64,000 bases of DNA from Lutibacter profundi (GTDB lineage Bacteria > Bacteroidota > Bacteroidia > Flavobacteriales > Flavobacteriaceae): assembly GCF_001543325.1 (NCBI RefSeq), contig NZ_CP013355.1, positions 806,001 through 870,000 of the forward strand, given 5' to 3'. Shown here piece after piece: positions 1 to 64,000 of the stretch (positions within the stretch are counted from its first letter, which is position 1; the number at the start of each line of letters is the position of its first letter). A program made the position numbers and the translations under genes. The notes under the pieces are model-generated. The model was not told where the DNA came from, did no database searches, and saw nothing but the letters and a program-made list of their open reading frames with translations.

Positions 1-711
1 ATTGAAACTTCCCTCGGTAAATTTATCTACATTGGCTTTAACTATAACCTTTGTTGTACTTAAAATAATATTCGTGTTTTTTGGTGGTAATTTTAAATCT
101 ATTTCTCTGTTAATATTTTTGTGTACATCACTTAATTGCAATAAGGTATTTGATAATTCTTTAATTGAATCAACATATTTTTCTGGACCAGTTATGGTTA
201 CAGAGTCTGGTATAATTTTTAAAGGTTCTGTTAAATTATATCCTAATTTGAATTTAATTTCTAACAGAAGATTTACTGGAACTTTCTTTGATTTATTTTT
301 ACCTAACTCTATAAATATGGTATCCTTCAAAACACTAACAACTTCTGTTTCTCCTGATAATTGAGAATTTAAATATGCTTTTTGCTGGTTTGGTACTAAA
401 AAGTAATTTGGATTACCCTTAACTACATTGCTTAAATTAAAAGTAACTCTGTTTTTTTTTAACTTATATTTTAGCAATGAAAAACCTGGAGCTTTTAATA
501 CAATATTTACCTCTGAAGTAGGACTATTTTGCAATAACATCCCTGTAGGTATATTTTTATATTCAACGGCAAATACAGCTGTACTATTAGTTATTTTTGA
601 CAATTCAATTAACACCCAAATTATTGATGTAAGTAGTAGTATAAATAAAAATACTTTTACTTTCCTTTTATTTGTAATTGATATCCCTGAAGTTTTTACA
701 ACTAATTTCAT
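1..711 (-). CDS. YbbR-like domain protein (3' part beyond left edge)
   Basis: The minus strand is open from an ATG at 711 to the window edge, giving 237 visible residues that begin MKLVVKTSGISITNKRK. Residues about 18-38 form one membrane segment; the rest is a beta-rich extracytoplasmic region with motifs such as LKIIPDSVTITGPEKYV, typical of YbbR repeats. The C-terminus is missing because the gene runs off the window. In flavobacteria YbbR proteins sit beside yajC, DUF1573 and nusB, as here; the biochemical role is not well defined (CdaR, the Bacillus relative, modulates a diadenylate cyclase). A hairpin terminator separates it from yajC, so it may have its own promoter. Plus-strand ORFs over this stretch are shadows. 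Confidence 0.85.
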   Translation of the reverse strand, partial: MKLVVKTSGISITNKRKVKVFLFILLLTSIIWVLIELSKITNSTAVFAVEYKNIPTGMLLQNSPTSEVNIVLKAPGFSLLKYKLKKNRVTFNLSNVVKGNPNYFLVPNQQKAYLNSQLSGETEVVSVLKDTIFIELGKNKSKKVPVNLLLEIKFKLGYNLTEPLKIIPDSVTITGPEKYVDSIKELSNTLLQLSDVHKNINREIDLKLPPKNTNIILSTTKVIVKANVDKFTEGSFN

Positions 712-740
712 TTTTTATAAATAAGTCTAAATATACAAAA

Positions 741-764
741 AGTGAGCTTAACAGCTCACTTTTA
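741..764 (-). terminator. Terminator between yajC and ybbR
   Basis: AGTGAGCT (741-748) and AGCTCACT (753-760) form a perfect 8-bp stem with a 4-base loop. T-rich tracts follow on both strands, so it can act in either direction; in context it ends the nusB-DUF1573-yajC transcript on the minus strand. Confidence 0.75.
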
Positions 765-782
765 TTTTATATGTAACTATGC

Positions 783-1103
783 TTATTTTTTTTCTTTAGG
801 TGCTTGTAACTTTTTACTAAGCTCCATTGAAATTGCTGATCGTTCAAATTTCATTTTCCCTGCTCCAGTTTCAATTATTACGGTATTATCACTATCTACG
901 ATATCTACAATTTTTCCGTGAATTCCACTTGTAGTAATTATTTTATTCCCTTTTGCAATAGAACTTTGAAATTTTTTTTCGTTTTTTTGTCGTTTCATTT
1001 GTGGTCGTATCATAAAAAAATAAATAACCACAAACATTAATAAAAAAGGAAGCATGGTTGACAATGTACTTCCATCTGTTTGTAAGAATATAACTGTATA
1101 CAT
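783..1103 (-). CDS. yajC: Preprotein translocase subunit YajC
   Basis: This 106-residue protein has a single N-terminal membrane segment (about residues 16-32, LPFLLMFVVIYFFMIRPQ) followed by the YajC signature IRPQMKRQKNEKK and the cytoplasmic domain with NKIITTSGIHGKIVDI. YajC associates with SecDF and the SecYEG translocon in the inner membrane and is accessory to protein export. Length and layout match the family. It lies 25 bp downstream of the DUF1573 gene and is probably cotranscribed with it and nusB. Confidence 0.95.
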   Translation of the reverse strand: MYTVIFLQTDGSTLSTMLPFLLMFVVIYFFMIRPQMKRQKNEKKFQSSIAKGNKIITTSGIHGKIVDIVDSDNTVIIETGAGKMKFERSAISMELSKKLQAPKEKK

Positions 1104-1128
1104 TTTGTTTTGTTTTGTTTTTAATTTA

Positions 1129-1584
1129 TTATTTTTCTTTAGGTAAAACAGTTCCTTTAACTCTTAAAATCTCTGTTCCTTTTTCGGTATTGGTTGTAAG
1201 CGTAATAGATTTGTTATTGTTTCCTCTTTTTCCTCTTGAATTAAATGAAAATTTTAAAACAGCAGAATCTCCTGGTTTTATAGCTTCTTTAGGCCAAACC
1301 GGTACAGTACAACCACAAGATGCTTTTGCTTTTGTTATAACTAAATCAACTTTCCCTTTGTTATAAATTGTAAAATCACCTTTTACAATATCACCCTCAG
1401 TAATAGTACCAAACTCAAATGCTGGTTTATCAAATTCAATAATTGCTGATCCCAAACTAATTTTAGCATCTCTTTCTTTAGCGGTTTCTAAATTGGTTTC
1501 TTTAACTTTTGAAGTTGCATTTTCTTTACATGATATAACTGCTAAACCTAATATAGCAATATAAATTATTGTGATTTTTTTCAT
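1129..1584 (-). CDS. DUF1573 lipoprotein
   Basis: The 151-residue product starts with a lipoprotein signal (MKKITIIYIAILGLAVISCK; lipobox Cys at residue 19). Residues about 50-150 form a DUF1573 domain, an immunoglobulin-like fold, with FEFGTITEGDIVKGDFTIYN, the conserved SCGCTVPVWPKE and the terminal GTVLPKE. Proteins of this family are exported and abundant in Bacteroidota, but no biochemical function is established. It sits between nusB and yajC, with 34 bp and 25 bp gaps, suggesting one transcript. Confidence 0.9.
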   Translation of the reverse strand: MKKITIIYIAILGLAVISCKENATSKVKETNLETAKERDAKISLGSAIIEFDKPAFEFGTITEGDIVKGDFTIYNKGKVDLVITKAKASCGCTVPVWPKEAIKPGDSAVLKFSFNSRGKRGNNNKSITLTTNTEKGTEILRVKGTVLPKEK

Positions 1585-1618
1585 TTTTATTTCGTTTAAT
1601 TTTTGTAAAAATATAAAA

Positions 1619-2557
1619 TTATAATAATCCTCGCCCTATTTTATCTAATCTTTTTGACTCCGTAAAATCTTTCAAAATTTTATCTAACACTCCATTAATA
1701 AAAAAACTGCTTTTTTCTGTTGAATAGTCTTTCGCAATTTCAATGTATTCATTAATGGTTACACGAACTGGTATTGATGGGAATTTTAAAAACTCACAAA
1801 TAGCCATTTTTATCAAAATCATATCTATTTCAGCAATACGATCGGTATCCCAGTTAGGTGTTTTATCTATAACTTCTTTTTCAAACTCAGTATGATTTAG
1901 TACAACTTTTCTAAATAAATCAACTACAAACGCCTTATCTCCTTCATCTTTATATAAATTGCCCAATCTAAAAGCTTCTGCTACATTTATTTGATTTAAG
2001 GTTTTAACTATCCATGTGTTTACAAAAGGAATATCATCAACCCAACTAATATTTTTGTCTTCAAAATAATCAGCCAATTTTTCATTTGGTGCAATTATTT
2101 CTTTAAATAATGCCACAACAAACTCTTTATCTTCCTGAAATGAAGATTTTTTAGAGTTCATATAAGTTGCATACGATTTGCTTTTTTTGGTGAGTTTTAA
2201 TATTTCATGAACGTATTCATTGTCTAAGTTCCAATAATTTAATTTATTGGCTTCAATATAATTTTTTAATGAAACACTCTCCTCTAACAATTGAAAAATT
2301 TGATTTTCAATAAATTTTGTGTTTGGTTTTAATTCTTCAGGAGTTGCTAAAAACTTCTTCTGAGAAATTACAATATGCTTTTTTTCTAAATTTCTAACTT
2401 CAACTAATAAACGAAGCAACAATACGTATAAATCAAACATCTTGTCAATACTATTGTATAAAAATTTTTCTTCCTTATCGAGAACATCACTTTTAGATTG
2501 TAAGAATGCATAAACTGATTGCATTACCTTTACTCGAATATGTCTTCTATTTATCAT
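1619..2557 (-). CDS. nusB: Transcription antitermination factor NusB, long flavobacterial form
   Basis: The protein has 312 residues, about twice a classical NusB. It opens with MINRRHIRVKVMQSVYAFLQ, as in NusB helix 1, then has a long helical insertion (about residues 30-180) before the canonical C-terminal half (about 205-305) with EIDMILIKMAICEF, IPVRVTINEYIEIAKDYS and SSFFINGVLDKIL. NusB with NusE binds boxA RNA in rRNA antitermination. The extended form is usual in Flavobacteriia, so I regard length as a lineage trait. It is the first gene of the minus-strand block and has its own -7 box at 2595-2602. Confidence 0.93.
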   Translation of the reverse strand: MINRRHIRVKVMQSVYAFLQSKSDVLDKEEKFLYNSIDKMFDLYVLLLRLLVEVRNLEKKHIVISQKKFLATPEELKPNTKFIENQIFQLLEESVSLKNYIEANKLNYWNLDNEYVHEILKLTKKSKSYATYMNSKKSSFQEDKEFVVALFKEIIAPNEKLADYFEDKNISWVDDIPFVNTWIVKTLNQINVAEAFRLGNLYKDEGDKAFVVDLFRKVVLNHTEFEKEVIDKTPNWDTDRIAEIDMILIKMAICEFLKFPSIPVRVTINEYIEIAKDYSTEKSSFFINGVLDKILKDFTESKRLDKIGRGLL

Positions 2558-2594
2558 TTAAAGAACTTTGATTTTTTTTGTGTTTTTAATAGCG

Positions 2595-2602
2595 CAAAAG
2601 TA
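2595..2602 (-). promoter_or_regulatory. Bacteroidota -7 box for the nusB block
   Basis: The minus strand reads TACTTTTG, a perfect TAnnTTTG match, 38 bp before the nusB ATG. No clear -33 TTTG was identified. Confidence 0.5.
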
Positions 2603-2734
2603 CTATTATTTTTCAGAAATAAAATGTTGTTTTCGTTTTTTTAAAGCAACGTTAAATCTATCACAAAATATTAAAATTAAAATTTTAATAATGTATATTC
2701 GTGCTTTTAAAATTAAAGTGCTTTTAAATACTTT

Positions 2735-4489
2735 ATGAAAGCTTTACAATACTTAAATAAATACTTCTTAAAGTATAAATACCGACTGCTAACAGGGATA
2801 GTTATTACAATTTTCTCTAAAGTTTTAGCTTTACAGGTTCCTCAACTTATTAGAGAATCTGTGAATTTAGCCGAAAATTATAAAAATGGTATCGTAACCG
2901 ATTTACCATTGGTAAAGGCTGACTTGTTAAATAACATACTTTTAATAGTTGGTGCTGCTTTACTTTCTGGTTTTTTTACTTTCTTAATGAGACAAACAAT
3001 AATAGTTACCTCTCGTTTAATTGAGTTTGACTTGAAAAATGAAATTTATCAACAATACCAACGCTTATCCTTAAATTTTTACAAAAAAAATAAGACTGGT
3101 GATTTAATGAATCGTATTAGTGAAGATGTAAGCAAAGTACGTATGTATTTTGGCCCAGCCATTATGTACTCTATGAATATGTTGGTGCTATTTGTTGTTG
3201 CAATTATAAAAATGTATAACATTGATACAACATTAACTAATTATACTTTATTGCCGCTACCTATTTTATCTGTTTCCATTTATTTTTTAAGTAGAATTAT
3301 AAATAAAAGAAGCACTATTGTTCAACAATACCTATCTAAGCTTACAACCAATGCCCAAGAAACTTTTTCAGGTATAAGTATTTTAAAATCTTATGGTATT
3401 GAAGATAAAGCAATGCAGGAATTCCAACATATTGCCAATACTTCAAAAGAAAAAAACATACATTTATTTAAAGCACAGGCATTATTTTTCCCTGCAATGA
3501 TCCTACTTATTGGCCTAAGCAATATTTTAGTGATTTACATAGGTGGATTACGCTATATTGAAGGATCCATTTCATTAGGGGTAATTGCAGAATTTATTAT
3601 GTATGTTAACATGTTAACGTGGCCAGTTGCTGTTGTTGGTTGGGTAACCTCAATGGTACAACAGGCTGAAGCTTCTCAAAAACGAATTAACGAATTTTTA
3701 CAACAAGAGCCTGAAATTAAGAATAATTGCCTTACACCTTCAAAAATTGAAGGAAATATAGAATTTAGAAATGTATCCTTTACCTATGATGATACCAATA
3801 TCACCGCCTTAAAAAATATAAGTTTTAAAATTGAGAAAGGAAAAACATTAGCCATTTTAGGTAATACTGGTTCTGGAAAATCTACCATTATAAATTTAAT
3901 TGCACGTTTATACGATGTAAAATCTGGTGAAATACTTATTGATGGTAAAAATATTGAACAACTAAATTTAGATAATTTGCGTCAAAGCATTGGCTTTGTA
4001 CCTCAAGAAGCTTTCCTATTTTCAGATACCATAAAAAACAATATTAAATTTGGTGATGAATCTGCATCTGACAGCAAAATTGAACAAGCTGCAAAAGACG
4101 CATATATACACCACAACATTATTGAATTTAATGAAGGGTATAACACCTATGTTGGCGAAAGAGGTGTTACACTATCTGGAGGGCAAAAGCAGCGTATATC
4201 TATTGCTAGAGCAATTATTAAAAATCCTAAAATATTAATTTTTGACGATTGTTTATCGGCTGTTGATACCGAGACAGAAGAAATAATTTTGAGTAATTTA
4301 CATAAAATTAGTAAGGATAAAACAACCATTATAGTTAGCCATAGAATTTCATCAATAAAAAATGCCGATAGTATTATTGTACTTTCAAAAGGAAAAATAA
4401 TTCAACAAGGCTCGCACAACGAGTTAGTTAATAAAAATGGTTATTATAAAGAACTTTACCAACAACAACTTTTAGAAAAAGAAATTTAA
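2735..4489 (+). CDS. ABC exporter, fused membrane and ATPase domains
   Basis: This 584-residue half-transporter has six N-terminal membrane helices (about residues 20-310) of the type I exporter fold, with FYKKNKTGDLMNRISEDV in an intracellular loop, and a C-terminal nucleotide-binding domain. Visible motifs are Walker A GNTGSGKST (about 375), signature LSGGQKQR (about 479), Walker B ILIFDDCLSAVD (about 500) and the H-loop IVSHR (about 533). All catalytic residues are present. It would work as a dimer exporting a lipid or drug; the substrate cannot be told from sequence. It is divergent from nusB, a neighbour pair common in flavobacteria. Confidence 0.92.
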   Translation: MKALQYLNKYFLKYKYRLLTGIVITIFSKVLALQVPQLIRESVNLAENYKNGIVTDLPLVKADLLNNILLIVGAALLSGFFTFLMRQTIIVTSRLIEFDLKNEIYQQYQRLSLNFYKKNKTGDLMNRISEDVSKVRMYFGPAIMYSMNMLVLFVVAIIKMYNIDTTLTNYTLLPLPILSVSIYFLSRIINKRSTIVQQYLSKLTTNAQETFSGISILKSYGIEDKAMQEFQHIANTSKEKNIHLFKAQALFFPAMILLIGLSNILVIYIGGLRYIEGSISLGVIAEFIMYVNMLTWPVAVVGWVTSMVQQAEASQKRINEFLQQEPEIKNNCLTPSKIEGNIEFRNVSFTYDDTNITALKNISFKIEKGKTLAILGNTGSGKSTIINLIARLYDVKSGEILIDGKNIEQLNLDNLRQSIGFVPQEAFLFSDTIKNNIKFGDESASDSKIEQAAKDAYIHHNIIEFNEGYNTYVGERGVTLSGGQKQRISIARAIIKNPKILIFDDCLSAVDTETEEIILSNLHKISKDKTTIIVSHRISSIKNADSIIVLSKGKIIQQGSHNELVNKNGYYKELYQQQLLEKEI

Positions 4490-4517
4490 AAATAGTGAGA
4501 TAAGTCAAATATTTTTA

Positions 4518-4525
4518 TAGATTTG
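4518..4525 (+). promoter_or_regulatory. -7 box for the DUF3276 gene
   Basis: TAGATTTG matches TAnnTTTG. It lies 46 bp before the ATG at 4572 and just after the stop of the ABC exporter, so the DUF3276 gene probably has its own start of transcription. Confidence 0.5.
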
Positions 4526-4571
4526 TGTATCAATCTAATTTATAAGATTAATTAAAAATAGAGAATTAATT

Positions 4572-4937
4572 ATGGAAAAAGAACATTTAGAACAAGAAGA
4601 GATATTCTCACAGGTTCTTAGAGCAGGAAGAAGAACTTACTTTTTTGATGTAAGAGCAACAAAAGCAGAAGATTATTATTTAACCATTACTGAAAGTAAA
4701 AAATTCACACATGATGATGGATCTTTTCATTACAAAAAACACAAAATTTACTTATATAAAGAAGATTTTGCTGAATTTAATGAAATGTTGAAGGCCGCAA
4801 CAGACTATATTTTAACTGAAAAGGGTGAAGAAGTAATCTCTGAGCGTCACCAAAAAGACTTTAAAAGACCTTCTGAAATTTCAGAAGAGAATAAAGGTAC
4901 TGAAAGTTTTACTGATGTAAATTTTGAAGATATTTAA
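4572..4937 (+). CDS. DUF3276 / Pur-alpha-like nucleic-acid-binding protein
   Basis: The 121-residue product contains a PUR-type domain at about residues 10-75 (EIFSQVLRAGRRTYFFDVRA, DYYLTITESKK and the KHKIYLYKEDF segment), followed by a charged, probably disordered tail. Bacterial PUR-domain proteins bind single-stranded nucleic acids; the Borrelia homologue BpuR is an RNA- and DNA-binding regulator. The Bacteroidota DUF3276 members are abundant but poorly characterised. The gene ends at a strong bidirectional terminator shared with sucC. Confidence 0.88.
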   Translation: MEKEHLEQEEIFSQVLRAGRRTYFFDVRATKAEDYYLTITESKKFTHDDGSFHYKKHKIYLYKEDFAEFNEMLKAATDYILTEKGEEVISERHQKDFKRPSEISEENKGTESFTDVNFEDI

Positions 4938-4958
4938 GAATTACTAGTTTACTAAAAA

Positions 4959-4996
4959 CCATAAAAAAAACCGACTTATAGTCGGTTTTTTTATGG
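4959..4996. terminator. Bidirectional terminator between DUF3276 gene and sucC
   Basis: CCATAAAAAAAACCGAC (4959-4975) pairs with GTCGGTTTTTTTATGG around a 5-base loop. A-rich and T-rich flanks allow termination of both convergent genes. Confidence 0.85.
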
Positions 4997-5012
4997 TAAT
5001 AAAATTGTTGTT

Positions 5013-6206
5013 TTACTTTAAAACTTCTTTTACTTTATCTGCTGCTTCTTGAAATTCAGTTGCAGAAATAACATCTAAGCCACTTGCATCAATAAGCTCT
5101 TTAGCCTCTTTAGCATTGGTTCCTTGCAATCTTACAATAATTGGAATTTTAATAGCATCACCCATATTTTTATAAGCATCTATAATACCTTGTGCTACTC
5201 TATCACAACGTACAATACCTCCAAAAATATTTACTAAAATTGCTTTCACATTTGGATCTTTTAAAATAATTCTAAAAGCCGTTTCAACACGTTTAGCATC
5301 AGCAGTACCTCCAACATCTAAAAAATTTGCAGGCTCACCTCCAGATTGTTTAATTAAATCCATTGTACTCATTGCCAAACCAGCACCGTTAACCATACAT
5401 CCTACATTTCCATCTAAATCTACATAATTTAAACCTGCGGCATTGGCTTCAACTTCAATCTCATTTTCTTCACGTAAATCACGTAATTGAGCTAAATCTT
5501 TGTGACGAAAAAGTGCACTATCATCTATAACAACTTTAGAATCAACCGCTAAAATTTTATTGTCAGAAGTTTTTAATACGGGATTAATTTCGAATAATGA
5601 TGCATCAGACTTTACAAAGGCAGTATATAACGAAGTAACAAATTTTATCATTTCTTTTAAAGCGCCGCCTGAAAGACCTAAATTAAATGCTATTTTACGA
5701 GCTTGAAATGGTTGCAAACCAATTAAAGGGTCAATTTCTTCAGTAAAAATTAAATGAGGTGTTTTTTCTGCAACACCTTCAATATCCATACCTCCTTCAG
5801 TAGAATACATTACCATATTTCTACCTGTAGCTCTATTTAAAAGTACAGACATATAATACTCTTCTGGCTCATTTTCTCCAGGATAATAAACATCTTCTGC
5901 AATCAACACTTGATTCACTTTTTTACCTTGAGGAGGTGTTTGAGGTGTTTTTAACATCATTCCAATAATGTTTTCTGAAATTGTACTCACTTCATCTAAA
6001 CTTTTAGCAAGTTTAACTCCTCCACCTTTTCCACGCCCACCTGCATGAATTTGTGCTTTTACAATCCACCAATCTGTACCAGTTTCTGTAGCTAATTGTT
6101 TTGCAGCTTCTACAGCTTTTTTATGATTATTAGCAACAATTCCCCGTTGTATTCTAACGCCAAAACTGTTTAACAATTCTTTTCCTTGATATTCGTGTAA
6201 ATTCAT
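5013..6206 (-). CDS. sucC: Succinate-CoA ligase (ADP-forming) beta subunit
   Basis: The 397-residue protein joins SucD to make succinyl-CoA synthetase, the substrate-level phosphorylation step of the TCA cycle. It has the N-terminal ATP-grasp domain (MNLHEYQGKELL; KAQIHAGGRGKGGGVKLA near residues 50-65) and the C-terminal ligase domain (NVGCMVNGAGLAMSTMDL; GGEPANFLDVGG; NIFGGIVRCD). I start at 6206, not at the in-frame codon at 6230, because the family begins with MNLHEYQ and the -7 promoter box at 6230-6237 would overlap the longer start. Confidence 0.97.
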   Translation of the reverse strand: MNLHEYQGKELLNSFGVRIQRGIVANNHKKAVEAAKQLATETGTDWWIVKAQIHAGGRGKGGGVKLAKSLDEVSTISENIIGMMLKTPQTPPQGKKVNQVLIAEDVYYPGENEPEEYYMSVLLNRATGRNMVMYSTEGGMDIEGVAEKTPHLIFTEEIDPLIGLQPFQARKIAFNLGLSGGALKEMIKFVTSLYTAFVKSDASLFEINPVLKTSDNKILAVDSKVVIDDSALFRHKDLAQLRDLREENEIEVEANAAGLNYVDLDGNVGCMVNGAGLAMSTMDLIKQSGGEPANFLDVGGTADAKRVETAFRIILKDPNVKAILVNIFGGIVRCDRVAQGIIDAYKNMGDAIKIPIIVRLQGTNAKEAKELIDASGLDVISATEFQEAADKVKEVLK

Positions 6207-6229
6207 CGTTATTTTATTTAAAGAAACCA

Positions 6230-6237
6230 CAAAATTA
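6230..6237 (-). promoter_or_regulatory. -7 box for sucC
   Basis: The minus strand reads TAATTTTG (TAnnTTTG), 24 bp ahead of the chosen sucC ATG. It decides between the two possible sucC starts. Confidence 0.55.
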
Positions 6238-6353
6238 CATTTCTTAATTAAAATACACCTTGTTTTTTATATAAAATTTACAACAATTAATAATAGTTTT
6301 TGTCTTTAACATGAATTTAACAAATTTTAATAGTTAAAGAAAAATAGATTAAA

Positions 6354-6361
6354 TAATTTTG
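6354..6361 (+). promoter_or_regulatory. -7 box for the DUF5916 gene
   Basis: TAATTTTG matches TAnnTTTG. Transcription from it would begin near 6367, after the first in-frame start codon (6359) and before the ATG at 6389, which supports 6389 as the true start. Confidence 0.55.
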
Positions 6362-6388
6362 CTTGGTTTCTTCTTCCAAACTCATTCT

Positions 6389-8806
6389 ATGAAAAATTAT
6401 TTTTTGGTGTTTTGTTTCTTTAGCTTTTTAATAAGTTTTTCACAAAATATCAAACGAAAATCTTTAGCTGCAACTCGCGTAACAACACCCCCAAAAATAG
6501 ATGGTATTCTTAATGATGCTGCTTGGCAAAACTTACCTGTTGCAAAAAACTTTGTAATGCTTAAACCTGGCGATGGAGATCCTGAACCTAGCAACCAAAA
6601 AACCGAAGTAAAAGTAGTTTATGATGATGAAGCAATTTATTTTGCTGCTTACATGTACGACTCTCACCCTGAAAAAATTATGCGTCAATTAAGTGATCGA
6701 GATAATTTTTCTCAAGCAGATTTTTTTGGAGTGATACTAAACCCTCTTAATGATAGCCAAAATGACACTGAATTTTTTGTTTCTGCCGGTGGTACACAAG
6801 CTGATGCAAAAGTTTCAACTGCAAATGGTGAAGATTTTAGTTGGAACGACGTTTGGTACAGTAAAATAAGTTTTGATAGTAAAGGTTGGTATGTAGAAAT
6901 GAAAATTCCTTATTCTGCACTTCGTTTCTCCAATCAAAAGGTACAAACTTGGGGGTTGAATTTTCAAAGACTTATTCAAAGTAAACGTGAACAATACAGT
7001 TGGAATTATATTGATAAATCTGTGGGGAGTATTCCTCAATATTCTGGCTTACTTACCAATTTGGAAAATATTAAAACACCCACTCGATTAAACTTTTTAC
7101 CTGTTACAACATTAAATACTTCTAGTTTTGAAGGAAAAACTTCTACAAAAGGACAATTAGGTTTTAATATAAGATATGGCTTAAGTGATAATTTTACACT
7201 TGATGCCACTATAAACCCAGATTTTAGTCAGGCTGGTTTTGATAATTTAGTTTTAAATTTAGGTCCTTTTGAAGTTCGTTTTGATGAGCAACGCCAGTTT
7301 TTTATAGAGGGTGCAGACCTACTTAATAAAGGTGGTTTGTTTTTTTCAAGACGTATAGGGAAACGTCCTATTAATTATTTTGACATATATTCTAACTTAG
7401 CTACAGATGAAACTATTATTCACAATCCAGATATTGCAAAATTACTTACAGCTGTAAAAATATCGGGAAGAACAAAAAAAGGGTTAGGTATAGCAGTACT
7501 AGATGCTATTACTGATAAAACCGAAGCTATTATTGAAAATACTACCACTAATGAAATTAGAAAAGAAGTGACTGAACCCTTTGCTAATTACAATGTGATT
7601 GTAATAGATCAAGAATTTAATAAAAATTCATCTGTATCATTAATCAATACAAACATATCTCGAAGTAATCACTTTAGAAAAGCTAACGTGTCTGCTCTTC
7701 TTTTTAATTTAGCAAACAAAGAAAATTCAAAAAAGTTAAATGGATCTGTAAAATACAGTAGCACCAAAGACCCAACAGAAGGTACTACAAACGGATATTC
7801 TGCCAACTTATCTTACAATAAAACTAAAGGGAAGTTTCGCTATGGATTAAGAAGTAGTTTGGCTGATGATAAATATGAAATCAATGATCTAGGTTTCCAA
7901 AGACGTAATAACTTTAGTTCCTTTTCTGGTAATATTTCTTATCAAATTTTTAAACCAACAAAAAAATTCAATAATTACCGCCTCCGATTGAGTGGCGGCA
8001 TGTTTAGACGTTTTAAACCAAATGTTTATACCGGAAACTTTTTGCAATTGAATTTATTTGCTACCACTATCAAACAATTTTCATTTGGAGGTAGAATAAA
8101 TGCTCGAATTGGTGAAGGTAGAGACTATTGGGCTCCAAGAAATAATACAGATTTTTTAGTAACAACACCTCGAGTTGGTTTTTCTAGCTTTGTATCATCC
8201 GATTTTAGGAAAAAATTTGCATACAATGCTTCTGTTAGTTACAATAGACATTATGGAGAAAAAGACAACGGTTATTCATTTAGTTTCACTCCAATATATA
8301 GAGCGAGTGATAAATTTTTCATGAGCTATTCTTTTAATTATGACATAACATTTGATGAGCGTGGCTATATTACAACTTTAGATGAAGGAGATATTATTTT
8401 TGGTTTCCGAAAAATAAAATCGGTTTTAAATACGCTAAGCGGAAAGTATAGTTTTAATGATTTAGCATCTTTAACTATTGCTTTTAGATACAACTGGTCT
8501 CCTGTAATATATAGAGACTATTATACAAAATTAGATGAAAATGGATACCTAATTTCAAGTAATTATACTGGTGACAACGACGTGAATTTTAATTCATGGA
8601 ACTTAGATTTAAGATATATTTGGCAATTTTCAAGAGGTAGTGAATTGTCTATTTTGTACAGAAATTCTATTTTTAAATCCGACAATAAATCCTATTTAAC
8701 ATTTTCTAACAATTTAAATAATTTATTTGAAGAGCCTTTGCAACAAAACTTATCTGTACGACTTGTGTATTATTTAGATTTCAACAAACTTAAATCCTGG
8801 TTGTAA
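6389..8806 (+). CDS. DUF5916 outer-membrane barrel protein with CBM9-like domain
   Basis: From ATG 6389 the product has 805 residues: a signal peptide ([19 protein letters not shown]), a CBM9-like domain (about 25-200; [37 protein letters not shown]) and a long DUF5916 region rich in alternating aromatic strands that reads as an outer-membrane beta-barrel, ending in [16 protein letters not shown]. Members are widespread in Bacteroidota and their substrate is unknown; the CBM9-like fold suggests glycan contact, but that is inference. Downstream genes follow on the same strand but look functionally unrelated. Confidence 0.85.
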
Positions 8807-8847
8807 TACCAATTTATTTACGTATTTTCACACCATTATTTTACACA

Positions 8848-9510
8848 ATGATAGAAGCAAGAAATATTCATAAATTTTACGGTAATTTAGAAGTTTTAAA
8901 AGGTGTTAATTTATCAATTAAAAAAGGGGAAATTGTTGCTATAGTGGGACCTTCAGGTGCGGGTAAAACAACGCTATTGCAACTTTTAGGTACTTTAGAC
9001 AAACCTGCTGCTAACACCAATGCTAAACTTCATATAAACAATACTAATCTATTAGAATTAAAAGATAAATCTTTATCAAGGTACAGAAACCAGCATATTG
9101 GTTTCATTTTTCAATTTCATCAACTGTTACCTGAGTTTACAGCACTTGAAAATGTTTGCATCCCTGCTTTTATTGGAAATGTTTCAAAAAAAGAAGCAGA
9201 AACAAAAGCCAAAAGATTATTAGATTTTTTAGAACTTTCAAATAGAATTAATCACAAACCAAACGAATTATCTGGTGGTGAGCAACAACGAGTTGCCGTA
9301 GCTAGAGCGTTAATTAATAACCCTGATGTTATTTTTGCCGATGAGCCAAGCGGAAATTTAGATTCAGCTTCAGCAAAAAAATTACACGAATTATTTTTTA
9401 CACTTAGAAGTAAATTTAATCAAACGTTTGTAATTGTTACACACAATCAGGAATTAGCAAATATGGCTGATAGAAAACTAGAAATGAAAGATGGATCCAT
9501 TATCAATTAA
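8848..9510 (+). CDS. ABC transporter ATP-binding protein, LolD-like
   Basis: This 220-residue ATPase has Walker [10 protein letters not shown] (about residue 35), Q-loop [18 protein letters not shown], signature LSGGEQQR (about 142) and Walker [13 protein letters not shown]. The sequence [13 protein letters not shown] and the overall length fit LolD/MacB-type ATPases, which power lipoprotein release or efflux together with FtsX-type permeases. A LolE-like permease is encoded far away at 34.3 kb, which could be its partner; flavobacterial lolD is often separate from lolCE. It is followed after 10 bp by mtnN. Confidence 0.9.
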
Positions 9511-9520
9511 AATTGAATAA

Positions 9521-10255
9521 ATGATTGGTATTATTAGCGCAATGCAAGAAGAAATTCAAGCATTACTGAACAAACTTCAAAATATTTCAACTTCAACAAA
9601 GGGAATGAGAACCTATTATACTGGCACTTTATTTGGTAAAAATGTAGTACTTGTTTTTTCTCGTTGGGGAAAAGTTGCTTCTGCCGTAACAACAACACAA
9701 TTAATTAATGATTTTAATATTCAAGAGCTTATATTCACTGGTGTTGCAGGAGCTATTAATAGCAAACTAAATATTGGAGACATCATTATTGGGAAAAAAT
9801 TATTTCAGCATGATATGAATGCGAGCCCATTATTTGAACCTTTCGAAATCCCCTTATTAGAAAGAAAATTTTTAGAAACTAAAAACCCTACAAAACTACT
9901 AAATGCTACCAATAAATTTCTAGAATCCTACACATCCTATATAAACCCTAACGAAGCTAAAAATTTCAATATAACTCGCCCTAAAGTTGTTTATGAAGAT
10001 ATTGCCAGTGGAGATCAGTTTATTTCAAGTACAGACAGCATAAAACGTTTAAACCATATTTTACCAACTGCATATTGCGTAGAAATGGAAGGAGCTGCAG
10101 TTGCACAAGTTTGCTTTGAATACAATATTCCTTTTTCTATTATTCGTGTAATTTCAGACAAAGCCAACAACAATGCAACTATAGATTTTCCTAAGTTTGC
10201 AAATTCAATAGCAAGTAACTATGCTTTAGGTATTTTAAAAAAATATTTTGACTAA
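9521..10255 (+). CDS. mtnN: 5'-methylthioadenosine/S-adenosylhomocysteine nucleosidase
   Basis: The 244-residue enzyme cleaves MTA and SAH to adenine and a thioribose or ribosyl-homocysteine, recycling products of SAM chemistry. It shows the family start MIGIISAMQEEI, the GVAGAINSKLNIGDI motif, the purine-binding VEMEGAAVAQVC and the catalytic aspartate in RVISDKANNNA. It is slightly longer than the E. coli enzyme (about 232 residues) through an insertion around residues 100-145. It sits 10 bp after the LolD-like gene, so the two are probably cotranscribed. Confidence 0.93.
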   Translation: MIGIISAMQEEIQALLNKLQNISTSTKGMRTYYTGTLFGKNVVLVFSRWGKVASAVTTTQLINDFNIQELIFTGVAGAINSKLNIGDIIIGKKLFQHDMNASPLFEPFEIPLLERKFLETKNPTKLLNATNKFLESYTSYINPNEAKNFNITRPKVVYEDIASGDQFISSTDSIKRLNHILPTAYCVEMEGAAVAQVCFEYNIPFSIIRVISDKANNNATIDFPKFANSIASNYALGILKKYFD

Positions 10256-10284
10256 TTTTTTACAACTAGTTATCCATATTTTTA

Positions 10285-10292
10285 TATCTTTG
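10285..10292 (+). promoter_or_regulatory. -7 box for the BatA-domain gene
   Basis: TATCTTTG matches TAnnTTTG, 19 bp before the ATG at 10311. Confidence 0.5.
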
Positions 10293-10310
10293 AAAAATCC
10301 TTTTTGAACA

Positions 10311-12269
10311 ATGCATTTTAAGCATCCAGAAATTTTATATGCACTTCTGCTACTTATCATCCCGATAATTGTTCACTTATTTCAATTACAACGTTTTGTT
10401 AAAGTCCCTTTTACCAATGTTCAATTTTTAAAAAATATAGAACAACAAACTCGTAAAAGTACAAAGCTAAAAAAATGGTTAATTTTAATTACAAGATTAC
10501 TCTTATTAACATCCTTAATCATCGCTTTTGCACAGCCCTATTTTTCAAATTTTTCAACACAAACAAAATTTAACACTACCATTTATTTAGATAATTCTTT
10601 TAGTATGCAGGCTAAGGGAAGTGAAGGGGAGTTATTAAGAAGTATTTCGCAAAAAATTATAAAAGAAAATACACCGCTAAACAATACTATTTCACTAATA
10701 ACTAACGATGCTATTTTTAAAAATTTAGATGTAAAAAGTTTAAAAAACAAACTTATTTCTCTTAAATATTCAAGTACTAAATTAGATTTAAACACTGTTT
10801 TACTAAAAATAAACACCTTAAACAAACACCTAATAAACACTTTAAATAAATCACTACTAATATCTGATTTTCAACGTGCTAATTTTAAAAATAAATCAAG
10901 CTTTACAAATGTAAACTCGCCTTTATCTCTTTTAAAACTTACTCCTAAAAAAAATATAAATGTTTTTATAGATAGTATTACCGTAACAAAAAATAATTTA
11001 AACGAAATAACCATTAAAGTACTAATTAAAAGCACCTCAAATAATACCTCTGCAATTCCTATTTCACTCTTTAACAATACAAAATTAATTGGTAAAACAA
11101 CTGCACAATTTAAAAATTCAACAGTTACAACTGTTAAATTTACCATTCCAGATTCACTAGATTTTAATGGAAAACTTTCACTAGTAGATTCTTCGTTGAA
11201 ATTTGACAACGACTTTTATTTCTCGATTTCAAAACCTGAGAAAACAAATGTACTTTCTATTGGAAATTCATCAGAGTTTTTAGACAGGATTTATACAGAG
11301 AAGGAGTTTAACTATACTTCTGTACAACTTCAAAAATTAAACTATAATGATATACAAAATCAACATTTAATTATTCTGAATGAAATTGCTGTTATTCCCC
11401 CAGAATTGACACAAAGTTTACAGAGTTTCTCTAAAGATGGTGGTATTTTGGTTATTATACCTTCAAAAAATAGCAATCTTAATTCGTATAATAACATATT
11501 TAAAACGTTAGATATAGGTATTATAACCCAAAAAATTGAAAATGAACAAAAAATAACAACAATCAATTATGAGCATCCATTAATAAAAGATGTTTTTGAA
11601 AAAAGAGTTTCTAATTTTCAATATCCCAAAACAATAATTTACTATAAAGCCTATTTAAAAAATAGTTCTTCTGTTCTAAAATTAGCTAATAATACATCCT
11701 TTATTTCATCAAAAAAGAATAAAGAAGGTATAATTTACTGGATTTCTTCACCTCTAAATAGCAACATATCAAACTTTTTACAATCGCCTTTAATTGTACC
11801 CATTTTTTATAATTTTGCGGCAAAAAATCTAAAAATTAACCAGCCATATTATACAATAGCTTCAGAAAATAGCATTGATATAAAAACTACCATTGGGAAA
11901 GATGCTATTTTAAAAATTGAAAATAAAACTCAGAAATTCATTCCTTTACAAACTATTTCACAAAATAAGGTAACTCTTAAAATTCAAGGCTTACATTTAC
12001 AAAGTGGGTTTTACCAAGTTAAAAATAACGATAAACTTATCAAAACAATTGCTTTTAATTACAATAGAGATGAGAGTAATTTAACCTACATTGACTTAAA
12101 AAGTTTAACAATTAACAATAAAAATATAGCTATTATAAAATCTATCGACGATTTTTTTAATGAAATAAATAATCAGGAACAAATCAATTGGCTTTTTAAA
12201 TGGTTTTTAGTATTTTCTATACTATTTTTGTTAATTGAAATGCTTATACTAAAATATTTCAACAAATGA
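10311..12269 (+). CDS. BatA/vWA-type membrane protein
   Basis: The 652-residue protein begins with the BatA N-terminal region (MHFKHPEILYALLLLIIPII; two membrane helices at about 5-25 and 58-75) followed by a von Willebrand A-like domain with a MIDAS-type DNSFSM motif near residue 95. A large extracytoplasmic middle follows, and a C-terminal membrane helix (WLFKWFLVFSILFLLIEM). Such proteins are common in Bacteroidota, and their relatives in Bat operons relate to aerotolerance, but this single gene lies apart from the MoxR cluster at 16 kb. The stop overlaps the next start by 4 bp, so it is translationally coupled to the dihydroorotase-like gene. Confidence 0.85.
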   Translation: MHFKHPEILYALLLLIIPIIVHLFQLQRFVKVPFTNVQFLKNIEQQTRKSTKLKKWLILITRLLLLTSLIIAFAQPYFSNFSTQTKFNTTIYLDNSFSMQAKGSEGELLRSISQKIIKENTPLNNTISLITNDAIFKNLDVKSLKNKLISLKYSSTKLDLNTVLLKINTLNKHLINTLNKSLLISDFQRANFKNKSSFTNVNSPLSLLKLTPKKNINVFIDSITVTKNNLNEITIKVLIKSTSNNTSAIPISLFNNTKLIGKTTAQFKNSTVTTVKFTIPDSLDFNGKLSLVDSSLKFDNDFYFSISKPEKTNVLSIGNSSEFLDRIYTEKEFNYTSVQLQKLNYNDIQNQHLIILNEIAVIPPELTQSLQSFSKDGGILVIIPSKNSNLNSYNNIFKTLDIGIITQKIENEQKITTINYEHPLIKDVFEKRVSNFQYPKTIIYYKAYLKNSSSVLKLANNTSFISSKKNKEGIIYWISSPLNSNISNFLQSPLIVPIFYNFAAKNLKINQPYYTIASENSIDIKTTIGKDAILKIENKTQKFIPLQTISQNKVTLKIQGLHLQSGFYQVKNNDKLIKTIAFNYNRDESNLTYIDLKSLTINNKNIAIIKSIDDFFNEINNQEQINWLFKWFLVFSILFLLIEMLILKYFNK

Positions 12270-13519
12270 ATTTACTCTTAAAATTTGCGATAATTATTGA
12301 CAATACAAGTCCATTCCATCTCCAAAAAAAAGATATTTTAATTAAAAATGGCATTATTACTAAAATTGCAAATTCAATAAAAAATACCGATAATTACAAA
12401 GAAATTAAATTAAACAATCTTCATATTTCTCAAGGTTGGTTTGATACAAGCGTATGTTTTGGAGAGCCCGGTTTTGAAGAGCGCGAAACTATTGAAAACG
12501 GATTAAAAACCGCTGCAAAAAGTGGATTCACAGCTGTTGCAGTAAATCCAAATACAAATCCGGTAGCTGACACAAAATCTACTATTGAATTTCTAAAAAA
12601 CAAAGCTATTTCTGCCGCTACAGAACTATATCCTATTGGGAATTTAACAAAAAATGCACAAGGGGAAAATCTTGCTGAGTTATTTGATATGCAAAATTCT
12701 GGTGCTATTGCTTTTGGAGATTATAACAAATCTATTTCCAATGCTAATTTGATGAAAATAAGCTTGCAATACGCCCAAAATTTTAATGGCCTTATTATCA
12801 GTTTTCCACAAGATAATGCTATTGCTGGTGATGGATTGGTTAATGAAGAGGTAAATAGCACAAAATTAGGTTTAAAGGGAAATCCTACTTTGGCTGAGGA
12901 ATTACAAATTGTTCGCGATTTGTTTATTTTAGAATATACCGGGGGAAAGCTACATATCCCTACAATTTCTACAAAAAAATCTGTTCAATTAATTAAAGAA
13001 GCAAAAAAGAAAGGCTTAAATGTAACTTGTAGCGTATCTGCACATCACTTAACATTAACTGATAACGAATTAATAAAATTTGATTCAAACACTAAAGTGC
13101 TACCTCCTTTGAGAACGTCAAAAGACACAAAAGCATTAATTAAAGGAATAAATGATGGAACTATAGATATTATAACCAGTGACCATAACCCTATTGATAT
13201 TGAACATAAAAAAGTAGAATATGAAAATGCTAAGTTTGGAACTATTGGTTTAGAAAGTTTATTTGGAGCTTTAAATAAAGTAGTAGCATTAGAAACATTA
13301 ATTAACTGCTTAACAACAAAACCTAGAAACACATTTAATATTGAAAATAATACAATTAGAGAAGGTACTAAAGCCAATTTAACACTGTTTAACCCTAATT
13401 TTGAATATACATTTACTGCAAATAATATATTTTCTACTTCTAAAAATGCTATCTTTTTAAATAAAAAAATGAATGGGAAAGTGTATGGAATTTTCTCAAA
13501 AAATAAATTAATACTATAA
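12266..13519 (+). CDS. Dihydroorotase-like amidohydrolase lacking the HxH motif
   Basis: This 417-residue protein aligns along its length with type I dihydroorotase of pyrimidine synthesis: GFTAVAVNPNTNPVADTKS, YPIGNLTKNAQGENLAEL, VSAHHLTLTD and TSDHNPIDIEHK are recognisable. The metal-binding HxH of strand 1 is replaced: where active enzymes read DxHxH this reads D60-T-S62-V-C64. Known dihydroorotase homologues that lost HxH (for example PyrC' of Pseudomonas) are non-catalytic partners of aspartate transcarbamoylase. Whether this lineage's version is active is unknown. It overlaps the BatA-type gene by 4 bp. Confidence 0.8.
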   Translation: MNLLLKFAIIIDNTSPFHLQKKDILIKNGIITKIANSIKNTDNYKEIKLNNLHISQGWFDTSVCFGEPGFEERETIENGLKTAAKSGFTAVAVNPNTNPVADTKSTIEFLKNKAISAATELYPIGNLTKNAQGENLAELFDMQNSGAIAFGDYNKSISNANLMKISLQYAQNFNGLIISFPQDNAIAGDGLVNEEVNSTKLGLKGNPTLAEELQIVRDLFILEYTGGKLHIPTISTKKSVQLIKEAKKKGLNVTCSVSAHHLTLTDNELIKFDSNTKVLPPLRTSKDTKALIKGINDGTIDIITSDHNPIDIEHKKVEYENAKFGTIGLESLFGALNKVVALETLINCLTTKPRNTFNIENNTIREGTKANLTLFNPNFEYTFTANNIFSTSKNAIFLNKKMNGKVYGIFSKNKLIL

Positions 13520-13563
13520 ATTTATTTATATTTACAAACAACTTAAACTTTAATTCTTAATAA

Positions 13564-13893
13564 ATGGAAAATCAAACAGTAAACGAAGGAAAAACAACTG
13601 CTATTATTAGTTATATCACTTGGATTGGAACATTAATTGCTTTTATTATGAATACTAATAAGAAAAACTCATTTGCATCTTTTCATATTCGGCAAATGAT
13701 AGGTTTATCTCTTTTTTCTTTGGCAAACTCATTTGTTATTGGGCAATTTGCTGGTTACTGGGTGACAGGTGCTATAGGTATGGGGCTTTTTGTTCTTTGG
13801 ATTATAGGTTTTATTGGAGCCATTCAAGGTGAAGAAAAAAGAGTACCTTTAATTGGCGATTTATTTCAAGACTGGTTTAAAGGAATTGCTTAA
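13564..13893 (+). CDS. DUF4870/Tic20-like small membrane protein
   Basis: The 109-residue product has three hydrophobic segments (about residues 14-30, 45-68, 70-90) and the pattern ISYITWIGTLIAFIMN, FHIRQMIGLSLFSLAN and GEEKRVPLIGDLFQDWF, which is typical of the DUF4870/Tic20-like family. No molecular function is established. The gene ends at a strong terminator at 13916. Confidence 0.78.
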   Translation: MENQTVNEGKTTAIISYITWIGTLIAFIMNTNKKNSFASFHIRQMIGLSLFSLANSFVIGQFAGYWVTGAIGMGLFVLWIIGFIGAIQGEEKRVPLIGDLFQDWFKGIA

Positions 13894-13915
13894 AAATATT
13901 TAAAATATTACTTTT

Positions 13916-13945
13916 GAAGTCGCGTTTAAAAACGCGGCTTTTTTA
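13916..13945 (+). terminator. Terminator after the DUF4870-like gene
   Basis: GTCGCGTT (919-926) and AACGCGGC (931-938) form a stem followed by TTTTTTA. It lies inside the upstream extension of the next ORF and so argues for the later start of the esterase. Confidence 0.85.
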
Positions 13946-13955
13946 TGTTATAATT

Positions 13956-14609
13956 ATGGAAGAATTATCCCTAAAATATATTGTTAGAGAACCAAATCAT
14001 CAAACTGAGAAAACATCGCTATTAATTTTATTACACGGTTATGGCAGTAACGAAGAAGACTTATTCTCTTTTGCAACTGAACTACCTGAAAACCTCTTAA
14101 TTGTTAGTGCAAGAGCACCACAAAGTTTAGGTTTTGGAAGTTACGCCTGGTACACCATAAATTTCACAGCAGACCAAGGAAAATTTTCTGATATTCCAGA
14201 AGCTATTGAAGCTAAAGAAAAGATAGCAACTTTTATTGATGAAATTCAAGAAAAATATCATATTTCTCCCAATAAAACCTTTTTATTAGGTTTTAGCCAA
14301 GGAACAATTTTAAGTTATGCCGTGGCTTTAAATTACCCACAAAAAGTTCAAAAAATAATAGCTTTAAGCGGTTATATAAATCCTGAGTTACTTCCAAAAG
14401 ATACAAATAGTAAAGATTATTCAAATTTAGATTTTTTTATTTCTCATGGAAACGTAGACCAAGTAATTCCTGTTGAATGGGCTAAAAAAGCTCCTGAGTT
14501 TTTAAATACTTTAAATATTAAAAATAGGTACAAAGAATACCCTGTTGGACACGGTGTTGCACCTCAAAATTTTATTGACTTTAAAAAATGGATTGAAGAA
14601 AGGTTATAA
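13956..14609 (+). CDS. Alpha/beta hydrolase, carboxylesterase/phospholipase family
   Basis: From ATG 13956 the product has 217 residues. It shows the oxyanion strand LLILLHGYGSNEED, the nucleophile elbow GFSQGT (serine near residue 114), an aspartate in SHGNVDQVIPVEWA and the catalytic histidine in YPVGHGVAPQNF, so the triad is complete. The family (YpfH/esterase type) hydrolyses short acyl esters or lysophospholipids. I reject the longer reading from 13914 because it would run through the terminator hairpin of the preceding gene. Confidence 0.9.
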   Translation: MEELSLKYIVREPNHQTEKTSLLILLHGYGSNEEDLFSFATELPENLLIVSARAPQSLGFGSYAWYTINFTADQGKFSDIPEAIEAKEKIATFIDEIQEKYHISPNKTFLLGFSQGTILSYAVALNYPQKVQKIIALSGYINPELLPKDTNSKDYSNLDFFISHGNVDQVIPVEWAKKAPEFLNTLNIKNRYKEYPVGHGVAPQNFIDFKKWIEERL

Positions 14610-14674
14610 AAACAACTTTTACTACTTATTATTTAATTTATTTTCAATAACATTGTATCTTAAACTTTTATAGT

Positions 14675-15418
14675 ATGGAAATATTAGGCATTGATATAGG
14701 TGGCACCGGAATTAAGGCGGCTATTGTTGATGTAACAACAGGTAATTTAACAACAGAAAGGCATAGGATAGCAACACCAAACCCTGCAACTCCAGAAGCA
14801 GTTGCAACTACTGTACTGGCATTGGTAAACTATTTTAAATGGAACGGATTGGTGGGGTGCGGTTTTCCTACACCGTTACAACACGGAAAATGTTTATCAG
14901 GAGGAAATTTACACCCTTCTTGGAAAGGAGTTCAAGTAGATGAACTTTTTAAAGCAAAAACTGATAATGAATTCTATATTGCAAATGATGCAGATGCGGC
15001 TGGACTCGCAGAAATTAACTTTGGAGCAGGTAAAAATGTTCATGGAACTGTTGTAATGATAACTTTAGGAACCGGTATAGGTTCAGGGCTTTTTTTAAAT
15101 GGTAAACTAATCCCAAATACTGAATTTGGACATATACTGTATAAAAATGGTGAGATTTTTGAAAAATACGCTTCAGATTCTGCTAGAAAAAGAGACAATT
15201 TAAGCAGAAAAGAATGGGGAAAGAGACTTCGTAAATACTTCGAACACATTTATTTACTACTATCTCCCGATTTAATTATTGTGGGCGGAGGAGCAAGTAA
15301 AAAGTTTGATAAAATTGAAAGTCAAATTGAAATTGACGTACCTATCGTTCCTGCTAAAGCTGAGAATGAAGCTGGCATTATTGGTGCTGCAATGGCGGCT
15401 AAATTTCATATCAAATAA
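14675..15418 (+). CDS. ppgK: Polyphosphate glucokinase (ROK family)
   Basis: This 247-residue ROK kinase has the phosphate-binding loop [16 protein letters not shown] at its N-terminus, the catalytic aspartate in [11 protein letters not shown] and the GTGIGSGLF motif. Sequence pieces such as [24 protein letters not shown] fit PpgK, which phosphorylates glucose using polyphosphate or ATP. It lacks the zinc-binding ROK Cys cluster, as PpgK does. The last 8 bp overlap the convergent DUF58 gene. Confidence 0.9.
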
Positions 15419-16742
15419 AACCTTTAGCCTTCAATTCTAAGTATTTATTAATCACATTTACTGTAAGGTTTTGAGGCTTAGTTAGGATACCATAAATACC
15501 TTTACTTTCAAGCTCCTTAACTATTAGCTTTTTTTCATAAGCAAATTTTTCTGCAATTGTTTTGTGATAAATTGTTTGCAAATCTTCTGCATTCTCATTT
15601 ATCAAACTATCCAACGCTGTATTTTCAAAAAACACAACTACCAATAGATGGTGTTTGGCTATTGCTTTTAAAAAAGGTATTTGACGTTTTAATGACGAAA
15701 TATGCTCAAAGTTTGTATATAAAATTAGCAAACTTCTTTGCGTAATTTTACGTTTTATAAGTGCGTATAAATAGCCAAAATCTGAATCGGTGTATTTAGT
15801 GTTAATGTTGTATAAGGCTTCGTTAATAGTGTTTAAATGCGTTTTTTTATTACTTGCCGCAACAATAGCATCTACTCTTTTCCCAAAAGTTAACAAACCC
15901 GCTTTATCATTTTTTCGAAGTGCTATATTTGAAAATGCCAATGTTGCATTGATTGCATAATCAATTAATTTTAGCTCTTCAAAGGGCATTTTCATAACCC
16001 TTCCTAAATCAATAATAGAATAAATGGGTTGTGATTTTTCATCTTGATATTGGTTAACCATTAACTGCGACCGTTTTGCAGTTGCCTTCCAGTTAATTGT
16101 TCTAACATCATCTCCTGTAATATAATTTTTAATTTGCTCAAACTCTAAGGTATGCCCTATTCGTCTAATCTTTTTCAACCCAAATTCAGTTAAATGATTG
16201 CTCATTGCTAAAAATTCATATTTTTTCATTTGAATATACGAAGGGTATACTGCAACCATCTCATTATCCTGAAACATATATCGCCTAGAAACTATTCTAA
16301 AAACAGTAGAAATATAGACATTTAGTTTCCCAAAATAATATGCACCTCGTTCAACAGGCCTTACGGTATACTCAAACTCCCAAACACCTTTAGGATTTAT
16401 AAATGCTTTCTCTTCTAAATCTCTTTTTTGAAATTGAAATGGAAGTTCATCTATAACACTAGCTTCAATTCTAAATTTATAGTTATTTTGTATTGTAATA
16501 GGAATTGGATTTTCATCAGAGTTTGAAAATTTTTCAGTTAAAATTCTTCGAGCCTCAACACCTTTATTAACCTTAAAAAGTACATAAATATCAATTGTAA
16601 AAAAGGCAATTAAAACAACAACCAACAACCATGCAACTTGGTACAAAATTGAAAACCAAAACGACACTAGAAATGTAATAGCTATTACAGCTACATAAAT
16701 AAAAAAACGATTGTGAATATATAAGTTTCTAATTAAATTCAA
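15411..16742 (-). CDS. DUF58 domain protein of the MoxR cluster
   Basis: The 443-residue protein has two N-terminal membrane helices (about residues 13-50) and a C-terminal DUF58/vWA-like region with the hallmark [20 protein letters not shown] (about 215-235) followed by [13 protein letters not shown]58 proteins pair with MoxR AAA ATPases, probably as chaperone-like assembly systems at the membrane; the client is unknown. It is the last gene of a six-gene minus-strand operon and starts 18 bp after the MoxR stop. Confidence 0.9.
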
Positions 16743-16760
16743 TGTGCTATTTTTTAAATA

Positions 16761-17744
16761 TTATCTAGGTACCTCAACAGATTGCACAATCATATCAATC
16801 ACCTTATCAGCAGTCATACCTTCCATTTCACGCTCGGGAGTTACAATTATTCTATGACGTAAAATAGGTGAAACAACTTTTTTAATATCTTCAGGAATTA
16901 CAAAATCTCTCCCATTTATTGCTGCAAATGCCTTTGACGCATTTAATACTGCAATGCTTGCTCTTGGCGAACCGCCGAGGTATAAATGTGGATGATTTCT
17001 TGTTTTTGTAATTAATTGAGCTATATATTTCATTATTTTTTCTTCAACCAAAACTTCAAAAATCTTACTTTTATACTCTAATAAATCTGTTTCTGATAGT
17101 AATGCCGAAATCAATGTTTGAGGTAATATTCCTTTTCTATCCTGATGCGTTTTAAGAATCATAATTTCTTCTTCTAAATTTGGGTAGCCAACATCTATTT
17201 TAAACAAAAACCGATCTAATTGTGCTTCAGGTAAAGCATAAGTTCCTTCATGTTCTATTGGGTTCTGAGTTGCCAAAACCATAAATGGAGGTTTCATTTT
17301 ATAGGTATTTCCATCTATTGAAATTTGTCTTTCTTCCATAACCTCAAACAAGGCAGCTTGTGTTTTAGCTGGTGCTCTATTAATTTCATCTATTAAAACT
17401 AGGTTTGAAAATATAGGGCCCTCTTTAAATTCAAATTCAGTAGTCTTCATATTTAAAATTGAAGTTCCTAACACGTCACTAGGCATTAAATCTGGTGTAA
17501 ATTGAAGTCTGCTAAAACCTGTATCTATTGTTTTTGCCAGTAATTTGGCAGTAATGGTTTTAGCAACACCTGGTACACCTTCAATTAATACGTGACCATC
17601 AGCTAATAAAGCAACTATAAGTAGTTCTATAAAATTTTCTTGTCCTACAATAATTTTACCCAATTCTTCTTTAATTTGAATTACGGTATTTTTTAGCTTT
17701 TCCAAATCAACTCTACTGTCAAAATTCAAATCGTTATTTTCCAT
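16761..17744 (-). CDS. MoxR-family AAA+ ATPase
   Basis: From ATG 17744 the product has 327 residues. Motifs are Walker A GVPGVAKT (about 65), Walker B LVLIDEINRAPAKTQ, the MoxR sensor region ATQNPIEHEGTYALPEAQLD and the arginine-rich lid GGSPRASIAVLNASK. MoxR ATPases act with DUF58 and vWA proteins as chaperones in metal-cofactor insertion or envelope protein maturation. An in-frame start at 17771 exists, but 17744 gives the family N-terminus and reduces overlap with the DUF4350 gene to 11 bp. Confidence 0.93.
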   Translation of the reverse strand: MENNDLNFDSRVDLEKLKNTVIQIKEELGKIIVGQENFIELLIVALLADGHVLIEGVPGVAKTITAKLLAKTIDTGFSRLQFTPDLMPSDVLGTSILNMKTTEFEFKEGPIFSNLVLIDEINRAPAKTQAALFEVMEERQISIDGNTYKMKPPFMVLATQNPIEHEGTYALPEAQLDRFLFKIDVGYPNLEEEIMILKTHQDRKGILPQTLISALLSETDLLEYKSKIFEVLVEEKIMKYIAQLITKTRNHPHLYLGGSPRASIAVLNASKAFAAINGRDFVIPEDIKKVVSPILRHRIIVTPEREMEGMTADKVIDMIVQSVEVPR

Positions 17745-18936
17745 ATTGAATTGTTTTTTTAAATTTTTCAATCATTTTATTTAGTTTCACAAGTTCATCA
17801 CTTGTTATTTGATTTTTTAAATGAATTTGTTCGCAAAACTGAAACAATTTAGCTACACTTTCGTATGAATTTCCACTACGTGATGCCACATATTTATAAA
17901 AAGTAGTATCAATGATTGTGGTTGGTATGTGCAATTTAGTTCTAATAAACTCTAATAAATAACTTATTTTATGTTCTGCTATATTTTTATGCTCTTGCTT
18001 TTCAAAATACATATTAGCAATTGTTCTTGTAAAGGCAATAGTTTGATTTTTTAGAGGTAATATTATTGGAATACTTCGTTGTTTACGTTTCCCTTCAAAA
18101 ATTATAAAAAATAAGATTCCTATCAATGTTGTATAGTATGCCCATTTTAAATATTTTGAGTTTAACAAATAATAAATGGGTGATGTTATTTTAGTTTTAC
18201 CTGTTTTGTAATACGCATCCCATAAAATGGGTAAATCTTCTCTTAAATATGATAAAACATTGGCTGCATGTTGCTGGTTAGGAGATTTTAAAATATTATA
18301 ATTTGTAAAAACCTCAGGAAAGGTATGAAAATAAAAATGCCCTTTGCCATAAGAAAATTTCACAAAGTTAACGCCTTCTTCTGTACGTTCACCTTTAGCG
18401 TTTACATAACCCGAAATACCTAATACAGTAGTGTTTAAAGTATCTATTTTTGTGAATACGTGATTTACAAAAGGTTTATCAAATGTATATTCTTTACCCT
18501 TAAAAATTTTATTTTTAAATTTGAAAATTACTTTTTCATCTAAGTTTTTACTTACTAAACGCTCAGTCTTAAAATTTAAGGTGTCAATTTGAATGCCATG
18601 TGTAGAAATAAAAACATCATTTCCTCTTTCAACAAATTTTAACAAACGTAAAAACTCAGAATCACCAAAATTTAGTGCTTCATCTACAAAAAAGTAAGTT
18701 CCCACACGTGTTGAATCTTCTAAATAAATATAAGGAGGTGTGTGTACCTCTTCTATTTTATTTGGAAATAAATTAGGCATTTCCTTACGTAAAACAAATG
18801 TTCCGTAAGGAATTTTATGCTTCGAAACATAACTTGGAAACCAATTAACAGGCTTCTTTTCAGTGCTTTTAAGGTAAATAAACCCAAATATTAAGACTAA
18901 AAAGGCTCCAATATATATTTTAGTTTGCTTGTCCAA
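17734..18936 (-). CDS. DUF4350 membrane protein of the MoxR cluster
   Basis: The 400-residue product has one N-terminal membrane helix (about 6-22), a GATase-like extracytoplasmic domain (about 40-230; YFFVDEALNFGDSEFLRLL, GKGHFYFHTFPEVFTNY) and a second helix (about 262-282, YYTTLIGILFFIIFEGKRK). This is the DUF4350 layout, regularly found next to MoxR and DUF4129. No biochemical role is known. It overlaps the MoxR gene and lies one base from the DUF4129 gene, indicating translational coupling. Confidence 0.85.
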   Translation of the reverse strand: MDKQTKIYIGAFLVLIFGFIYLKSTEKKPVNWFPSYVSKHKIPYGTFVLRKEMPNLFPNKIEEVHTPPYIYLEDSTRVGTYFFVDEALNFGDSEFLRLLKFVERGNDVFISTHGIQIDTLNFKTERLVSKNLDEKVIFKFKNKIFKGKEYTFDKPFVNHVFTKIDTLNTTVLGISGYVNAKGERTEEGVNFVKFSYGKGHFYFHTFPEVFTNYNILKSPNQQHAANVLSYLREDLPILWDAYYKTGKTKITSPIYYLLNSKYLKWAYYTTLIGILFFIIFEGKRKQRSIPIILPLKNQTIAFTRTIANMYFEKQEHKNIAEHKISYLLEFIRTKLHIPTTIIDTTFYKYVASRSGNSYESVAKLFQFCEQIHLKNQITSDELVKLNKMIEKFKKTIQYGK

Positions 18937-18937
18937 T

Positions 18938-19678
18938 TTATTTTTTATGAATTAAATTATTTGCTTCAATAAAATCTTGTTCAACACGGGCAAATTCAGT
19001 CTCATTTATTACAAAATTTCCATACCATACAAAATCGTATAATCTTGTTAAATTGACGAATGAGTGTTGAATATTCTTTTGTGATATTTCTTTTATATAA
19101 TCTTCATTCGTCTTTTGCTGTTCCCAAATAATAAGTTCATTATTTTCTAGTTGTTTTAATACATTTAGATAATAATACCTAACAGCCAATCTGTAATTTT
19201 TTTGTTGAATTGCTTGTTGAATTAGTTTTGAAATATCTTTAATTTTAATTAACTCTTCTTCTTCAGTAATTGAAACAACAGGGTTATTTTTTGAAGTTAA
19301 GCTCGATGATTTTAAATTTACTTTTAAGAAAAATTTCAGCAAAAGAAATAGTACAATACCCAGAATAATATATGGCAGCGCTGAAAGAATTGAGGCAAAA
19401 AGACCTTTAGCGTACTTAACTCCAAAAATCCATTCCAAAAAGCGAAATAGTTGACGACCAAGCCAATTAAACACACGTTCAAGAAATGTAGGTTCTTTAT
19501 TTACATTTTCTTCTTCATAATTAAAATCCTTATCTGTCTTATATTCTTCTAATTTTTTAGAGTCAAATTTCTTTTTAACAATACTACTACTTCTATCATT
19601 TTTAACAATAAGTGAATCTGTTTGAGCAAAAATACCAACCGAAAATAGGATAAAAAAAAGAAATAGGATTCTGCTCAT
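18938..19678 (-). CDS. DUF4129 membrane protein of the MoxR cluster
   Basis: The 246-residue protein has a signal peptide (MSRILFLFFILFSVGIFAQ), a charged segment, one membrane helix (about residues 93-118, ILSALPYIILGIVLFLLL) and a C-terminal cytoplasmic DUF4129-type helical domain with YRLAVRYYYLNVLKQLE and LTRLYDFVWYGNF. It sits in the MoxR-DUF58 operon between DUF4350 and a multi-membrane-span protein. Function is unknown; the cluster suggests a shared envelope complex. Confidence 0.85.
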   Translation of the reverse strand: MSRILFLFFILFSVGIFAQTDSLIVKNDRSSSIVKKKFDSKKLEEYKTDKDFNYEEENVNKEPTFLERVFNWLGRQLFRFLEWIFGVKYAKGLFASILSALPYIILGIVLFLLLKFFLKVNLKSSSLTSKNNPVVSITEEEELIKIKDISKLIQQAIQQKNYRLAVRYYYLNVLKQLENNELIIWEQQKTNEDYIKEISQKNIQHSFVNLTRLYDFVWYGNFVINETEFARVEQDFIEANNLIHKK

Positions 19679-19681
19679 AAA

Positions 19682-20572
19682 TTAGTACTCATTAGTCTTG
19701 TTACCTAAATTTTCAATTTTTTCAAAAGTGCCTGAAAAGTTTTTTTGCTCATTTAAATCAAAATAAATAAACACTGTAGAAATTAAAGGGATAGAATACA
19801 AAATAAATTGAAAAACATACGAAACAACATTCAACATTAAATAAATAGGATCTTTAAAAATTTCGAAAATAGCTGTAGGGTCATCATTTTGCATCATTGT
19901 TCCCATTTTAACAAATTGATAAATTAATGCAGGAATTGAAAACGCTTGCCCTAATACCATTAGCAACATCCATACTACAATTAGCACTCCAAAAGTATTC
20001 CACCATTCACCTTTTATCAATGTAAATGCATGAGAAAACGTATCTCCAATACTTTTGTTTTCAAATACCATTATTGATGTTGTTAAAGACAATACCGTTC
20101 CTAAGTAAACACCTGGTATATAACAAAATACTGCTCCAAAAACCGTTACAATGGTAACCAAAACGCCCAAGCCTAAAAATTTCCAAACATTTTGAATAAT
20201 ATTGGTTTTAATTTCGTCAAATTGTGGTTTTCCTTTATTTTCTATATATGATTTTATAAAGTATAATGAAGCCATTGAAAGCAATGTATACAATAAAATA
20301 TAAACAAACATTAAGCCAAATACCCATGAGAATATTTTTGAAAAAAATGAACCTGGATTTGCATCAATATTATCAATATCATTAAACATATCAGACATTG
20401 CAAACATGTAAAATACTAGTGTTGCAATGGCTATAAGTAAAAATGGTCCAACTATTTTTAACACTGTTAAAAAATATGCTTTCCAGTTTTCACGTATAAA
20501 TTGAAACGTATCTGTTATAATAGCACCTAAATCTCGTTCTTTCTTAAATTCAATAAAGTTATTCTTTTCCAT
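19682..20572 (-). CDS. Multi-spanning membrane protein of the MoxR cluster
   Basis: This 296-residue protein has about six hydrophobic segments (roughly at residues 35-60, 88-115, 140-160, 170-190, 205-225, 245-270), a family layout close to YciC/DUF975-type integral membrane proteins. I cannot assign a function from sequence. It overlaps the SpoIIM-like gene by 14 bp and precedes the DUF4129 gene by 3 bp, so it belongs to the operon. Confidence 0.75.
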   Translation of the reverse strand: MEKNNFIEFKKERDLGAIITDTFQFIRENWKAYFLTVLKIVGPFLLIAIATLVFYMFAMSDMFNDIDNIDANPGSFFSKIFSWVFGLMFVYILLYTLLSMASLYFIKSYIENKGKPQFDEIKTNIIQNVWKFLGLGVLVTIVTVFGAVFCYIPGVYLGTVLSLTTSIMVFENKSIGDTFSHAFTLIKGEWWNTFGVLIVVWMLLMVLGQAFSIPALIYQFVKMGTMMQNDDPTAIFEIFKDPIYLMLNVVSYVFQFILYSIPLISTVFIYFDLNEQKNFSGTFEKIENLGNKTNEY

Positions 20573-21527
20573 ATTTTTTGTGTTTGTTTAATTTTATAGG
20601 ATATATTACGTAATAATAAATAATTGCAAAAAATGAAGTGATAATTATAAATAACGCCAGCCAGTCTGGCATTTCTGTATGTCTAGTTACAAACCCTTCT
20701 AAAAATCCGGCAACAATAAAAAATGGTATTGTACTCACCATAATTTTTAAACCAGCTTTAAAACTTTGTTTAAAAGAAGCTAATCTTGTATAGGTTTTTG
20801 GAAAAAGTAAACCATTCCCTAAAACCAACCCTGCACAACCAGCAATAATAATAACTGAAATTTCTATGGTACCATGAATCCAAATGGTACGTGAAGATTC
20901 CCATAGCAATCCTTTTTCATAGAAGAAATATAAAAATGAGCCTAACATTATTCCATTACGCATCATTATAAACAGCGTACCTACAGAAAAAAGCATTCCA
21001 TAAACAAAAGCTGTCATAGCCACTTTAATATTATTTAAAGTTATTACAATAAACATATTACTTTCTTCCATTTTTTTATACACAGCCATTGGATCTCCTT
21101 TCGCTATATTATCAAGCGTAGTATTTACATAATTATCTCCTAAAATTAAACGAACAAAATCACCATTAGCTGATGCCGAATAGGCTCCTATAATTGTAAA
21201 AAATAAAAAAGTTAAAAATGCTATAAGTAATTGTTTATGATATTTTACAAATTCAAGAGGGAATTCGGTTTTAAAAAATGTTACTAACCTATTTTTACTT
21301 TCTTTTTTAGTTTTATAAATTTTTTGATGCGCTTTTGATGCGATAGAATTTAAGTACCTCTCGGTATTACTTTGTGGATAAAATGTTTTGGCATAGCTCA
21401 AATCATCAGTAACTTCAATATATAAATCTGAAAGCTTATCAGGAGAAACTTGTGCTGTTTTATTAAGAACATTTTCAAATAACAACCATTTATTTTTATT
21501 CCTTTTTATAAACGATGCTTCACGCAT
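20559..21527 (-). CDS. SpoIIM-family (stage II sporulation protein M-like) membrane protein
   Basis: The 322-residue product starts MREASFIKRNKNKWLLFENV and has a soluble N-terminal third followed by five or six membrane helices, with the SpoIIM hallmarks NNIKVAMTAFVYGMLFSVGT and GLLWESSRTIWIHGTIEIS. In non-sporulating Bacteroidota such proteins pair with RDD proteins next to MoxR clusters; the role is probably in the envelope. It is the first gene of the minus-strand operon and is divergent from the RDD gene. Confidence 0.88.
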   Translation of the reverse strand: MREASFIKRNKNKWLLFENVLNKTAQVSPDKLSDLYIEVTDDLSYAKTFYPQSNTERYLNSIASKAHQKIYKTKKESKNRLVTFFKTEFPLEFVKYHKQLLIAFLTFLFFTIIGAYSASANGDFVRLILGDNYVNTTLDNIAKGDPMAVYKKMEESNMFIVITLNNIKVAMTAFVYGMLFSVGTLFIMMRNGIMLGSFLYFFYEKGLLWESSRTIWIHGTIEISVIIIAGCAGLVLGNGLLFPKTYTRLASFKQSFKAGLKIMVSTIPFFIVAGFLEGFVTRHTEMPDWLALFIIITSFFAIIYYYVIYPIKLNKHKKYGKE

Positions 21528-21634
21528 TTTTTTTATTTTTGTTTTTCTTATAGTTCATTATCTTTACAATGAAACTTTGAAGTTAACGAATGTAAAAAAT
21601 CAAACTGTACTAGCCAAAAAAAGATTAAATATAA

Positions 21635-22354
21635 ATGGATAATTTTCATATAGAAACTGCACAAAATGTAACAATTCAACAAAATGTAGCTTCATTATAC
21701 AATCGTATTGGAGCTTTTTTGTTAGACCTGCTTATTATTGTAGCGTATTATATGCTTATTGTATTAATTCTTATAGCATTAGATTACAAGCCAACTGAGT
21801 CAATTTATACTTTTTATGCATTATTAAGCTTACCTGTTTTCTTTTACAGTTTACTTTTTGAAACTTTAATGAATGGACAAACACCCGGAAAATATGTGAG
21901 TAAAATTAGAGTTGTAAAAATTGATGGTTCTAAACCAACTTTTGGAAGTTACCTAATTAGGTGGGTTTTACGTATTATTGATATTAGTTTGGCTTCTGGG
22001 TCTGTTGCAATACTAACTATTTTATTAAATGGCAAAGGGCAGCGTTTAGGTGATTTAGCTGCAGGTACCACCGTTATTTCTGAAGTAAAAAGAGTTACCA
22101 TTAATGATACGTTATTGGTTGACATCCCTGAAGAATACACACCTACTTTCCCCCAGGTAACACTGTTAAATGATAAAGATATACAAACCATAAAACAGTT
22201 ATATTTAACAGCAAAAAGAAGAGGCAATTATAAAACAATACTAAAACTTCACACTAAAATAATAGAAATTACCGGAATAACAACTGAAATGAAACCTACT
22301 AACTTTATTGATGTTGTGCTAAAAGATTATAATTATTTTACACAACAGATGTGA
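21635..22354 (+). CDS. RDD-family membrane protein
   Basis: The 239-residue protein has the RDD motif (YNRIGAFLLDLLIIVAYY; conserved Arg and two Asp), a second helix region and QTPGKYVSKIRVVKIDGSKP and QRLGDLAAGT, with three membrane segments before residue 135. A cytoplasmic tail of about 90 residues follows. RDD proteins have been linked to ion exchange or envelope complexes. It is divergent from the SpoIIM gene of the MoxR operon, an association typical of the phylum, and its stop overlaps the next ATG by one base. Confidence 0.88.
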   Translation: MDNFHIETAQNVTIQQNVASLYNRIGAFLLDLLIIVAYYMLIVLILIALDYKPTESIYTFYALLSLPVFFYSLLFETLMNGQTPGKYVSKIRVVKIDGSKPTFGSYLIRWVLRIIDISLASGSVAILTILLNGKGQRLGDLAAGTTVISEVKRVTINDTLLVDIPEEYTPTFPQVTLLNDKDIQTIKQLYLTAKRRGNYKTILKLHTKIIEITGITTEMKPTNFIDVVLKDYNYFTQQM

Positions 22355-22986
22355 TGGATTTTAACTTTTTTAAAACAACTATTTCAAAATTAGAAAATTT
22401 ACCTGTTGGCGGATTGGAAGCTCAATTTAATTTAGCTCCAAAATTAAGATTGAACTATTCACAAAATAAAATTAAATCACTAAACCCTAAAAAAGCAGCA
22501 GTAGTTGCTCTTTTTTATCCAAATAAAAATAATGAAACCTGTTTTTTATTAACACTACGTGCTAAATATAATGGAACTCATTCATCTCAAATTAGTTTTC
22601 CGGGAGGAAAATATGACAAAAAAGATAATAACTTAGAAAATACTGCACTACGTGAAACATTTGAAGAAGTTGGAATTCACCCTAATAAGGTTACCATTTT
22701 TAAACAAATGACCGATGTTTTTATACCGCCAAGTAATTTTTTAGTAACACCCTTTTTGGGGTATTTAGAGAGGACACCTATATTTACCAAAAATCATGAA
22801 GTTGAAAAACTCATTACTGTTACAATTAAAGATTTACTAAAAAACACTTCTATTTCAACAATAAATTTATCTACATCTTATGCTACAAATATAGAAGTAC
22901 CCTGCTTTGTATTAAACAGTTACATTGTTTGGGGTGCCACAGCTATGATGCTTAATGAAATCAAACAATTAATAAAGAATATTTAA
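22354..22986 (+). CDS. Nudix CoA pyrophosphatase-like hydrolase
   Basis: The 210-residue protein carries the coenzyme A pyrophosphatase signature: FLLTLRAKYNGTHSSQISFP, GGKYDKKDNNLENTA and the Nudix core LRETFEEVGI. Such enzymes hydrolyse CoA to phosphopantetheine and 3',5'-ADP. I use the ATG at 22354, which overlaps the RDD stop (TGATG); the GTG one codon earlier is possible but less likely. Confidence 0.9.
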   Translation: MDFNFFKTTISKLENLPVGGLEAQFNLAPKLRLNYSQNKIKSLNPKKAAVVALFYPNKNNETCFLLTLRAKYNGTHSSQISFPGGKYDKKDNNLENTALRETFEEVGIHPNKVTIFKQMTDVFIPPSNFLVTPFLGYLERTPIFTKNHEVEKLITVTIKDLLKNTSISTINLSTSYATNIEVPCFVLNSYIVWGATAMMLNEIKQLIKNI

Positions 22987-22999
22987 ATTATTTTTTTCT

Positions 23000-23007
23000 T
23001 AAATTTG
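23000..23007 (+). promoter_or_regulatory. -7 box for the acyltransferase gene
   Basis: TAAATTTG matches TAnnTTTG, 27 bp before the ATG at 23034. Confidence 0.5.
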
Positions 23008-23033
23008 TATTTCATTCAAACCAAACCAACTTA

Positions 23034-23840
23034 ATGCCAATTTTTAAAAAAAAACCATTTGGACATATTTTATATATAAAAAAGTGGATTATTCGTATAC
23101 TTGGAATTGTATCACACGGTAGATATCGTCGCTTTAATAAACTTCAAATAGAAGGTTCAGAAATAATTAGAGATTTACCTGAAACAAATGTTTTATTTGT
23201 CTCAAATCATCAAACTTATTTTGCTGACGTAGCTGCAATGCTGCACGTTTTTAATGCTGCCTTAAAAGGGAGAGTTGATTCTTTAAAAAATATTGGATAC
23301 ATCTGGCATCCCAAACTAAATGTTTATTTTGTTGCAGCTTCTGAAACTATGAAATCTGGTTTATTACCAAAAATATTTGCCTATGCAGGTTCAGTTTCTA
23401 TTCAAAGAACATGGAGAAGTAAAGGGCAAAATGTAAATAGGCAAGTAAAAATGTCAGATATTAGTAATATTAAAAAAGCATTAGATGACGGTTGGGTAAT
23501 TACCTTCCCTCAAGGTACTACAACACCTTTTAAGCCTATTAGGCGAGGTACTGCCCATATTATTAAAACTTATAAACCTGTAGTAGTTCCAATTGTAATT
23601 GACGGATTTAGAAGAGCTTTTGATAAAAAAGGCTTATTAATAAAAAAACGAAATGTTTTACAATCTATGGTTATTAAAAAACCTATGAAAATTGATTATG
23701 AAAACGAAACTATTGATGAAATTGTAAAAAGAATTGAAATAGAAATTGAACAAGATCCATCATCATTAAAAGTAATTACACCAAAAGAATACAAACGTTT
23801 GGAAGATGAATTAAATAAGCAACGAAAATTTTGGAAATAA
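23034..23840 (+). CDS. 1-acyl-sn-glycerol-3-phosphate acyltransferase-like protein
   Basis: The 268-residue PlsC-family protein has the catalytic H(x4)D block in SNHQTYFAD (about residue 59) and a glycerophosphate-binding FPQGTT (about 160), a slightly altered FPEGTR. Such enzymes acylate lysophosphatidate in membrane lipid synthesis, though PlsC-like domains also occur in ornithine-lipid and other acyl transfers. The C-terminal charged tail is typical of Bacteroidota members. The gene ends at a strong terminator. Confidence 0.88.
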   Translation: MPIFKKKPFGHILYIKKWIIRILGIVSHGRYRRFNKLQIEGSEIIRDLPETNVLFVSNHQTYFADVAAMLHVFNAALKGRVDSLKNIGYIWHPKLNVYFVAASETMKSGLLPKIFAYAGSVSIQRTWRSKGQNVNRQVKMSDISNIKKALDDGWVITFPQGTTTPFKPIRRGTAHIIKTYKPVVVPIVIDGFRRAFDKKGLLIKKRNVLQSMVIKKPMKIDYENETIDEIVKRIEIEIEQDPSSLKVITPKEYKRLEDELNKQRKFWK

Positions 23841-23848
23841 ATTAGTTT

Positions 23849-23886
23849 AAAAAGCCGCTTTCTATTTTTAGAAAGCGGCTTTTTGA
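23849..23886. terminator. Bidirectional terminator between acyltransferase gene and dps
   Basis: AAAAGCCGCTTTCTA pairs with TAGAAAGCGGCTTTTT around a short T-rich loop. Stem length and T tracts suit termination of both convergent genes. Confidence 0.9.
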
Positions 23887-23903
23887 TTTTATACAAATCC
23901 TAT

Positions 23904-24374
23904 TTAATTTAACCAAGCATTTAACATCCATATTGTTTTTTCCTGTTCAGCTATAAAATCGCTCATCATTGAGTTGGTTCCTTCATCATTAGCTTCGTCT
24001 GACTCATCTAAAATTACACGTTCAATTTTTAATAATTCAGATAGTGATTTTACAACCAACGTTACCGCCTCTGTACCATTTGTAATATTTCTTCCTACAG
24101 GTACTTTTGCTAATTTTGCATAATCTTCAAAGGTATGCAATGGCGTTCCTCCTAGCGTTAAAATACGCTCGGCAATTAAGTCAACTTTCTCTTGAGAATC
24201 TGTATAAAATTCTTCGAATTTTACGTGTAATTCAAAAAAAGATTTCCCTTTAATATTCCAATGTAATCCTCTTAAACTTTGATAATAGACTTGAAAATTT
24301 GATAACAAACTATTTAAACTTATCACTAAATTCTCTGATTTTTGTTTGTCTAATCCTAATATTGTTGTATTCAT
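23904..24374 (-). CDS. dps: Dps-type DNA-binding ferritin
   Basis: The 156-residue protein forms the dodecameric Dps cage that oxidises and stores iron and protects DNA in oxidative stress. The inter-subunit ferroxidase ligands are visible in LRGLHWNIKGKSFFELH and FYTDSQEKVDLIAERI. Length matches the family. It is divergent from oxyR, with a -7 box at 24420-24427, which fits control by OxyR from the shared 125-bp intergenic region (inference). Confidence 0.95.
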   Translation of the reverse strand: MNTTILGLDKQKSENLVISLNSLLSNFQVYYQSLRGLHWNIKGKSFFELHVKFEEFYTDSQEKVDLIAERILTLGGTPLHTFEDYAKLAKVPVGRNITNGTEAVTLVVKSLSELLKIERVILDESDEANDEGTNSMMSDFIAEQEKTIWMLNAWLN

Positions 24375-24419
24375 AATGTATGTATTTAGGTTTATTAAAT
24401 ATTTTACTAATTTCTATTA

Positions 24420-24427
24420 CAAATTTA
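24420..24427 (-). promoter_or_regulatory. -7 box for dps
   Basis: The minus strand reads TAAATTTG (TAnnTTTG), 46 bp upstream of the dps ATG and inside the dps-oxyR divergent region, where OxyR would be expected to bind. Confidence 0.5.
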
Positions 24428-24499
24428 TTTAAAAATAAACTTAATAATACATAATTATTATTGATAGTTTTAATATCTTTATCATAAATATTTATACTT

Positions 24500-25447
24500 A
24501 TGACTATTACCCAATTAAAATATGTATTAGCTGTAGCTGAATATAGAAATTTCACTATTGCATCTGAACATTGCTTTGTTACTCAACCCACTTTGAGTAT
24601 GCAAATTCAAAAGTTAGAGGAAGAGCTTGGTACAAAAATTTTTAATAGAACAAAAAAGCCTATTCAACTTACTGAAATTGGAATTAAAATTATTGAACAA
24701 GCAAAAATTATTGTTGATGAAAGCAATCGGATAAATGATATTGTTGACCAGCAGAAAGGATACATTGGAGGCGATTTTAAACTGGGTATTATTCCCACAA
24801 TAATGCCTACTCTTTTACCTATTTTTTTAAAAACATTTATACAAAAATACCCAAAAGTAAATTTAAAGATTGAAGAACTCACTACAGACGAAATAATAAA
24901 AAAATTAGCTGAAGGACATATTGATGTTGGTATTGCTGCTACCCCTTTAGAAAATGAAACAATTAAAGAACGCGTATTGTATTATGAGCCATTTGTAGGC
25001 TTTGTTCCTCCAGAGCATCGTCTCTTTAAAAATAAATTTATTGATGTTGAAACCTTAAATATTGAAGATATTTTATTACTTGAAGACGGGCATTGTTTTA
25101 AGGAAAATATTATTAACTTGTGCAGTACTTTTGGGAAAAGTAATCAACATTTTCAACTACATAGCGGCAGTTTTAACACTTTAATTAAATTATCAAAAGA
25201 AGGATTAGGAATGACTTTGCTTCCCTATTTACAAACATTAGATTTAAATACCGAGGATAAAATTTATTTACGAGAATTTAATCATCCTGTACCTGCTAGA
25301 GAGGTTAGTATCATTTACCATAAATCACAATTAAAAATTCATTTAATAGACTCATTAAAAGATGTAATTGATGGTTTAGTTAGGGGTGTAATTGCATTTA
25401 GTGATGTTAAAATAATTAGTCCTATACATAAAAAAAGAGGAGTTTAA
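24500..25447 (+). CDS. oxyR: Hydrogen-peroxide-sensing LysR regulator OxyR
   Basis: This 315-residue LysR regulator has the winged helix at residues 1-60 (MTITQLKYVLAVAEYRNFTI; TLSMQIQKLEEELGTKIFNR) and a periplasmic-binding-like sensor domain. The redox pair Cys199 and Cys208 (EDGHCFKENIINLCSTFG) sits at the same numbers as in E. coli OxyR, strong support for peroxide sensing by disulfide formation. It is divergent from dps, a standard OxyR target. The stop codon lies inside the terminator hairpin. Confidence 0.95.
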   Translation: MTITQLKYVLAVAEYRNFTIASEHCFVTQPTLSMQIQKLEEELGTKIFNRTKKPIQLTEIGIKIIEQAKIIVDESNRINDIVDQQKGYIGGDFKLGIIPTIMPTLLPIFLKTFIQKYPKVNLKIEELTTDEIIKKLAEGHIDVGIAATPLENETIKERVLYYEPFVGFVPPEHRLFKNKFIDVETLNIEDILLLEDGHCFKENIINLCSTFGKSNQHFQLHSGSFNTLIKLSKEGLGMTLLPYLQTLDLNTEDKIYLREFNHPVPAREVSIIYHKSQLKIHLIDSLKDVIDGLVRGVIAFSDVKIISPIHKKRGV

Positions 25448-25462
25448 AACTCCTCTTTTTTT
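25430..25462. terminator. Terminator overlapping the oxyR stop codon
   Basis: AAAAAAGAGGAGTTT and AAACTCCTCTTTTTTT form a long stem whose loop contains the oxyR TAA at 25445-25447. The right arm touches the stop of the convergent small ORF at 25461, so one hairpin serves both genes. Confidence 0.85.
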
Positions 25463-25658
25463 AATATTTAACTATTGCTAAACAAGTATGCAAATCTGGT
25501 TTATTAATTGTAAACTCTTTTAGCCAAAAATACAACTCTTTAATTTCGTAAGGCAGTAATCGGTTAATTGCCTTTTCTAATTCTTTTTTAAATAAGTCTT
25601 TATTAAAGCTCACTTTTTCAAGTACGGTTTTTGTATACTCAAACATTGCTCTTGCCAT
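25461..25658 (-). CDS. Conserved small protein, unknown function
   Basis: The 65-residue product reads MARAMFEYTKTVLEKVSF, FKKELEKAINRLLPYEIKEL and YFWLKEFTINKPDLHTCL; it is helical with no membrane segment. The composition is that of a real protein, and similar small proteins are, to my recollection, widespread in flavobacteria. No function can be assigned. It ends at the terminator shared with oxyR. Confidence 0.7.
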   Translation of the reverse strand: MARAMFEYTKTVLEKVSFNKDLFKKELEKAINRLLPYEIKELYFWLKEFTINKPDLHTCLAIVKY

Positions 25659-25772
25659 AAATAATATAGATTTTAGTTGGTAAATTAAGAACGTTTTAAT
25701 AAATAATTTATTGCTCTAAATTACAAAAAAAAAGGATATTATAAAATTAAATATCCGTTTTTTAACAAAAAT

Positions 25773-26039
25773 TTACAGTTTATTTATCTTTTCAAGTAAT
25801 TTATTAGCTGCTTCCTCTAACTCTAAAGTTATACTTTTAAAATGTGCTTTTGTGTCTTCAACATTTTTTTCGTGAACTTTATCTATTAAGGCATCAAAAA
25901 TAATAATTGCTTCATCTATTATTGCTTCACTTTTTTTAGTGTTTTCAGTAGGATTTAATAATTCCCAAGTGTAACATTCTCCAATAATATCTCCTAAAAC
26001 GTAATTAATATCTTTTTTTAAATTTTTTATACTCGCCAT
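25773..26039 (-). CDS. Conserved small helical protein, unknown function
   Basis: The 88-residue product (MASIKNLKKDINYVLGDIIG, CYTWELLNPTENTKKSEAII) is predicted almost entirely helical with charged heptads toward the C-terminus (FKSITLELEEAANKLLEKIN). I recall similar proteins in Bacteroidota without a known role. It is followed downstream by the other small gene on the same strand after a 114-bp gap. Confidence 0.7.
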   Translation of the reverse strand: MASIKNLKKDINYVLGDIIGECYTWELLNPTENTKKSEAIIDEAIIIFDALIDKVHEKNVEDTKAHFKSITLELEEAANKLLEKINKL

Positions 26040-26148
26040 AATTATTGCATTTATTTATTTTTGCAAATTTACAAGAATTTGATTAATTAGAATACTAAAG
26101 ATTAGATTATTTAAATCTAATATCAAATAAATATTAATTATACCATAA

Positions 26149-26675
26149 TTACAAACTCTTAAGTTTTTTTAGCGCATTCTCAATATGTTCTTCGGTTTTA
26201 AACTGACTGTTAAAAATGTATTGTACAACCCCATTTTTATCTATCACATAAGTAACACGTCCCGGTAAAAAATCATACTTTTAGACACTCCAAACAGCTT
26301 CCTAACTTCATTGTTAACATCAGCTAATAAAACAAATGGCAGGTTATATTTTTCTTCAAATCTTTTGTGAGATGCTACATTATCGGCGCTAATACCAATA
26401 ACGGTAACATCTAAATCTTTAAATTTTTCAAATTCATCTCTAAATTTACAAGCCTGTTTTGTACAACCAGGTGTATCATCTTTTGGATAAAAATAAATTA
26501 CCATTGGTTTTCCACTTGTACTGTTTACAGTATAGAGGTTTCCATTTTGATCATTTAATGTAAATGATGGCACTTTATCTCCAATTTCAATTTTTTTCAT
26601 AGGGTTATTAGTTACTTTACAGTTTAAAAATAGTATTCCAACTACTATTACAACTAAAATAATATATTTTTTCAT
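26149..26675 (-). pseudogene. bcp: Frameshifted Bcp-type peroxiredoxin with lipoprotein signal
   Basis: The N-terminal 143 codons (stop at 26244) encode a lipoprotein signal (lipobox LFLNC, Cys19) and a thiol peroxidase domain with the peroxidatic and resolving cysteines in DDTPGCTKQAC (Cys71, Cys76). After VSKSM (about 26285) the frame is lost, and the usual C-terminus continues in another frame as FLPGRVTYVIDKNGVVQYIF and ENALKKLKSL, stopping at 26149. Compared with the expected SKSMFGxLPGRVTY, about 4 bases are missing. It is either a real deletion that removes the last beta-strand and helix, or an assembly error. Membrane anchoring of Bcp is itself unusual. Confidence 0.8.
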
Positions 26676-26811
26676 ATTTAAGTTTTAACAAATATCAATT
26701 AAAATAATTAAATGGTTAATTTTGTAATATAAAATATGTGCATTCTAGAAATTTCAACTTAAATTAATGAATGCCTATTACATTTGACAATAAAAACTTA
26801 AACATAAATAG

Positions 26812-27819
26812 ATGAAAACATTTATTGAGAATTTACCAAAAGCAGAATTACATTTACATATTGAAGGTTCTTTTGAACCCGCTTTAATGTTTGAAATTGC
26901 AAAAAGAAATAACATTAAAATCCCATACAATTCAGTTGAAGAAATTGAAGAAGCCTATAAGTTTGACTGTTTACAAGACTTTTTAGACATTTACTATCAA
27001 GGTGCAGGTGTTTTAACAACTGAACAAGATTTTTATGATTTAACTTATAGCTATTTGCAAAAATGTGCCAATCAAAATGTGCGCCATACTGAAATTATGT
27101 TTGACCCTCAAACACATACTGAACGTGGAATTTCCTTTGAAACTGTTATCAACGGAATTTCTAAAGCCTGTGACGATGCTAAAGAAAAACTAAATGTTAC
27201 ATCCCTATTAATTATGAGTTATTTACGTCATTTAAGTGAAGAGGAAGCATTTAAAACCTTAGAACAATCATTACCTTTTAAACACAAAATAACTGCTGTA
27301 GGATTAGATTCTTCAGAAAAAGGAAATCCTCCTTCAAAATTTAAAAATGTATATAAAGCCTCTATCAAAGAAGGGTACATTCCTGTTGCACATGCAGGTG
27401 AAGAAGGGTCGGCAGATTACGTTTGGGAAGCTATTGATCTTCTAGGAATTAAACGTATTGATCACGGCAATAACTCTTTACAAGATGATAAATTAATAGC
27501 TGAAATTATAAAACGTGATATGGCATTAACCGTTTGTCCGTTATCCAATACCGCTTTACAGGTTGTTGACGATTTAAAAAATCATCCATTAAAAAAAATG
27601 ATAGATTTAGGATTGAAAGTAACCATAAATTCTGATGATCCAGCATATTTTGGCGGACAAGTAAATAAAAATTACTCAGACATTCAAAAGGCTCTTAATT
27701 TAACTAAAAAAGATCTTTATTTGTTGGCGAAAAACTCATTTCAATATTCCTTTTTAGATGAAAATTCTAAAAAAAATTACATCAAAGAATTAGATAACTA
27801 TTATTTAAACAACGCCTAG
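26812..27819 (+). CDS. Adenine/adenosine deaminase family protein
   Basis: The 335-residue amidohydrolase has the zinc ligands in ELHLHIEGSF (HxH), VAHAGEEG (His and catalytic Glu), IDHGNNS and NSDDPAYFGG (Asp). The motifs CPLSNTALQV and NSDDPAYFGG, and the length, resemble the adenine deaminase branch (yeast Aah1-like) more than animal adenosine deaminase, so the substrate may be adenine. It works in purine salvage. The stop overlaps the GTG start of trmO by one base. Confidence 0.88.
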   Translation: MKTFIENLPKAELHLHIEGSFEPALMFEIAKRNNIKIPYNSVEEIEEAYKFDCLQDFLDIYYQGAGVLTTEQDFYDLTYSYLQKCANQNVRHTEIMFDPQTHTERGISFETVINGISKACDDAKEKLNVTSLLIMSYLRHLSEEEAFKTLEQSLPFKHKITAVGLDSSEKGNPPSKFKNVYKASIKEGYIPVAHAGEEGSADYVWEAIDLLGIKRIDHGNNSLQDDKLIAEIIKRDMALTVCPLSNTALQVVDDLKNHPLKKMIDLGLKVTINSDDPAYFGGQVNKNYSDIQKALNLTKKDLYLLAKNSFQYSFLDENSKKNYIKELDNYYLNNA

Positions 27820-28310
27820 TGGAAACTAAAAAAATTACATTAAATGTAATTGGTAATATTAAAACACCTTGGCATACCTTGCAACACATGCCTATACAAC
27901 CAATTGGTGCTAAAGGTATTAAAGGAGTTGTAGAAGTATATCCCGAATTTGCTGATGGTTTAAAAGAAATTGAAGGGTTTTCACATATTATTTTAATTTA
28001 CCAACTACACCTAGTTACAAAACCGCAGCTAGAGGTTATTCCTTTCATGGATACTAAATCCAAAGGTGTTTTTGCCACTAGATCTCCAAAGAGACCCAAT
28101 AAAATAGGTATTTCAACGGTAGAAATTGAAAAAGTTGAAGGGAATAAAATTTACATATTAGATGTAGATATGATAACTAATTCTCCACTACTAGATATTA
28201 AACCTTTTTTTGAAGATTTTGATAATAGATTTAACACTAAAAAGGGATGGTTGTCTAGTAAAAAAAATATTGATAAATTTAATTTTAAATCAGATGATAG
28301 ATTTATATAA
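27819..28310 (+). CDS. trmO: tRNA (N6-threonylcarbamoyladenosine37-N6)-methyltransferase TrmO
   Basis: The 163-residue protein matches the TrmO/UPF0066 family: the N-terminal beta strand VIGNIKTPW, then GVVEVYPEFADGLKEIEGFS, the core FATRSPKRPNKIGISTVEI and LLDIKPFFEDFD. TrmO methylates t6A37 of certain tRNAs using SAM. The start must be the GTG at 27819, since the first ATG is 23 codons into the conserved fold. The start overlaps the deaminase stop (TAGTG). Confidence 0.88.
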   Translation: METKKITLNVIGNIKTPWHTLQHMPIQPIGAKGIKGVVEVYPEFADGLKEIEGFSHIILIYQLHLVTKPQLEVIPFMDTKSKGVFATRSPKRPNKIGISTVEIEKVEGNKIYILDVDMITNSPLLDIKPFFEDFDNRFNTKKGWLSSKKNIDKFNFKSDDRFI

Positions 28311-28387
28311 TTTTAGCTAAAATTACAATAACTATCAATTACAATCGTTACACACTATAAATTAACTTACCCCTTTTACAAACTTTT

Positions 28388-28978
28388 ATGAAAACCAAAA
28401 TTCTTATATTAATAGTTGTTGTTTTTTCTTCTACAGCATTGTTTAGTCAAACAACCAAAAAGTTTATAGATACAGGTTCTGTAAAAAATCAGTTTGATTA
28501 TTTAATAAATAAATCATATAAATATAAAGACTATAAAAGCGTAAAAATAAGTTGGTTACACAAATTAAAAGCAAATGTTGCTGATTCAATTTCTACTTTA
28601 AAAAAAGAAATAAGAAGTACTAATGCAACCATAAATTCTCAAAACAAGAAAATTGATAGTTTAAAACTCGCTATAAATTCTTCCAAAGAAACAGTTGATA
28701 ACCTCAATACTAAAATTGACAGTATTTCTATTATTGGTATACAATTTAATAAAGGGACCTTTAAAACCATTGTATTTTCATTCATTGGCATACTTGTTAT
28801 TTTACTCTTATTTTTTATTACTAGATTTAAACAAAGTAATACTATAACTAAACAAACAAAACAAACACTTAAAGAATTAGATGAAGAGTTTGAAACTCAT
28901 AGAAAAATAGCTTTGGAACGAGAGCAAAAAGTTAGACGCCAATTACAAGATGAATTAAATAAACAAAAAAAAGAGTAA
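28388..28978 (+). CDS. Exported coiled-coil protein with one membrane helix, unknown function
   Basis: This 196-residue product has a signal peptide (MKTKILILIVVVFSSTALFS-Q), a long coiled-coil segment (about residues 60-115, rich in K, S, N, D heptads), a membrane helix (about 127-146, TIVFSFIGILVILLLFFI) and a charged second coiled-coil tail rich in E, K and Q. Flavobacterial homologues are sometimes labelled tRNA (guanine-N1)-methyltransferase, which the sequence does not support. Two coiled coils on either side of the membrane suggest a scaffold or sensor role (inference). Confidence 0.75.
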   Translation: MKTKILILIVVVFSSTALFSQTTKKFIDTGSVKNQFDYLINKSYKYKDYKSVKISWLHKLKANVADSISTLKKEIRSTNATINSQNKKIDSLKLAINSSKETVDNLNTKIDSISIIGIQFNKGTFKTIVFSFIGILVILLLFFITRFKQSNTITKQTKQTLKELDEEFETHRKIALEREQKVRRQLQDELNKQKKE

Positions 28979-29026
28979 CTTCTTATAAAATTTTATAATA
29001 AATTCGCTTATATATTTTTATTATAA

Positions 29027-29653
29027 ATGGATATAAATGAGTTAATTAAATTTGAACTTTCTTTTTTAGGGAGTTCATTGTTAGATGATATTGTGGCTTC
29101 TTCTTCTCTATTAAATTTTGAGAAAGATACAGAATTGTTACGCGAAGGGCAGTTTGTAAAAGTAATTCCCATTGTACTTACCGGTTTAATAAAAGTATTT
29201 TCACGCTATGAAGATAAAGAATTGCTATTGTATTACATAAAACCATCTGAAAGTTGTGTAATGTCATTTTCAGCAAGTTTAAAAAATACACCAAGTTTGG
29301 TTTTTGCTATTACTGAAGAAGATACAACTGTATTGCTACTACCCGCGTCAAAAATTAATGGATGGGTAAAAAAATTCCCTAACTTTAATCAATTATTTTT
29401 TGAGCAATACAATGTTCGATACCACGAATTATTAAAAACTATAAATCATCTTTTGTTTGATAAATTAGATGTTAGATTATATAACTATCTCATTGAAAAA
29501 AGAGACATCACTAAAAAAAATCCAATTACAATCTCACATCGGCAAATTGCGAACGAATTGGGTACTGCAAGAGAAGTTATAAGCAGACTTCTAAAAAAAT
29601 TAGAAGGTGAAAATAAAGTGCAACAATTACCAAGTCAAATTAAAATTTTATAA
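29027..29653 (+). CDS. Crp/Fnr-family transcription regulator
   Basis: The 208-residue regulator has an N-terminal cyclic-nucleotide-binding-like beta domain (about 25-120; LLREGQFVKVIPIVLTGLIK, LLYYIKPSESCVMSFSAS) and a C-terminal winged helix with recognition helix ISHRQIANELGTAREVISRL (about 168-187). No Fnr-type cysteine cluster is visible. The next gene is a small DUF2892 membrane protein; this pair, often with sulfide-handling rhodanese-like proteins, recurs in Bacteroidota, hinting at control of sulfur or redox genes (inference). Confidence 0.9.
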   Translation: MDINELIKFELSFLGSSLLDDIVASSSLLNFEKDTELLREGQFVKVIPIVLTGLIKVFSRYEDKELLLYYIKPSESCVMSFSASLKNTPSLVFAITEEDTTVLLLPASKINGWVKKFPNFNQLFFEQYNVRYHELLKTINHLLFDKLDVRLYNYLIEKRDITKKNPITISHRQIANELGTAREVISRLLKKLEGENKVQQLPSQIKIL

Positions 29654-29730
29654 TTGGTGACCGTAGTCACTGCATAATTTATACCTTTAAAGTAATTTTA
29701 CTTATATTTATTAATTAAAACTTATACAAA

Positions 29731-29934
29731 ATGAAAAAAAACATGGGATCTATCGACAAAATTATTAGAGTATTAGTAGCTGTTGTTATTGCTGTTTTAT
29801 ACTGGCAAGGAATTATTAGCGGTACACTTGCAATTGTACTTTTAGTTTTAGGTATTGTATTTTTATTAACTAGCCTAATAAACTTTTGCCCATTGTACAC
29901 CATTTTTGGTATAAATACTTCTAAAAAAGAATAA
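29731..29934 (+). CDS. DUF2892 inner-membrane protein
   Basis: The 67-residue protein MKKNMGSIDKIIRVLVAVVI has two membrane helices and ends with the DUF2892 hallmark INFCPLYTIFGINT. DUF2892 proteins often accompany rhodanese or sulfide-oxidising proteins and Crp/Fnr regulators. The antisense ORF over it is a shadow. Confidence 0.88.
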   Translation: MKKNMGSIDKIIRVLVAVVIAVLYWQGIISGTLAIVLLVLGIVFLLTSLINFCPLYTIFGINTSKKE

Positions 29935-30110
29935 CTTTAATTGAATTTAGAGTGAAATTATAAACAGCGCAATTTTACATGAATTTGTGATGGAGTAAAT
30001 TTAAAAAATGTAAATGTGTGAAATTCAAGTTGAGAGCTAAATTTTAACTTTCAAAATAATTTTCGGAGATATTACTTTACTTGTCTTCAGTAGGTAAGGC
30101 TTATCGAAGC

Positions 30111-30150
30111 ACAATTCTCTTTGATTTCGACTACGCTCCTTTAGAATTGT
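30111..30150. repeat. Short hairpin, possible decayed dispersed repeat
   Basis: ACAATTCT (30111-30118) and AGAATTGT (30143-30150) are perfect 8-bp arms around a loop containing TTCGACTACGCTCC, a motif that looks like a common flavobacterial dispersed repeat. The rest of the 240-bp gap 29935-30173 shows no gene. Confidence 0.4.
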
Positions 30151-30173
30151 ATTTAAATATCCTATAAAATTAT

Positions 30174-30584
30174 CTACGCTCCGCAATAGGTTACAAAATT
30201 GCGTGGTGTTTCATACAACGTAATAGAAAGTTCTAGTTCTTTTGCAATTTTACTGCGTAATATATTCCAAATAACCACAACAATATTTTCGGCTGTAGGG
30301 TTTAACGTTTTAAATTCTATAACCTCTTCATTTAAGTTTTTATGATCAAATTTTTCTTCAATTTCGGTTTCAATTAAATTTTTTAACACCTTCATATCCA
30401 TTACAAAACCAGTATCAGGGTGTATTTCTCCCTTTACTGAAACTATTAACTCATAATTATGCCCGTGATAATTTGGGTTAGCGCATTTTCCAAATACAGT
30501 TGCATTACGTGCATCAGACCAATCTGCATTGTACAACCTGTGTGCAGCATTAAAATGTGCTTTTCTATTTACCGTAACTTTCAT
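30174..30584 (-). CDS. queD: 6-pyruvoyl-tetrahydropterin/6-carboxytetrahydropterin synthase
   Basis: The 136-residue protein has the zinc ligands of the family (His in FNAAHRLYN, HGH in NYHGHNYEL) and the catalytic Cys in FGKCANPNYHGH, plus TGFVMDMKVLKNLIE and ETPRNFVTY. QueD makes 6-carboxytetrahydropterin on the path to queuosine; pterin synthase is the alternative. It lies 2 bp after idi on the same strand, although the two pathways are not directly linked. Confidence 0.9.
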   Translation of the reverse strand: MKVTVNRKAHFNAAHRLYNADWSDARNATVFGKCANPNYHGHNYELIVSVKGEIHPDTGFVMDMKVLKNLIETEIEEKFDHKNLNEEVIEFKTLNPTAENIVVVIWNILRSKIAKELELSITLYETPRNFVTYCGA

Positions 30585-30586
30585 AA

Positions 30587-31105
30587 CTATTGTTTTATAA
30601 AATCGTAAAAATAATTAAAAATAATTTTAAACCATGCTGTATAAATAATAGGGTTTAGAGTAATGTCATTTTTAACATCTTCAATATCCATCCATTTATA
30701 CGCTTCAACCTCTTCCCTATTTATAATGGGGTTTTCATTGTAAAATCCTACCATAATGTGGTCTAATTCATGTTCCGTTAAGCCGTTATCAAACGGAGCT
30801 TTGTAAATAAATGATGTTTTTTCTTCCAACGCACAAACAAAACCCATTTCTTCATGCAAACGTCTTTTCCCAGCAGCTAAATTACTTTCTCCATCTCGTT
30901 GATGGCTACAACACGTATTGGTCCACAATAAAGGGGAATGGTATTTATCTGCAGCTCGTTGTTGTAGCAATAATTCATTTTTATCATTAAAAACAAATAC
31001 TGAAAAGGCTCTGTGTAATACCGCCTTTTCATGCGCTTCCATTTTTGGCATTAAACCAATCTGCTCATCTTTTTCGTTGACTAAAATAACTTGCTCTTCT
31101 TTCAT
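30587..31105 (-). CDS. idi: Isopentenyl-diphosphate delta-isomerase type 1
   Basis: This 172-residue Nudix-fold enzyme interconverts IPP and DMAPP. It shows the catalytic cysteine in LWTNTCCSHQRDGE, the Nudix-like KRRLHEEMGF and the catalytic glutamate region LTEHELDHIMVGF. All family landmarks are present and length is normal. It has a -7 box at 31122-31129 and leads a two-gene transcript with queD. Confidence 0.95.
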   Translation of the reverse strand: MKEEQVILVNEKDEQIGLMPKMEAHEKAVLHRAFSVFVFNDKNELLLQQRAADKYHSPLLWTNTCCSHQRDGESNLAAGKRRLHEEMGFVCALEEKTSFIYKAPFDNGLTEHELDHIMVGFYNENPIINREEVEAYKWMDIEDVKNDITLNPIIYTAWFKIIFNYFYDFIKQ

Positions 31106-31121
31106 TTTTATTGAATTGGTA

Positions 31122-31129
31122 CAAATTTA
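31122..31129 (-). promoter_or_regulatory. -7 box for idi-queD
   Basis: The minus strand reads TAAATTTG (TAnnTTTG), 17 bp before the idi ATG. Confidence 0.5.
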
Positions 31130-31213
31130 CAAAAATGAAATTGTATAATTTACTATTGAAAAATTAAATAAATTTTGAACTTTTAATCTTTTCAACTTTC
31201 AAACTTTTAAACC

Positions 31214-31221
31214 TATCTTTG
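31214..31221 (+). promoter_or_regulatory. -7 box for prfC
   Basis: TATCTTTG matches TAnnTTTG, 18 bp before the prfC ATG. It forms a divergent promoter region with idi. Confidence 0.5.
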
Positions 31222-31238
31222 CACCTCAATTTTGATAA

Positions 31239-32828
31239 ATGAGTTTTTTAGAAGAAATACAACGCAGACGAACTTTTGGAATTATATCGCATCCCGATGC
31301 TGGTAAAACAACCTTAACTGAAAAATTATTATTATTTGGTGGTGCTATACAAGAAGCTGGTGCAGTAAAAAATAATAAAATAAAAAAAGGAGCTACCTCT
31401 GATTTTATGGAAATTGAGCGCCAACGTGGTATTTCTGTTGCTACTTCTGTTTTAGCATTTAATTATAAAGGCAAGAAAATCAATATTTTAGACACTCCTG
31501 GCCATAAAGATTTTGCCGAAGATACTTTTAGAACGTTAACTGCTGTTGATAGTGTTATTGTTGTAATAGACGTTGCAAAAGGTGTTGAAGAGCAAACTAA
31601 AAAATTGGTAGAAGTTTGTAGAATGCGTAGAATTCCTATAATTGTTTTTATTAATAAATTAGACCGTGAAGGTAAAGACGCTTTTGATTTATTGGATGAA
31701 GTGGAGCAAAAATTAGGATTAAGGGTTACACCACTAAGTTTCCCAATTGGAATGGGTTACGACTTTAAAGGAATTTATAATATTTACGAGAAAAAAATTA
31801 ATATACTTTCAGATAATCACAAACAAACTGTTTCTGAAGGAGTTGAATTTACAGATATATCTGTACCTGAACTAGATGAAATTATTGGAGAAAATGCAGC
31901 AAACATACTAAGAGAAGAGTTAGAATTGATTACCGAAGTTTACCCTAAATTTAACAAGGATGCATATTTAAATGGTGATTTACAACCTGTATTTTTTGGC
32001 TCTGCACTAAATAATTTTGGAGTTAAAGAATTGTTAGATTGTTTTATTGAAATTGCACCATCACCACAGCCAAAAAAATCTGAAGAGCGTTTGGTTGATT
32101 CTAAAGAAGAAAAGTTAACCGGATTTGTATTTAAAATACATGCCAATATGGATCCTAATCACAGAAACCGTTTGGCATTTGTAAAAATTGTTTCTGGCAC
32201 TTTTAAACGTAACGCTCCTTATTTACACGTACGCTTAAACAAAAAAATGAAATTTTCTAGTCCGAATGCTTTTTTTGCAGAAAAAAAACAAATTGTAGAT
32301 GAATCGTTTCCAGGTGATATTGTCGGACTTCAAGATACTGGGAATTTTAAAATTGGAGATACTTTAACAGAAGGAGAACTATTAAATTTTAAAGGGATTC
32401 CTAACTTTTCTCCAGAACATTTTAGATATGTTAACAATGCTGACCCCTTAAAATCTAAACAATTACACAAAGGCTTAGATCAATTGATGGATGAAGGTGT
32501 TGCACAATTATTTACTCTAGATTTAAACGGAAGAAAAATAATTGGTACTGTTGGAGCTTTACAATATGAAGTAATTCAATACAGACTTGAACATGAATAT
32601 GGTGCAAAATGTAGCTATGAAAACTTACCAGTTCACAAAGCTTGCTGGGTAGAACCTGAAGATGTTAAAAGTGATGAGTTTAAAGAATTTAAACGCGTTA
32701 AACAGCGTTATTTGGCAAAAGACAAACAAGGACAATTGGTGTTTTTGGCAGATTCTGCATTTACCATTCAAATGACACAAAGTAAATACCCAACTGTTAA
32801 ATTGCACTTTACCAGTGAATTTAAATAA
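31239..32828 (+). CDS. prfC: Peptide chain release factor 3
   Basis: The 529-residue GTPase removes RF1 and RF2 from the ribosome after termination. G motifs are clear: ISHPDAGKTTLTEKLL (G1), DFMEIERQRGISVATS (G2/switch), NILDTPGHKDFAEDTF (G3) and FINKLDRE (G4). RF3-specific pieces include VEPEDVKSDEFKEFKRV near the C-terminus. Length matches E. coli RF3 (529). Confidence 0.97.
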   Translation: MSFLEEIQRRRTFGIISHPDAGKTTLTEKLLLFGGAIQEAGAVKNNKIKKGATSDFMEIERQRGISVATSVLAFNYKGKKINILDTPGHKDFAEDTFRTLTAVDSVIVVIDVAKGVEEQTKKLVEVCRMRRIPIIVFINKLDREGKDAFDLLDEVEQKLGLRVTPLSFPIGMGYDFKGIYNIYEKKINILSDNHKQTVSEGVEFTDISVPELDEIIGENAANILREELELITEVYPKFNKDAYLNGDLQPVFFGSALNNFGVKELLDCFIEIAPSPQPKKSEERLVDSKEEKLTGFVFKIHANMDPNHRNRLAFVKIVSGTFKRNAPYLHVRLNKKMKFSSPNAFFAEKKQIVDESFPGDIVGLQDTGNFKIGDTLTEGELLNFKGIPNFSPEHFRYVNNADPLKSKQLHKGLDQLMDEGVAQLFTLDLNGRKIIGTVGALQYEVIQYRLEHEYGAKCSYENLPVHKACWVEPEDVKSDEFKEFKRVKQRYLAKDKQGQLVFLADSAFTIQMTQSKYPTVKLHFTSEFK

Positions 32829-32829
32829 T

Positions 32830-34191
32830 TTATTGAATTGCGCTAATTACATCGTGCTTTGTAATAATGTGAAATTTATCATTCTCTAAATCAACCAATA
32901 CTGCACTATTTTTTCTGTTGATTAATTTAGAAATTTTATCAATTGAAGTTGTACTTTTTACAACAGGAAAAGGGGTACTCATAACTTCTTTAATAGGTTT
33001 ATTGGCAATATTTTTATCGTCAAAATACAAACTAAACAATTCACTTTCATCAACCGAACCAACAAATCCTTGAATATCAGTAACAGGAATTTGAGATATG
33101 TTATTAACTCGCATACGCTCAATTGCATGAGAAACTAACTCTTCAGTTTTAACCGTAATTAATGGAATCTCAATTCTATCTTTAATTAAATCTATTGCTA
33201 CTAACTTTTCTTCATCTAAAAAACCTCTTTCACGCATCCAATCATCATTAAACATTTTCCCTACATAACGGCTTCCATGGTCATGAAATAATACAACCAC
33301 CACATCCTCTTTTTTAAAATGTTTTTTTAATTGCAACAACCCTTTTACAGCAGACCCGGCAGAGTTACCAACAAAAATACCTTCTTCTTTAGCTATTTTT
33401 CGTGTATAAACAGCTGCATCCTTATCTGTTACTTTGGTAAAACCATCAATTACACTAAAATTTACATTTTTAGGTAAAATATCTTCTCCTATACCTTCAG
33501 TAATATATGGGTAAATTTCATTTTCATCAAAAATACCTGTTTCATGGTATTTTTTAAATACTGAGCCATACGTATCTATTCCCCAAATTTTAATAGCAGG
33601 ATTTTTTTCTTTTAAATACTTCCCAATTCCAGATATGGTTCCTCCAGTTCCAACTCCTACTACAAAATGTGTAATTTTACCTTCGGTTTGTTCCCATATT
33701 TCAGGGCCAGTTTGTTCATAATGTGCCAAGGAATTTGACGGATTATCATATTGGTTTACATACCAAGAATTTGGTGTTTCAGTTGCCAATCGCTTAGAAA
33801 CAGAATAATAAGATCGAGGATCATCTGGCTCAACATTTGTTGGACAAACAATAACCTCGGCTCCTACTGCACGAAGAATATCCATTTTCTCTTTAGATTG
33901 CTTATCGCTAATTACACAAATTAATTTGTAACCTTTAATAATAGCTACCAATGCTAAACCCATACCTGTATTGCCTGAAGTGCCTTCAATAATAGTATAC
34001 CCAGGCTTTAACAAACCTTGAGATTCTGCATCATCAATCATTTTTACCGCCATTCTATCCTTTGCTGAATTTCCTGGGTTAAAAGTCTCAACTTTTGCCA
34101 ATACCAATGCCTCTATTTCTTCAACTATTTTATTTAATTTTACTAAAGGCGTATTTCCTATAGTTCCAAGTATATTTTTAACGTATTCCAT
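32830..34191 (-). CDS. Cystathionine beta-synthase-like PLP enzyme with CBS pair
   Basis: The 453-residue protein combines a fold-type II PLP domain (residues 1-325; PLP lysine in NPGNSAKDRMAVKM, phosphate loop EGTSGNTGMGLA, GVGTGGTISGIG) with a C-terminal CBS-domain pair (about 335-453; AIERMRVNNISQIPVTD, INRKNSAVLVD). This is the layout of cystathionine beta-synthase of transsulfuration, though cysteine synthase activity is possible. It ends 1 bp from the convergent prfC stop. Confidence 0.92.
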   Translation of the reverse strand: MEYVKNILGTIGNTPLVKLNKIVEEIEALVLAKVETFNPGNSAKDRMAVKMIDDAESQGLLKPGYTIIEGTSGNTGMGLALVAIIKGYKLICVISDKQSKEKMDILRAVGAEVIVCPTNVEPDDPRSYYSVSKRLATETPNSWYVNQYDNPSNSLAHYEQTGPEIWEQTEGKITHFVVGVGTGGTISGIGKYLKEKNPAIKIWGIDTYGSVFKKYHETGIFDENEIYPYITEGIGEDILPKNVNFSVIDGFTKVTDKDAAVYTRKIAKEEGIFVGNSAGSAVKGLLQLKKHFKKEDVVVVLFHDHGSRYVGKMFNDDWMRERGFLDEEKLVAIDLIKDRIEIPLITVKTEELVSHAIERMRVNNISQIPVTDIQGFVGSVDESELFSLYFDDKNIANKPIKEVMSTPFPVVKSTTSIDKISKLINRKNSAVLVDLENDKFHIITKHDVISAIQ

Positions 34192-34209
34192 TTTTCTAAT
34201 TTAGAGTTG

Positions 34210-34217
34210 CAAATGTA
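34210..34217 (-). promoter_or_regulatory. -7 box for the cystathionine beta-synthase gene
   Basis: The minus strand reads TACATTTG (TAnnTTTG), 19 bp before the ATG. Confidence 0.5.
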
Positions 34218-34281
34218 CAATGTTTTTATAAAGATATATTATGAAGATGTTTGTTAATTTAAACGATATTATAATTTTATA

Positions 34282-35520
34282 TCATTCAAATTTTATAGTT
34301 TTTACAGGACTTATTTTTGAAATTATTATCGATGGAATTATCAACATTAAAAAACACAGTAAAAGTGTACCTAAATTTAATACTATTAAATAATTAATAT
34401 TTAAATATATAGGAACCGTATTTACGTAATAGGTTTCAGGATTTAAAGAAATAAATTTACCGTATTTTTGAGCAAATAACAATAGTAATCCCAATAAGTT
34501 ACCCCAAAACAAACCTCTCAAAATTAAATAACCTGCATTGTATAAAAAAACTTTACGAATACTAACATTTGTACTTCCTAGTGCTTTTAAAATCCCAACC
34601 ATTTGTGTACGTTCTAAAATTAAGACCAACAATGCAGTTATCATATTAATACCTGCTACTAAAATCATAATAGCAATAATTAAATAAATATTGGTATCAA
34701 ATAAGTTAATCCATTCAAAAATAGCTGGATACTTTTCAATAATACTTTGGCTGTTCAAGGTTGAACCTGTTTGCTGATAAACCTCTTGGCTTTTGTTTTT
34801 AATTTCGTTAAAATTAGTTATAAACACCTCAAAACCACCAACCTCATCATTTTTCCACCTATTCATTTTTTGTATATGCTGAATATCGGCCATTACAAAA
34901 TTCTCATCAAAATCTTGAAATCCTGAATCGTAAATCCCTATTGCTTTTACCACACGAATCCAAGGTGCTTTTGAAGGGTCTTCTTTTACAAAAAGGATAT
35001 TAAACTCATCTCCTAATTTAATTCCCAATCTATTAGAAATTTCTCTAGATATAAGTACGTTGTTTGAAACTGTTGCCGTATTATAGCTTGGTAAAATTCC
35101 TTCAACCAAATAGTCTTTAAAAAATGTCCAATCATAATCTCCTGAAACACCTTTAAAAACAATCCCTTCAAAGTCTGTTTCAGTTCTTATAATACCCGCT
35201 TTTGTAGCGAAAACTTGAACCTTACTAATTCCTTTTACACTGGTGAATTTAGGATAAAAATCTTGTTTTTTAGAAACTGGAATTAAGGTGATTTCAGAAT
35301 TATTATTATCAAAATTTGTAATTTGAATATGACCATTAAACCCAGATAATTTTTCACGTATCTTTTGCTGTAATCCTAAACCTGTAGCCATAGAAATCAT
35401 CATAATAATAATTCCTATTGCAATAGCAATAATTGCAATTTTTATTATAGGTGAAGATATGCTACTTTTGTATTGTTTTGCAGCAATAATACGTTTTGCA
35501 ATAAATAATTCGTAATTCAA
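34282..35520 (-). CDS. FtsX-type ABC permease, LolC/E-like
   Basis: This 412-residue permease has one N-terminal membrane helix (about 25-48), a large periplasmic domain (about 50-265) and three C-terminal helices (about 275-300, 325-350, 375-400), the LolC/LolE layout, with ILERTQMVGILKALGSTNVS at the coupling helix. It would release lipoproteins for sorting to the outer membrane. No ATPase is adjacent; the LolD-like gene at 8.8 kb is the plausible partner within this window (inference). It is divergent from the DUF1343 gene with only 7 bp between. Confidence 0.9.
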   Translation of the reverse strand: MNYELFIAKRIIAAKQYKSSISSPIIKIAIIAIAIGIIIMMISMATGLGLQQKIREKLSGFNGHIQITNFDNNNSEITLIPVSKKQDFYPKFTSVKGISKVQVFATKAGIIRTETDFEGIVFKGVSGDYDWTFFKDYLVEGILPSYNTATVSNNVLISREISNRLGIKLGDEFNILFVKEDPSKAPWIRVVKAIGIYDSGFQDFDENFVMADIQHIQKMNRWKNDEVGGFEVFITNFNEIKNKSQEVYQQTGSTLNSQSIIEKYPAIFEWINLFDTNIYLIIAIMILVAGINMITALLVLILERTQMVGILKALGSTNVSIRKVFLYNAGYLILRGLFWGNLLGLLLLFAQKYGKFISLNPETYYVNTVPIYLNINYLIVLNLGTLLLCFLMLIIPSIIISKISPVKTIKFE

Positions 35521-35527
35521 TACACTT

Positions 35528-36769
35528 ATGATTTCTTATCAGTTCAAAAATACATATTTCTTATTGGTTTCTCTATTTTTTTTTAGTTTGATTTCTTGCA
35601 ATCCATCTAAAAATTCAAAATTCAAAATTACAACCTTACCAAAAAGTGAAACTTCTTCAACTTTACAAATAAGTACCGGAGCCGACCAAACTAAATTGTA
35701 TTTAAAATTATTAAAAAATAAAACGATTGCTGTAACTACTAATCAAACATCTGTAATTCATAAAAATAATGGTAACTACACACATTTAGTTGATAGCTTA
35801 TTAAGTTTAAACATTCATGTTAAAACCGTATTTTCTCCTGAACACGGTTTTAGAGGTAAAGCAGATGCGGGTGAAAAAGTAACTGATGGGATTGATGCCA
35901 AAACAGGATTACCAATTATTTCGTTATATGGGAAAAACAGAAAACCTTCAAAAGAACAATTAAATGGTATTGATGTGGTAGTGTTTGATATTCAAGATGT
36001 TGGCGTTCGTTTTTACACCTATATTTCTACGCTTCACTATGTAATGGAAGCTTGTGCAGAATTAAATATCCCTGTAATTATTTTTGATAGACCAAACCCA
36101 AATGGTTATTATATTGACGGGCCAACTTTAGAAACTGAATACAAAAGTTTTGTTGGTATGCACCCAGTACCTATTGTTTATGGAATGACTATTGGAGAAT
36201 ATGCACAAATGATTAATGGTGAAAAATGGATGGAAAATGGTATACAATGCAATTTAACAGTGGTAGCTTTAAAAAATTATACACACGCAAGTAACTATAG
36301 CCTTCCTATAAAACCTTCTCCTAATTTACCTAATGATAAATCTATTAACTTATATCCAAGTCTTTGCCTTTTTGAAGGAACCAATGTAAGTGTTGGAAGA
36401 GGAACTGAAAAGCAATTTCAAATTTTTGGTTCTCCTTTTATGAAAAATAAAGATTTTACGTATTGTTTTACACCTCAACCCAATTTTGGAGCAAAACATC
36501 CTAAACATGAAAATGTTGAGTGCTGTGGTTTAGATTTAAGTACAACTAAACCTCTAGATAAAATTAATATCTCTTACTTAGTTGAAGCCTATACTTCAAC
36601 ACTTGATAAAAGTACGTTTTTTAATACATTTTTTGTAAAATTAGCCGGTACAAATAAATTACAACAACAAGTAGAAAGTGGTGTTTCAGCTAAAGAAATT
36701 CACCAATCATGGCAACCTAAAATTGAAGTATTTAAAAAAGTGCGAGAAAAGTATTTGTTGTATGAGTAA
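35528..36769 (+). CDS. DUF1343 / NamZ-like exo-beta-N-acetylmuramidase, lipoprotein
   Basis: The 413-residue product has a lipoprotein signal (LVSLFFFSLISCNPSK; lipobox Cys near 25) and the DUF1343 fold, with KTVFSPEHGFRGKADAGE, VVFDIQDVGVRFYTY, FDRPNPNGYYIDGP and FEGTNVSVGRGTEKQFQ. Bacillus NamZ of this family removes MurNAc from peptidoglycan fragments, and the T. forsythia homologue confirms the activity in Bacteroidota. Lipidation places it in the periplasm or outer membrane, suited to cell-wall recycling. Confidence 0.92.
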   Translation: MISYQFKNTYFLLVSLFFFSLISCNPSKNSKFKITTLPKSETSSTLQISTGADQTKLYLKLLKNKTIAVTTNQTSVIHKNNGNYTHLVDSLLSLNIHVKTVFSPEHGFRGKADAGEKVTDGIDAKTGLPIISLYGKNRKPSKEQLNGIDVVVFDIQDVGVRFYTYISTLHYVMEACAELNIPVIIFDRPNPNGYYIDGPTLETEYKSFVGMHPVPIVYGMTIGEYAQMINGEKWMENGIQCNLTVVALKNYTHASNYSLPIKPSPNLPNDKSINLYPSLCLFEGTNVSVGRGTEKQFQIFGSPFMKNKDFTYCFTPQPNFGAKHPKHENVECCGLDLSTTKPLDKINISYLVEAYTSTLDKSTFFNTFFVKLAGTNKLQQQVESGVSAKEIHQSWQPKIEVFKKVREKYLLYE

Positions 36770-36927
36770 ATAATTAATATGTTAGTGTATATTACTTAGA
36801 ACAGTTATTAGAAGCTTTTAGTTTTTAAAGCAAATTCGTTATTAATAAAAAATTACCCATTTAAATTTTAGCATTCGTATTCATAATATTTTAATTAAAT
36901 TTATAGTATTCATAAAATTTAATTGCT

Positions 36928-37812
36928 ATGTTAAAACGAACCCTTTTTTTTGGTAATAAAGCAACATTAACTACCAAATTAGAACAGCTTGTTATTAAAA
37001 CCAAAGACCGTGAGCTAACTGTTCCTATTGAAGATATTGGATTTATTGTTCTAGAACATCATGAAATTTACATTTCAATACCAACATTAACAAAATTATC
37101 GGCTAACAATGTAGCCGTAATTTTTTGTGATGCGAAGCATATGCCCTCAAGTATGCTTTTAAATTTAGACAACCATTACATTCAGCAAGAATTATTTAAA
37201 AACCAAATAAACGCATCACTTCCATTAAAAAAACAACTTTGGCAACAAACCATAAAGTCCAAAATTAAAAATCAAGCCTATTTGCTAGAACAATTAAACA
37301 AACCATCTAAAGTTTTACACTATTTTGAATCTAAAGTATTGAGTGGAGATACTGAAAATATGGAAGGTGTTGCTGCAGCTCATTATTGGAAGCACTTGTT
37401 TAATTTTAAATTTAAAAGAGAACGTTACGGTGCATATCCAAACTTATTTTTAAATTATGGATACATTATTTTAAGAGCTGCAGTAGCAAGAGCCTTAGCT
37501 GGTAGCGGATTATTAAGTACTCTTGGGATACATCATCATAATAAATACAATGCATTTTGCCTAGCCGATGATATTATGGAACCTTTTAGACCTTTAGTTG
37601 ATGCAAAAGTTATTGCTATTCTTAAAAATTATAATGAAGAAGAATTAACAACACCTATAAAAGCTGAACTTTTAAATGTATTGACTGAAACTGTATATTT
37701 TGAAGATACTAAAAGTCCGTTAATGGTTGCTTTATCTAAAACCTGTACTTCACTTCAACAATGCTATACAGGAAAAATAAAAAAAATTAACTATCCTAGT
37801 TTATGGAATTAA
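36928..37812 (+). CDS. cas1: CRISPR integrase Cas1 (type II-C)
   Basis: The 294-residue metal-dependent nuclease/integrase begins MLKRTLFFGNKATLTTK and shows the catalytic set: Glu in TENMEGVAAAHYWKHLF, His in LGIHHHNKYNAF and Asp/Glu in CLADDIMEPFRPLVD. It integrates new spacers as a Cas1-Cas2 complex. It is followed by cas2 with a 10-bp overlap. No csn2 or cas4 is nearby, which makes this subtype II-C. In most II-C loci cas1 follows cas9 directly; here cas9 is on the other side of the array, in opposite orientation. Confidence 0.97.
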   Translation: MLKRTLFFGNKATLTTKLEQLVIKTKDRELTVPIEDIGFIVLEHHEIYISIPTLTKLSANNVAVIFCDAKHMPSSMLLNLDNHYIQQELFKNQINASLPLKKQLWQQTIKSKIKNQAYLLEQLNKPSKVLHYFESKVLSGDTENMEGVAAAHYWKHLFNFKFKRERYGAYPNLFLNYGYIILRAAVARALAGSGLLSTLGIHHHNKYNAFCLADDIMEPFRPLVDAKVIAILKNYNEEELTTPIKAELLNVLTETVYFEDTKSPLMVALSKTCTSLQQCYTGKIKKINYPSLWN

Positions 37813-38132
37813 ACGCTTACAGAATTATGTGGTTATTTGTATTTTTTGACTTACCTACTGAAACAAAAAAAGACAGAAGAAATGCACAACAATTTAGAAA
37901 AAATTTACTAAAAGATGGTTTTACTATGATGCAATATTCTGTTTATAATAGGCATTGTGCCAGTAGTGAAAGTGCTGATGTACACGAGAAAAGAATTCAC
38001 ATGTTGCTTCCACCTCTAGGCAAAGTTAGTATTCTTAGGATAACCGATAAACAATTTGGTAATATTTTAAATTTTTGGGGGAAGTTTGAAGTTCCAAAAG
38101 AACCACAACCGCAGCAATTAGAATTATTTTAA
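37803..38132 (+). CDS. cas2: CRISPR protein Cas2
   Basis: The 109-residue Cas2 has the ferredoxin-like strand IMWLFVFFDLPTETKKDRR with the conserved aspartate, followed by FRKNLLKDGFTMMQYSVYNR and a C-terminal strand ending QQLELF. It bridges the Cas1 dimers in spacer integration. The start overlaps the last 10 bases of cas1, so the two are translationally coupled. The gene ends just before a bidirectional terminator. Confidence 0.96.
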   Translation: MELNAYRIMWLFVFFDLPTETKKDRRNAQQFRKNLLKDGFTMMQYSVYNRHCASSESADVHEKRIHMLLPPLGKVSILRITDKQFGNILNFWGKFEVPKEPQPQQLELF

Positions 38133-38138
38133 AACCAA

Positions 38139-38186
38139 AAAATGCTCCAATATTGCCTTAAAAGTACAATAAAGGAGCATTTTAAA
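38139..38186. terminator. Bidirectional terminator between cas2 and the CRISPR array
   Basis: AAAATGCTCC (38139-38148) pairs with GGAGCATTTT (38174-38183), with further inner pairing of TATTG and CAATA. The T run is four long on the plus strand and six on the minus strand, so it can stop both cas1-cas2 transcription and leftward transcription of the array. Confidence 0.75.
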
Positions 38187-38237
38187 TTACGATATTTTCA
38201 ATTAATCTTTTGAGTACCAGAAGCTAACAGCGCAACT

Positions 38238-39521
38238 AATATCGTTTTCTCTAATCTTTAATCAAACCACAACATATAATTTAAATAATTCTTTTGTAAT
38301 ATAATATCGTTTTCTCTAATCTTTAATCAAACCACAACTCATATAGTCCTTCGCATAAAGTTTCTGCTAATATCGTTTTCTCTAATCTTTAATCAAACCA
38401 CAACATTAAGCCAATCGCATATTGTTTTTGGTTAATATCGTTTTCTCTAATCTTTAATCAAACCACAACATTGTTCTAATAATGACTTAGTTAGTTTAAA
38501 ATATCGTTTTCTCTAATCTTTAATCAAACCACAACAAGATTACCCTAGTTATGTAGGTGCTAGAAAATATCGTTTTCTCTAATCTTTAATCAAACCACAA
38601 CTAATTGCTGAATATCTTTTTTACTCGCTAAATATCGTTTTCTCTAATCTTTAATCAAACCACAACACTGCTGTGGTGTAGCAGCAATAACAGGATAATA
38701 TCGTTTTCTCTAATCTTTAATCAAACCACAACACGTAAATAATCTATTTCTTTTTTTGCAAAAATATCGTTTTCTCTAATCTTTAATCAAACCACAACAA
38801 CTGTAATATTTACGGTTATGTTACCTAAAATATCGTTTTCTCTAATCTTTAATCAAACCACAACGAACTCTTTAAACTCTTTAAGAAATTTTTTAATATC
38901 GTTTTCTCTAATCTTTAATCAAACCACAACAGTTTGAAAACATTACTACAACATCCGATAATATCGTTTTCTCTAATCTTTAATCAAACCACAACAAATT
39001 GATATAACAACAGGAAAAACAAAATAATATCGTTTTCTCTAATCTTTAATCAAACCACAACTTGATAAACGAGGGTAGTCTTTAACCATATAATATCGTT
39101 TTCTCTAATCTTTAATCAAACCACAACTTATGCTTGAGTCTTTACGAGCCACCAAGGAATATCGTTTTCTCTAATCTTTAATCAAACCACAACACGATGG
39201 AATAGGGGCTATTCATTTACAAGAATATCGTTTTCTCTAATCTTTAATCAAACCACAACATTTACCTCTATATATCCTTCACTTTTTGAATATCGTTTTC
39301 TCTAATCTTTAATCAAACCACAACAATCTCATCTTTCCATTTTTCTAAAGTTTAATATCGTTTTCTCTAATCTTTAATCAAACCACAACATTAGCATCCT
39401 TAATTACTACACAACCTGAAATATCGTTTTCTCTAATCTTTAATCAAACCACAACATAGGCTGCCCATATTGCCGTTGCGAAATCAATATCGTTTTCTCT
39501 AATCTTTAATCAAACCACAAC
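38238..39521 (-). CRISPR. Type II-C CRISPR array, 20 repeats and 19 spacers
   Basis: Twenty identical 36-bp repeats start at 38238, 38303, 38369, 38434, 38500, 38566, 38631, 38697, 38763, 38829, 38895, 38960, 39026, 39092, 39158, 39224, 39289, 39354, 39420 and 39486. On the plus strand each repeat begins AATATCG and ends ACCACAAC. Spacers are 29-30 nt and all different; none visibly matches this window. The tracrRNA anti-repeat at 45130-45153 pairs with the minus-strand repeat (GTTGTGG at its 5' end), so crRNAs read from right to left, and the strand is given as minus on that basis. The absence of any mutated repeat suggests the array is still active or recent. Confidence 0.98.
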
Positions 39522-39578
39522 AAAACCTCGCTTTGCTCGGTTTTGTTATAGATTAATTATTTAAAAGAGTTTTAATTT
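39522..39578. other. Array flank, candidate leader with small hairpin
   Basis: Between the last repeat and the first tandem-repeat unit are 57 bp, AT-rich apart from AAAACC (39522) and GGTTTT (39539-39544), which can pair around an 11-base loop. Given minus-strand crRNA transcription, this side would be the leader. No full TAnnTTTG box was found. Confidence 0.35.
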
Positions 39579-41137
39579 GTCATTCCGACAAAGGAGGAAT
39601 CCCATTAAAACTTAGCATTATGTGATACCTCGCCTACTCGGTATGACAAAACAAACCCAAAAGCTCTATATTTTTACTTACATATTAAACCATAAAAATT
39701 AATTTAAACAGATTACAATACCTCAACTACTTGGCTAACAAAATAAACTGTTAAAATAACCAACCTTTTATATTGTCATTCCGACAAAGGAGGAATCGCA
39801 TTAAAACTTAGCATTATGTGATACCTCGCCTACTCGGTATGACAGAAGAAGCTATAAACTCCTTTTTTTACTCCACATATCAAACATGAAATTAATTTAA
39901 ATAAATTACAATACCTCAACTATTTGGCTAACAAAATAAACTGTTAAAATAACCAACCTTTTATATTGTCATTCCGACAAAGGAGAAATCTCATTAAAAC
40001 ATTTAATTTATATCAATGAACTTAAAACTTGTCATTCCGACAAAGGAGGAATCCCATTAAAACTTAGCATTTTGTGATACCTCGCCTACTCGGTATGACA
40101 AAACAAACCCAAAAGCTCTTTACTTTTACTCACATATTAAACCATAAAAATTAATTTAAACAGAATACAATACCTCAACTATTTGACTAACAAAATAAAC
40201 TGTTAAAATAACCAACCTTTTATATTGTCATTCCGACAAAGGAGGAATCCCATTAAAACTTAGTATTATGTGATACCTCGCCTACTCGGTATGACAGAAG
40301 AAGCTATAAACTCCTTTTTTTACTCCACATATCAAACATGAAATTAATTTAAATAAATTACAATACCTCAACTATTTGGCTAACAAAATAAACTGTTAAA
40401 ATAACCAACCTTTTATATTGTCATTCCGACAAAGGAGAAATCTCATTAAAACATTTAATTTATATCAATGAACTTAAAACTTGTCATTCCGACAAAGGAG
40501 GAATCCCATTAAAACTTAGCATTATGTGATACCTCGCCTACTCGGTATGACAGAAGAAGCTATAAACTCCTTTTTTTACTCCACATATCGAACATAAAAT
40601 TAATATAAATTGAATACAATACCTCAACTACTTGGCTAACAAAATAAACTATTGAAATAACCAACCTTTTATATTGTCATTCCGACAAAGGAGGAATCCC
40701 ATTAAAACTTAGCATTATGTAATACCTCGCCTACTCGGTATGACAAAACAAACCCAAAAGTTCTTTACTTTTACTTTCAAATAAACCATAAAAATTAATA
40801 TAAATTGAATACAATACCTCAACTACTTGGCTAACAAAATAAACTATTGAAATAACCAACCTTTTATATTGTCATTCCAACAAAGGAGAAATCGCATTAA
40901 AACTTAGCATTATGTGATACCTTGCCTACTCGGTATGACAAAACAAACCCAAAAGCTATTTACTTTTACTCACATATTAAACCTTAAAAATTAATTTAAA
41001 TAGATTACAATACCTCAACTACTTGGCTAACAAAATAAACTATTGAAATAACCAACCTTTTATATTGTCATTCCAACAAAGGAGGAATCCCATTAAAACT
41101 TAGCATTATGTGATACCTCGCCTACTCGGTATCACAG
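39578..41137. repeat. Nested tandem array of REP-doublet (REPIN-like) units
   Basis: Ten copies of GTCATTCC(G/A)ACAAAGGA start at 39579, 39775, 39968, 40031, 40227, 40420, 40483, 40676, 40871 and 41067, at steps of 193-196 bp, with two shortened 63-bp units at 39968 and 40420. The blocks 39579-40030 and 40031-40482 are near-identical 452-bp duplicates. Each full unit holds a roughly 70-bp element: hairpin 1 (ATTCC...GGAAT), a 20-base spacer and hairpin 2 (ATACC...GGTAT), ending TATGACA, with outer arms TGTCAT/ATGACA. A linker of about 125 bp comes in two subtypes (ACAAAACAAACCCAAAAG or ACAGAAGAAGCTATAAAC). There is no ORF of note and no spacer-like variation, so this is not a second CRISPR array. 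Confidence 0.9.
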
Positions 41138-41205
41138 ACAAAACATTTGAATAACAACCCAATATTTCAAAGAACTTATTACTTCTAATTTTACAATTTC
41201 AATTC

Positions 41206-41523
41206 TTATTCAAAAAGATAATTTAATGACTTAAACGTTGGATTAAACGCTCTAATCAAATTTAACTTTTTTTCTCTACGCCATCCTTTCAATTCCTTTT
41301 CACGTGCAATGGCTTGCTGCACCCAACCAAATTTCTGATAATATACCAAATATTTTAAATTGTATTTGGCAGCAAACGTTTTTTTAGTACTTTCTGTATT
41401 TTTAATATGCTCTTGTAAGCGTCTATTCAAATTATTGGTTACACCTATATAAAAGGTAGTACGGTATGTGTTTGTAATAATGTACACATAAAAAGAATAA
41501 ATGCCTTCTGTAAATTCTATCAT
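41206..41523 (-). CDS. Small GIY-YIG nuclease bracketed by REP hairpins
   Basis: The 105-residue protein is a stand-alone GIY-YIG domain of the UPF0213/YhbQ type: FYVYIITNTYRTTFYIGVTN (YVY...YIG core), catalytic Arg in NNLNRRLQEH, Glu in IAREKELKGWRREKK and the NP of RAFNPTF. Homologues nick or cut DNA, but most single-domain members are uncharacterised. On its strand it is preceded by the half-REP at 41573-41550 (TGTCATTCCGAC...) and followed by the inverted end of the last tandem REPIN (...TTGGAATGACA at 41066). It lies between the CRISPR array and cas9 but is not a known Cas protein. Confidence 0.9.
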   Translation of the reverse strand: MIEFTEGIYSFYVYIITNTYRTTFYIGVTNNLNRRLQEHIKNTESTKKTFAAKYNLKYLVYYQKFGWVQQAIAREKELKGWRREKKLNLIRAFNPTFKSLNYLFE

Positions 41524-41549
41524 TTGTATTTAATTATAATAGTATGCGA

Positions 41550-41573
41550 TTCCTCCTTTGTCGGAATGACACG
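41550..41573 (-). repeat. Half REP element upstream of the GIY-YIG gene
   Basis: The minus strand reads TGTCATTCCGAC followed by AAAGGAGGAATC, identical to hairpin 1 of the tandem units. It lies between cas9's stop and the GIY-YIG start and is inverted relative to the tandem copies, giving the gene terminal inverted repeats. Its hairpin could also help end the cas9 transcript. Confidence 0.8.
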
Positions 41574-41585
41574 TTTTATTGAAAA

Positions 41586-44500
41586 TTATACTTTTTCTAT
41601 TTTACCAGAAACTGAAACTTTAATTTTTATTGGGTTAAATGTTTTCCAGCCTGTTTTACCCTCTCCAAAACCTTTAATGTACTGATATGCTTTTCCTAAT
41701 TCACCATTTAAATTACTCTCAATATGCTTCCTAAAATAATAATCTCCAGAAGTAAATTTCTGAACTCTATATAAATGCTCTTTCAACAAAGTAAACTTGG
41801 GATGTTCCCAATTAATTTCATCGTCTTTTAAACCCAACAAAAACATATCATTTATTTGTAAAGTAGTAACTATTTCTTTTCCATTTTCGGGTAATTGAAA
41901 AACAGCTTGCTTCTGTTTTTTACGCTCAACTGCTGTCCAAAATGTTACTACTTTCTCTTTCAAGTTATCATCAAAATCTTTATAAATTAACACATGATGA
42001 TTACTGCGAGGATTTACATGTTGGTTCACTGTACTTTTTAACTGTTCAGCTCCTCCAATATTTTCTCTTAGCCTTATCTTTTTAATTGGCACAGGATTTC
42101 CATTTTTATTTGGTAGAAAAATTTGAGGCTGTTTATTTCCATTTTCATCTGTATTATAAAATGTACCCTCTGGTATTTTTCCTTTTACAAAACCACCTAA
42201 TTTATTAACTTGTTTTAAAATAAGTAATCGAATAGTTTCATCTACTACCTTATTAATATGTTTATGCGTAGACAAACTTTCAATTGGTTTACGCACATGA
42301 TATGCTTCTATACCATCTGGTGCAGTTCTTTTTCCAAACACAGTTTCTTTATGTAGCTGCCCTCTTGCAGCTACTCCTATATTTTTATAGACAACACCAT
42401 TTTTCTTTGTTTTGTGTGTTCTTACTGTTAAAATAGTGTTCAATTTTTTATGAGATACTAATATCTGTTCTACAGATTTTTCTGCATCTTGCCTAAAAAA
42501 TTGCCAAGGCATTGGAAAATCTTTAAATTCATAATCTTTTTGATACCTATTTCTTTTACTTAATTCTTGTAAATGACTTCTTGTAGAACACGCCATAACC
42601 AAAGCGTCTATAGCATGATGCCGATGGTCATCTCTTGTTTTAGTATCATCATCTTTATTTAAAATAGTGTTTAAACCCCACTTATGCCGCAATGTTGCGG
42701 TCATTTGTCCTGGTGCTACTTGCACATTATTACAGATTTTAGATAAATAATTTTTTGCTTCTTTACTTATATAACGAGTATCGTTTAATTGACGACTTAT
42801 AAAATCTTCGTCATGTTTTTTCTTTACAAACTGTTTAAACTTTTGATAAGCATTTGGATAATTAGGTTTATTTTTAAAACAACTTAAGGCTTGTATTTTT
42901 ATTTCTTCCCATTTTTGTTCTCCTTGTTCACTATAAAACTCATAAGGAGTTTTATTTCCTTTAGCTCTATTTTCGTCAGCAAAACAAAGTGTTTTGTTCA
43001 TAAAGCTATCATTTAAAGATCTGCTCCAAGGGAAAATATGTTCTATTTGAACTTCTCCACTAAAAAGCTCATTCACTTCAATATTTTTACCAGTAAACGG
43101 ACATCTTTTATCACATTCTTCCCATAGTTTGTATTTTAAAATGGTGATATGGTTTATTCGCTGCCCTAGATTTTCTAATTCTATTTTAATTCTATCATTT
43201 TCTTTTTCTAATCTTAGTTGCTCTCTTCTTGTATCATAACGTTTAGACTTTGAAGCCTTCAAATCTCGTGCTAGTTCTACCTTTATTTCATCAAATTTTC
43301 CGTACGTATCAATAATTTCATTTACTAATTTTCTAATTTCAAATAGAGCGGTAATTACAACAGGGTTTTTAATACTTTGTATTTCTTTATCTGCTTCCGA
43401 ATTTATAGGCAATTTTTTTAATAATTCAGTAGTCTCAATAGCGCTACTATGGTGATATAATTTTAATAATTGTTTATCTGAAACATCAAACTCATATTTA
43501 AGCATTTGTTTTAGCGGCTCAATATAACCCCCTTTAAAATTAGACCGTACAACACTTGGAACATTATCTAAAATAAATTGTTCATTCTCTATCCATTTAT
43601 CAGCTAGTGCATTTTTAACACCTCCAAGTCCTACAGCAACATCATACATAAAACCTAGCTTTAGAAAAGGTAAAATATTATGAATTGCTTTTCTACTCAA
43701 ATTAGAATAGCCTTCTTTTAAATTAAATTTTGAAATTTTAACAGCTTTCTCTTCATTAAATCCCCAATACTTTATTGCGTATTGTTTTAACTTATCTCTA
43801 TCGTCAAAAAATGATAACACATGCCAAATATCTTCCTGTTCTTTATCTGAAAAATCAAACCATTTTTTACCGAAGAATTTCTTGTTAGATAAATTACTAA
43901 TGGTATAAGAGCCAACTATTTTATCGTCATTTTTATAATTAAACTGATAATAACCATCCGATTTATTAATAACTTTTCTAATTTCTTTAAAACTAACTTT
44001 TTCTTTAGATAGTAATAATTCAACCATTTTCCCTCTATCTTCACTAGTAACTTTTTCATTACAATCTACTGTATTTACCCATTGATAAATTCTAAATAAC
44101 TCAAATGGAATGGTGTTAATTTGACATTTTGTTTTTTTAGGTTCAAAAGAACAATAGCCTACTAAATGCTTTTGTGAACGTAATGGCCTTTGATGAAATA
44201 AAATACCATCTTCCTTATAACCATCTTTTTTACGCCCTCCCAAAACAGTTTTTAATTCATTTGAAAGTTCTGAATAAAATTGTTTTTGATATTCCCAAAT
44301 AGTTTCAAACTCGTAAATATACATTTGTCTTGTTGTATATCTATTTCTAATGCGTTCTTTATGTCCAGAATAAGGTTTATTTTGTTTTGGGTATATAGTA
44401 TGTAAATAAGAGCCAAGAGTTTTAGTGTTTTTAATGCTCTCTAGTGTTTCTGAAATACCAATTTTACCTGTTTTGGTATCTCCTTTAAAAATCACACTTT

Positions 44501-44972
44501 TTTCAATATTATCTACTCCTGCACTCCTACTGTTACTTTGAAAGCCTCTACGTTGAATAAAATGATAGAATATTCTACCTAATTCTTCTAAAGAAATTTT
44601 TTCTTGGATTGCTTTTGAACGCAACTCATAGGGATTTAATTTAAACCATTCCTGTAATTGTTTATTTTTAAAAATTTGCGCTTCATTCCACTCTTTAACT
44701 AAAGTGTAGTTAATTGGGCAAAGCCCTTTTTTAGCAAGTTCTCGTAACAAGTAGCGTTTGCGTAGACGTCTTCTAAAAAACTGTCGTCTCGTTCCTCTAG
44801 CATCAGTTCTACTAGCGTTTTTTGAAGTTTCCCTACCTTCACCTTCACCAATATTTACAACACCTTCTGGGAAAATTCTACTTCCCATTCCAAGTATTTT
44901 TTCCTTTTTTTCATCAACCACAGCCCATCCAATAGAGTTGGTACCTAAATCTAATCCTAAAATTTTGGTCAT
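41586..44972 (-). CDS. cas9: CRISPR effector nuclease Cas9 (type II-C, compact)
   Basis: This 1128-residue Cas9 is intact: RuvC-I ILGLDLGTNSIGWAVV with Asp8, arginine-rich bridge helix (about 58-80, TRRQFFRRRLRKRYLLREL), REC lobe (about 85-555), RuvC-II IKVELARDLK with Glu566, HNH domain with CDKRCPFTG and QIEHIFPWSRS (His645) and NRAKGN (about 668-673), RuvC-III DDHRHHAIDALVMA (His786, Asp789) and a PAM-interacting C-terminus. It is much shorter than the roughly 1400-1500-residue Cas9s I recall from many flavobacteria, with the saving mainly in REC. It faces the array from the far side of the REPIN block and is divergent from its tracrRNA. Confidence 0.97.
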   Translation of the reverse strand: MTKILGLDLGTNSIGWAVVDEKKEKILGMGSRIFPEGVVNIGEGEGRETSKNASRTDARGTRRQFFRRRLRKRYLLRELAKKGLCPINYTLVKEWNEAQIFKNKQLQEWFKLNPYELRSKAIQEKISLEELGRIFYHFIQRRGFQSNSRSAGVDNIEKSVIFKGDTKTGKIGISETLESIKNTKTLGSYLHTIYPKQNKPYSGHKERIRNRYTTRQMYIYEFETIWEYQKQFYSELSNELKTVLGGRKKDGYKEDGILFHQRPLRSQKHLVGYCSFEPKKTKCQINTIPFELFRIYQWVNTVDCNEKVTSEDRGKMVELLLSKEKVSFKEIRKVINKSDGYYQFNYKNDDKIVGSYTISNLSNKKFFGKKWFDFSDKEQEDIWHVLSFFDDRDKLKQYAIKYWGFNEEKAVKISKFNLKEGYSNLSRKAIHNILPFLKLGFMYDVAVGLGGVKNALADKWIENEQFILDNVPSVVRSNFKGGYIEPLKQMLKYEFDVSDKQLLKLYHHSSAIETTELLKKLPINSEADKEIQSIKNPVVITALFEIRKLVNEIIDTYGKFDEIKVELARDLKASKSKRYDTRREQLRLEKENDRIKIELENLGQRINHITILKYKLWEECDKRCPFTGKNIEVNELFSGEVQIEHIFPWSRSLNDSFMNKTLCFADENRAKGNKTPYEFYSEQGEQKWEEIKIQALSCFKNKPNYPNAYQKFKQFVKKKHDEDFISRQLNDTRYISKEAKNYLSKICNNVQVAPGQMTATLRHKWGLNTILNKDDDTKTRDDHRHHAIDALVMACSTRSHLQELSKRNRYQKDYEFKDFPMPWQFFRQDAEKSVEQILVSHKKLNTILTVRTHKTKKNGVVYKNIGVAARGQLHKETVFGKRTAPDGIEAYHVRKPIESLSTHKHINKVVDETIRLLILKQVNKLGGFVKGKIPEGTFYNTDENGNKQPQIFLPNKNGNPVPIKKIRLRENIGGAEQLKSTVNQHVNPRSNHHVLIYKDFDDNLKEKVVTFWTAVERKKQKQAVFQLPENGKEIVTTLQINDMFLLGLKDDEINWEHPKFTLLKEHLYRVQKFTSGDYYFRKHIESNLNGELGKAYQYIKGFGEGKTGWKTFNPIKIKVSVSGKIEKV

Positions 44973-45104
44973 ATTATTTTTGTGTTAGCAATTTTTTAAA
45001 CAGAACTCTAAATTTAAACATTTTTAGAATAAGAAACCTTTTTATTAAATATTTAGAATGAATAAAAATTAAGGGCAAAAAATAAATGCTATCAAATTAT
45101 TTGC

Positions 45105-45112
45105 TATATTTG
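45105..45112 (+). promoter_or_regulatory. -7 box of the tracrRNA promoter
   Basis: TATATTTG is a perfect TAnnTTTG box. Transcription would begin about 6-8 bases later, near 45119, just before the anti-repeat. No clear -33 element was seen. Confidence 0.6.
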
Positions 45113-45118
45113 AGTTGT

Positions 45119-45220
45119 GAAAAAATTATTCTAATCTTTAATCTTATCACAATAAGGCTATATGCCGTAGATGTTAAAATCTTGAGTCCTGCGTACTTTC
45201 CGTAGGACTTACTTTTTATA
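45119..45220 (+). ncRNA. tracrRNA of the II-C system
   Basis: The anti-repeat TCTAATCTTTAATC (from 45131) followed by a 4-base mismatch and CACAA (to about 45153) pairs with the 5' half of the minus-strand CRISPR repeat (TTGTG, internal loop, GATTAAAGATTAGA). It is followed by ATAAGGCTATATGCC, a nexus-like hairpin (GGC/GCC), and by a terminator hairpin AGTCCTGCG/CGTAGGACT (45185-45209) with a T-rich tail. Size about 100 nt. It is transcribed away from cas9, from the -7 box at 45105. This arrangement is standard for II-C tracrRNAs; ends are predicted, not mapped. Confidence 0.9.
45185..45218 (+). terminator. tracrRNA terminator
   Basis: A 9-bp stem AGTCCTGCG/CGTAGGACT (one G-U pair) with loop TACTTTC is followed by TACTTTTTA. 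Confidence 0.8.
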
Positions 45221-45268
45221 TACTGTTTTAACAGGCAAAAATTACTATTATAAAATACTTTAATAACA

Positions 45269-45296
45269 TAAAAATTTACACCGGTGTATTTTTAAT
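45269..45296. terminator. Terminator-like palindrome after the YkgJ-type gene
   Basis: The palindrome ACACCGGTGT is flanked by AAAAATTT and ATTTTTAATTTT and could end the minus-strand YkgJ-type gene and back up the tracrRNA terminator. It is followed by two direct copies of TTCTAAGGTGTTT (near 45298 and 45320). Confidence 0.55.
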
Positions 45297-45348
45297 TTTC
45301 TAAGGTGTTTTTTAACAACTTCTAAGGTGTTTATTTAGAAGAGTTAAA

Positions 45349-45846
45349 CTACAACGGCAACTTCAGTTTTAATGCTTCAATAATATTGTATGTTGCTGGA
45401 CAAATTTCAATGTTTTTTAACGTTAAATCTGTAATTTGAATAAACTTTTTACGATTTGTATGTGGATATTCTCTACAAGCCTTTGGCCTAACATCATAAA
45501 TAGAACAAGTATTATCACTCAAATCTAAAAAAGTACAAGGTGCCGTTTTTAACACATAAAAATCATCACCATCTCTCTCTAAATACTGTGAAATAAAATT
45601 CACAACCTTCATTTTAAAATGCTTTGATATACGCTGAATATCCTTTTCTGTAAAAATTGGACTCGAAGTTTTACAACAGTTTCCACATGCTAAACAGTCT
45701 GTTTTATTAAACTCTTTATCATGTAAATCTTGCATTATCAAATCTAAACGCTTTGGTGTTCGTTTTTTTAATTTAGCAAAATACTTTTTGTTTTCTATGT
45801 GTTTTTCTTTTGCTAATTCAGGTAGTTCTTTTAAAAAATTATCCAT
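45349..45846 (-). CDS. YkgJ-family cysteine-cluster protein
   Basis: From ATG 45846 the product has 165 residues. It carries the YkgJ/UPF0153 cysteine pattern CLACGNCCK, then CTFLDLSDNTCSIYDVRPKA-C, and a late cysteine in NIEICPATYN, a likely metal (Zn or Fe-S) site. Function is unknown. The 8-codon longer reading would place its start inside the -7 box at 45851-45858, which is why I prefer 45846; even so, the box is so close that the mRNA may be leaderless. Confidence 0.88.
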   Translation of the reverse strand: MDNFLKELPELAKEKHIENKKYFAKLKKRTPKRLDLIMQDLHDKEFNKTDCLACGNCCKTSSPIFTEKDIQRISKHFKMKVVNFISQYLERDGDDFYVLKTAPCTFLDLSDNTCSIYDVRPKACREYPHTNRKKFIQITDLTLKNIEICPATYNIIEALKLKLPL

Positions 45847-45850
45847 AGCG

Positions 45851-45858
45851 CAAATATA
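45851..45858 (-). promoter_or_regulatory. -7 box immediately before the YkgJ-type gene
   Basis: The minus strand reads TATATTTG (TAnnTTTG). Its last base lies only 4 bp before the ATG, so the expected transcription start falls on or beside the start codon. Confidence 0.5.
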
Positions 45859-45922
45859 AGTAAGTTCCAAATGTAAATACTATTATAATTATTATTAAAT
45901 TAGCTACTTAAAAAACTTTTTT

Positions 45923-47446
45923 ATGAAGTTATTAAAATTATCACTTCTGTTACTTTTTTTAGTAACTCCTGTTTTTTCACAAACAACTGAACAACTTAAA
46001 CATTTAGATTCTTATTTTCAAAAAACATTAAAAGAATGGCATATTCCTGGAATGGCAATAGCTATTGTAAATGCAGATTCTATAGTATTTAGTAAAGGAT
46101 ATGGCTATGCCAACATTGAAAAAAAACTAAAAGTTGATGGTAACACTTTGTTTGCTGTTGCATCTAACACAAAAGCTTTTACAGCTTCTTCATTGGCTAA
46201 GTTGGTTGAAGATGGGAAATTAAAATGGACAGATAAGGTTATAGATTATATTCCTTATTTTAAAATGTACAATGCTTATGTTACCAATCATTTTACAATT
46301 GAAGACTTATTATCTCACCACAGTGGTTTAGCAACATTTAGTGGTGATTTATTATGGTATGGAACTTCAAAAACACCACAAGAAATTATTACAGCTCAAC
46401 AATATTTAAAACCAATCTCCGAATTTAGAACTGCATATGGCTATTCTAACATTGCTTTTTTAACAGCTGGAGAAATTTTAGCTAAACTTTCAGGTAAATC
46501 GTGGCAAAATTATGTAACTGAAAATTTTATTAATCCCTTAGGAATGAGTAGAACTTTAACGTCAACTTCTCAACTAAAACACACCAATAATATTGCAACT
46601 CCCTATTATTATAAAAACGGGAAAAACATTGAATTAAAATGGGTGAATTGGGATAATATTGCTCCTGCAGGAGCAATTATTTCTTCGGTAAATGATTTTT
46701 CAAAATGGATACAACTCAATATTAATAAAGGAACAATAGCTTCTAAAAAATACTTTTCAAAAAAGAGTTTAAATCGTTTAACTACTCCGCATACTAATTT
46801 TAATGTAAATCGTAATGATGAAAAAATTCATTTTAAATCCTACGGGCTAGGTTGGGGATTGCAAGATTATGAAGGCTATAAAATTGTATCACACGGTGGT
46901 GGTTACGATGGTATGATTTCTAAATCGTTTTTTATTCCTGAGAAAAAAATAGGAGTTGTAATTTTAACAAATTCATTAAACTGGGCTACAAGTGCTTTAA
47001 CCAATAAAATATTAGACGTTCTTTTAACGGGTAAAACCAACAAAAAAGATTGGTCTGCATTATACTTATCTTATAAAACTAGGAGAGATAGCATTACCAA
47101 AAATAAGCAACTTAAAGATAGTGCATTGAGAGGGAAATTAAATTCAAAACATTTAGCTTTTGAAAATTATACAGGGACTTACAAAGATAAAATGTACGGA
47201 ACGGTAACCATTAGCTTAAAAAATAAGCAATTGTATTTTACCATGGATAAAACATCTATTTTTTATGGTAATTTAAACCATTGGAATGGTAATATTTTTA
47301 CCTTTAATTTTAATAAAAATTTATCATCCCTACCAGAAGGAAAACTGTGGTTTGATATTGATAAAAATGGAAAAGTAGCCATACTGCATATTGATGTTCC
47401 TAATCCTGATTTTGATTTTACAGAATTTGAATTTATAAAACAGTAA
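45923..47446 (+). CDS. Serine hydrolase, class C beta-lactamase family
   Basis: The 507-residue exported protein has a signal peptide (MKLLKLSLLLLFLVTPVFSQ), the serine-transpeptidase fold with SxxK in VASNTKAFTASSLAK (Ser near 85), YxN in YGYSNIAFLTAGE and the HGGG in VSHGGGYDGMIS, then a C-terminal beta domain of the DUF3471 kind (about 410-507). Such enzymes act as D-aminopeptidases, esterases or penicillin-binding-like hydrolases; resistance is not implied. Confidence 0.92.
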   Translation: MKLLKLSLLLLFLVTPVFSQTTEQLKHLDSYFQKTLKEWHIPGMAIAIVNADSIVFSKGYGYANIEKKLKVDGNTLFAVASNTKAFTASSLAKLVEDGKLKWTDKVIDYIPYFKMYNAYVTNHFTIEDLLSHHSGLATFSGDLLWYGTSKTPQEIITAQQYLKPISEFRTAYGYSNIAFLTAGEILAKLSGKSWQNYVTENFINPLGMSRTLTSTSQLKHTNNIATPYYYKNGKNIELKWVNWDNIAPAGAIISSVNDFSKWIQLNINKGTIASKKYFSKKSLNRLTTPHTNFNVNRNDEKIHFKSYGLGWGLQDYEGYKIVSHGGGYDGMISKSFFIPEKKIGVVILTNSLNWATSALTNKILDVLLTGKTNKKDWSALYLSYKTRRDSITKNKQLKDSALRGKLNSKHLAFENYTGTYKDKMYGTVTISLKNKQLYFTMDKTSIFYGNLNHWNGNIFTFNFNKNLSSLPEGKLWFDIDKNGKVAILHIDVPNPDFDFTEFEFIKQ

Positions 47447-47464
47447 AAACAATATTGAATTTAC

Positions 47465-47472
47465 TACTTTTG
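47465..47472 (+). promoter_or_regulatory. -7 box for argS
   Basis: TACTTTTG matches TAnnTTTG, 29 bp before the ATG at 47501. A TTG start at 47486 would be only about 7 bp from the expected transcript start. Confidence 0.5.
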
Positions 47473-47500
47473 CACTTCAAAATATTTGAGCACAAAAAAT

Positions 47501-49276
47501 ATGCAACACATTTTAGAAACAGCTGTTAAAAAAGGATTTGAAGAAATTTATGGGGTAGCTATAGAGTCCGTTGAATTTCAAGCTACTAAAAAAGATTTTG
47601 AAGGAGATATAACCATTGTTATTTTTGCATTTTTACGTTTTATTAAAGGAAATCCTGTTGAAATAGGCACTAAATTAGGCGAATACTTAAAAGAAAATGT
47701 AAAAGAAATATCAGGTTTTAATGTGGTAAAAGGTTTTTTAAACCTCGTAATTACAGATGCATACTTTCTTTCAAATTTTAATACAATTTATAAAACTTCC
47801 AATTTTGGTTTTGTTTTACCAAAAGCAACTGAAAAATCCGTTATGGTTGAGTATTCTTCACCAAATACTAACAAACCATTACATTTAGGGCATATTCGAA
47901 ATAATTTATTAGGCTATTCGGTTGCTGAAATAATAAAAGCATCAGGAAAAAAAGTATATAAAACACAAATTATAAACGATCGAGGAATTCATATTTGCAA
48001 AAGTATGCTGGCTTGGCAACGTTTTGGAAATGGTGAAACTCCTGAAAGTACTGGACTAAAAGGAGACAAATTAGTTGGAAACTATTATGTTGCTTTTGAC
48101 AAAGCATATAAAGAAGAAATCAATCAGTTAATTTCTGAAGGTAAAACAGAAGCAGAAGCTAAAAAACAAGCTCCAATTTTAATTGAAGCTCAACAAATGC
48201 TTCGCAAATGGGAAGCAGGTGATACCGAAGTTGTTTCACTTTGGAAAAAAATGAATCAATGGGTATATGATGGCTTTGCAATTACGTATAAAGAATTGGG
48301 TGTAAACTTCGATAAAAATTATTACGAAAGTAACACCTACTTATTAGGAAAAAATGTAGTTGCTGATGGATTAGAAAAAGGTGTTTTTTATAAAAAAGAA
48401 GATGGTTCAGTTTGGATAGATTTAACAGAAGAAGGCTTAGATGAAAAAATTGTACTAAGAGCTGACGGAACTGCAGTTTATATGACGCAAGATATTGGTA
48501 CTGCTATAGAACGTTTTAAAGATTACGATTTAGATGAATTGGTTTATACCGTTGGTAACGAACAAGATTACCATTTTAAAGTGCTTTTTTTAATACTTAA
48601 TAAATTAGGTTTTGACTGGGCAAAAAACTGCTATCACTTATCTTATGGTATGGTTGATTTACCAAGTGGTAAAATGAAATCTCGTGAAGGTACCGTAGTT
48701 GATGCCGATGATTTAATGCTAGAAATGACCAATACTGCTAAAAATATTTCTCAAGAGTTAGGAAAATTAGAAGGTTATTCAGAAGAAGAAAAATCTAAAC
48801 TTTACAAAACCATTGGTTTAGGTGCTTTAAAGTATTATATTTTAAAAGTTGACCCTAAAAAACGTATTTTATTTAACCCTGAAGAATCTGTTGATTTTGC
48901 AGGTAATACAGGGCCTTTTATTCAATATACCTATGCCCGAATTCAATCTATTTTAAGAAAAGCTACTTTTAATTACAATGCTACGTTAAATGAAGTAGAA
49001 GTTTCTTTACACCCAAAAGAACGTTCATTAATTAAACAATTATTATTATTTCCCGAAATAATTCAACTAGCTGCTAAAAACCATAGTCCGGCTTTAATTG
49101 CTAATTACACTTATGATTTAGTGAAGGAATACAACTCTTTTTACCAAAGTGTTCCTATTTTAGGTTGCGAAAATAAAAATGAGAAAATACTTAGAACACA
49201 ACTTTCGTCCAAAGTTGCAACAGTTATAAAATCTGCTTTCAAATTACTAGGAATCAATGTTCCTGAAAGAATGTAA
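47501..49276 (+). CDS. argS: Arginyl-tRNA synthetase
   Basis: This class I synthetase of 591 residues charges tRNA-Arg. It has the N-terminal additional domain (about 1-110), the HIGH-like HLGH in NTNKPLHLGHIRNN, a KMSKS-like LPSGKMKSREGTVV and the C-terminal DALR anticodon-binding domain (ending LGINVPERM). I start at ATG 47501 rather than the in-frame TTG at 47486, guided by the promoter box at 47465. Confidence 0.96.
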   Translation: MQHILETAVKKGFEEIYGVAIESVEFQATKKDFEGDITIVIFAFLRFIKGNPVEIGTKLGEYLKENVKEISGFNVVKGFLNLVITDAYFLSNFNTIYKTSNFGFVLPKATEKSVMVEYSSPNTNKPLHLGHIRNNLLGYSVAEIIKASGKKVYKTQIINDRGIHICKSMLAWQRFGNGETPESTGLKGDKLVGNYYVAFDKAYKEEINQLISEGKTEAEAKKQAPILIEAQQMLRKWEAGDTEVVSLWKKMNQWVYDGFAITYKELGVNFDKNYYESNTYLLGKNVVADGLEKGVFYKKEDGSVWIDLTEEGLDEKIVLRADGTAVYMTQDIGTAIERFKDYDLDELVYTVGNEQDYHFKVLFLILNKLGFDWAKNCYHLSYGMVDLPSGKMKSREGTVVDADDLMLEMTNTAKNISQELGKLEGYSEEEKSKLYKTIGLGALKYYILKVDPKKRILFNPEESVDFAGNTGPFIQYTYARIQSILRKATFNYNATLNEVEVSLHPKERSLIKQLLLFPEIIQLAAKNHSPALIANYTYDLVKEYNSFYQSVPILGCENKNEKILRTQLSSKVATVIKSAFKLLGINVPERM

Positions 49277-49326
49277 ACGTTTTCGTTTAAAAATTAAAAA
49301 GAAGGACGTTAAAAATAAATAATTAT

Positions 49327-49334
49327 TAAATTTG
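49327..49334 (+). promoter_or_regulatory. -7 box for lpdA
   Basis: TAAATTTG matches TAnnTTTG. It lies 35 bp before the ATG at 49369; the in-frame TTG at 49339 would coincide with the expected transcript start. Confidence 0.55.
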
Positions 49335-49368
49335 TTACTTGAATAAGCTTATTAAAACCAAAAAAATC

Positions 49369-50757
49369 ATGAAATACGACATTATAATTATTGGTAGTGG
49401 TCCTGGAGGATATGTTACTGCAATTAGAGCTTCACAACTTGGATTTAAAGTTGCTGTAGTTGAAAAAGAAAATTTAGGTGGAATTTGTTTAAATTGGGGA
49501 TGTATTCCTACTAAAGCGCTATTAAAAAGTGCTCAAGTATATGATTATTTAAAGCATGTAGATGCTTATGGATTAAAAGCTGAAGCTATTGATAAAGATT
49601 TTAATGCCGTTATAAAAAGAAGTAGAAATGTGGCCGACGGAATGAGTAAAGGCGTTCAATTTTTAATGAAAAAGAATAAAATTGATGTTATCAACGGTTT
49701 TGGAAAAATTAAAACTGGCAAAAAAGTTGATGTAACCAATACTGATGGAAATGTTACTGAATATAGTGCAGACCATATAATAATTGCAACAGGAGCGCGT
49801 TCTCGTGAGTTGCCAAATTTACCACAAGATGGTAAAAAAGTTATAGGCTATAGAGAAGCTTTAACTTTACCTAAACAACCTAAAAAGATGATTGTTGTTG
49901 GTTCAGGCGCTATTGGCGTTGAATTTGCACATTTTTACAATGCTATGGGTACTGAGGTTACTATTGTTGAATTTTTGCCAAATTTGGTACCACTAGAAGA
50001 TATTGATGTTTCAAAACAATTTGAGCGTTCCTTTAAAAAATCAAAAATTAAAGTAATGACCAATGCTTCTGTTGAATCTATAGATATTTCAGGAAATGGT
50101 GTAAAAGCTGTTGTTAAAACTAAAAAAGGTGAGGTAATTTTGGAAGCCGATATCGTACTTTCTGCTGTTGGAATTAAATCAAACTTAGAAAATATTGGAT
50201 TAGAAGATGTTGGTATTATAACTGATAGAGATAAAATTTTGGTGAATGATTTCTACCAAACAAACATTCCAGGTTATTATGCTATTGGTGATGTGGTTCC
50301 GGGTCCAGCTTTAGCACATGTTGCTTCTGCTGAAGGTATTACGTGTGTTGAAAAAATTGCCGGTTTACCTACAGAAACTATTGATTATGGAAATATTCCA
50401 GGATGTACCTATGCAACTCCTGAAATTGCAAGTGTTGGTTTAACTGAAGCACAAGCAAAAGAGCAAGGTTACGAACTTAAAGTAGGAAAATTCCCTTTTT
50501 CAGCTTCAGGAAAAGCAAAAGCTGCAGGAACTCCAGATGGGTTTGTAAAAGTAATTTTTGATGCAAAATACGGAGAATGGCTTGGATGCCATATGATTGG
50601 TGCTGGTGTAACAGATATGATTGCAGAAGCTGTTTTAGGTAGAAAATTAGAAACTACTGGGCACGAAGTGTTAAAGACAATTCATCCTCACCCTACTATG
50701 AGTGAAGCAGTTATGGAAGCTGTTGCAGATGCTTATGATGAAGTAATTCACTTATAA
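49369..50757 (+). CDS. lpdA: Dihydrolipoyl dehydrogenase
   Basis: The 462-residue flavoprotein is the E3 component of pyruvate and 2-oxoglutarate dehydrogenase complexes. It begins MKYDIIIIGSGPGGYVTAI (FAD-binding GxGxxG), has the redox disulfide GGICLNWGCIPTKALLKS, the NAD-binding VGSGAIGVEFAHF and the C-terminal active-site HPHPTMSEAVMEA. No neighbouring E1/E2 genes are in the window. The gene ends at a strong terminator. Confidence 0.97.
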   Translation: MKYDIIIIGSGPGGYVTAIRASQLGFKVAVVEKENLGGICLNWGCIPTKALLKSAQVYDYLKHVDAYGLKAEAIDKDFNAVIKRSRNVADGMSKGVQFLMKKNKIDVINGFGKIKTGKKVDVTNTDGNVTEYSADHIIIATGARSRELPNLPQDGKKVIGYREALTLPKQPKKMIVVGSGAIGVEFAHFYNAMGTEVTIVEFLPNLVPLEDIDVSKQFERSFKKSKIKVMTNASVESIDISGNGVKAVVKTKKGEVILEADIVLSAVGIKSNLENIGLEDVGIITDRDKILVNDFYQTNIPGYYAIGDVVPGPALAHVASAEGITCVEKIAGLPTETIDYGNIPGCTYATPEIASVGLTEAQAKEQGYELKVGKFPFSASGKAKAAGTPDGFVKVIFDAKYGEWLGCHMIGAGVTDMIAEAVLGRKLETTGHEVLKTIHPHPTMSEAVMEAVADAYDEVIHL

Positions 50758-50777
50758 AATAAGATACATAAATATTT

Positions 50778-50811
50778 AAAAGTCCAAACTTAATTGTTTG
50801 GGCTTTTTTAT
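50778..50811 (+). terminator. lpdA terminator
   Basis: AAAAGTCCAAAC and GTTTGGGCTTTT pair (one G-T) around TTAATT, followed by T6. Confidence 0.85.
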
Positions 50812-51026
50812 TTTAATGGTTTTACAAAATTTGTTATTCTGAACTTAATTCAGAATCTCACCAGTCAAATTAGTGCTTATTATAAGAACCTCTATTTCCA
50901 CTACACTCAATAACCACTTACTGAGCCCAATCGAAGTACAGTGTGAAATCAATTGTATTTTTAAACAACATCTTTTTTAATTATCAAAGTCCTAATTCTT
51001 TAGTTCCTAAACTTATAATTTTATAC
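50812..51026. repeat. Intergenic stretch with decayed REP-like hairpins
   Basis: A perfect 8-bp hairpin, ATTCTGAA (50836-50843) and TTCAGAAT (50849-50856), stands at its start, of the GTCATTCTGAA type. A second imperfect inverted repeat, CACTACACTCA...TGAG...GTACAGTG (50899-50943), lies further on. No gene is visible; both look like eroded copies of dispersed flavobacterial repeats. Confidence 0.5.
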
Positions 51027-51034
51027 TATATTTG
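51027..51034 (+). promoter_or_regulatory. -7 box for the metal-binding-like lipoprotein
   Basis: TATATTTG matches TAnnTTTG, 26 bp before the ATG at 51060. Confidence 0.5.
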
Positions 51035-51059
51035 AAACTTATTAAGTAGCATTATCTAT

Positions 51060-51479
51060 ATGAGAAAATTACACCTAATTTTAGTTTTAATAATTGCAAT
51101 TACATTTTCTTGCAAAGAAGATAAACCTAAAACTCAACCTTCAAAAAATAAAATAACTGCTACAGTAAAACATTATATTTGTATGAATAAGTGTGCAAAT
51201 AGTGGTGGATCAACTGCTGGTATTTGTGCAACTTGTAATACCCCATATACACATAATCCTGCTTTTCATAATGATGAGTTTTTAAAAAATGGGCCATTAA
51301 ATGTTCCTAAAGTTGGTTTAGGAGCAAATCCTAAAAGTAACACACCTGCACCTGCTCAAAATGCTTTAGGTGTTTATCACTACACCTGTCCTAACGGCTG
51401 CTCTGGCGGATCAGGTTCTGCAAGTAAATGCACTTCTTGCGGAGCAGATTTAGCTCATAATCAAACTTATCATAATTAA
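51060..51479 (+). CDS. Lipoprotein with two Cys/His metal-binding-like repeats
   Basis: The 139-residue product has a lipoprotein signal (lipobox FSC, Cys18). Two repeats follow: residues 38-70 (HYICMNKCAN, CATC, THNPAFH) and 107-138 (HYTCPNGCSG, CTSCG, AHNQTYH). Each has C-x3-C, CxxC and two His, resembling the heavy-metal-binding zinc-ribbon domain of copper and heavy-metal resistance proteins. A Pro/Asn-rich linker joins them. It would sit in the envelope as a metal or sulfur sensor or store, which is inference. Confidence 0.8.
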   Translation: MRKLHLILVLIIAITFSCKEDKPKTQPSKNKITATVKHYICMNKCANSGGSTAGICATCNTPYTHNPAFHNDEFLKNGPLNVPKVGLGANPKSNTPAPAQNALGVYHYTCPNGCSGGSGSASKCTSCGADLAHNQTYHN

Positions 51480-51494
51480 ATATTTAAAAACACA

Positions 51495-51911
51495 ATGGCT
51501 TTTTCATTTTCAAATATCTTAAAATCTAAGAAAAAGGTAGTACCTACTGAAATTCAAAAAATTAAATTTGATGGTGCTACAAAATATGCTGAAAATAAAA
51601 CGGATGATATGTACTTAGATTTTGAAGAATTAGGAGGCTTTCCTTTTATCAAAACAGTTATTATTGGGTTATTTTCAACAAAAATCAAAAGAGTTGGGTG
51701 TACACTTACATTTATTTTTGAAAATGATACATTAACACTAAATTCAGATAATACTGATGTTGAATCAAATCAAATAAAAAATACACCCTTCTATTTTACA
51801 GAGATTGATTTTGAACTGAATGATGATGAAGCTGATAAAATTAGGACTCAAAAAGTAATTGAAATTCAATATAATTTTAAAAATAAAATTATTTCATTTA
51901 ATCTTCTCTAA
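51495..51911 (+). CDS. Conserved hypothetical protein
   Basis: The 138-residue product (MAFSFSNILKSKKKVVPTEI) is soluble and beta-rich, with FDGATKYAENKTDDMYLDFE, FIKTVIIGLFSTKIKRVGCT and FNFKNK-like C-terminal strands. I do not recognise a named family. It starts 16 bp after the lipoprotein stop, so the two are probably cotranscribed. The last 14 bases overlap a convergent minus-strand reading frame. Confidence 0.7.
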   Translation: MAFSFSNILKSKKKVVPTEIQKIKFDGATKYAENKTDDMYLDFEELGGFPFIKTVIIGLFSTKIKRVGCTLTFIFENDTLTLNSDNTDVESNQIKNTPFYFTEIDFELNDDEADKIRTQKVIEIQYNFKNKIISFNLL

Positions 51912-52089
51912 GCCATTCCCAGGCACTGTCCATATCTTCAATATCAAAATACTTTTCTTTAAACTTGGTGAAGAAATCATCAATAGCAATTAGTACCTCC
52001 CAATTTTTTTTAACACTTTTTTTAAAGTGAAAGATGTTATTTAGATTCGATTCTGTTTTTTATAGAAATAGTTTTATTAAAAAAAATGA
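51898..52089 (-). pseudogene. Protein-like reading frame without a start codon
   Basis: The minus strand is open from about 52089 to TAA at 51898-51900 and reads ...NNIFHFKKSVKKNWEVLIAI, DDFFTKFKEKYFDIEDMDSA and WEWLRED at its end. The composition (several Trp and acidic motifs) looks like a genuine C-terminus, but no ATG, GTG or TTG heads the frame before the upstream stop. It may be a truncated gene or may use a rare start. It overlaps the end of the preceding plus-strand gene. Confidence 0.5.
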
Positions 52090-52137
52090 TTAATATTCTT
52101 TCTTTTATTTAATTTAGTTCAATTATATATTTACCTT

Positions 52138-52904
52138 ATGAATATAATTACTTGGAATGTAAACGGTATTAGAGCTATTGTTAAAAAAGATTTTTTTGAT
52201 ACCATAAAAAAATTAAACCCAGATATACTTTGCTTACAAGAAACCAAAGCTCAAAATAGTGAAGTTGAAAAAGCTCTTACTCCTTTGGCAAGTACTTATC
52301 ACATTTATTATAATGCAGCTGAAAAAAAAGGGTATTCAGGAACTGCAATACTTTGCAAAAAAAACCTCTCAAAATAGTAAATAATATGGGGATTGATGAA
52401 CATGATACTGAAGGAAGAATACAATGTATTGAGTATACAAATTATTATGTAGTTAATGTTTACGTTCCAAATTCTGGACAGCAATTAAAACGATTAACAT
52501 ATAGAAAAAAATGGGATGCTGATTTTTTAACTTACTTGAAAAACTTAAAAAAAGTAAAACCCGTTATTGTTTGTGGTGACTTTAATGTTGCTCACCGCTC
52601 AATTGATTTAAAAAACGACAAGTCTAACTATAATAAAACTGCTGGTTATACCCAAGTTGAAATTGACGGATTTGAAACCCTAATTAATAATGGATTTATT
52701 GACTCTTTTAGATATCTACATCCTAATGAAATTTCCTATACCTACTGGAGTTATCGCTTTAATGCTAGAGCTAGAAATACTGGATGGCGTATTGATTATG
52801 TTTTAGTTACTGAAAATATTATCGATAAAATTAACTCTGTACAAATACTTTCAGCACTTATGGGGTCTGATCACTGCCCTGTTCTTGTTAAAATTAATTT
52901 ATAG
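52138..52904 (+). pseudogene. xth: Frameshifted exodeoxyribonuclease III / AP endonuclease
   Basis: The first frame (52138-52377) encodes MNIITWNVNGIRAIVKKDFF and ILCLQETKAQ (catalytic Asn and Glu). At a run of eight A (52357-52364) the frame shifts; the rest continues in the next frame with KPLKIVNNMGIDEHDTEGRI, VNVYVPNSG, VCGDFNVAH (Asp/Asn), WRIDYVLVT and SDHCPVLV (catalytic Asp-His). One extra A would restore an intact enzyme of about 255 residues. Xth repairs abasic sites. Either a real homopolymer deletion or a sequencing error is possible. Confidence 0.85.
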
Positions 52905-52933
52905 CCTGCAAAATTAATAATATAATCTTATAA

Positions 52934-53065
52934 TCAATTGTTACCTTCTTTAAATTTATTCAGTAAAGCCTCCGTATTTTTTATTTTAATATGATTTCTA
53001 TCTATTTTAATAATATTTTCATCTTTTAATTTTTGAAGATGCCTGTTTAAAACATTCCGAGCGCT
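52934..53065 (-). pseudogene. Remnant of a Crp/Fnr regulator C-terminus
   Basis: A minus-strand frame of about 43 codons, closed upstream by a TGA, reads SARNVLNRHLQKLKDENIIK and IDRNHIKIKNTEALLNKF, the last helix and wing of a Crp/Fnr helix-turn-helix. The sensor domain and start are missing. It lies between xth and bshC in a small zone of gene decay. Confidence 0.65.
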
Positions 53066-53085
53066 TCATAATTTACTAAATAAAC

Positions 53086-54678
53086 TCAATATTCAATAAT
53101 ACTAAATTCAAGTTGTAAAGGTTGCATTATATCAATTAGCATTGGTATAAATTGATCGCCTAATTTTAAGTACATCTCTGAAAAATTACGTGTTCTCTCT
53201 TCTAAACTTTGATTTGGAAATAAATTATCTTGTAATATTTTAATTCTTTCAACAATATCTGAAAGTTTACGCTTTTGAGCTCTTAAAAGTCGTTTTTCTA
53301 AATAACTAAGTCCATTTAGCTGCTTTTTTTCTTGTGCGTTTACAGCTCCTAAAAAAGAAATATCGGTTTGTTTTGCTAATTCTTTTAGCTCATTAAATTG
53401 TTGTTGTAAAAATTCTTTCTGATGAGTAAAATCTATATTAATGTCTGAAATTTCTTTTATTTTTTTGGAAATAAGTTCTTCTTGTTTTAAAAATAATTCT
53501 GGTAAAGTTATATGCAACTTACCTATCTTAGTTAATTGTTTATCAGTTATTAACAGAACAGAGTTTCTTAACAATAAAATTGGAAAAACAACATTTACAG
53601 TATCAAAATATTTTTTTAGCTGAAACCAATAAGCCAATTCTCCACCACCACCTATATAACAAAGGTTTGGCAAAATAGTTTCTTGGTACAATGGTCGCAT
53701 AATTACATTTGGGCTAAATCTATCTGGATATTTTGAGACTTCATTTAAAATTTCACTTTTAGAGAAAACAATATTCGTATTATTTATTAAGTAATTATTG
53801 TTTTTAAAAACAATGCGCTCTCGTAAGTTTTTATTGAGGTAAAATAAGTTAATTTCTCTTGGATTAACCTGTATATTATAGTTTTCTTCTAACTTGGTAT
53901 TGGTAGCTGTAACTTCTTTAAATGACGTTTTATGTAACAATTCATCTTTAATTGTTGGAATAAATTGTTTTTTCAACTCAATATCATCACCATCAATAAT
54001 TACCAAACCATACATGCCAAAAAGTTCATTTACTAAAAACCTAGTTGCCTTTGATAAATTACGATGTTTTAAGTAAGTATTCTTAAATAATTCTTTTAAA
54101 TAAGTAGCGTTTTCAGAATCTCCTAACAACTTAGAAAACTCTTCATAAACAGTATCAAATCCTGTTGTTTCCAACCTCCCAACAGCGCCATTACTTTCTA
54201 TATTCCAAGAAATTTTCTTTCCTTTAAAATTAAAATAATTAATTTCCTCAAAATCGTGATCCTCTGTAGCCATCCAATATACAGGTACAAAATTGTATGA
54301 TGGGAATTCTTTTTTTAAAACTTTTGTTAAATTAATTGTAGTTATAATTTTATACAAGAAATATAAAGGACCTGTAAAAATATTTAATTGATGCCCTGTT
54401 GTTATGGTAAATGTATTTGAATTTTTTAAAATATTTATATTTTGAGCTGTTAAATCACTTATCTCAATACCTTTATTTTGTTTTAAAAGTGAGTTTACTA
54501 AAACCTTTCTTTTTTCATTTTCAAAAGAGTCTTGTTTTAATTTAATTTGACTGCTAAACCCTTTTAAATCTGGATATTCTTGGTAAAAGCTTTTTAAGCT
54601 TGACTTTTTTTCTATATAATCACAAATCAAATTTGAAAAATAATCCGTTTTTCGAAAAGGAATATAATGTACTTTCAT
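53086..54678 (-). CDS. bshC: Bacillithiol biosynthesis cysteine-adding enzyme BshC
   Basis: The 530-residue protein matches BshC, which adds cysteine to GlcN-malate in the last step of bacillithiol synthesis. Landmarks are TITTGHQLNIFTGPLYFLYK, VPVYWMATEDHDFEEINYFN, PNVIMRPLYQETILPNLCYI and GGGELAYWFQLKKYF, plus a C-terminal coiled coil. Bacillithiol use is known in several Bacteroidota. The start overlaps the upstream methyltransferase stop by one base, so they are cotranscribed. Confidence 0.95.
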   Translation of the reverse strand: MKVHYIPFRKTDYFSNLICDYIEKKSSLKSFYQEYPDLKGFSSQIKLKQDSFENEKRKVLVNSLLKQNKGIEISDLTAQNINILKNSNTFTITTGHQLNIFTGPLYFLYKIITTINLTKVLKKEFPSYNFVPVYWMATEDHDFEEINYFNFKGKKISWNIESNGAVGRLETTGFDTVYEEFSKLLGDSENATYLKELFKNTYLKHRNLSKATRFLVNELFGMYGLVIIDGDDIELKKQFIPTIKDELLHKTSFKEVTATNTKLEENYNIQVNPREINLFYLNKNLRERIVFKNNNYLINNTNIVFSKSEILNEVSKYPDRFSPNVIMRPLYQETILPNLCYIGGGGELAYWFQLKKYFDTVNVVFPILLLRNSVLLITDKQLTKIGKLHITLPELFLKQEELISKKIKEISDINIDFTHQKEFLQQQFNELKELAKQTDISFLGAVNAQEKKQLNGLSYLEKRLLRAQKRKLSDIVERIKILQDNLFPNQSLEERTRNFSEMYLKLGDQFIPMLIDIMQPLQLEFSIIEY

Positions 54679-55334
54679 TAATCTTTATTTTTTCTTTGAA
54701 ACAATGTGTACACATATTCACGTAAACCTCCTGATGGTTGTGTATAAGTGTAATTAAAAGATTTTAATAACTCAAAGTCTTCTCCTAATCGTTCATGAAG
54801 CATTTTTTCATTGTAGTTAAAAACATCTAAACCACTACATTTTTTGGCACCTTCTAAATTAAATTCAGCCAAAATTACGTACCCATTTGGTTTTATTATT
54901 TTTTTTAATAAATTAAAATATGAATTTTGTTGTTGTTGAGTTGTAAAAAAATGTAGCACTGCCCTATCATGCCATAAATCAATATTTTTTAATTTTAATA
55001 ACTCTGAGGGATTTGTTAAATCATCAACAATATATTGAACATGAGAAGTTTTATGATTTACTAAATTATTTTTTAATTCAACCAATGCTGAAGATGAAAT
55101 ATCATTAACCACAAGATTCGAATACCCTTCTTTTAATAACTGTGCAATCAATATACTAGCTCCCGCTCCTGCATTAAAAATTTGTGCGTTTTTTGGTAAA
55201 TTACACAATGTTATTAACTCTAATGACGGTGTTGATTCTTTCTCGTACCATCCTAATTTATCTACAGGTGTTTTTTGATAAGCATTATTCCAATGATTTT
55301 CAAAATTATAATTCGACTCTAAACTGTTCTCCAT
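54678..55334 (-). CDS. Class I SAM-dependent methyltransferase
   Basis: The 218-residue protein has a Rossmann-type SAM fold with motif I AQIFNAGAGASILIAQLL (altered from GxGxG), NLVVNDISSSAL, and DLWHDRAVLHFF. N-terminal FENHWNNAYQKTPVDKLGWY is reminiscent of thiopurine/tellurite-type methyltransferases. The substrate is unknown. It is directly upstream of bshC, so a role linked to thiols is conceivable but not shown. Confidence 0.85.
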   Translation of the reverse strand: MENSLESNYNFENHWNNAYQKTPVDKLGWYEKESTPSLELITLCNLPKNAQIFNAGAGASILIAQLLKEGYSNLVVNDISSSALVELKNNLVNHKTSHVQYIVDDLTNPSELLKLKNIDLWHDRAVLHFFTTQQQQNSYFNLLKKIIKPNGYVILAEFNLEGAKKCSGLDVFNYNEKMLHERLGEDFELLKSFNYTYTQPSGGLREYVYTLFQRKNKD

Positions 55335-55438
55335 TTATAAAATTAACTTTTGCTAAAAGTAAACAATTTATGCTTTCTGTTTAAATTGCACAAAACATCT
55401 AACATATATTTAACTATAATTTATAAATATTATTTCTT

Positions 55439-55446
55439 TACATTTG
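55439..55446 (+). promoter_or_regulatory. -7 box for the M14 peptidase gene
   Basis: TACATTTG matches TAnnTTTG, 20 bp before the ATG at 55466. Confidence 0.5.
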
Positions 55447-55465
55447 AAACCTAATTTATTTTAAT

Positions 55466-57937
55466 ATGAAGAAAAGTATTTTTACAATTATTACCGTATG
55501 TATTTTGGGAGTCACTTCTGTTTATTCACAAAATATAAAATCACCTTCTGAATTTTTAGGCTATGAACTTGGTTCTCATTTCACAAGACATTCAAAGGTT
55601 GTAGCTTATTTTAAGTATGTTAGTAACACTTCAAAAAATGTTAAACTAAAAAAATACGGTGAAACAAATGAAAATAGACCTTTGTATGTATCTTATATTT
55701 CTTCAGAAGAGAATATCCAAAATTTAGAAGAAATTAGAAAAGATAATTTAAAAAGAGCTGGTATTTTAGAAGGTAATTCTAATTCAAACATAGGTATTGT
55801 TTGGCTTAGTTATAATGTTCATGGCAATGAAGCCTCAAGTACAGAAGCTGCTATGCTTACATTATACACTTTAATTACAAAAAAACAAGATTGGCTAAAA
55901 AATACCATCGTAATAATTGACCCTTGTATAAATCCTGATGGAAGAGAAAGATATGTTAGTTGGTATAACCAAACCAAAAGCACACCATACAATACAAATC
56001 CTGATGCCTCAGAACATCATGAGCCTTGGCCAGGAGGAAGACCTAATCACTACTTATTTGATTTAAACAGAGATTGGGCCTGGGCAACACAAATTGAAAC
56101 TCAACAACGTTTAAAAATTTACAACAAATGGATGCCACAAATTCATGTAGATTTCCATGAACAAGGAATAAATAATCCCTATTATTTTGCTCCAGCTTCT
56201 GAGCCCTTTCACGAAATTATAACGGATTGGCAACGTGATTTTCAAATAAAAATTGGTGAAAATCATGCGAAATATTTTGATGAAAATGGTTGGAGATATT
56301 TTACAAAAGAAAGGTTTGATTTATTTTACCCAAGTTATGGAGATACCTACCCTACGTATATGGGAGCAATAGGAATGACTTACGAACAAGCTGGAAATGG
56401 AAGATCTGGATTAGGAATTACCATTGAAAACAAAGAAATACTTACTTTAAAAGATAGAATATCACATCATACCACAACAGGGCTTTCAACTGTTGAAGTT
56501 GCTGCTTCCAATTCTTCAAAAATGATTGCTGAGTTTCAAAAGTTCTTCAATAATTCTAACTTAAAAACCAAAAGTTATATTTTAAGAGGTGATAAAGAAA
56601 AAATTAATAATGTAATTAAGCTCTTGAACAAACATGAAATAGTAAGTTGTTTTTCAGTAGAAAAATCTATTAAAGCCTACGATTATTACTCAAAAAACAC
56701 TAAAACTATTAAACTGACTAAAAATGATTTAATTGTTTCTACAAATCAACCAAAAGGAAAAATGGTACAAGTTTTATTTGAGCTAGAAGCAAAACTTTCT
56801 ACACCTATTACCTACGATATTACAGCTTGGAGTATTCCTTTTGCCTATGGTTTACATGGTTTTTCTTCAGAAGCTTCACTTATAAAAAATACAAAATCTT
56901 CAAATTTAAACAGTGTTACGCCTATTCAAATAAACAAAAATACTTATGCCTATATTCACAAATGGAATGAAATTTCTGATGCTGAATTTCTTGGTGATTT
57001 ATTAGAAAAAAAGTTTAATGTACGCTTAAGCAATAGCGATTTTTCAATTCATGGAAAAAATTATAAAAAAGGAACTATTGTTATTATGAAAGGTGAAAAT
57101 AAGCATATTGCAAATTTTGATGAAAACATTACAAAAATTGCAAACCAACTCAAAACACCTTTAACTTCAACCTCAACAGGATTTGTAACTTCTGGTTATG
57201 ATTTTGGATCTTCTTATTTTTCACTAATAAAACCTAAAAAGGTTGCAGTACTTGCAGGAAATGGGACATCATCTTTAAGTTTTGGTGAAATATGGCATTT
57301 CTTTGAAACACAATTAAACTATCCTTTAAATAGAATCAACACCAGCTATTTTAAACAAATTGATTTAGCGAAATACCAAGTTTTAATTTTGCCAAATGGT
57401 TATCGTTCAACTAAAGAAGCCATGAAAAAAATTAAAACATTTGCTTCTTCGGGAGGTACAGTTATTGCGATAGGTAGTTCTTTAAATAATTTTGCTGACA
57501 ATGATGAATTTTTATTGAAGAAAAATAATTCTGAAGATAAGGATAGTATTAATCCTAGTGATAATTTAACTCCTTATGGTGAACGTCAACGTACAGATAT
57601 TAAAAAAAGAATTACTGGAAGTGTTTTTAAAAGTAATATTGACAATACACATCCTTTAGCGTATGGGTACACTACTAATTATTACAGTTTAAAATTAAGT
57701 TCAAATGCATTTAAATTATTAAAAGAAGGTGAAAATGTTGGTTATTTTCCTAAAAATTCAAAAAGTGTTTCGGGTTATGCTGGTGAAAAAGCTTTGATAA
57801 AAATTCCTAACTCTTTACTTTTTGGCGTTGAACATAAGGGCAAAGGAAAAATAATTTACATGGTAGATAATCCTTTATTTAGATCATTTTGGGAAAATGG
57901 TAAGCTATTTTTTGCGAATGCCATATTCTTAAATTAA
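55466..57937 (+). CDS. Secreted M14 zinc carboxypeptidase
   Basis: The 823-residue protein has a signal peptide (MKKSIFTIITVCILGVTSVYS), an M14 catalytic domain with zinc ligands in VHGNEASS (His119, Glu122) and HVDFHEQG, LFDLNRDWAW, and a catalytic Glu in MTYEQAGNG. A C-terminal half (about 560-820) reads like a GATase1-type domain (KVAVLAGNGTSSLSFGEIWH). This is the layout of large exported Bacteroidota M14 peptidases. No Por secretion tail is visible, so it is probably periplasmic. Confidence 0.92.
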   Translation: MKKSIFTIITVCILGVTSVYSQNIKSPSEFLGYELGSHFTRHSKVVAYFKYVSNTSKNVKLKKYGETNENRPLYVSYISSEENIQNLEEIRKDNLKRAGILEGNSNSNIGIVWLSYNVHGNEASSTEAAMLTLYTLITKKQDWLKNTIVIIDPCINPDGRERYVSWYNQTKSTPYNTNPDASEHHEPWPGGRPNHYLFDLNRDWAWATQIETQQRLKIYNKWMPQIHVDFHEQGINNPYYFAPASEPFHEIITDWQRDFQIKIGENHAKYFDENGWRYFTKERFDLFYPSYGDTYPTYMGAIGMTYEQAGNGRSGLGITIENKEILTLKDRISHHTTTGLSTVEVAASNSSKMIAEFQKFFNNSNLKTKSYILRGDKEKINNVIKLLNKHEIVSCFSVEKSIKAYDYYSKNTKTIKLTKNDLIVSTNQPKGKMVQVLFELEAKLSTPITYDITAWSIPFAYGLHGFSSEASLIKNTKSSNLNSVTPIQINKNTYAYIHKWNEISDAEFLGDLLEKKFNVRLSNSDFSIHGKNYKKGTIVIMKGENKHIANFDENITKIANQLKTPLTSTSTGFVTSGYDFGSSYFSLIKPKKVAVLAGNGTSSLSFGEIWHFFETQLNYPLNRINTSYFKQIDLAKYQVLILPNGYRSTKEAMKKIKTFASSGGTVIAIGSSLNNFADNDEFLLKKNNSEDKDSINPSDNLTPYGERQRTDIKKRITGSVFKSNIDNTHPLAYGYTTNYYSLKLSSNAFKLLKEGENVGYFPKNSKSVSGYAGEKALIKIPNSLLFGVEHKGKGKIIYMVDNPLFRSFWENGKLFFANAIFLN

Positions 57938-57956
57938 AAATATCATTTTTAAATAT

Positions 57957-58098
57957 AAAAAGAGGTTGTCTAAAAAGTGTCATTCTGAATGTAAATGAAG
58001 AATCTCCTTGAAATTAAACACTTATATATCAAGATGTTGAGATTTTTCACTTTGTTCAAAATGACAAGTATAATTACTTTTTAGACAGCCTCTTTTTT
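57957..58098. terminator. Convergent terminator whose loop contains a REP doublet
   Basis: The left arm AAAAAGAGGTTGTCTAAAAA (from 57957) pairs with ACTTTTTAGACAGCCTCTTT (from 58076), about 21 bp with one G-T. It serves the M14 gene and rimO. The loop is an 87-bp REP doublet. Confidence 0.8.
57979..58065. repeat. REP-doublet (REPIN-like) element
   Basis: It begins GTCATTCTGAATG and ends TTGTTCAAAATGAC. Hairpin 1 is ATTCT...AGAAT, hairpin 2 is ATTTT...AAAAT, with GAATCTC and GAGATT facing each other, the same architecture as the tandem units at 39.6-41.1 kb but a different sequence family. Confidence 0.75.
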
Positions 58099-58113
58099 TA
58101 TGTTATCTGCTTC

Positions 58114-59424
58114 TTATGCAGGTTCTCCATATAAATCAAATTCAGTAGCAGAAGTAATTTTTATAGCTGCAAATTTTCCAACTTGAACGTAATGTTTTGT
58201 TGCATCAATCAATACTTCGTTATCCACATCAGGAGAATCAAATTCTGTCCTACCAACAAACTGATTCCCATCTTTTCTATCAATTAAAACTTTAAATATT
58301 TTATCAACTTTTTCTTGATTTAATTCAAAAGAAATCTGACTTTGGATGTCCATTATTTCATTAACACGTTGCTGTTTAACCTCTTCAGGAACATTATCTT
58401 CTAAATCAGCTGCCGTAGTATTTTCTTCATGAGAATAGGCAAAAGCACCTAAACGTTCAAAGCGCATTTCTTGTATCCAATCTTTTAATTCTTGAAAATT
58501 TTCTTCTGTTTCTCCTGGATAACCAACAATAAGTGTTGTTCTAATTGCCATATTTGGCACAGATTTTCTAAATTCAGCAATTAAATTAGTAGTTTTCTCA
58601 TGAGAAGTTCCTCTTCTCATTGATTTTAAAATATCATCATTTATATGTTGTAAAGGAATATCTAAATAATTACAAACTTTAGGTTCATTATGAATCACCT
58701 CCAAAACATCTAACGGAAACCCTGTTGGAAACGCATAATGTAAACGTATCCATTCAATTCCATCAATTTTAGCTAGTTCTTTTAATAAATCGGCTAAGGC
58801 TCTTTTTTTGTAGATATCTAATCCGTAATACGTTAAATCTTGAGCAATTAAAATCAGTTCTTTAATTCCTTTTTTAGCCAATTTAGTGGCTTCAATCACT
58901 AAATTTTCAATTGGAGTTGAAACGTGCTTACCACGCATTAAAGGAATTGCACAAAATGAACAAGGACGATCACAACCTTCAGCAATTTTTAAATACGCAT
59001 AGTGTGTAGGTGTTGTTGTTAAACGTTCACCTATTAATTCATGCTTGTAATCTGCCTCTAAAACCTTTAATAAATTTGGTAAATCGTGAGTTCCAAAATA
59101 CTCATCAACATTTGGTATTTCTTTTTGTAAATCTGGTTTATATCGTTCGCTTAAACAACCTGAAACATACACTCTATCTACTTCTCCTAATTCCTTTTTG
59201 TTTACATAATGTAAAATAGTATTTATGGATTCTTCCTTCGCATCACCAATAAAACCACAGGTATTTATAACAACAATATTACCTTCATCATTTTCATCTT
59301 CATGAACCACATTTTTATTGTTTGCCTTTAGCTGTCCCATAAGTACTTCACTATCGTACACATTTTTAGAACATCCTAAAGTAACAACATTTATTTTATT
59401 TTCTTTTTTTGATTTGGTACGCAT
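58114..59424 (-). CDS. rimO: Ribosomal protein S12 methylthiotransferase RimO
   Basis: The 436-residue radical-SAM enzyme methylthiolates Asp89 of ribosomal protein S12. It has the N-terminal UPF0004 domain with three cluster cysteines (VTLGCSKNVYDSEVLMGQL, VINTCGFIGDAKEES, VSGCLSERY), the radical-SAM motif in EGCDRPCSFCAIPLMRG and a C-terminal TRAM domain (about 370-436). LGCSKN and the MRGKH context separate RimO from MiaB. Confidence 0.96.
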   Translation of the reverse strand: MRTKSKKENKINVVTLGCSKNVYDSEVLMGQLKANNKNVVHEDENDEGNIVVINTCGFIGDAKEESINTILHYVNKKELGEVDRVYVSGCLSERYKPDLQKEIPNVDEYFGTHDLPNLLKVLEADYKHELIGERLTTTPTHYAYLKIAEGCDRPCSFCAIPLMRGKHVSTPIENLVIEATKLAKKGIKELILIAQDLTYYGLDIYKKRALADLLKELAKIDGIEWIRLHYAFPTGFPLDVLEVIHNEPKVCNYLDIPLQHINDDILKSMRRGTSHEKTTNLIAEFRKSVPNMAIRTTLIVGYPGETEENFQELKDWIQEMRFERLGAFAYSHEENTTAADLEDNVPEEVKQQRVNEIMDIQSQISFELNQEKVDKIFKVLIDRKDGNQFVGRTEFDSPDVDNEVLIDATKHYVQVGKFAAIKITSATEFDLYGEPA

Positions 59425-59443
59425 CTTATCTATTTAAGGAGCG

Positions 59444-59451
59444 CAAAAATA
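59444..59451 (-). promoter_or_regulatory. -7 box for rimO
   Basis: The minus strand reads TATTTTTG (TAnnTTTG), 20 bp before the rimO ATG. Confidence 0.5.
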
Positions 59452-59494
59452 CTACTTTTTAGTTGTAAACCAATAGTTTACTATAACTACTTTA

Positions 59495-61141
59495 TTAATA
59501 GTCTTTTGGTTGTTTACGAATCTTAGATATTTGCTCAAAAGCATAACCCATTTGTAATAATTTTTGTTCTTGAAATGGCTTTGCTATAAAGGTTAAACTA
59601 ATTGGTTCACCAGAATTTTGATACCCCATTGGCACAGTTAAACAAGGATATTTTGCAACCGCAGCAAAACCTGCATGATAATTATTTATTGATAAAACAG
59701 CATCTAAATTAAGTGAATCCATTGGTTTTTTAAAAAATGTTACACCATTTTCATGTAAATTCTGCTTTATTGTTTTAAATGAGGTAATTGAAGTTGTGTC
59801 GCTTACAATTCCATCAAATAATTGTTGTCCGTAAGGTGCTCTTTTTAATGAATCTTGCAGATTTAAATCAATAACATCTTGAACAGAAGTAACTGAAATA
59901 CTTTTATCTGCATCGTTTTTAAGATAGTGAGGTAAATCGTTTTTCATATCTACATTCAACAAAGTTCTAAAACCTTCTAAGCCTATTTTTGGAGGATCAA
60001 ATTCTATAATTTCAGCACCCGCTTCTCTTATTTTATGTACTGCAATTGAATAGATTGAATCTGATAATAGTTGTTTAACTATGCCAAATCTTTTACCTTT
60101 AAGCGTTGATTTTGATAAATTTTTTAAATAATCAATATTCATATTGTTACCCTTTGTTGCTAGATCTCTAGAATCTTCACCTGTCATAGCTGCCAAAAAA
60201 ATAGCATTGTCAATTACATTTTTTGTCATTGGCCCAGGAGTATCAAGTGTACTAGAAATTGGAATAATTCCAGTTCTACTTAACAAACCAACGGTTGGCT
60301 TTAAACCTACTACAGAATTTTTACTTGAAGGTGATAAAATAGAACCTGATGTTTCAGTACCAACAGCTGCTACTGCATAGTTAGCAGCAACACTTACACC
60401 ACTTCCTGCACTTGAGCCACCTGTTTCAAAAATTTTTCTTCCATAAGGGTTTAAGGTTTGTCCGCCAATTGCACTATAACCAACCGGACAACCACTACAA
60501 AAATAGTATGCCCATTCACTTAAATTGGCTTTACCTAGAATTAGTGCTCCACTTTCTTTTAATTTTTGAACAATAAAAGCATCATCTGTATTTTTATTCT
60601 CTTTCAAAGCAAAGGCTCCGGCAGTAGTTGGCATACCTTTGGTATTTATGTTATCTTTTAACAGTATTGGTAAACCATATAATGAATAAGAGGTATCATA
60701 AGGTCTATTTTTATCTTTTTCACGTGCTTCTTGAATTACGCTTGGGTTTAATGAAATTATGCTATGCAACGCCAATTGGTTGTTACTTTCAAATTTTCTA
60801 ATTCTATACAAATAGAATAACACTATTTCTTCATAAGATAAAATTCCTTTTACTACTGATTCTTGAATGGAGGGAATATCTTGTTCAATAATATAAGGCA
60901 TTAAATTGTTGTAGTCCTCTTCAGAAAAATAAGCTAATTCATTTTCAAAAGGTTTAAAAACTTCATTCATATCTAGATAGTTAGATTGAATGAGTTTTAA
61001 TTGCATTCTCTTAATTTCATGATTTTGCTGTTCAGCTATTTCTGAAGTTTCATCATATGTAGTAAAAACAACGGGTAATTCTTTCTTTTTACAAGAAATT
61101 ACAATTAACATAATTCCCAAAATAACTACTATTTTTTTCAT
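59495..61141 (-). CDS. Lipoprotein amidase (amidase signature family)
   Basis: From ATG 61141 the product has 548 residues: a lipoprotein signal (MKKIVVILGIMLIVISCKKK, Cys17) and an amidase-signature domain with the catalytic Ser-Ser-Lys triad: Lys in LPILLKDNINTKGMPTTAG, Ser in AAVGTETSGSILSPSS and Ser in TGGSSAGSGVSVAA. Such enzymes hydrolyse amides; some process peptides or aryl amides, and the substrate is unknown. I reject the ORF extension to 61222 because it runs through the ftsY terminator. Confidence 0.92.
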   Translation of the reverse strand: MKKIVVILGIMLIVISCKKKELPVVFTTYDETSEIAEQQNHEIKRMQLKLIQSNYLDMNEVFKPFENELAYFSEEDYNNLMPYIIEQDIPSIQESVVKGILSYEEIVLFYLYRIRKFESNNQLALHSIISLNPSVIQEAREKDKNRPYDTSYSLYGLPILLKDNINTKGMPTTAGAFALKENKNTDDAFIVQKLKESGALILGKANLSEWAYYFCSGCPVGYSAIGGQTLNPYGRKIFETGGSSAGSGVSVAANYAVAAVGTETSGSILSPSSKNSVVGLKPTVGLLSRTGIIPISSTLDTPGPMTKNVIDNAIFLAAMTGEDSRDLATKGNNMNIDYLKNLSKSTLKGKRFGIVKQLLSDSIYSIAVHKIREAGAEIIEFDPPKIGLEGFRTLLNVDMKNDLPHYLKNDADKSISVTSVQDVIDLNLQDSLKRAPYGQQLFDGIVSDTTSITSFKTIKQNLHENGVTFFKKPMDSLNLDAVLSINNYHAGFAAVAKYPCLTVPMGYQNSGEPISLTFIAKPFQEQKLLQMGYAFEQISKIRKQPKDY

Positions 61142-61175
61142 CCTTAAAATTTTAAACTTAAAAATTAAAGGTAAA

Positions 61176-61213
61176 CAAAAAAACCTCTTGATGTTATTAA
61201 TATCAAGAGGTTT
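61176..61213 (-). terminator. ftsY terminator
   Basis: On the minus strand AAACCTCTTGAT and ATCAAGAGGTTT form a 12-bp stem followed by a T7 run. It separates ftsY from the amidase gene. Confidence 0.85.
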
Positions 61214-61233
61214 CATATTCATTTTAATAATTT

Positions 61234-62187
61234 CTATTTAAAAAAACTGTCTACAAATTCAATTTTATTAAACACTTGTAAATCATCTATACCTTCACCA
61301 ACACCAATGTATTTAACTGGAATTTGGAATTGATCTGAAATGCCAATTACCACACCACCTTTTGCGGTGCCATCTAATTTGGTAACTGCTAGTGAAGTAA
61401 CCTCAGTTGCTAAGGTAAATTGTTTTGCTTGTTCAAAAGCATTTTGACCGGTTGATCCATCCAGCACTAACAAAACTTCATGCGGAGCATCAACTACAAC
61501 TTTTTGCATAACACGTTTTATTTTAGTCAACTCGTTCATTAAGTTCACTTTATTATGAAGCCTTCCCGCAGTATCAATAATAACAACATCTGCATCTTGT
61601 GCTACAGCAGATTTTAACGTATCAAATGCCACAGAAGCAGGATCACTACCCATCTCTTGTCTAACCATTGGAATCTCAACTCTATCTGCCCAAATTTGTA
61701 ATTGGTCAATGGCAGCAGCTCTAAAAGTATCAGCTGCTCCAAGAATAACTTTTTTACCATTTTTCTTAAATTGTGCAGCCAATTTACCAATAGTTGTTGT
61801 TTTACCCACTCCATTAACTCCAACTACCATTATTACATATGGTTTTTTATCTGAAGGAATTGAAAACTCGGTTTCATTTCCTGTATTTGTTTGAGCTAAT
61901 AAACCCGCAATTTCTTCGCGAAGAATTACATTCAACTCTTCTGTTCCTAAATATTTATCTTTCGCTACTCTAGCTTCTATTCTTTCAATTATTTTAAGAG
62001 TAGTGCTAACACCAACATCCGATGATACCAAGATTTCTTCTAAATTATCGAGCACATCACCATCAACAGTTGTTTTTCCGGCAACTGCTTTAGATAATTT
62101 TGAGAAAAAAGATGTTTTACTTTTTTCTAACCCTTTATCTAATGTCTCTTTTTTTTCTTTCGAAAATATTCTTTTAAATAAACTCAT
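61234..62187 (-). CDS. ftsY: Signal recognition particle receptor FtsY
   Basis: The 317-residue GTPase receives ribosome-SRP complexes at the membrane. The N domain is at about residues 25-100; the G domain has GVNGVGKTTTIGKLAAQF (G1), ADTFRAAAIDQLQIWADR, VIIDTAGRLHNK (G3), TKLDGTAKGG (G4) and YIGVGEGIDDLQVF. The acidic A domain of E. coli FtsY is absent, as usual in this phylum. Confidence 0.97.
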   Translation of the reverse strand: MSLFKRIFSKEKKETLDKGLEKSKTSFFSKLSKAVAGKTTVDGDVLDNLEEILVSSDVGVSTTLKIIERIEARVAKDKYLGTEELNVILREEIAGLLAQTNTGNETEFSIPSDKKPYVIMVVGVNGVGKTTTIGKLAAQFKKNGKKVILGAADTFRAAAIDQLQIWADRVEIPMVRQEMGSDPASVAFDTLKSAVAQDADVVIIDTAGRLHNKVNLMNELTKIKRVMQKVVVDAPHEVLLVLDGSTGQNAFEQAKQFTLATEVTSLAVTKLDGTAKGGVVIGISDQFQIPVKYIGVGEGIDDLQVFNKIEFVDSFFK

Positions 62188-62273
62188 TTTTTTTAATTGA
62201 TATGGTAAATATATAAAAGAAAAGCTACCCTCAATAATGAAAGTAGCTAGTATATAAATATATGAACAAATTT

Positions 62274-62426
62274 TTATTTTTTGCTCAAAAAGTCTTTTAC
62301 GTTCTTTGGATCCATAATAGCTTCAACAAAAGTATAAGCTCCTGTTTTTGGAGATTTTACCATTTTTATTGCTTTTGATAATCTTTTTGAACCTGTTTGT
62401 AACGATGCTACTGATTTCTTTGCCAT
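62274..62426 (-). CDS. DUF4295 small ribosome-neighbour protein
   Basis: A 50-residue lysine-rich protein: MAKKSVASLQTGSKRLSKAI, then KMVKSPKTGAYTFVEAIMDP and KNVKDFLSKK. This is the DUF4295 family, found in Bacteroidota next to rpmG and rpmB, exactly as here. Its basic character and position suggest ribosome association (inference). It lies 42 bp downstream of rpmG. Confidence 0.88.
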   Translation of the reverse strand: MAKKSVASLQTGSKRLSKAIKMVKSPKTGAYTFVEAIMDPKNVKDFLSKK

Positions 62427-62468
62427 GTTCCTATTGTGTTATTTGACGTTTCTTTTAGAAACCTCTAA

Positions 62469-62654
62469 TTATTTAATTTCTTTATGAACTGTCATTTTCT
62501 TCAAGATAGGATTGAATTTTTTAATTTCCATTCTATCAGGAGTGTTCTTTTTATTCTTCGTAGTAATATATCTAGAAGTTCCTGGTTTACCAGAAGCTTT
62601 ATGCTCTGTACATTCTAAAATTACTTGAATTCTATTTCCTTTAGACTTTGCCAT
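62469..62654 (-). CDS. rpmG: 50S ribosomal protein L33
   Basis: The 61-residue protein matches L33 ([55 protein letters not shown]). Only one cysteine is present and no CxxC pair, so it is the zinc-independent type. It follows rpmB after 12 bp. Confidence 0.97.
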
Positions 62655-62666
62655 TTTCTAGTATAA

Positions 62667-62906
62667 TTATTTTTTTAAAAATCCTTTTTCTCTTGCTTCT
62701 TTAACTACAGCGGAGATTCCTTTTTTATTAATATTCTTTAAAGCTGATGTAGAAACTTTTAAAGTAACCCATTTATCTTCTTCAGGAATATAAAAACGTT
62801 TTTTAATTAAATTAACGTTAAATTTTCTTTTAGTTCTATTCAATGCGTGAGAAACATTATTCCCAACCATTGCTTTTTTTCCTGTAAGTTCACAAACTCT
62901 TGACAT
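62667..62906 (-). CDS. rpmB: 50S ribosomal protein L28
   Basis: The 79-residue protein has the L28 signature MSRVCELTGKKAMVGNNVSH and ALNRTKRKFNVNLIKKRFYI. It leads the rpmB-rpmG-DUF4295 operon with a -7 box at 62946-62953. Confidence 0.97.
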   Translation of the reverse strand: MSRVCELTGKKAMVGNNVSHALNRTKRKFNVNLIKKRFYIPEEDKWVTLKVSTSALKNINKKGISAVVKEAREKGFLKK

Positions 62907-62945
62907 ATCTCTAGTACCTTTTTAATGTATTCTCAAAACGAGATG

Positions 62946-62953
62946 CAAAATTA
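62946..62953 (-). promoter_or_regulatory. -7 box for the rpmB operon
   Basis: The minus strand reads TAATTTTG (TAnnTTTG), 40 bp before the rpmB ATG. Confidence 0.5.
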
Positions 62954-62986
62954 AATTTTTAAAACTAAATACACAAACTTATTTTA

Positions 62987-64000
62987 CTAGTTTTTCAAAA
63001 TTTCTTTTCTCAGTAATTCTAAAGCTTTATTTGAAGCTCTTTCTATAACTTTTTCTCGAGGTTTACCAAAGAAGAATTCTTTTGAAAAAAGCATTGTTGG
63101 TGTTGCAATTGCAATAAAAACAGTACCAACTGTTTTATCGGTAATATCGGTTGTAGGCCCAGCATTACCGGTAGTTGCTACGGCATAACTTGTTTTGAAT
63201 TTTTGTTGAATTCCCTTTACCATCGCCTCTGCAACTTGTGAACTTACAACCGAATATTTTGTTATTAATTCTCTATCAACATTTAACTCATTTATTTTAA
63301 CAGATGCATGATATGCCACAATTGAACCCATAAAATAGGCTGATGAACCTGCAATTGATGTTATTTTTTTCGCAATATTACCTCCTGTACAACTTTCAGC
63401 TGTAGATAATGTTTGTTTTTTACTAGTTAATAATTTCCCAATTATAAACTCTAGTGTTTCACCATCTTCAAACCCAACAATAATATCAGGTATTAGTTTT
63501 GTTAATTTTTCAACTTCATTGTTAACCGTTTGTTTTAGTAAATCACTATTCTCTCCTTTTGCTGTTAACCGCAATCGAAGTCTGCCATACGCAGGTAAAT
63601 AGGCTAATTTTACAAATTTTGGTAAATTATCTTCCCATGTTTCAATACGTTCAGCCACCATACTTTCGCCCATACCATAGGTTAATATTGTTGTATGCAA
63701 TATAAATGGCAATTGAAATGTTTCTTTTAATTTTGGTAAAACACTTCTTTGCATTAACCCCTTCATTTCATTTGGAACTCCTGGCAAAGATATAACAACT
63801 TTACCTCTATAATTAAACCACATGCCTGGCGCCGTACCAAACTCATTTGTTAATGGGATGCATTTTGAAGGTATTAAAGCCTGGTTTTTATTGACTTCAG
63901 TAAATGGGTAGTTCATTTTTGAAAACATCTCCTTAATATGCGATAAAATTTTTTGATTTAAAATTAGCTCATCATCAAAATATTCAACCAATGTTAGTTT
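62987..64000 (-). CDS. cinA: CinA-family protein (5' part beyond right edge)
   Basis: The frame stays open to the window edge, giving 338 visible residues of a protein normally about 415 long; the first part of the N-terminal MoCF/COG1058 domain is cut off. Present are EFGTAPGMWFNYRGKVVIS, LPGVPNEMKGLM and the C-terminal CinA domain with STAESCTGGNIAKKI, GSIVAYHASVK and ATTGNAGPTT. The C-terminal domain is an NMN deamidase in other bacteria and the N-terminal one an ADP-ribose pyrophosphatase, so the role is probably in pyridine-nucleotide recycling. The TTG at 63991 is not the true start. Confidence 0.93.
   Translation of the reverse strand, partial: KLTLVEYFDDELILNQKILSHIKEMFSKMNYPFTEVNKNQALIPSKCIPLTNEFGTAPGMWFNYRGKVVISLPGVPNEMKGLMQRSVLPKLKETFQLPFILHTTILTYGMGESMVAERIETWEDNLPKFVKLAYLPAYGRLRLRLTAKGENSDLLKQTVNNEVEKLTKLIPDIIVGFEDGETLEFIIGKLLTSKKQTLSTAESCTGGNIAKKITSIAGSSAYFMGSIVAYHASVKINELNVDRELITKYSVVSSQVAEAMVKGIQQKFKTSYAVATTGNAGPTTDITDKTVGTVFIAIATPTMLFSKEFFFGKPREKVIERASNKALELLRKEILKN

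Follow-up and report, generated by a model that had tools for sequence, protein, structure and literature searches.

A small GIY-YIG nuclease as a candidate partner of CGTC/TGTC-tagged REP palindromes in Lutibacter profundi and other bacteria

Results and discussion

A stand-alone GIY-YIG nuclease and the tagged palindromes that frame its gene in Lutibacter profundi probably belong to a system that resembles RAYT/REPIN but uses an unrelated nuclease, and in which CGTC/TGTC-tagged REPs have a dedicated GIY-YIG partner. Because such repeats frame GIY-YIG genes in many bacteria, and because the type of repeat follows the type of nuclease, the GIY-YIG protein makes a strong candidate for the partner that a widespread class of bacterial repeats has so far been missing. 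The flanking of the genes, the position of cassette edges at tags, the filled and empty sites and the class specificity are read from the sequences themselves. A sequence-only reading of the locus had taken the hairpins for possible gene-less relatives of a GIY-YIG cassette; its interpretation is supported in part, by the association, the gene-less doublet, the filled and empty sites and the class match, but not in treating the repeats as undescribed and the GIY-YIG protein as the sole nuclease. The candidate partner makes the origin of CGTC-tagged REPs testable and offers a natural code in which a short helix is linked to a palindrome class. If the proposal is true, a second, unrelated enzymatic solution to REP spread would exist beside RAYT, and the large, little-studied family UPF0213/COG2827 would gain a role. 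We rate the partner nuclease unrelated to RAYT as new, whereas the combination of a REP with a partner nuclease is known already.

The repeat array and the GIY-YIG gene at the CRISPR-Cas locus

The window, i.e., the whole stretch of DNA that was analyzed, comprises 64,000 nt (positions 806001–870000 of the 2.97-Mb single-contig genome). Its hairpin-repeat array and GIY-YIG gene occupy the space between a CRISPR array and cas9 (Table 1). Since this is a CRISPR-Cas locus, the GIY-YIG protein is not the only nuclease nearby, as had been assumed; Cas9, Cas1 and Cas2 adjoin, too. An adjacent Y1 (HUH) tyrosine transposase is absent, the ORFs of at least 60 aa between 37000 and 44000 being those of cas1, cas2, the GIY-YIG protein and cas9 only.

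Table 1. Features of the locus (window coordinates) and further GIY-YIG copies of the L. profundi genome (genome coordinates)
Feature	Position	Strand	Basis and remarks
cas1	36928-37812	+	ORF and Pfam search
cas2	37803-38132	+	ORF and Pfam search
CRISPR array	38237-39523	+	Repeat core in 20 copies; context, outside the proposed system
Tandem array of eight outward-tagged REP heterodoublets, REPIN-like	39578-41136	.	71 bp each, linkers of about 125 bp
Two solo units within the tandem array	39967 and 40419		
Last doublet, downstream end of the proposed cassette	41066-41136	.	+REP from 41066; tag of the -REP (41112-41136) altered to TGTG
Proposed cassette: REP, GIY-YIG gene, inverted REP	41066-41571	-	506 bp; inferred
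Stand-alone GIY-YIG nuclease gene, UPF0213/COG2827-like	41206-41523	-	ORF, 105 aa; PF01541, 55.3 bits
Tagged half-REP TGTCATTCCGACAAAGGAGGAATCGCAT just upstream of the gene	41544-41571	-	Tag away from gene
cas9	41586-44972	-	ORF, 1128 aa; RuvC_III and HNH_4 domains; context
Own-genome GIY-YIG gene	around 500141		CTGAA-loop-TTCAG palindromes
Own-genome GIY-YIG copy with stop	around 1214647		CTGAA-loop-TTCAG palindromes
Own-genome GIY-YIG gene	around 1271511		GGTG-tagged palindromes
Own-genome tandem GIY-YIG pair	1590040 and 1590422		Untagged palindrome after each copy; beside tRNA genes

The usual doublet consists of a +REP TGTCATTCCGACAAAGGAGGAATC, a 22-base spacer and a -REP TGTCATACCGAGTAGGCGAGGTATC, with the TGTC tags pointing outward. 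With up to two mismatches, TGTCATTCCGAC occurs 19 times in the window (1.54 expected), and 18 of these occurrences lie inside 39578–41571. The REP stem pairs ATTCC with GGAAT, followed by G-A and A-G mismatches and a C-G pair, and the tails read CCC, CGC or CTC. We use this tandem G-A mismatch to define class A palindromes, and CTGAA/TTCAG to define class B; the labels A, B and C were coined in the present analysis. Folded as single-stranded DNA, three doublets of the window gave z values of -1.8, -2.3 and -3.5, and a single REP alone folds weakly (z -0.55).

Outward-tagged TGTCATTCC..GGAATC palindromes flank the GIY-YIG gene at 41066 and 41571. The bracketing of the gene by inverted repeat copies that had been noticed before is confirmed, with the half-REP on the minus strand placed at 41544–41571 instead of 41550–41573; it is complementary to the unit at 39774 in 28 of 28 positions, and to the last unit at 41066 in 93%. 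The bracketed stretch, with inverted REPs at both ends, measures 506 bp (roughly 508 bp in the earlier reading); its delimitation as a cassette is proposed on the model of other cassettes that have their edges at tags (see below).

A homologous locus in another Lutibacter genome, L008, shows 73% DNA identity over 3.2 kb and 83% identity of the GIY-YIG protein; it has the GIY-YIG gene at the same place, with few repeat units only. The placement between CRISPR array and cas9 in both the window and L008 might suggest that the repeats or the gene are parts of the CRISPR-Cas system, such as RNA processing elements. However, repeat-associated GIY-YIG genes were found in many other genomic contexts, a search of the window for the 21-base CRISPR repeat core, allowing up to three mismatches, gave no match outside the array, and no Rfam family was detected in 36000–46500. 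On these grounds we rejected a CRISPR role, which is extremely improbable. At its end, the CRISPR array of both loci carries an untagged hairpin, AACAAAACC-core-GGTTTTGTT (window 39519–39547, L008 6706–6734). It overlaps the last CRISPR repeat and has a class-A-like core, which reads GAGCAAAGCGA in the window (minus strand) and GAGCGAAGCGA in L008.

Relation to known repeat systems

CGTC REPs have been described from five phyla including Bacteroidetes; they carry an unpaired CGTC tag, often TGTC and also CCTC, on a stem of 8–9 bp that begins with AT, have a loop of 4–5 nt and a usual, not obligatory, CCA tail, and occur predominantly as head-to-head dimers (Di Nocera et al. 2013, PMC3733652). 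According to the available text of that paper, no RAYT or IS200 gene is flanked by such elements, which apparently have no transposase dedicated to them, and the term GIY-YIG has zero occurrences in this text. As far as they are described there, they share with the window repeats the unpaired CGTC/TGTC tag, the imperfect palindrome starting with AT, the outward dimers and the intergenic location, whereas the window stems differ by the tandem G-A mismatch and a tail other than CCA; their classic stem form is seen in copies from the phylum of an alphaproteobacterial MAG. A further difference is the nuclease gene family tied to the repeats here. The repeats beside the gene are as real as had been claimed, but their resemblance to the published CGTC-tagged REPs speaks against an undescribed type. 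Among the best matches listed from the open-access literature, preprints excluded, a tie between GIY-YIG genes and REPs was not found.

RAYT/REPIN systems resemble the one proposed here in having a small nuclease gene between inverted REPs and gene-less doublets as the non-autonomous form, and RAYT nuclease clades likewise match palindrome classes. They differ in the enzyme, which is a tyrosine HUH protein in RAYT and a GIY-YIG nuclease here, and in the tag, which is GTAG in RAYT REPs and CGTC/TGTC here (TGTC in the window). As in MITEs and their parent insertion sequences, gene-less and gene-bearing forms have common ends, and terminal inverted repeats are present (inverted REPs of 93% in the window); in contrast to these elements, the ends are tagged palindromes, there is no known transposase, and one comparison revealed no duplication. 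GIY-YIG enzymes are not known to act as transposases, which counts against the proposal.

The GIY-YIG protein

The structure predicted for the window protein (pLDDT 91) is closest, among solved folds, to UPF0213 protein BH0048 (E 4e-4), followed by Slx1 (E 0.008–0.14). The protein contains all conserved GIY-YIG residues, namely Tyr, Tyr-x-Gly, Arg and Glu, whose columns are 99–100% conserved in 307 small GIY-YIG proteins without stops. Judged from the model, the fold as well as the active-site residues would be common to Slx1 and UPF0213/COG2827 nucleases, in contrast to which the proteins considered here are stand-alone domains of about 95–110 aa, often multi-copy and framed by repeats. For Caulobacter crescentus, the accessible part of one report lists three small COG2827 genes, one of them with an SOS box, and leaves their role open (PMC1839093).

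With the branched-DNA nuclease Slx1 as the nearest solved fold after UPF0213, and with the GIY-YIG enzyme ANKLE1 reported to cleave a cruciform junction, the protein might serve genome maintenance by resolving hairpins or cruciforms that the repeats form; it would be kept beside them and move nothing. This is improbable, given that multiple copies per genome, related cassettes at unrelated loci and filled as well as empty sites (see below) point to mobility.

Association of GIY-YIG genes with tagged palindromes

The named loci of our survey are the best 80 of 564 matches of a protein search, whose query alignment consisted of four own-genome proteins already known to be REP-framed; 29 loci of the genus were taken from the Pfam family. 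A profile search detected a small GIY-YIG protein in 170 of 173 loci; L043, L092 and L098 were dropped, and L003, L005 and L006 had been excluded beforehand. The palindrome finder required GTCA, so that clades with GGTG or other tags were scored as unflanked. Tagged palindromes no farther than 100 bp away occurred on both sides of 25 of the 80 named loci and of 12 of the 34 own-genome and genus loci, compared with 15 of 722 control ORFs, a set that includes neighbors sharing palindromes with the GIY-YIG gene and hence is biased against finding an association. An inverted repeat joining the 300-bp flanks with a score of at least 14 was present at 47 of 110 GIY-YIG genes, but only at 20 of 602 control ORFs of the same loci and in 21 of 550 mispaired flanks (the 110 are 116 loci minus UvrC, one locus without ORF and four short of flank). 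By either measure the genes are bounded by repeats far more often than the controls are, a kind of comparison that the sequence-only reading had proposed.

Around the 80 named loci, palindrome density falls from 9.16 per kb at 0–50 bp to 0.14 per kb at 3.2–6 kb. REPs and small genes could simply both gather in permissive intergenic DNA with no functional link; both are indeed intergenic, and the trpD-trpC hotspot described below takes several kinds of insert. However, within the intergenic DNA of the same loci, the density is 5.33 per kb near GIY-YIG genes and 0.63 per kb far from them, i.e., about 8-fold different. Moreover, DUF559 genes of repeat-rich genomes are unflanked, and the class specificity holds within genomes. 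Pure hitchhiking, rejected on account of the density gradient, the DUF559 comparison and the within-genome class specificity, is very improbable.

The DUF559 nuclease had been considered as an alternative partner. We rejected it, as none of 21 DUF559 genes was flanked on both sides, compared with 23 of 30 GIY-YIG genes (Fisher 1e-8; distances counted from the domain match for DUF559 and from the gene ends for GIY-YIG), and 1 of the 21 had a tagged palindrome on at least one side at a distance of up to 250 bp. These matches were found in 10 of 20 sampled genomes with at least 13 class A plus B copies.

Further samples consisted of best-scoring matches to a second profile, which was built from REP-flanked genes, and therefore lean to that clade. 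Among 30 such loci from 247 Bacteroidota genomes, in many of which part of the candidates was scored, and including the window's own gene, 29 are accompanied by a palindrome no more than 250 bp away on at least one side, 23 by palindromes on both, and 15 are flanked on both sides within 100 bp. The latter applies to 5 of 30 loci from the genomes of 11 non-Bacteroidota loci, a set that repeats 11 named loci, and to 8 of 29 loci from the phylum of the alphaproteobacterial MAG, where GIY-YIG profile matches occur in 110 of 299 genomes. Several palindromes of that phylum have the form CGTCATTCCCGCGAAGGCGGGAATCCA with a CCA tail; CCA is found at several of its loci, and many surveyed palindromes have CTC-like tails.

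Most palindromes listed across the surveyed loci have a CGTC or TGTC tag (the finder required GTCA). When the 307 small GIY-YIG genes were searched for GTCA-tagged palindromes up to 200 bp away, 130 had them on both sides, 70 on one side and 107 on neither. Orientation is mixed: the tags point outward at 14 of the 25 named loci flanked on both sides, and in 190 of 481 neighboring palindrome pairs (up to 120 bp apart, all fetched loci), which makes the outward arrangement the commonest type without a majority.

The L. profundi genome itself contains six places with small GIY-YIG genes including that of the window, UvrC apart. All six adjoin palindromes, the sequences of which differ; at three of the five other places, the framing palindromes belong to other sequence families (Table 1). 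Class A is represented by 81 copies in this genome and class B by 20, while the patterns read backward gave 0. The tandem GIY-YIG pair (L007 1432–1865 and the next copy, own genome 1590040–1590640) forms a 434-bp repeat, 97.9% identical, beside tRNA-like sequence, and each copy is followed by the untagged palindrome GGGTTCATTCCGATAGCTATCGGAACCC.

Cassette edges, filled sites and empty sites

For an analysis of cassette edges, we used 30 pairs of related cassettes (15 of them non-redundant) with homologous flanks of at least 15 bp on both sides and no homologous neighbor gene. Of the 30 homology edges of the 15 non-redundant pairs, 13 lay within 6 bp of an outward tag, compared with 448 of 6000 slid edges (7.5%; p 8e-8, the edges being treated as independent). 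In the pair L004/L169 (348 bp, 80%) as well as in a neighboring pair of L210 (349 bp, 91%), both homology edges fall exactly at tags. Other cassettes deviate from this pattern: those of 523 bp have TGTAGATGT/ACATCTACA ends and those of 606 bp have TAAC/GTTA ends outside the palindromes, and another clade has inward tags.

Both empty and filled sites, a comparison suggested by the sequence-only reading, exist between trpD and trpC of relatives. TrpC was found in 38 genomes of the genus, and the loci of 30 were obtained. At three of these, a GIY-YIG gene, in two cases with stops, lies between tagged palindromes; 15 have gaps of 0–13 bp, one has a solo palindrome, two have several and one has decayed palindromes, three have 40–67 bp with no tagged palindrome, and five contain an unrelated small gene (a motif flag at L200 and L205 was false on reading of the sequence). 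The TrpC proteins of the filled locus L178 and the empty locus L179 are each 89% identical to that of L. profundi. This one comparison of a filled with an empty site revealed no target duplication; CGT is shared at the left edge only. The two ends of the trpD-trpC GIY-YIG cassette, which are unequal, recur in a doublet of the L. profundi genome that has no gene. This supports the earlier view that hairpins of this kind may be gene-less relatives of a GIY-YIG cassette.

Locus L320 (genome G111) has two cassettes 6 kb apart that are 99.3% identical over 417 bp. All three differences are in the left palindrome, which suggests exchange or a target origin of that end.

Palindrome class follows nuclease clade

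For class trees and motif counts, 23 loci that repeat other loci, among them the window's own gene, were left out. When the class of each gene's nearest palindrome was mapped onto a tree of 196 GIY-YIG proteins flanked by REPs, 37 changes resulted; 200 shuffles never gave fewer than 86. Restricted to classes A and B (128 proteins), there are 3 changes versus a shuffled minimum of 29, and a tree built from these 128 proteins alone has 4. The 31 genes of 13 mixed genomes show 2 class changes, while 1000 shuffles within genomes gave a minimum of 5 and a mean of 10.4; the host genome therefore does not explain the class match. At the level of sequence comparison, palindrome class tracks nuclease clade, even within genomes.

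The residues that distinguish the classes adjoin the helix after the putative catalytic Glu. A KGWxRxKK-like motif occurs in 78 proteins of class A, 7 of other classes and none of class B, and a KNWxxxW-like motif in 41 of class B, 15 of other classes, 3 of class C and 1 of class A; neither motif is present in 27 proteins of other classes, 16 of C, 7 of A and 1 of B. As the motifs were written after the column differences were known, from the same data, these counts are a description and no independent test. In the window, a protein with the A motif accompanies A repeats.

Genomes in which genes and repeats do not match

Among the 247 Bacteroidota genomes, at least 10 class A copies were counted in 57 of the 146 with GIY-YIG and in 19 of the 101 without detected GIY-YIG; for class B, the respective numbers are 25 of 146 and 1 of 101. 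When 15 repeat-rich genomes were searched again with all candidates scored, 14 had no GIY-YIG match at E≤1e-4, among the matchless being a genome with 226 class A copies. Conversely, 15 genomes with at least three GIY-YIG matches have at most two copies of both class patterns. The rank correlation of GIY-YIG number with repeat copies is 0.33 for class A and 0.51 for class B, values reached in 8 and 0, respectively, of 2000 shuffles within families. An abundance of repeats in genomes without the gene, which according to the sequence-only reading would refute it, is seen in part, namely for class A in the 19 genomes mentioned. Considering also the 107 of 307 genes that have no GTCA-tagged palindrome within 200 bp, the link between GIY-YIG genes and repeats is strong, yet not one-to-one. 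Old repeats may outlive the nuclease, other tags and classes are in use, or other enzymes may also move class A.

Such repeat-rich genomes without GIY-YIG would also fit a selfish, homing-type GIY-YIG gene that inserts into pre-existing REP pairs as its landing sites, the REPs being spread by another enzyme. GIY-YIG nucleases are classic homing enzymes, the protein matches an intron-endonuclease profile, albeit below the cut-off of that profile, and the differences between the L320 cassettes look as if the left end came from the target. Nevertheless, class specificity within genomes, edges at the tags and the occurrence of the same two ends in a gene-less doublet make homing into REP pairs unlikely.

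Proposed mechanism

In the RAYT/REPIN-like system that we consider probable, the GIY-YIG protein would play for CGTC/TGTC REPs the part that RAYT plays for GTAG REPs. The spreading unit would be a pair of outward-tagged palindromes, autonomous when it includes the gene (about 350–510 bp) and a REPIN-like doublet when it does not. In single-stranded or supercoiled DNA, the palindromes may form extruded hairpins or cruciforms, the stem of which the Slx1-like GIY-YIG domain may recognize via the helix after the catalytic Glu. A hydrolytic nick near the tag might then let replication or repair transfer or copy the unit to an intergenic position. In the window, the proposed cassette lies between cas9 and the CRISPR array, as its homologue does in L008, and the doublets would have been amplified in tandem afterwards.

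A stricter version, in which the GIY-YIG protein of about 100 residues is the sole encoded mobilizer of a superfamily of bacterial repeats, is quite possible and put forward tentatively: a new class of autonomous element, 350–510 bp in size, would need no transposase and would move by structure-specific cleavage of its hairpin ends together with host repair. The palindrome class recognized would be switched by a small number of residues in one helix (K versus W).

Other termini and small genes

Two groups of cassettes at unrelated loci have other termini, namely inverted TGTAGATGT of about 26 bp (L351, L372 and L373) and TAAC..GTTA (L354 and L356); the latter ends may resemble integron attC cores. 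The small gene between trpD and trpC of L185, L188, L191, L196 and L205 is surrounded by inverted repeats of the AATTACGAATTACGAATT / AATTCGTAATTCGTAATT type. We take its product to be a four-helix-bundle protein, S23/IVP-like, and the gene may be another example of a small gene linked with a palindromic repeat.
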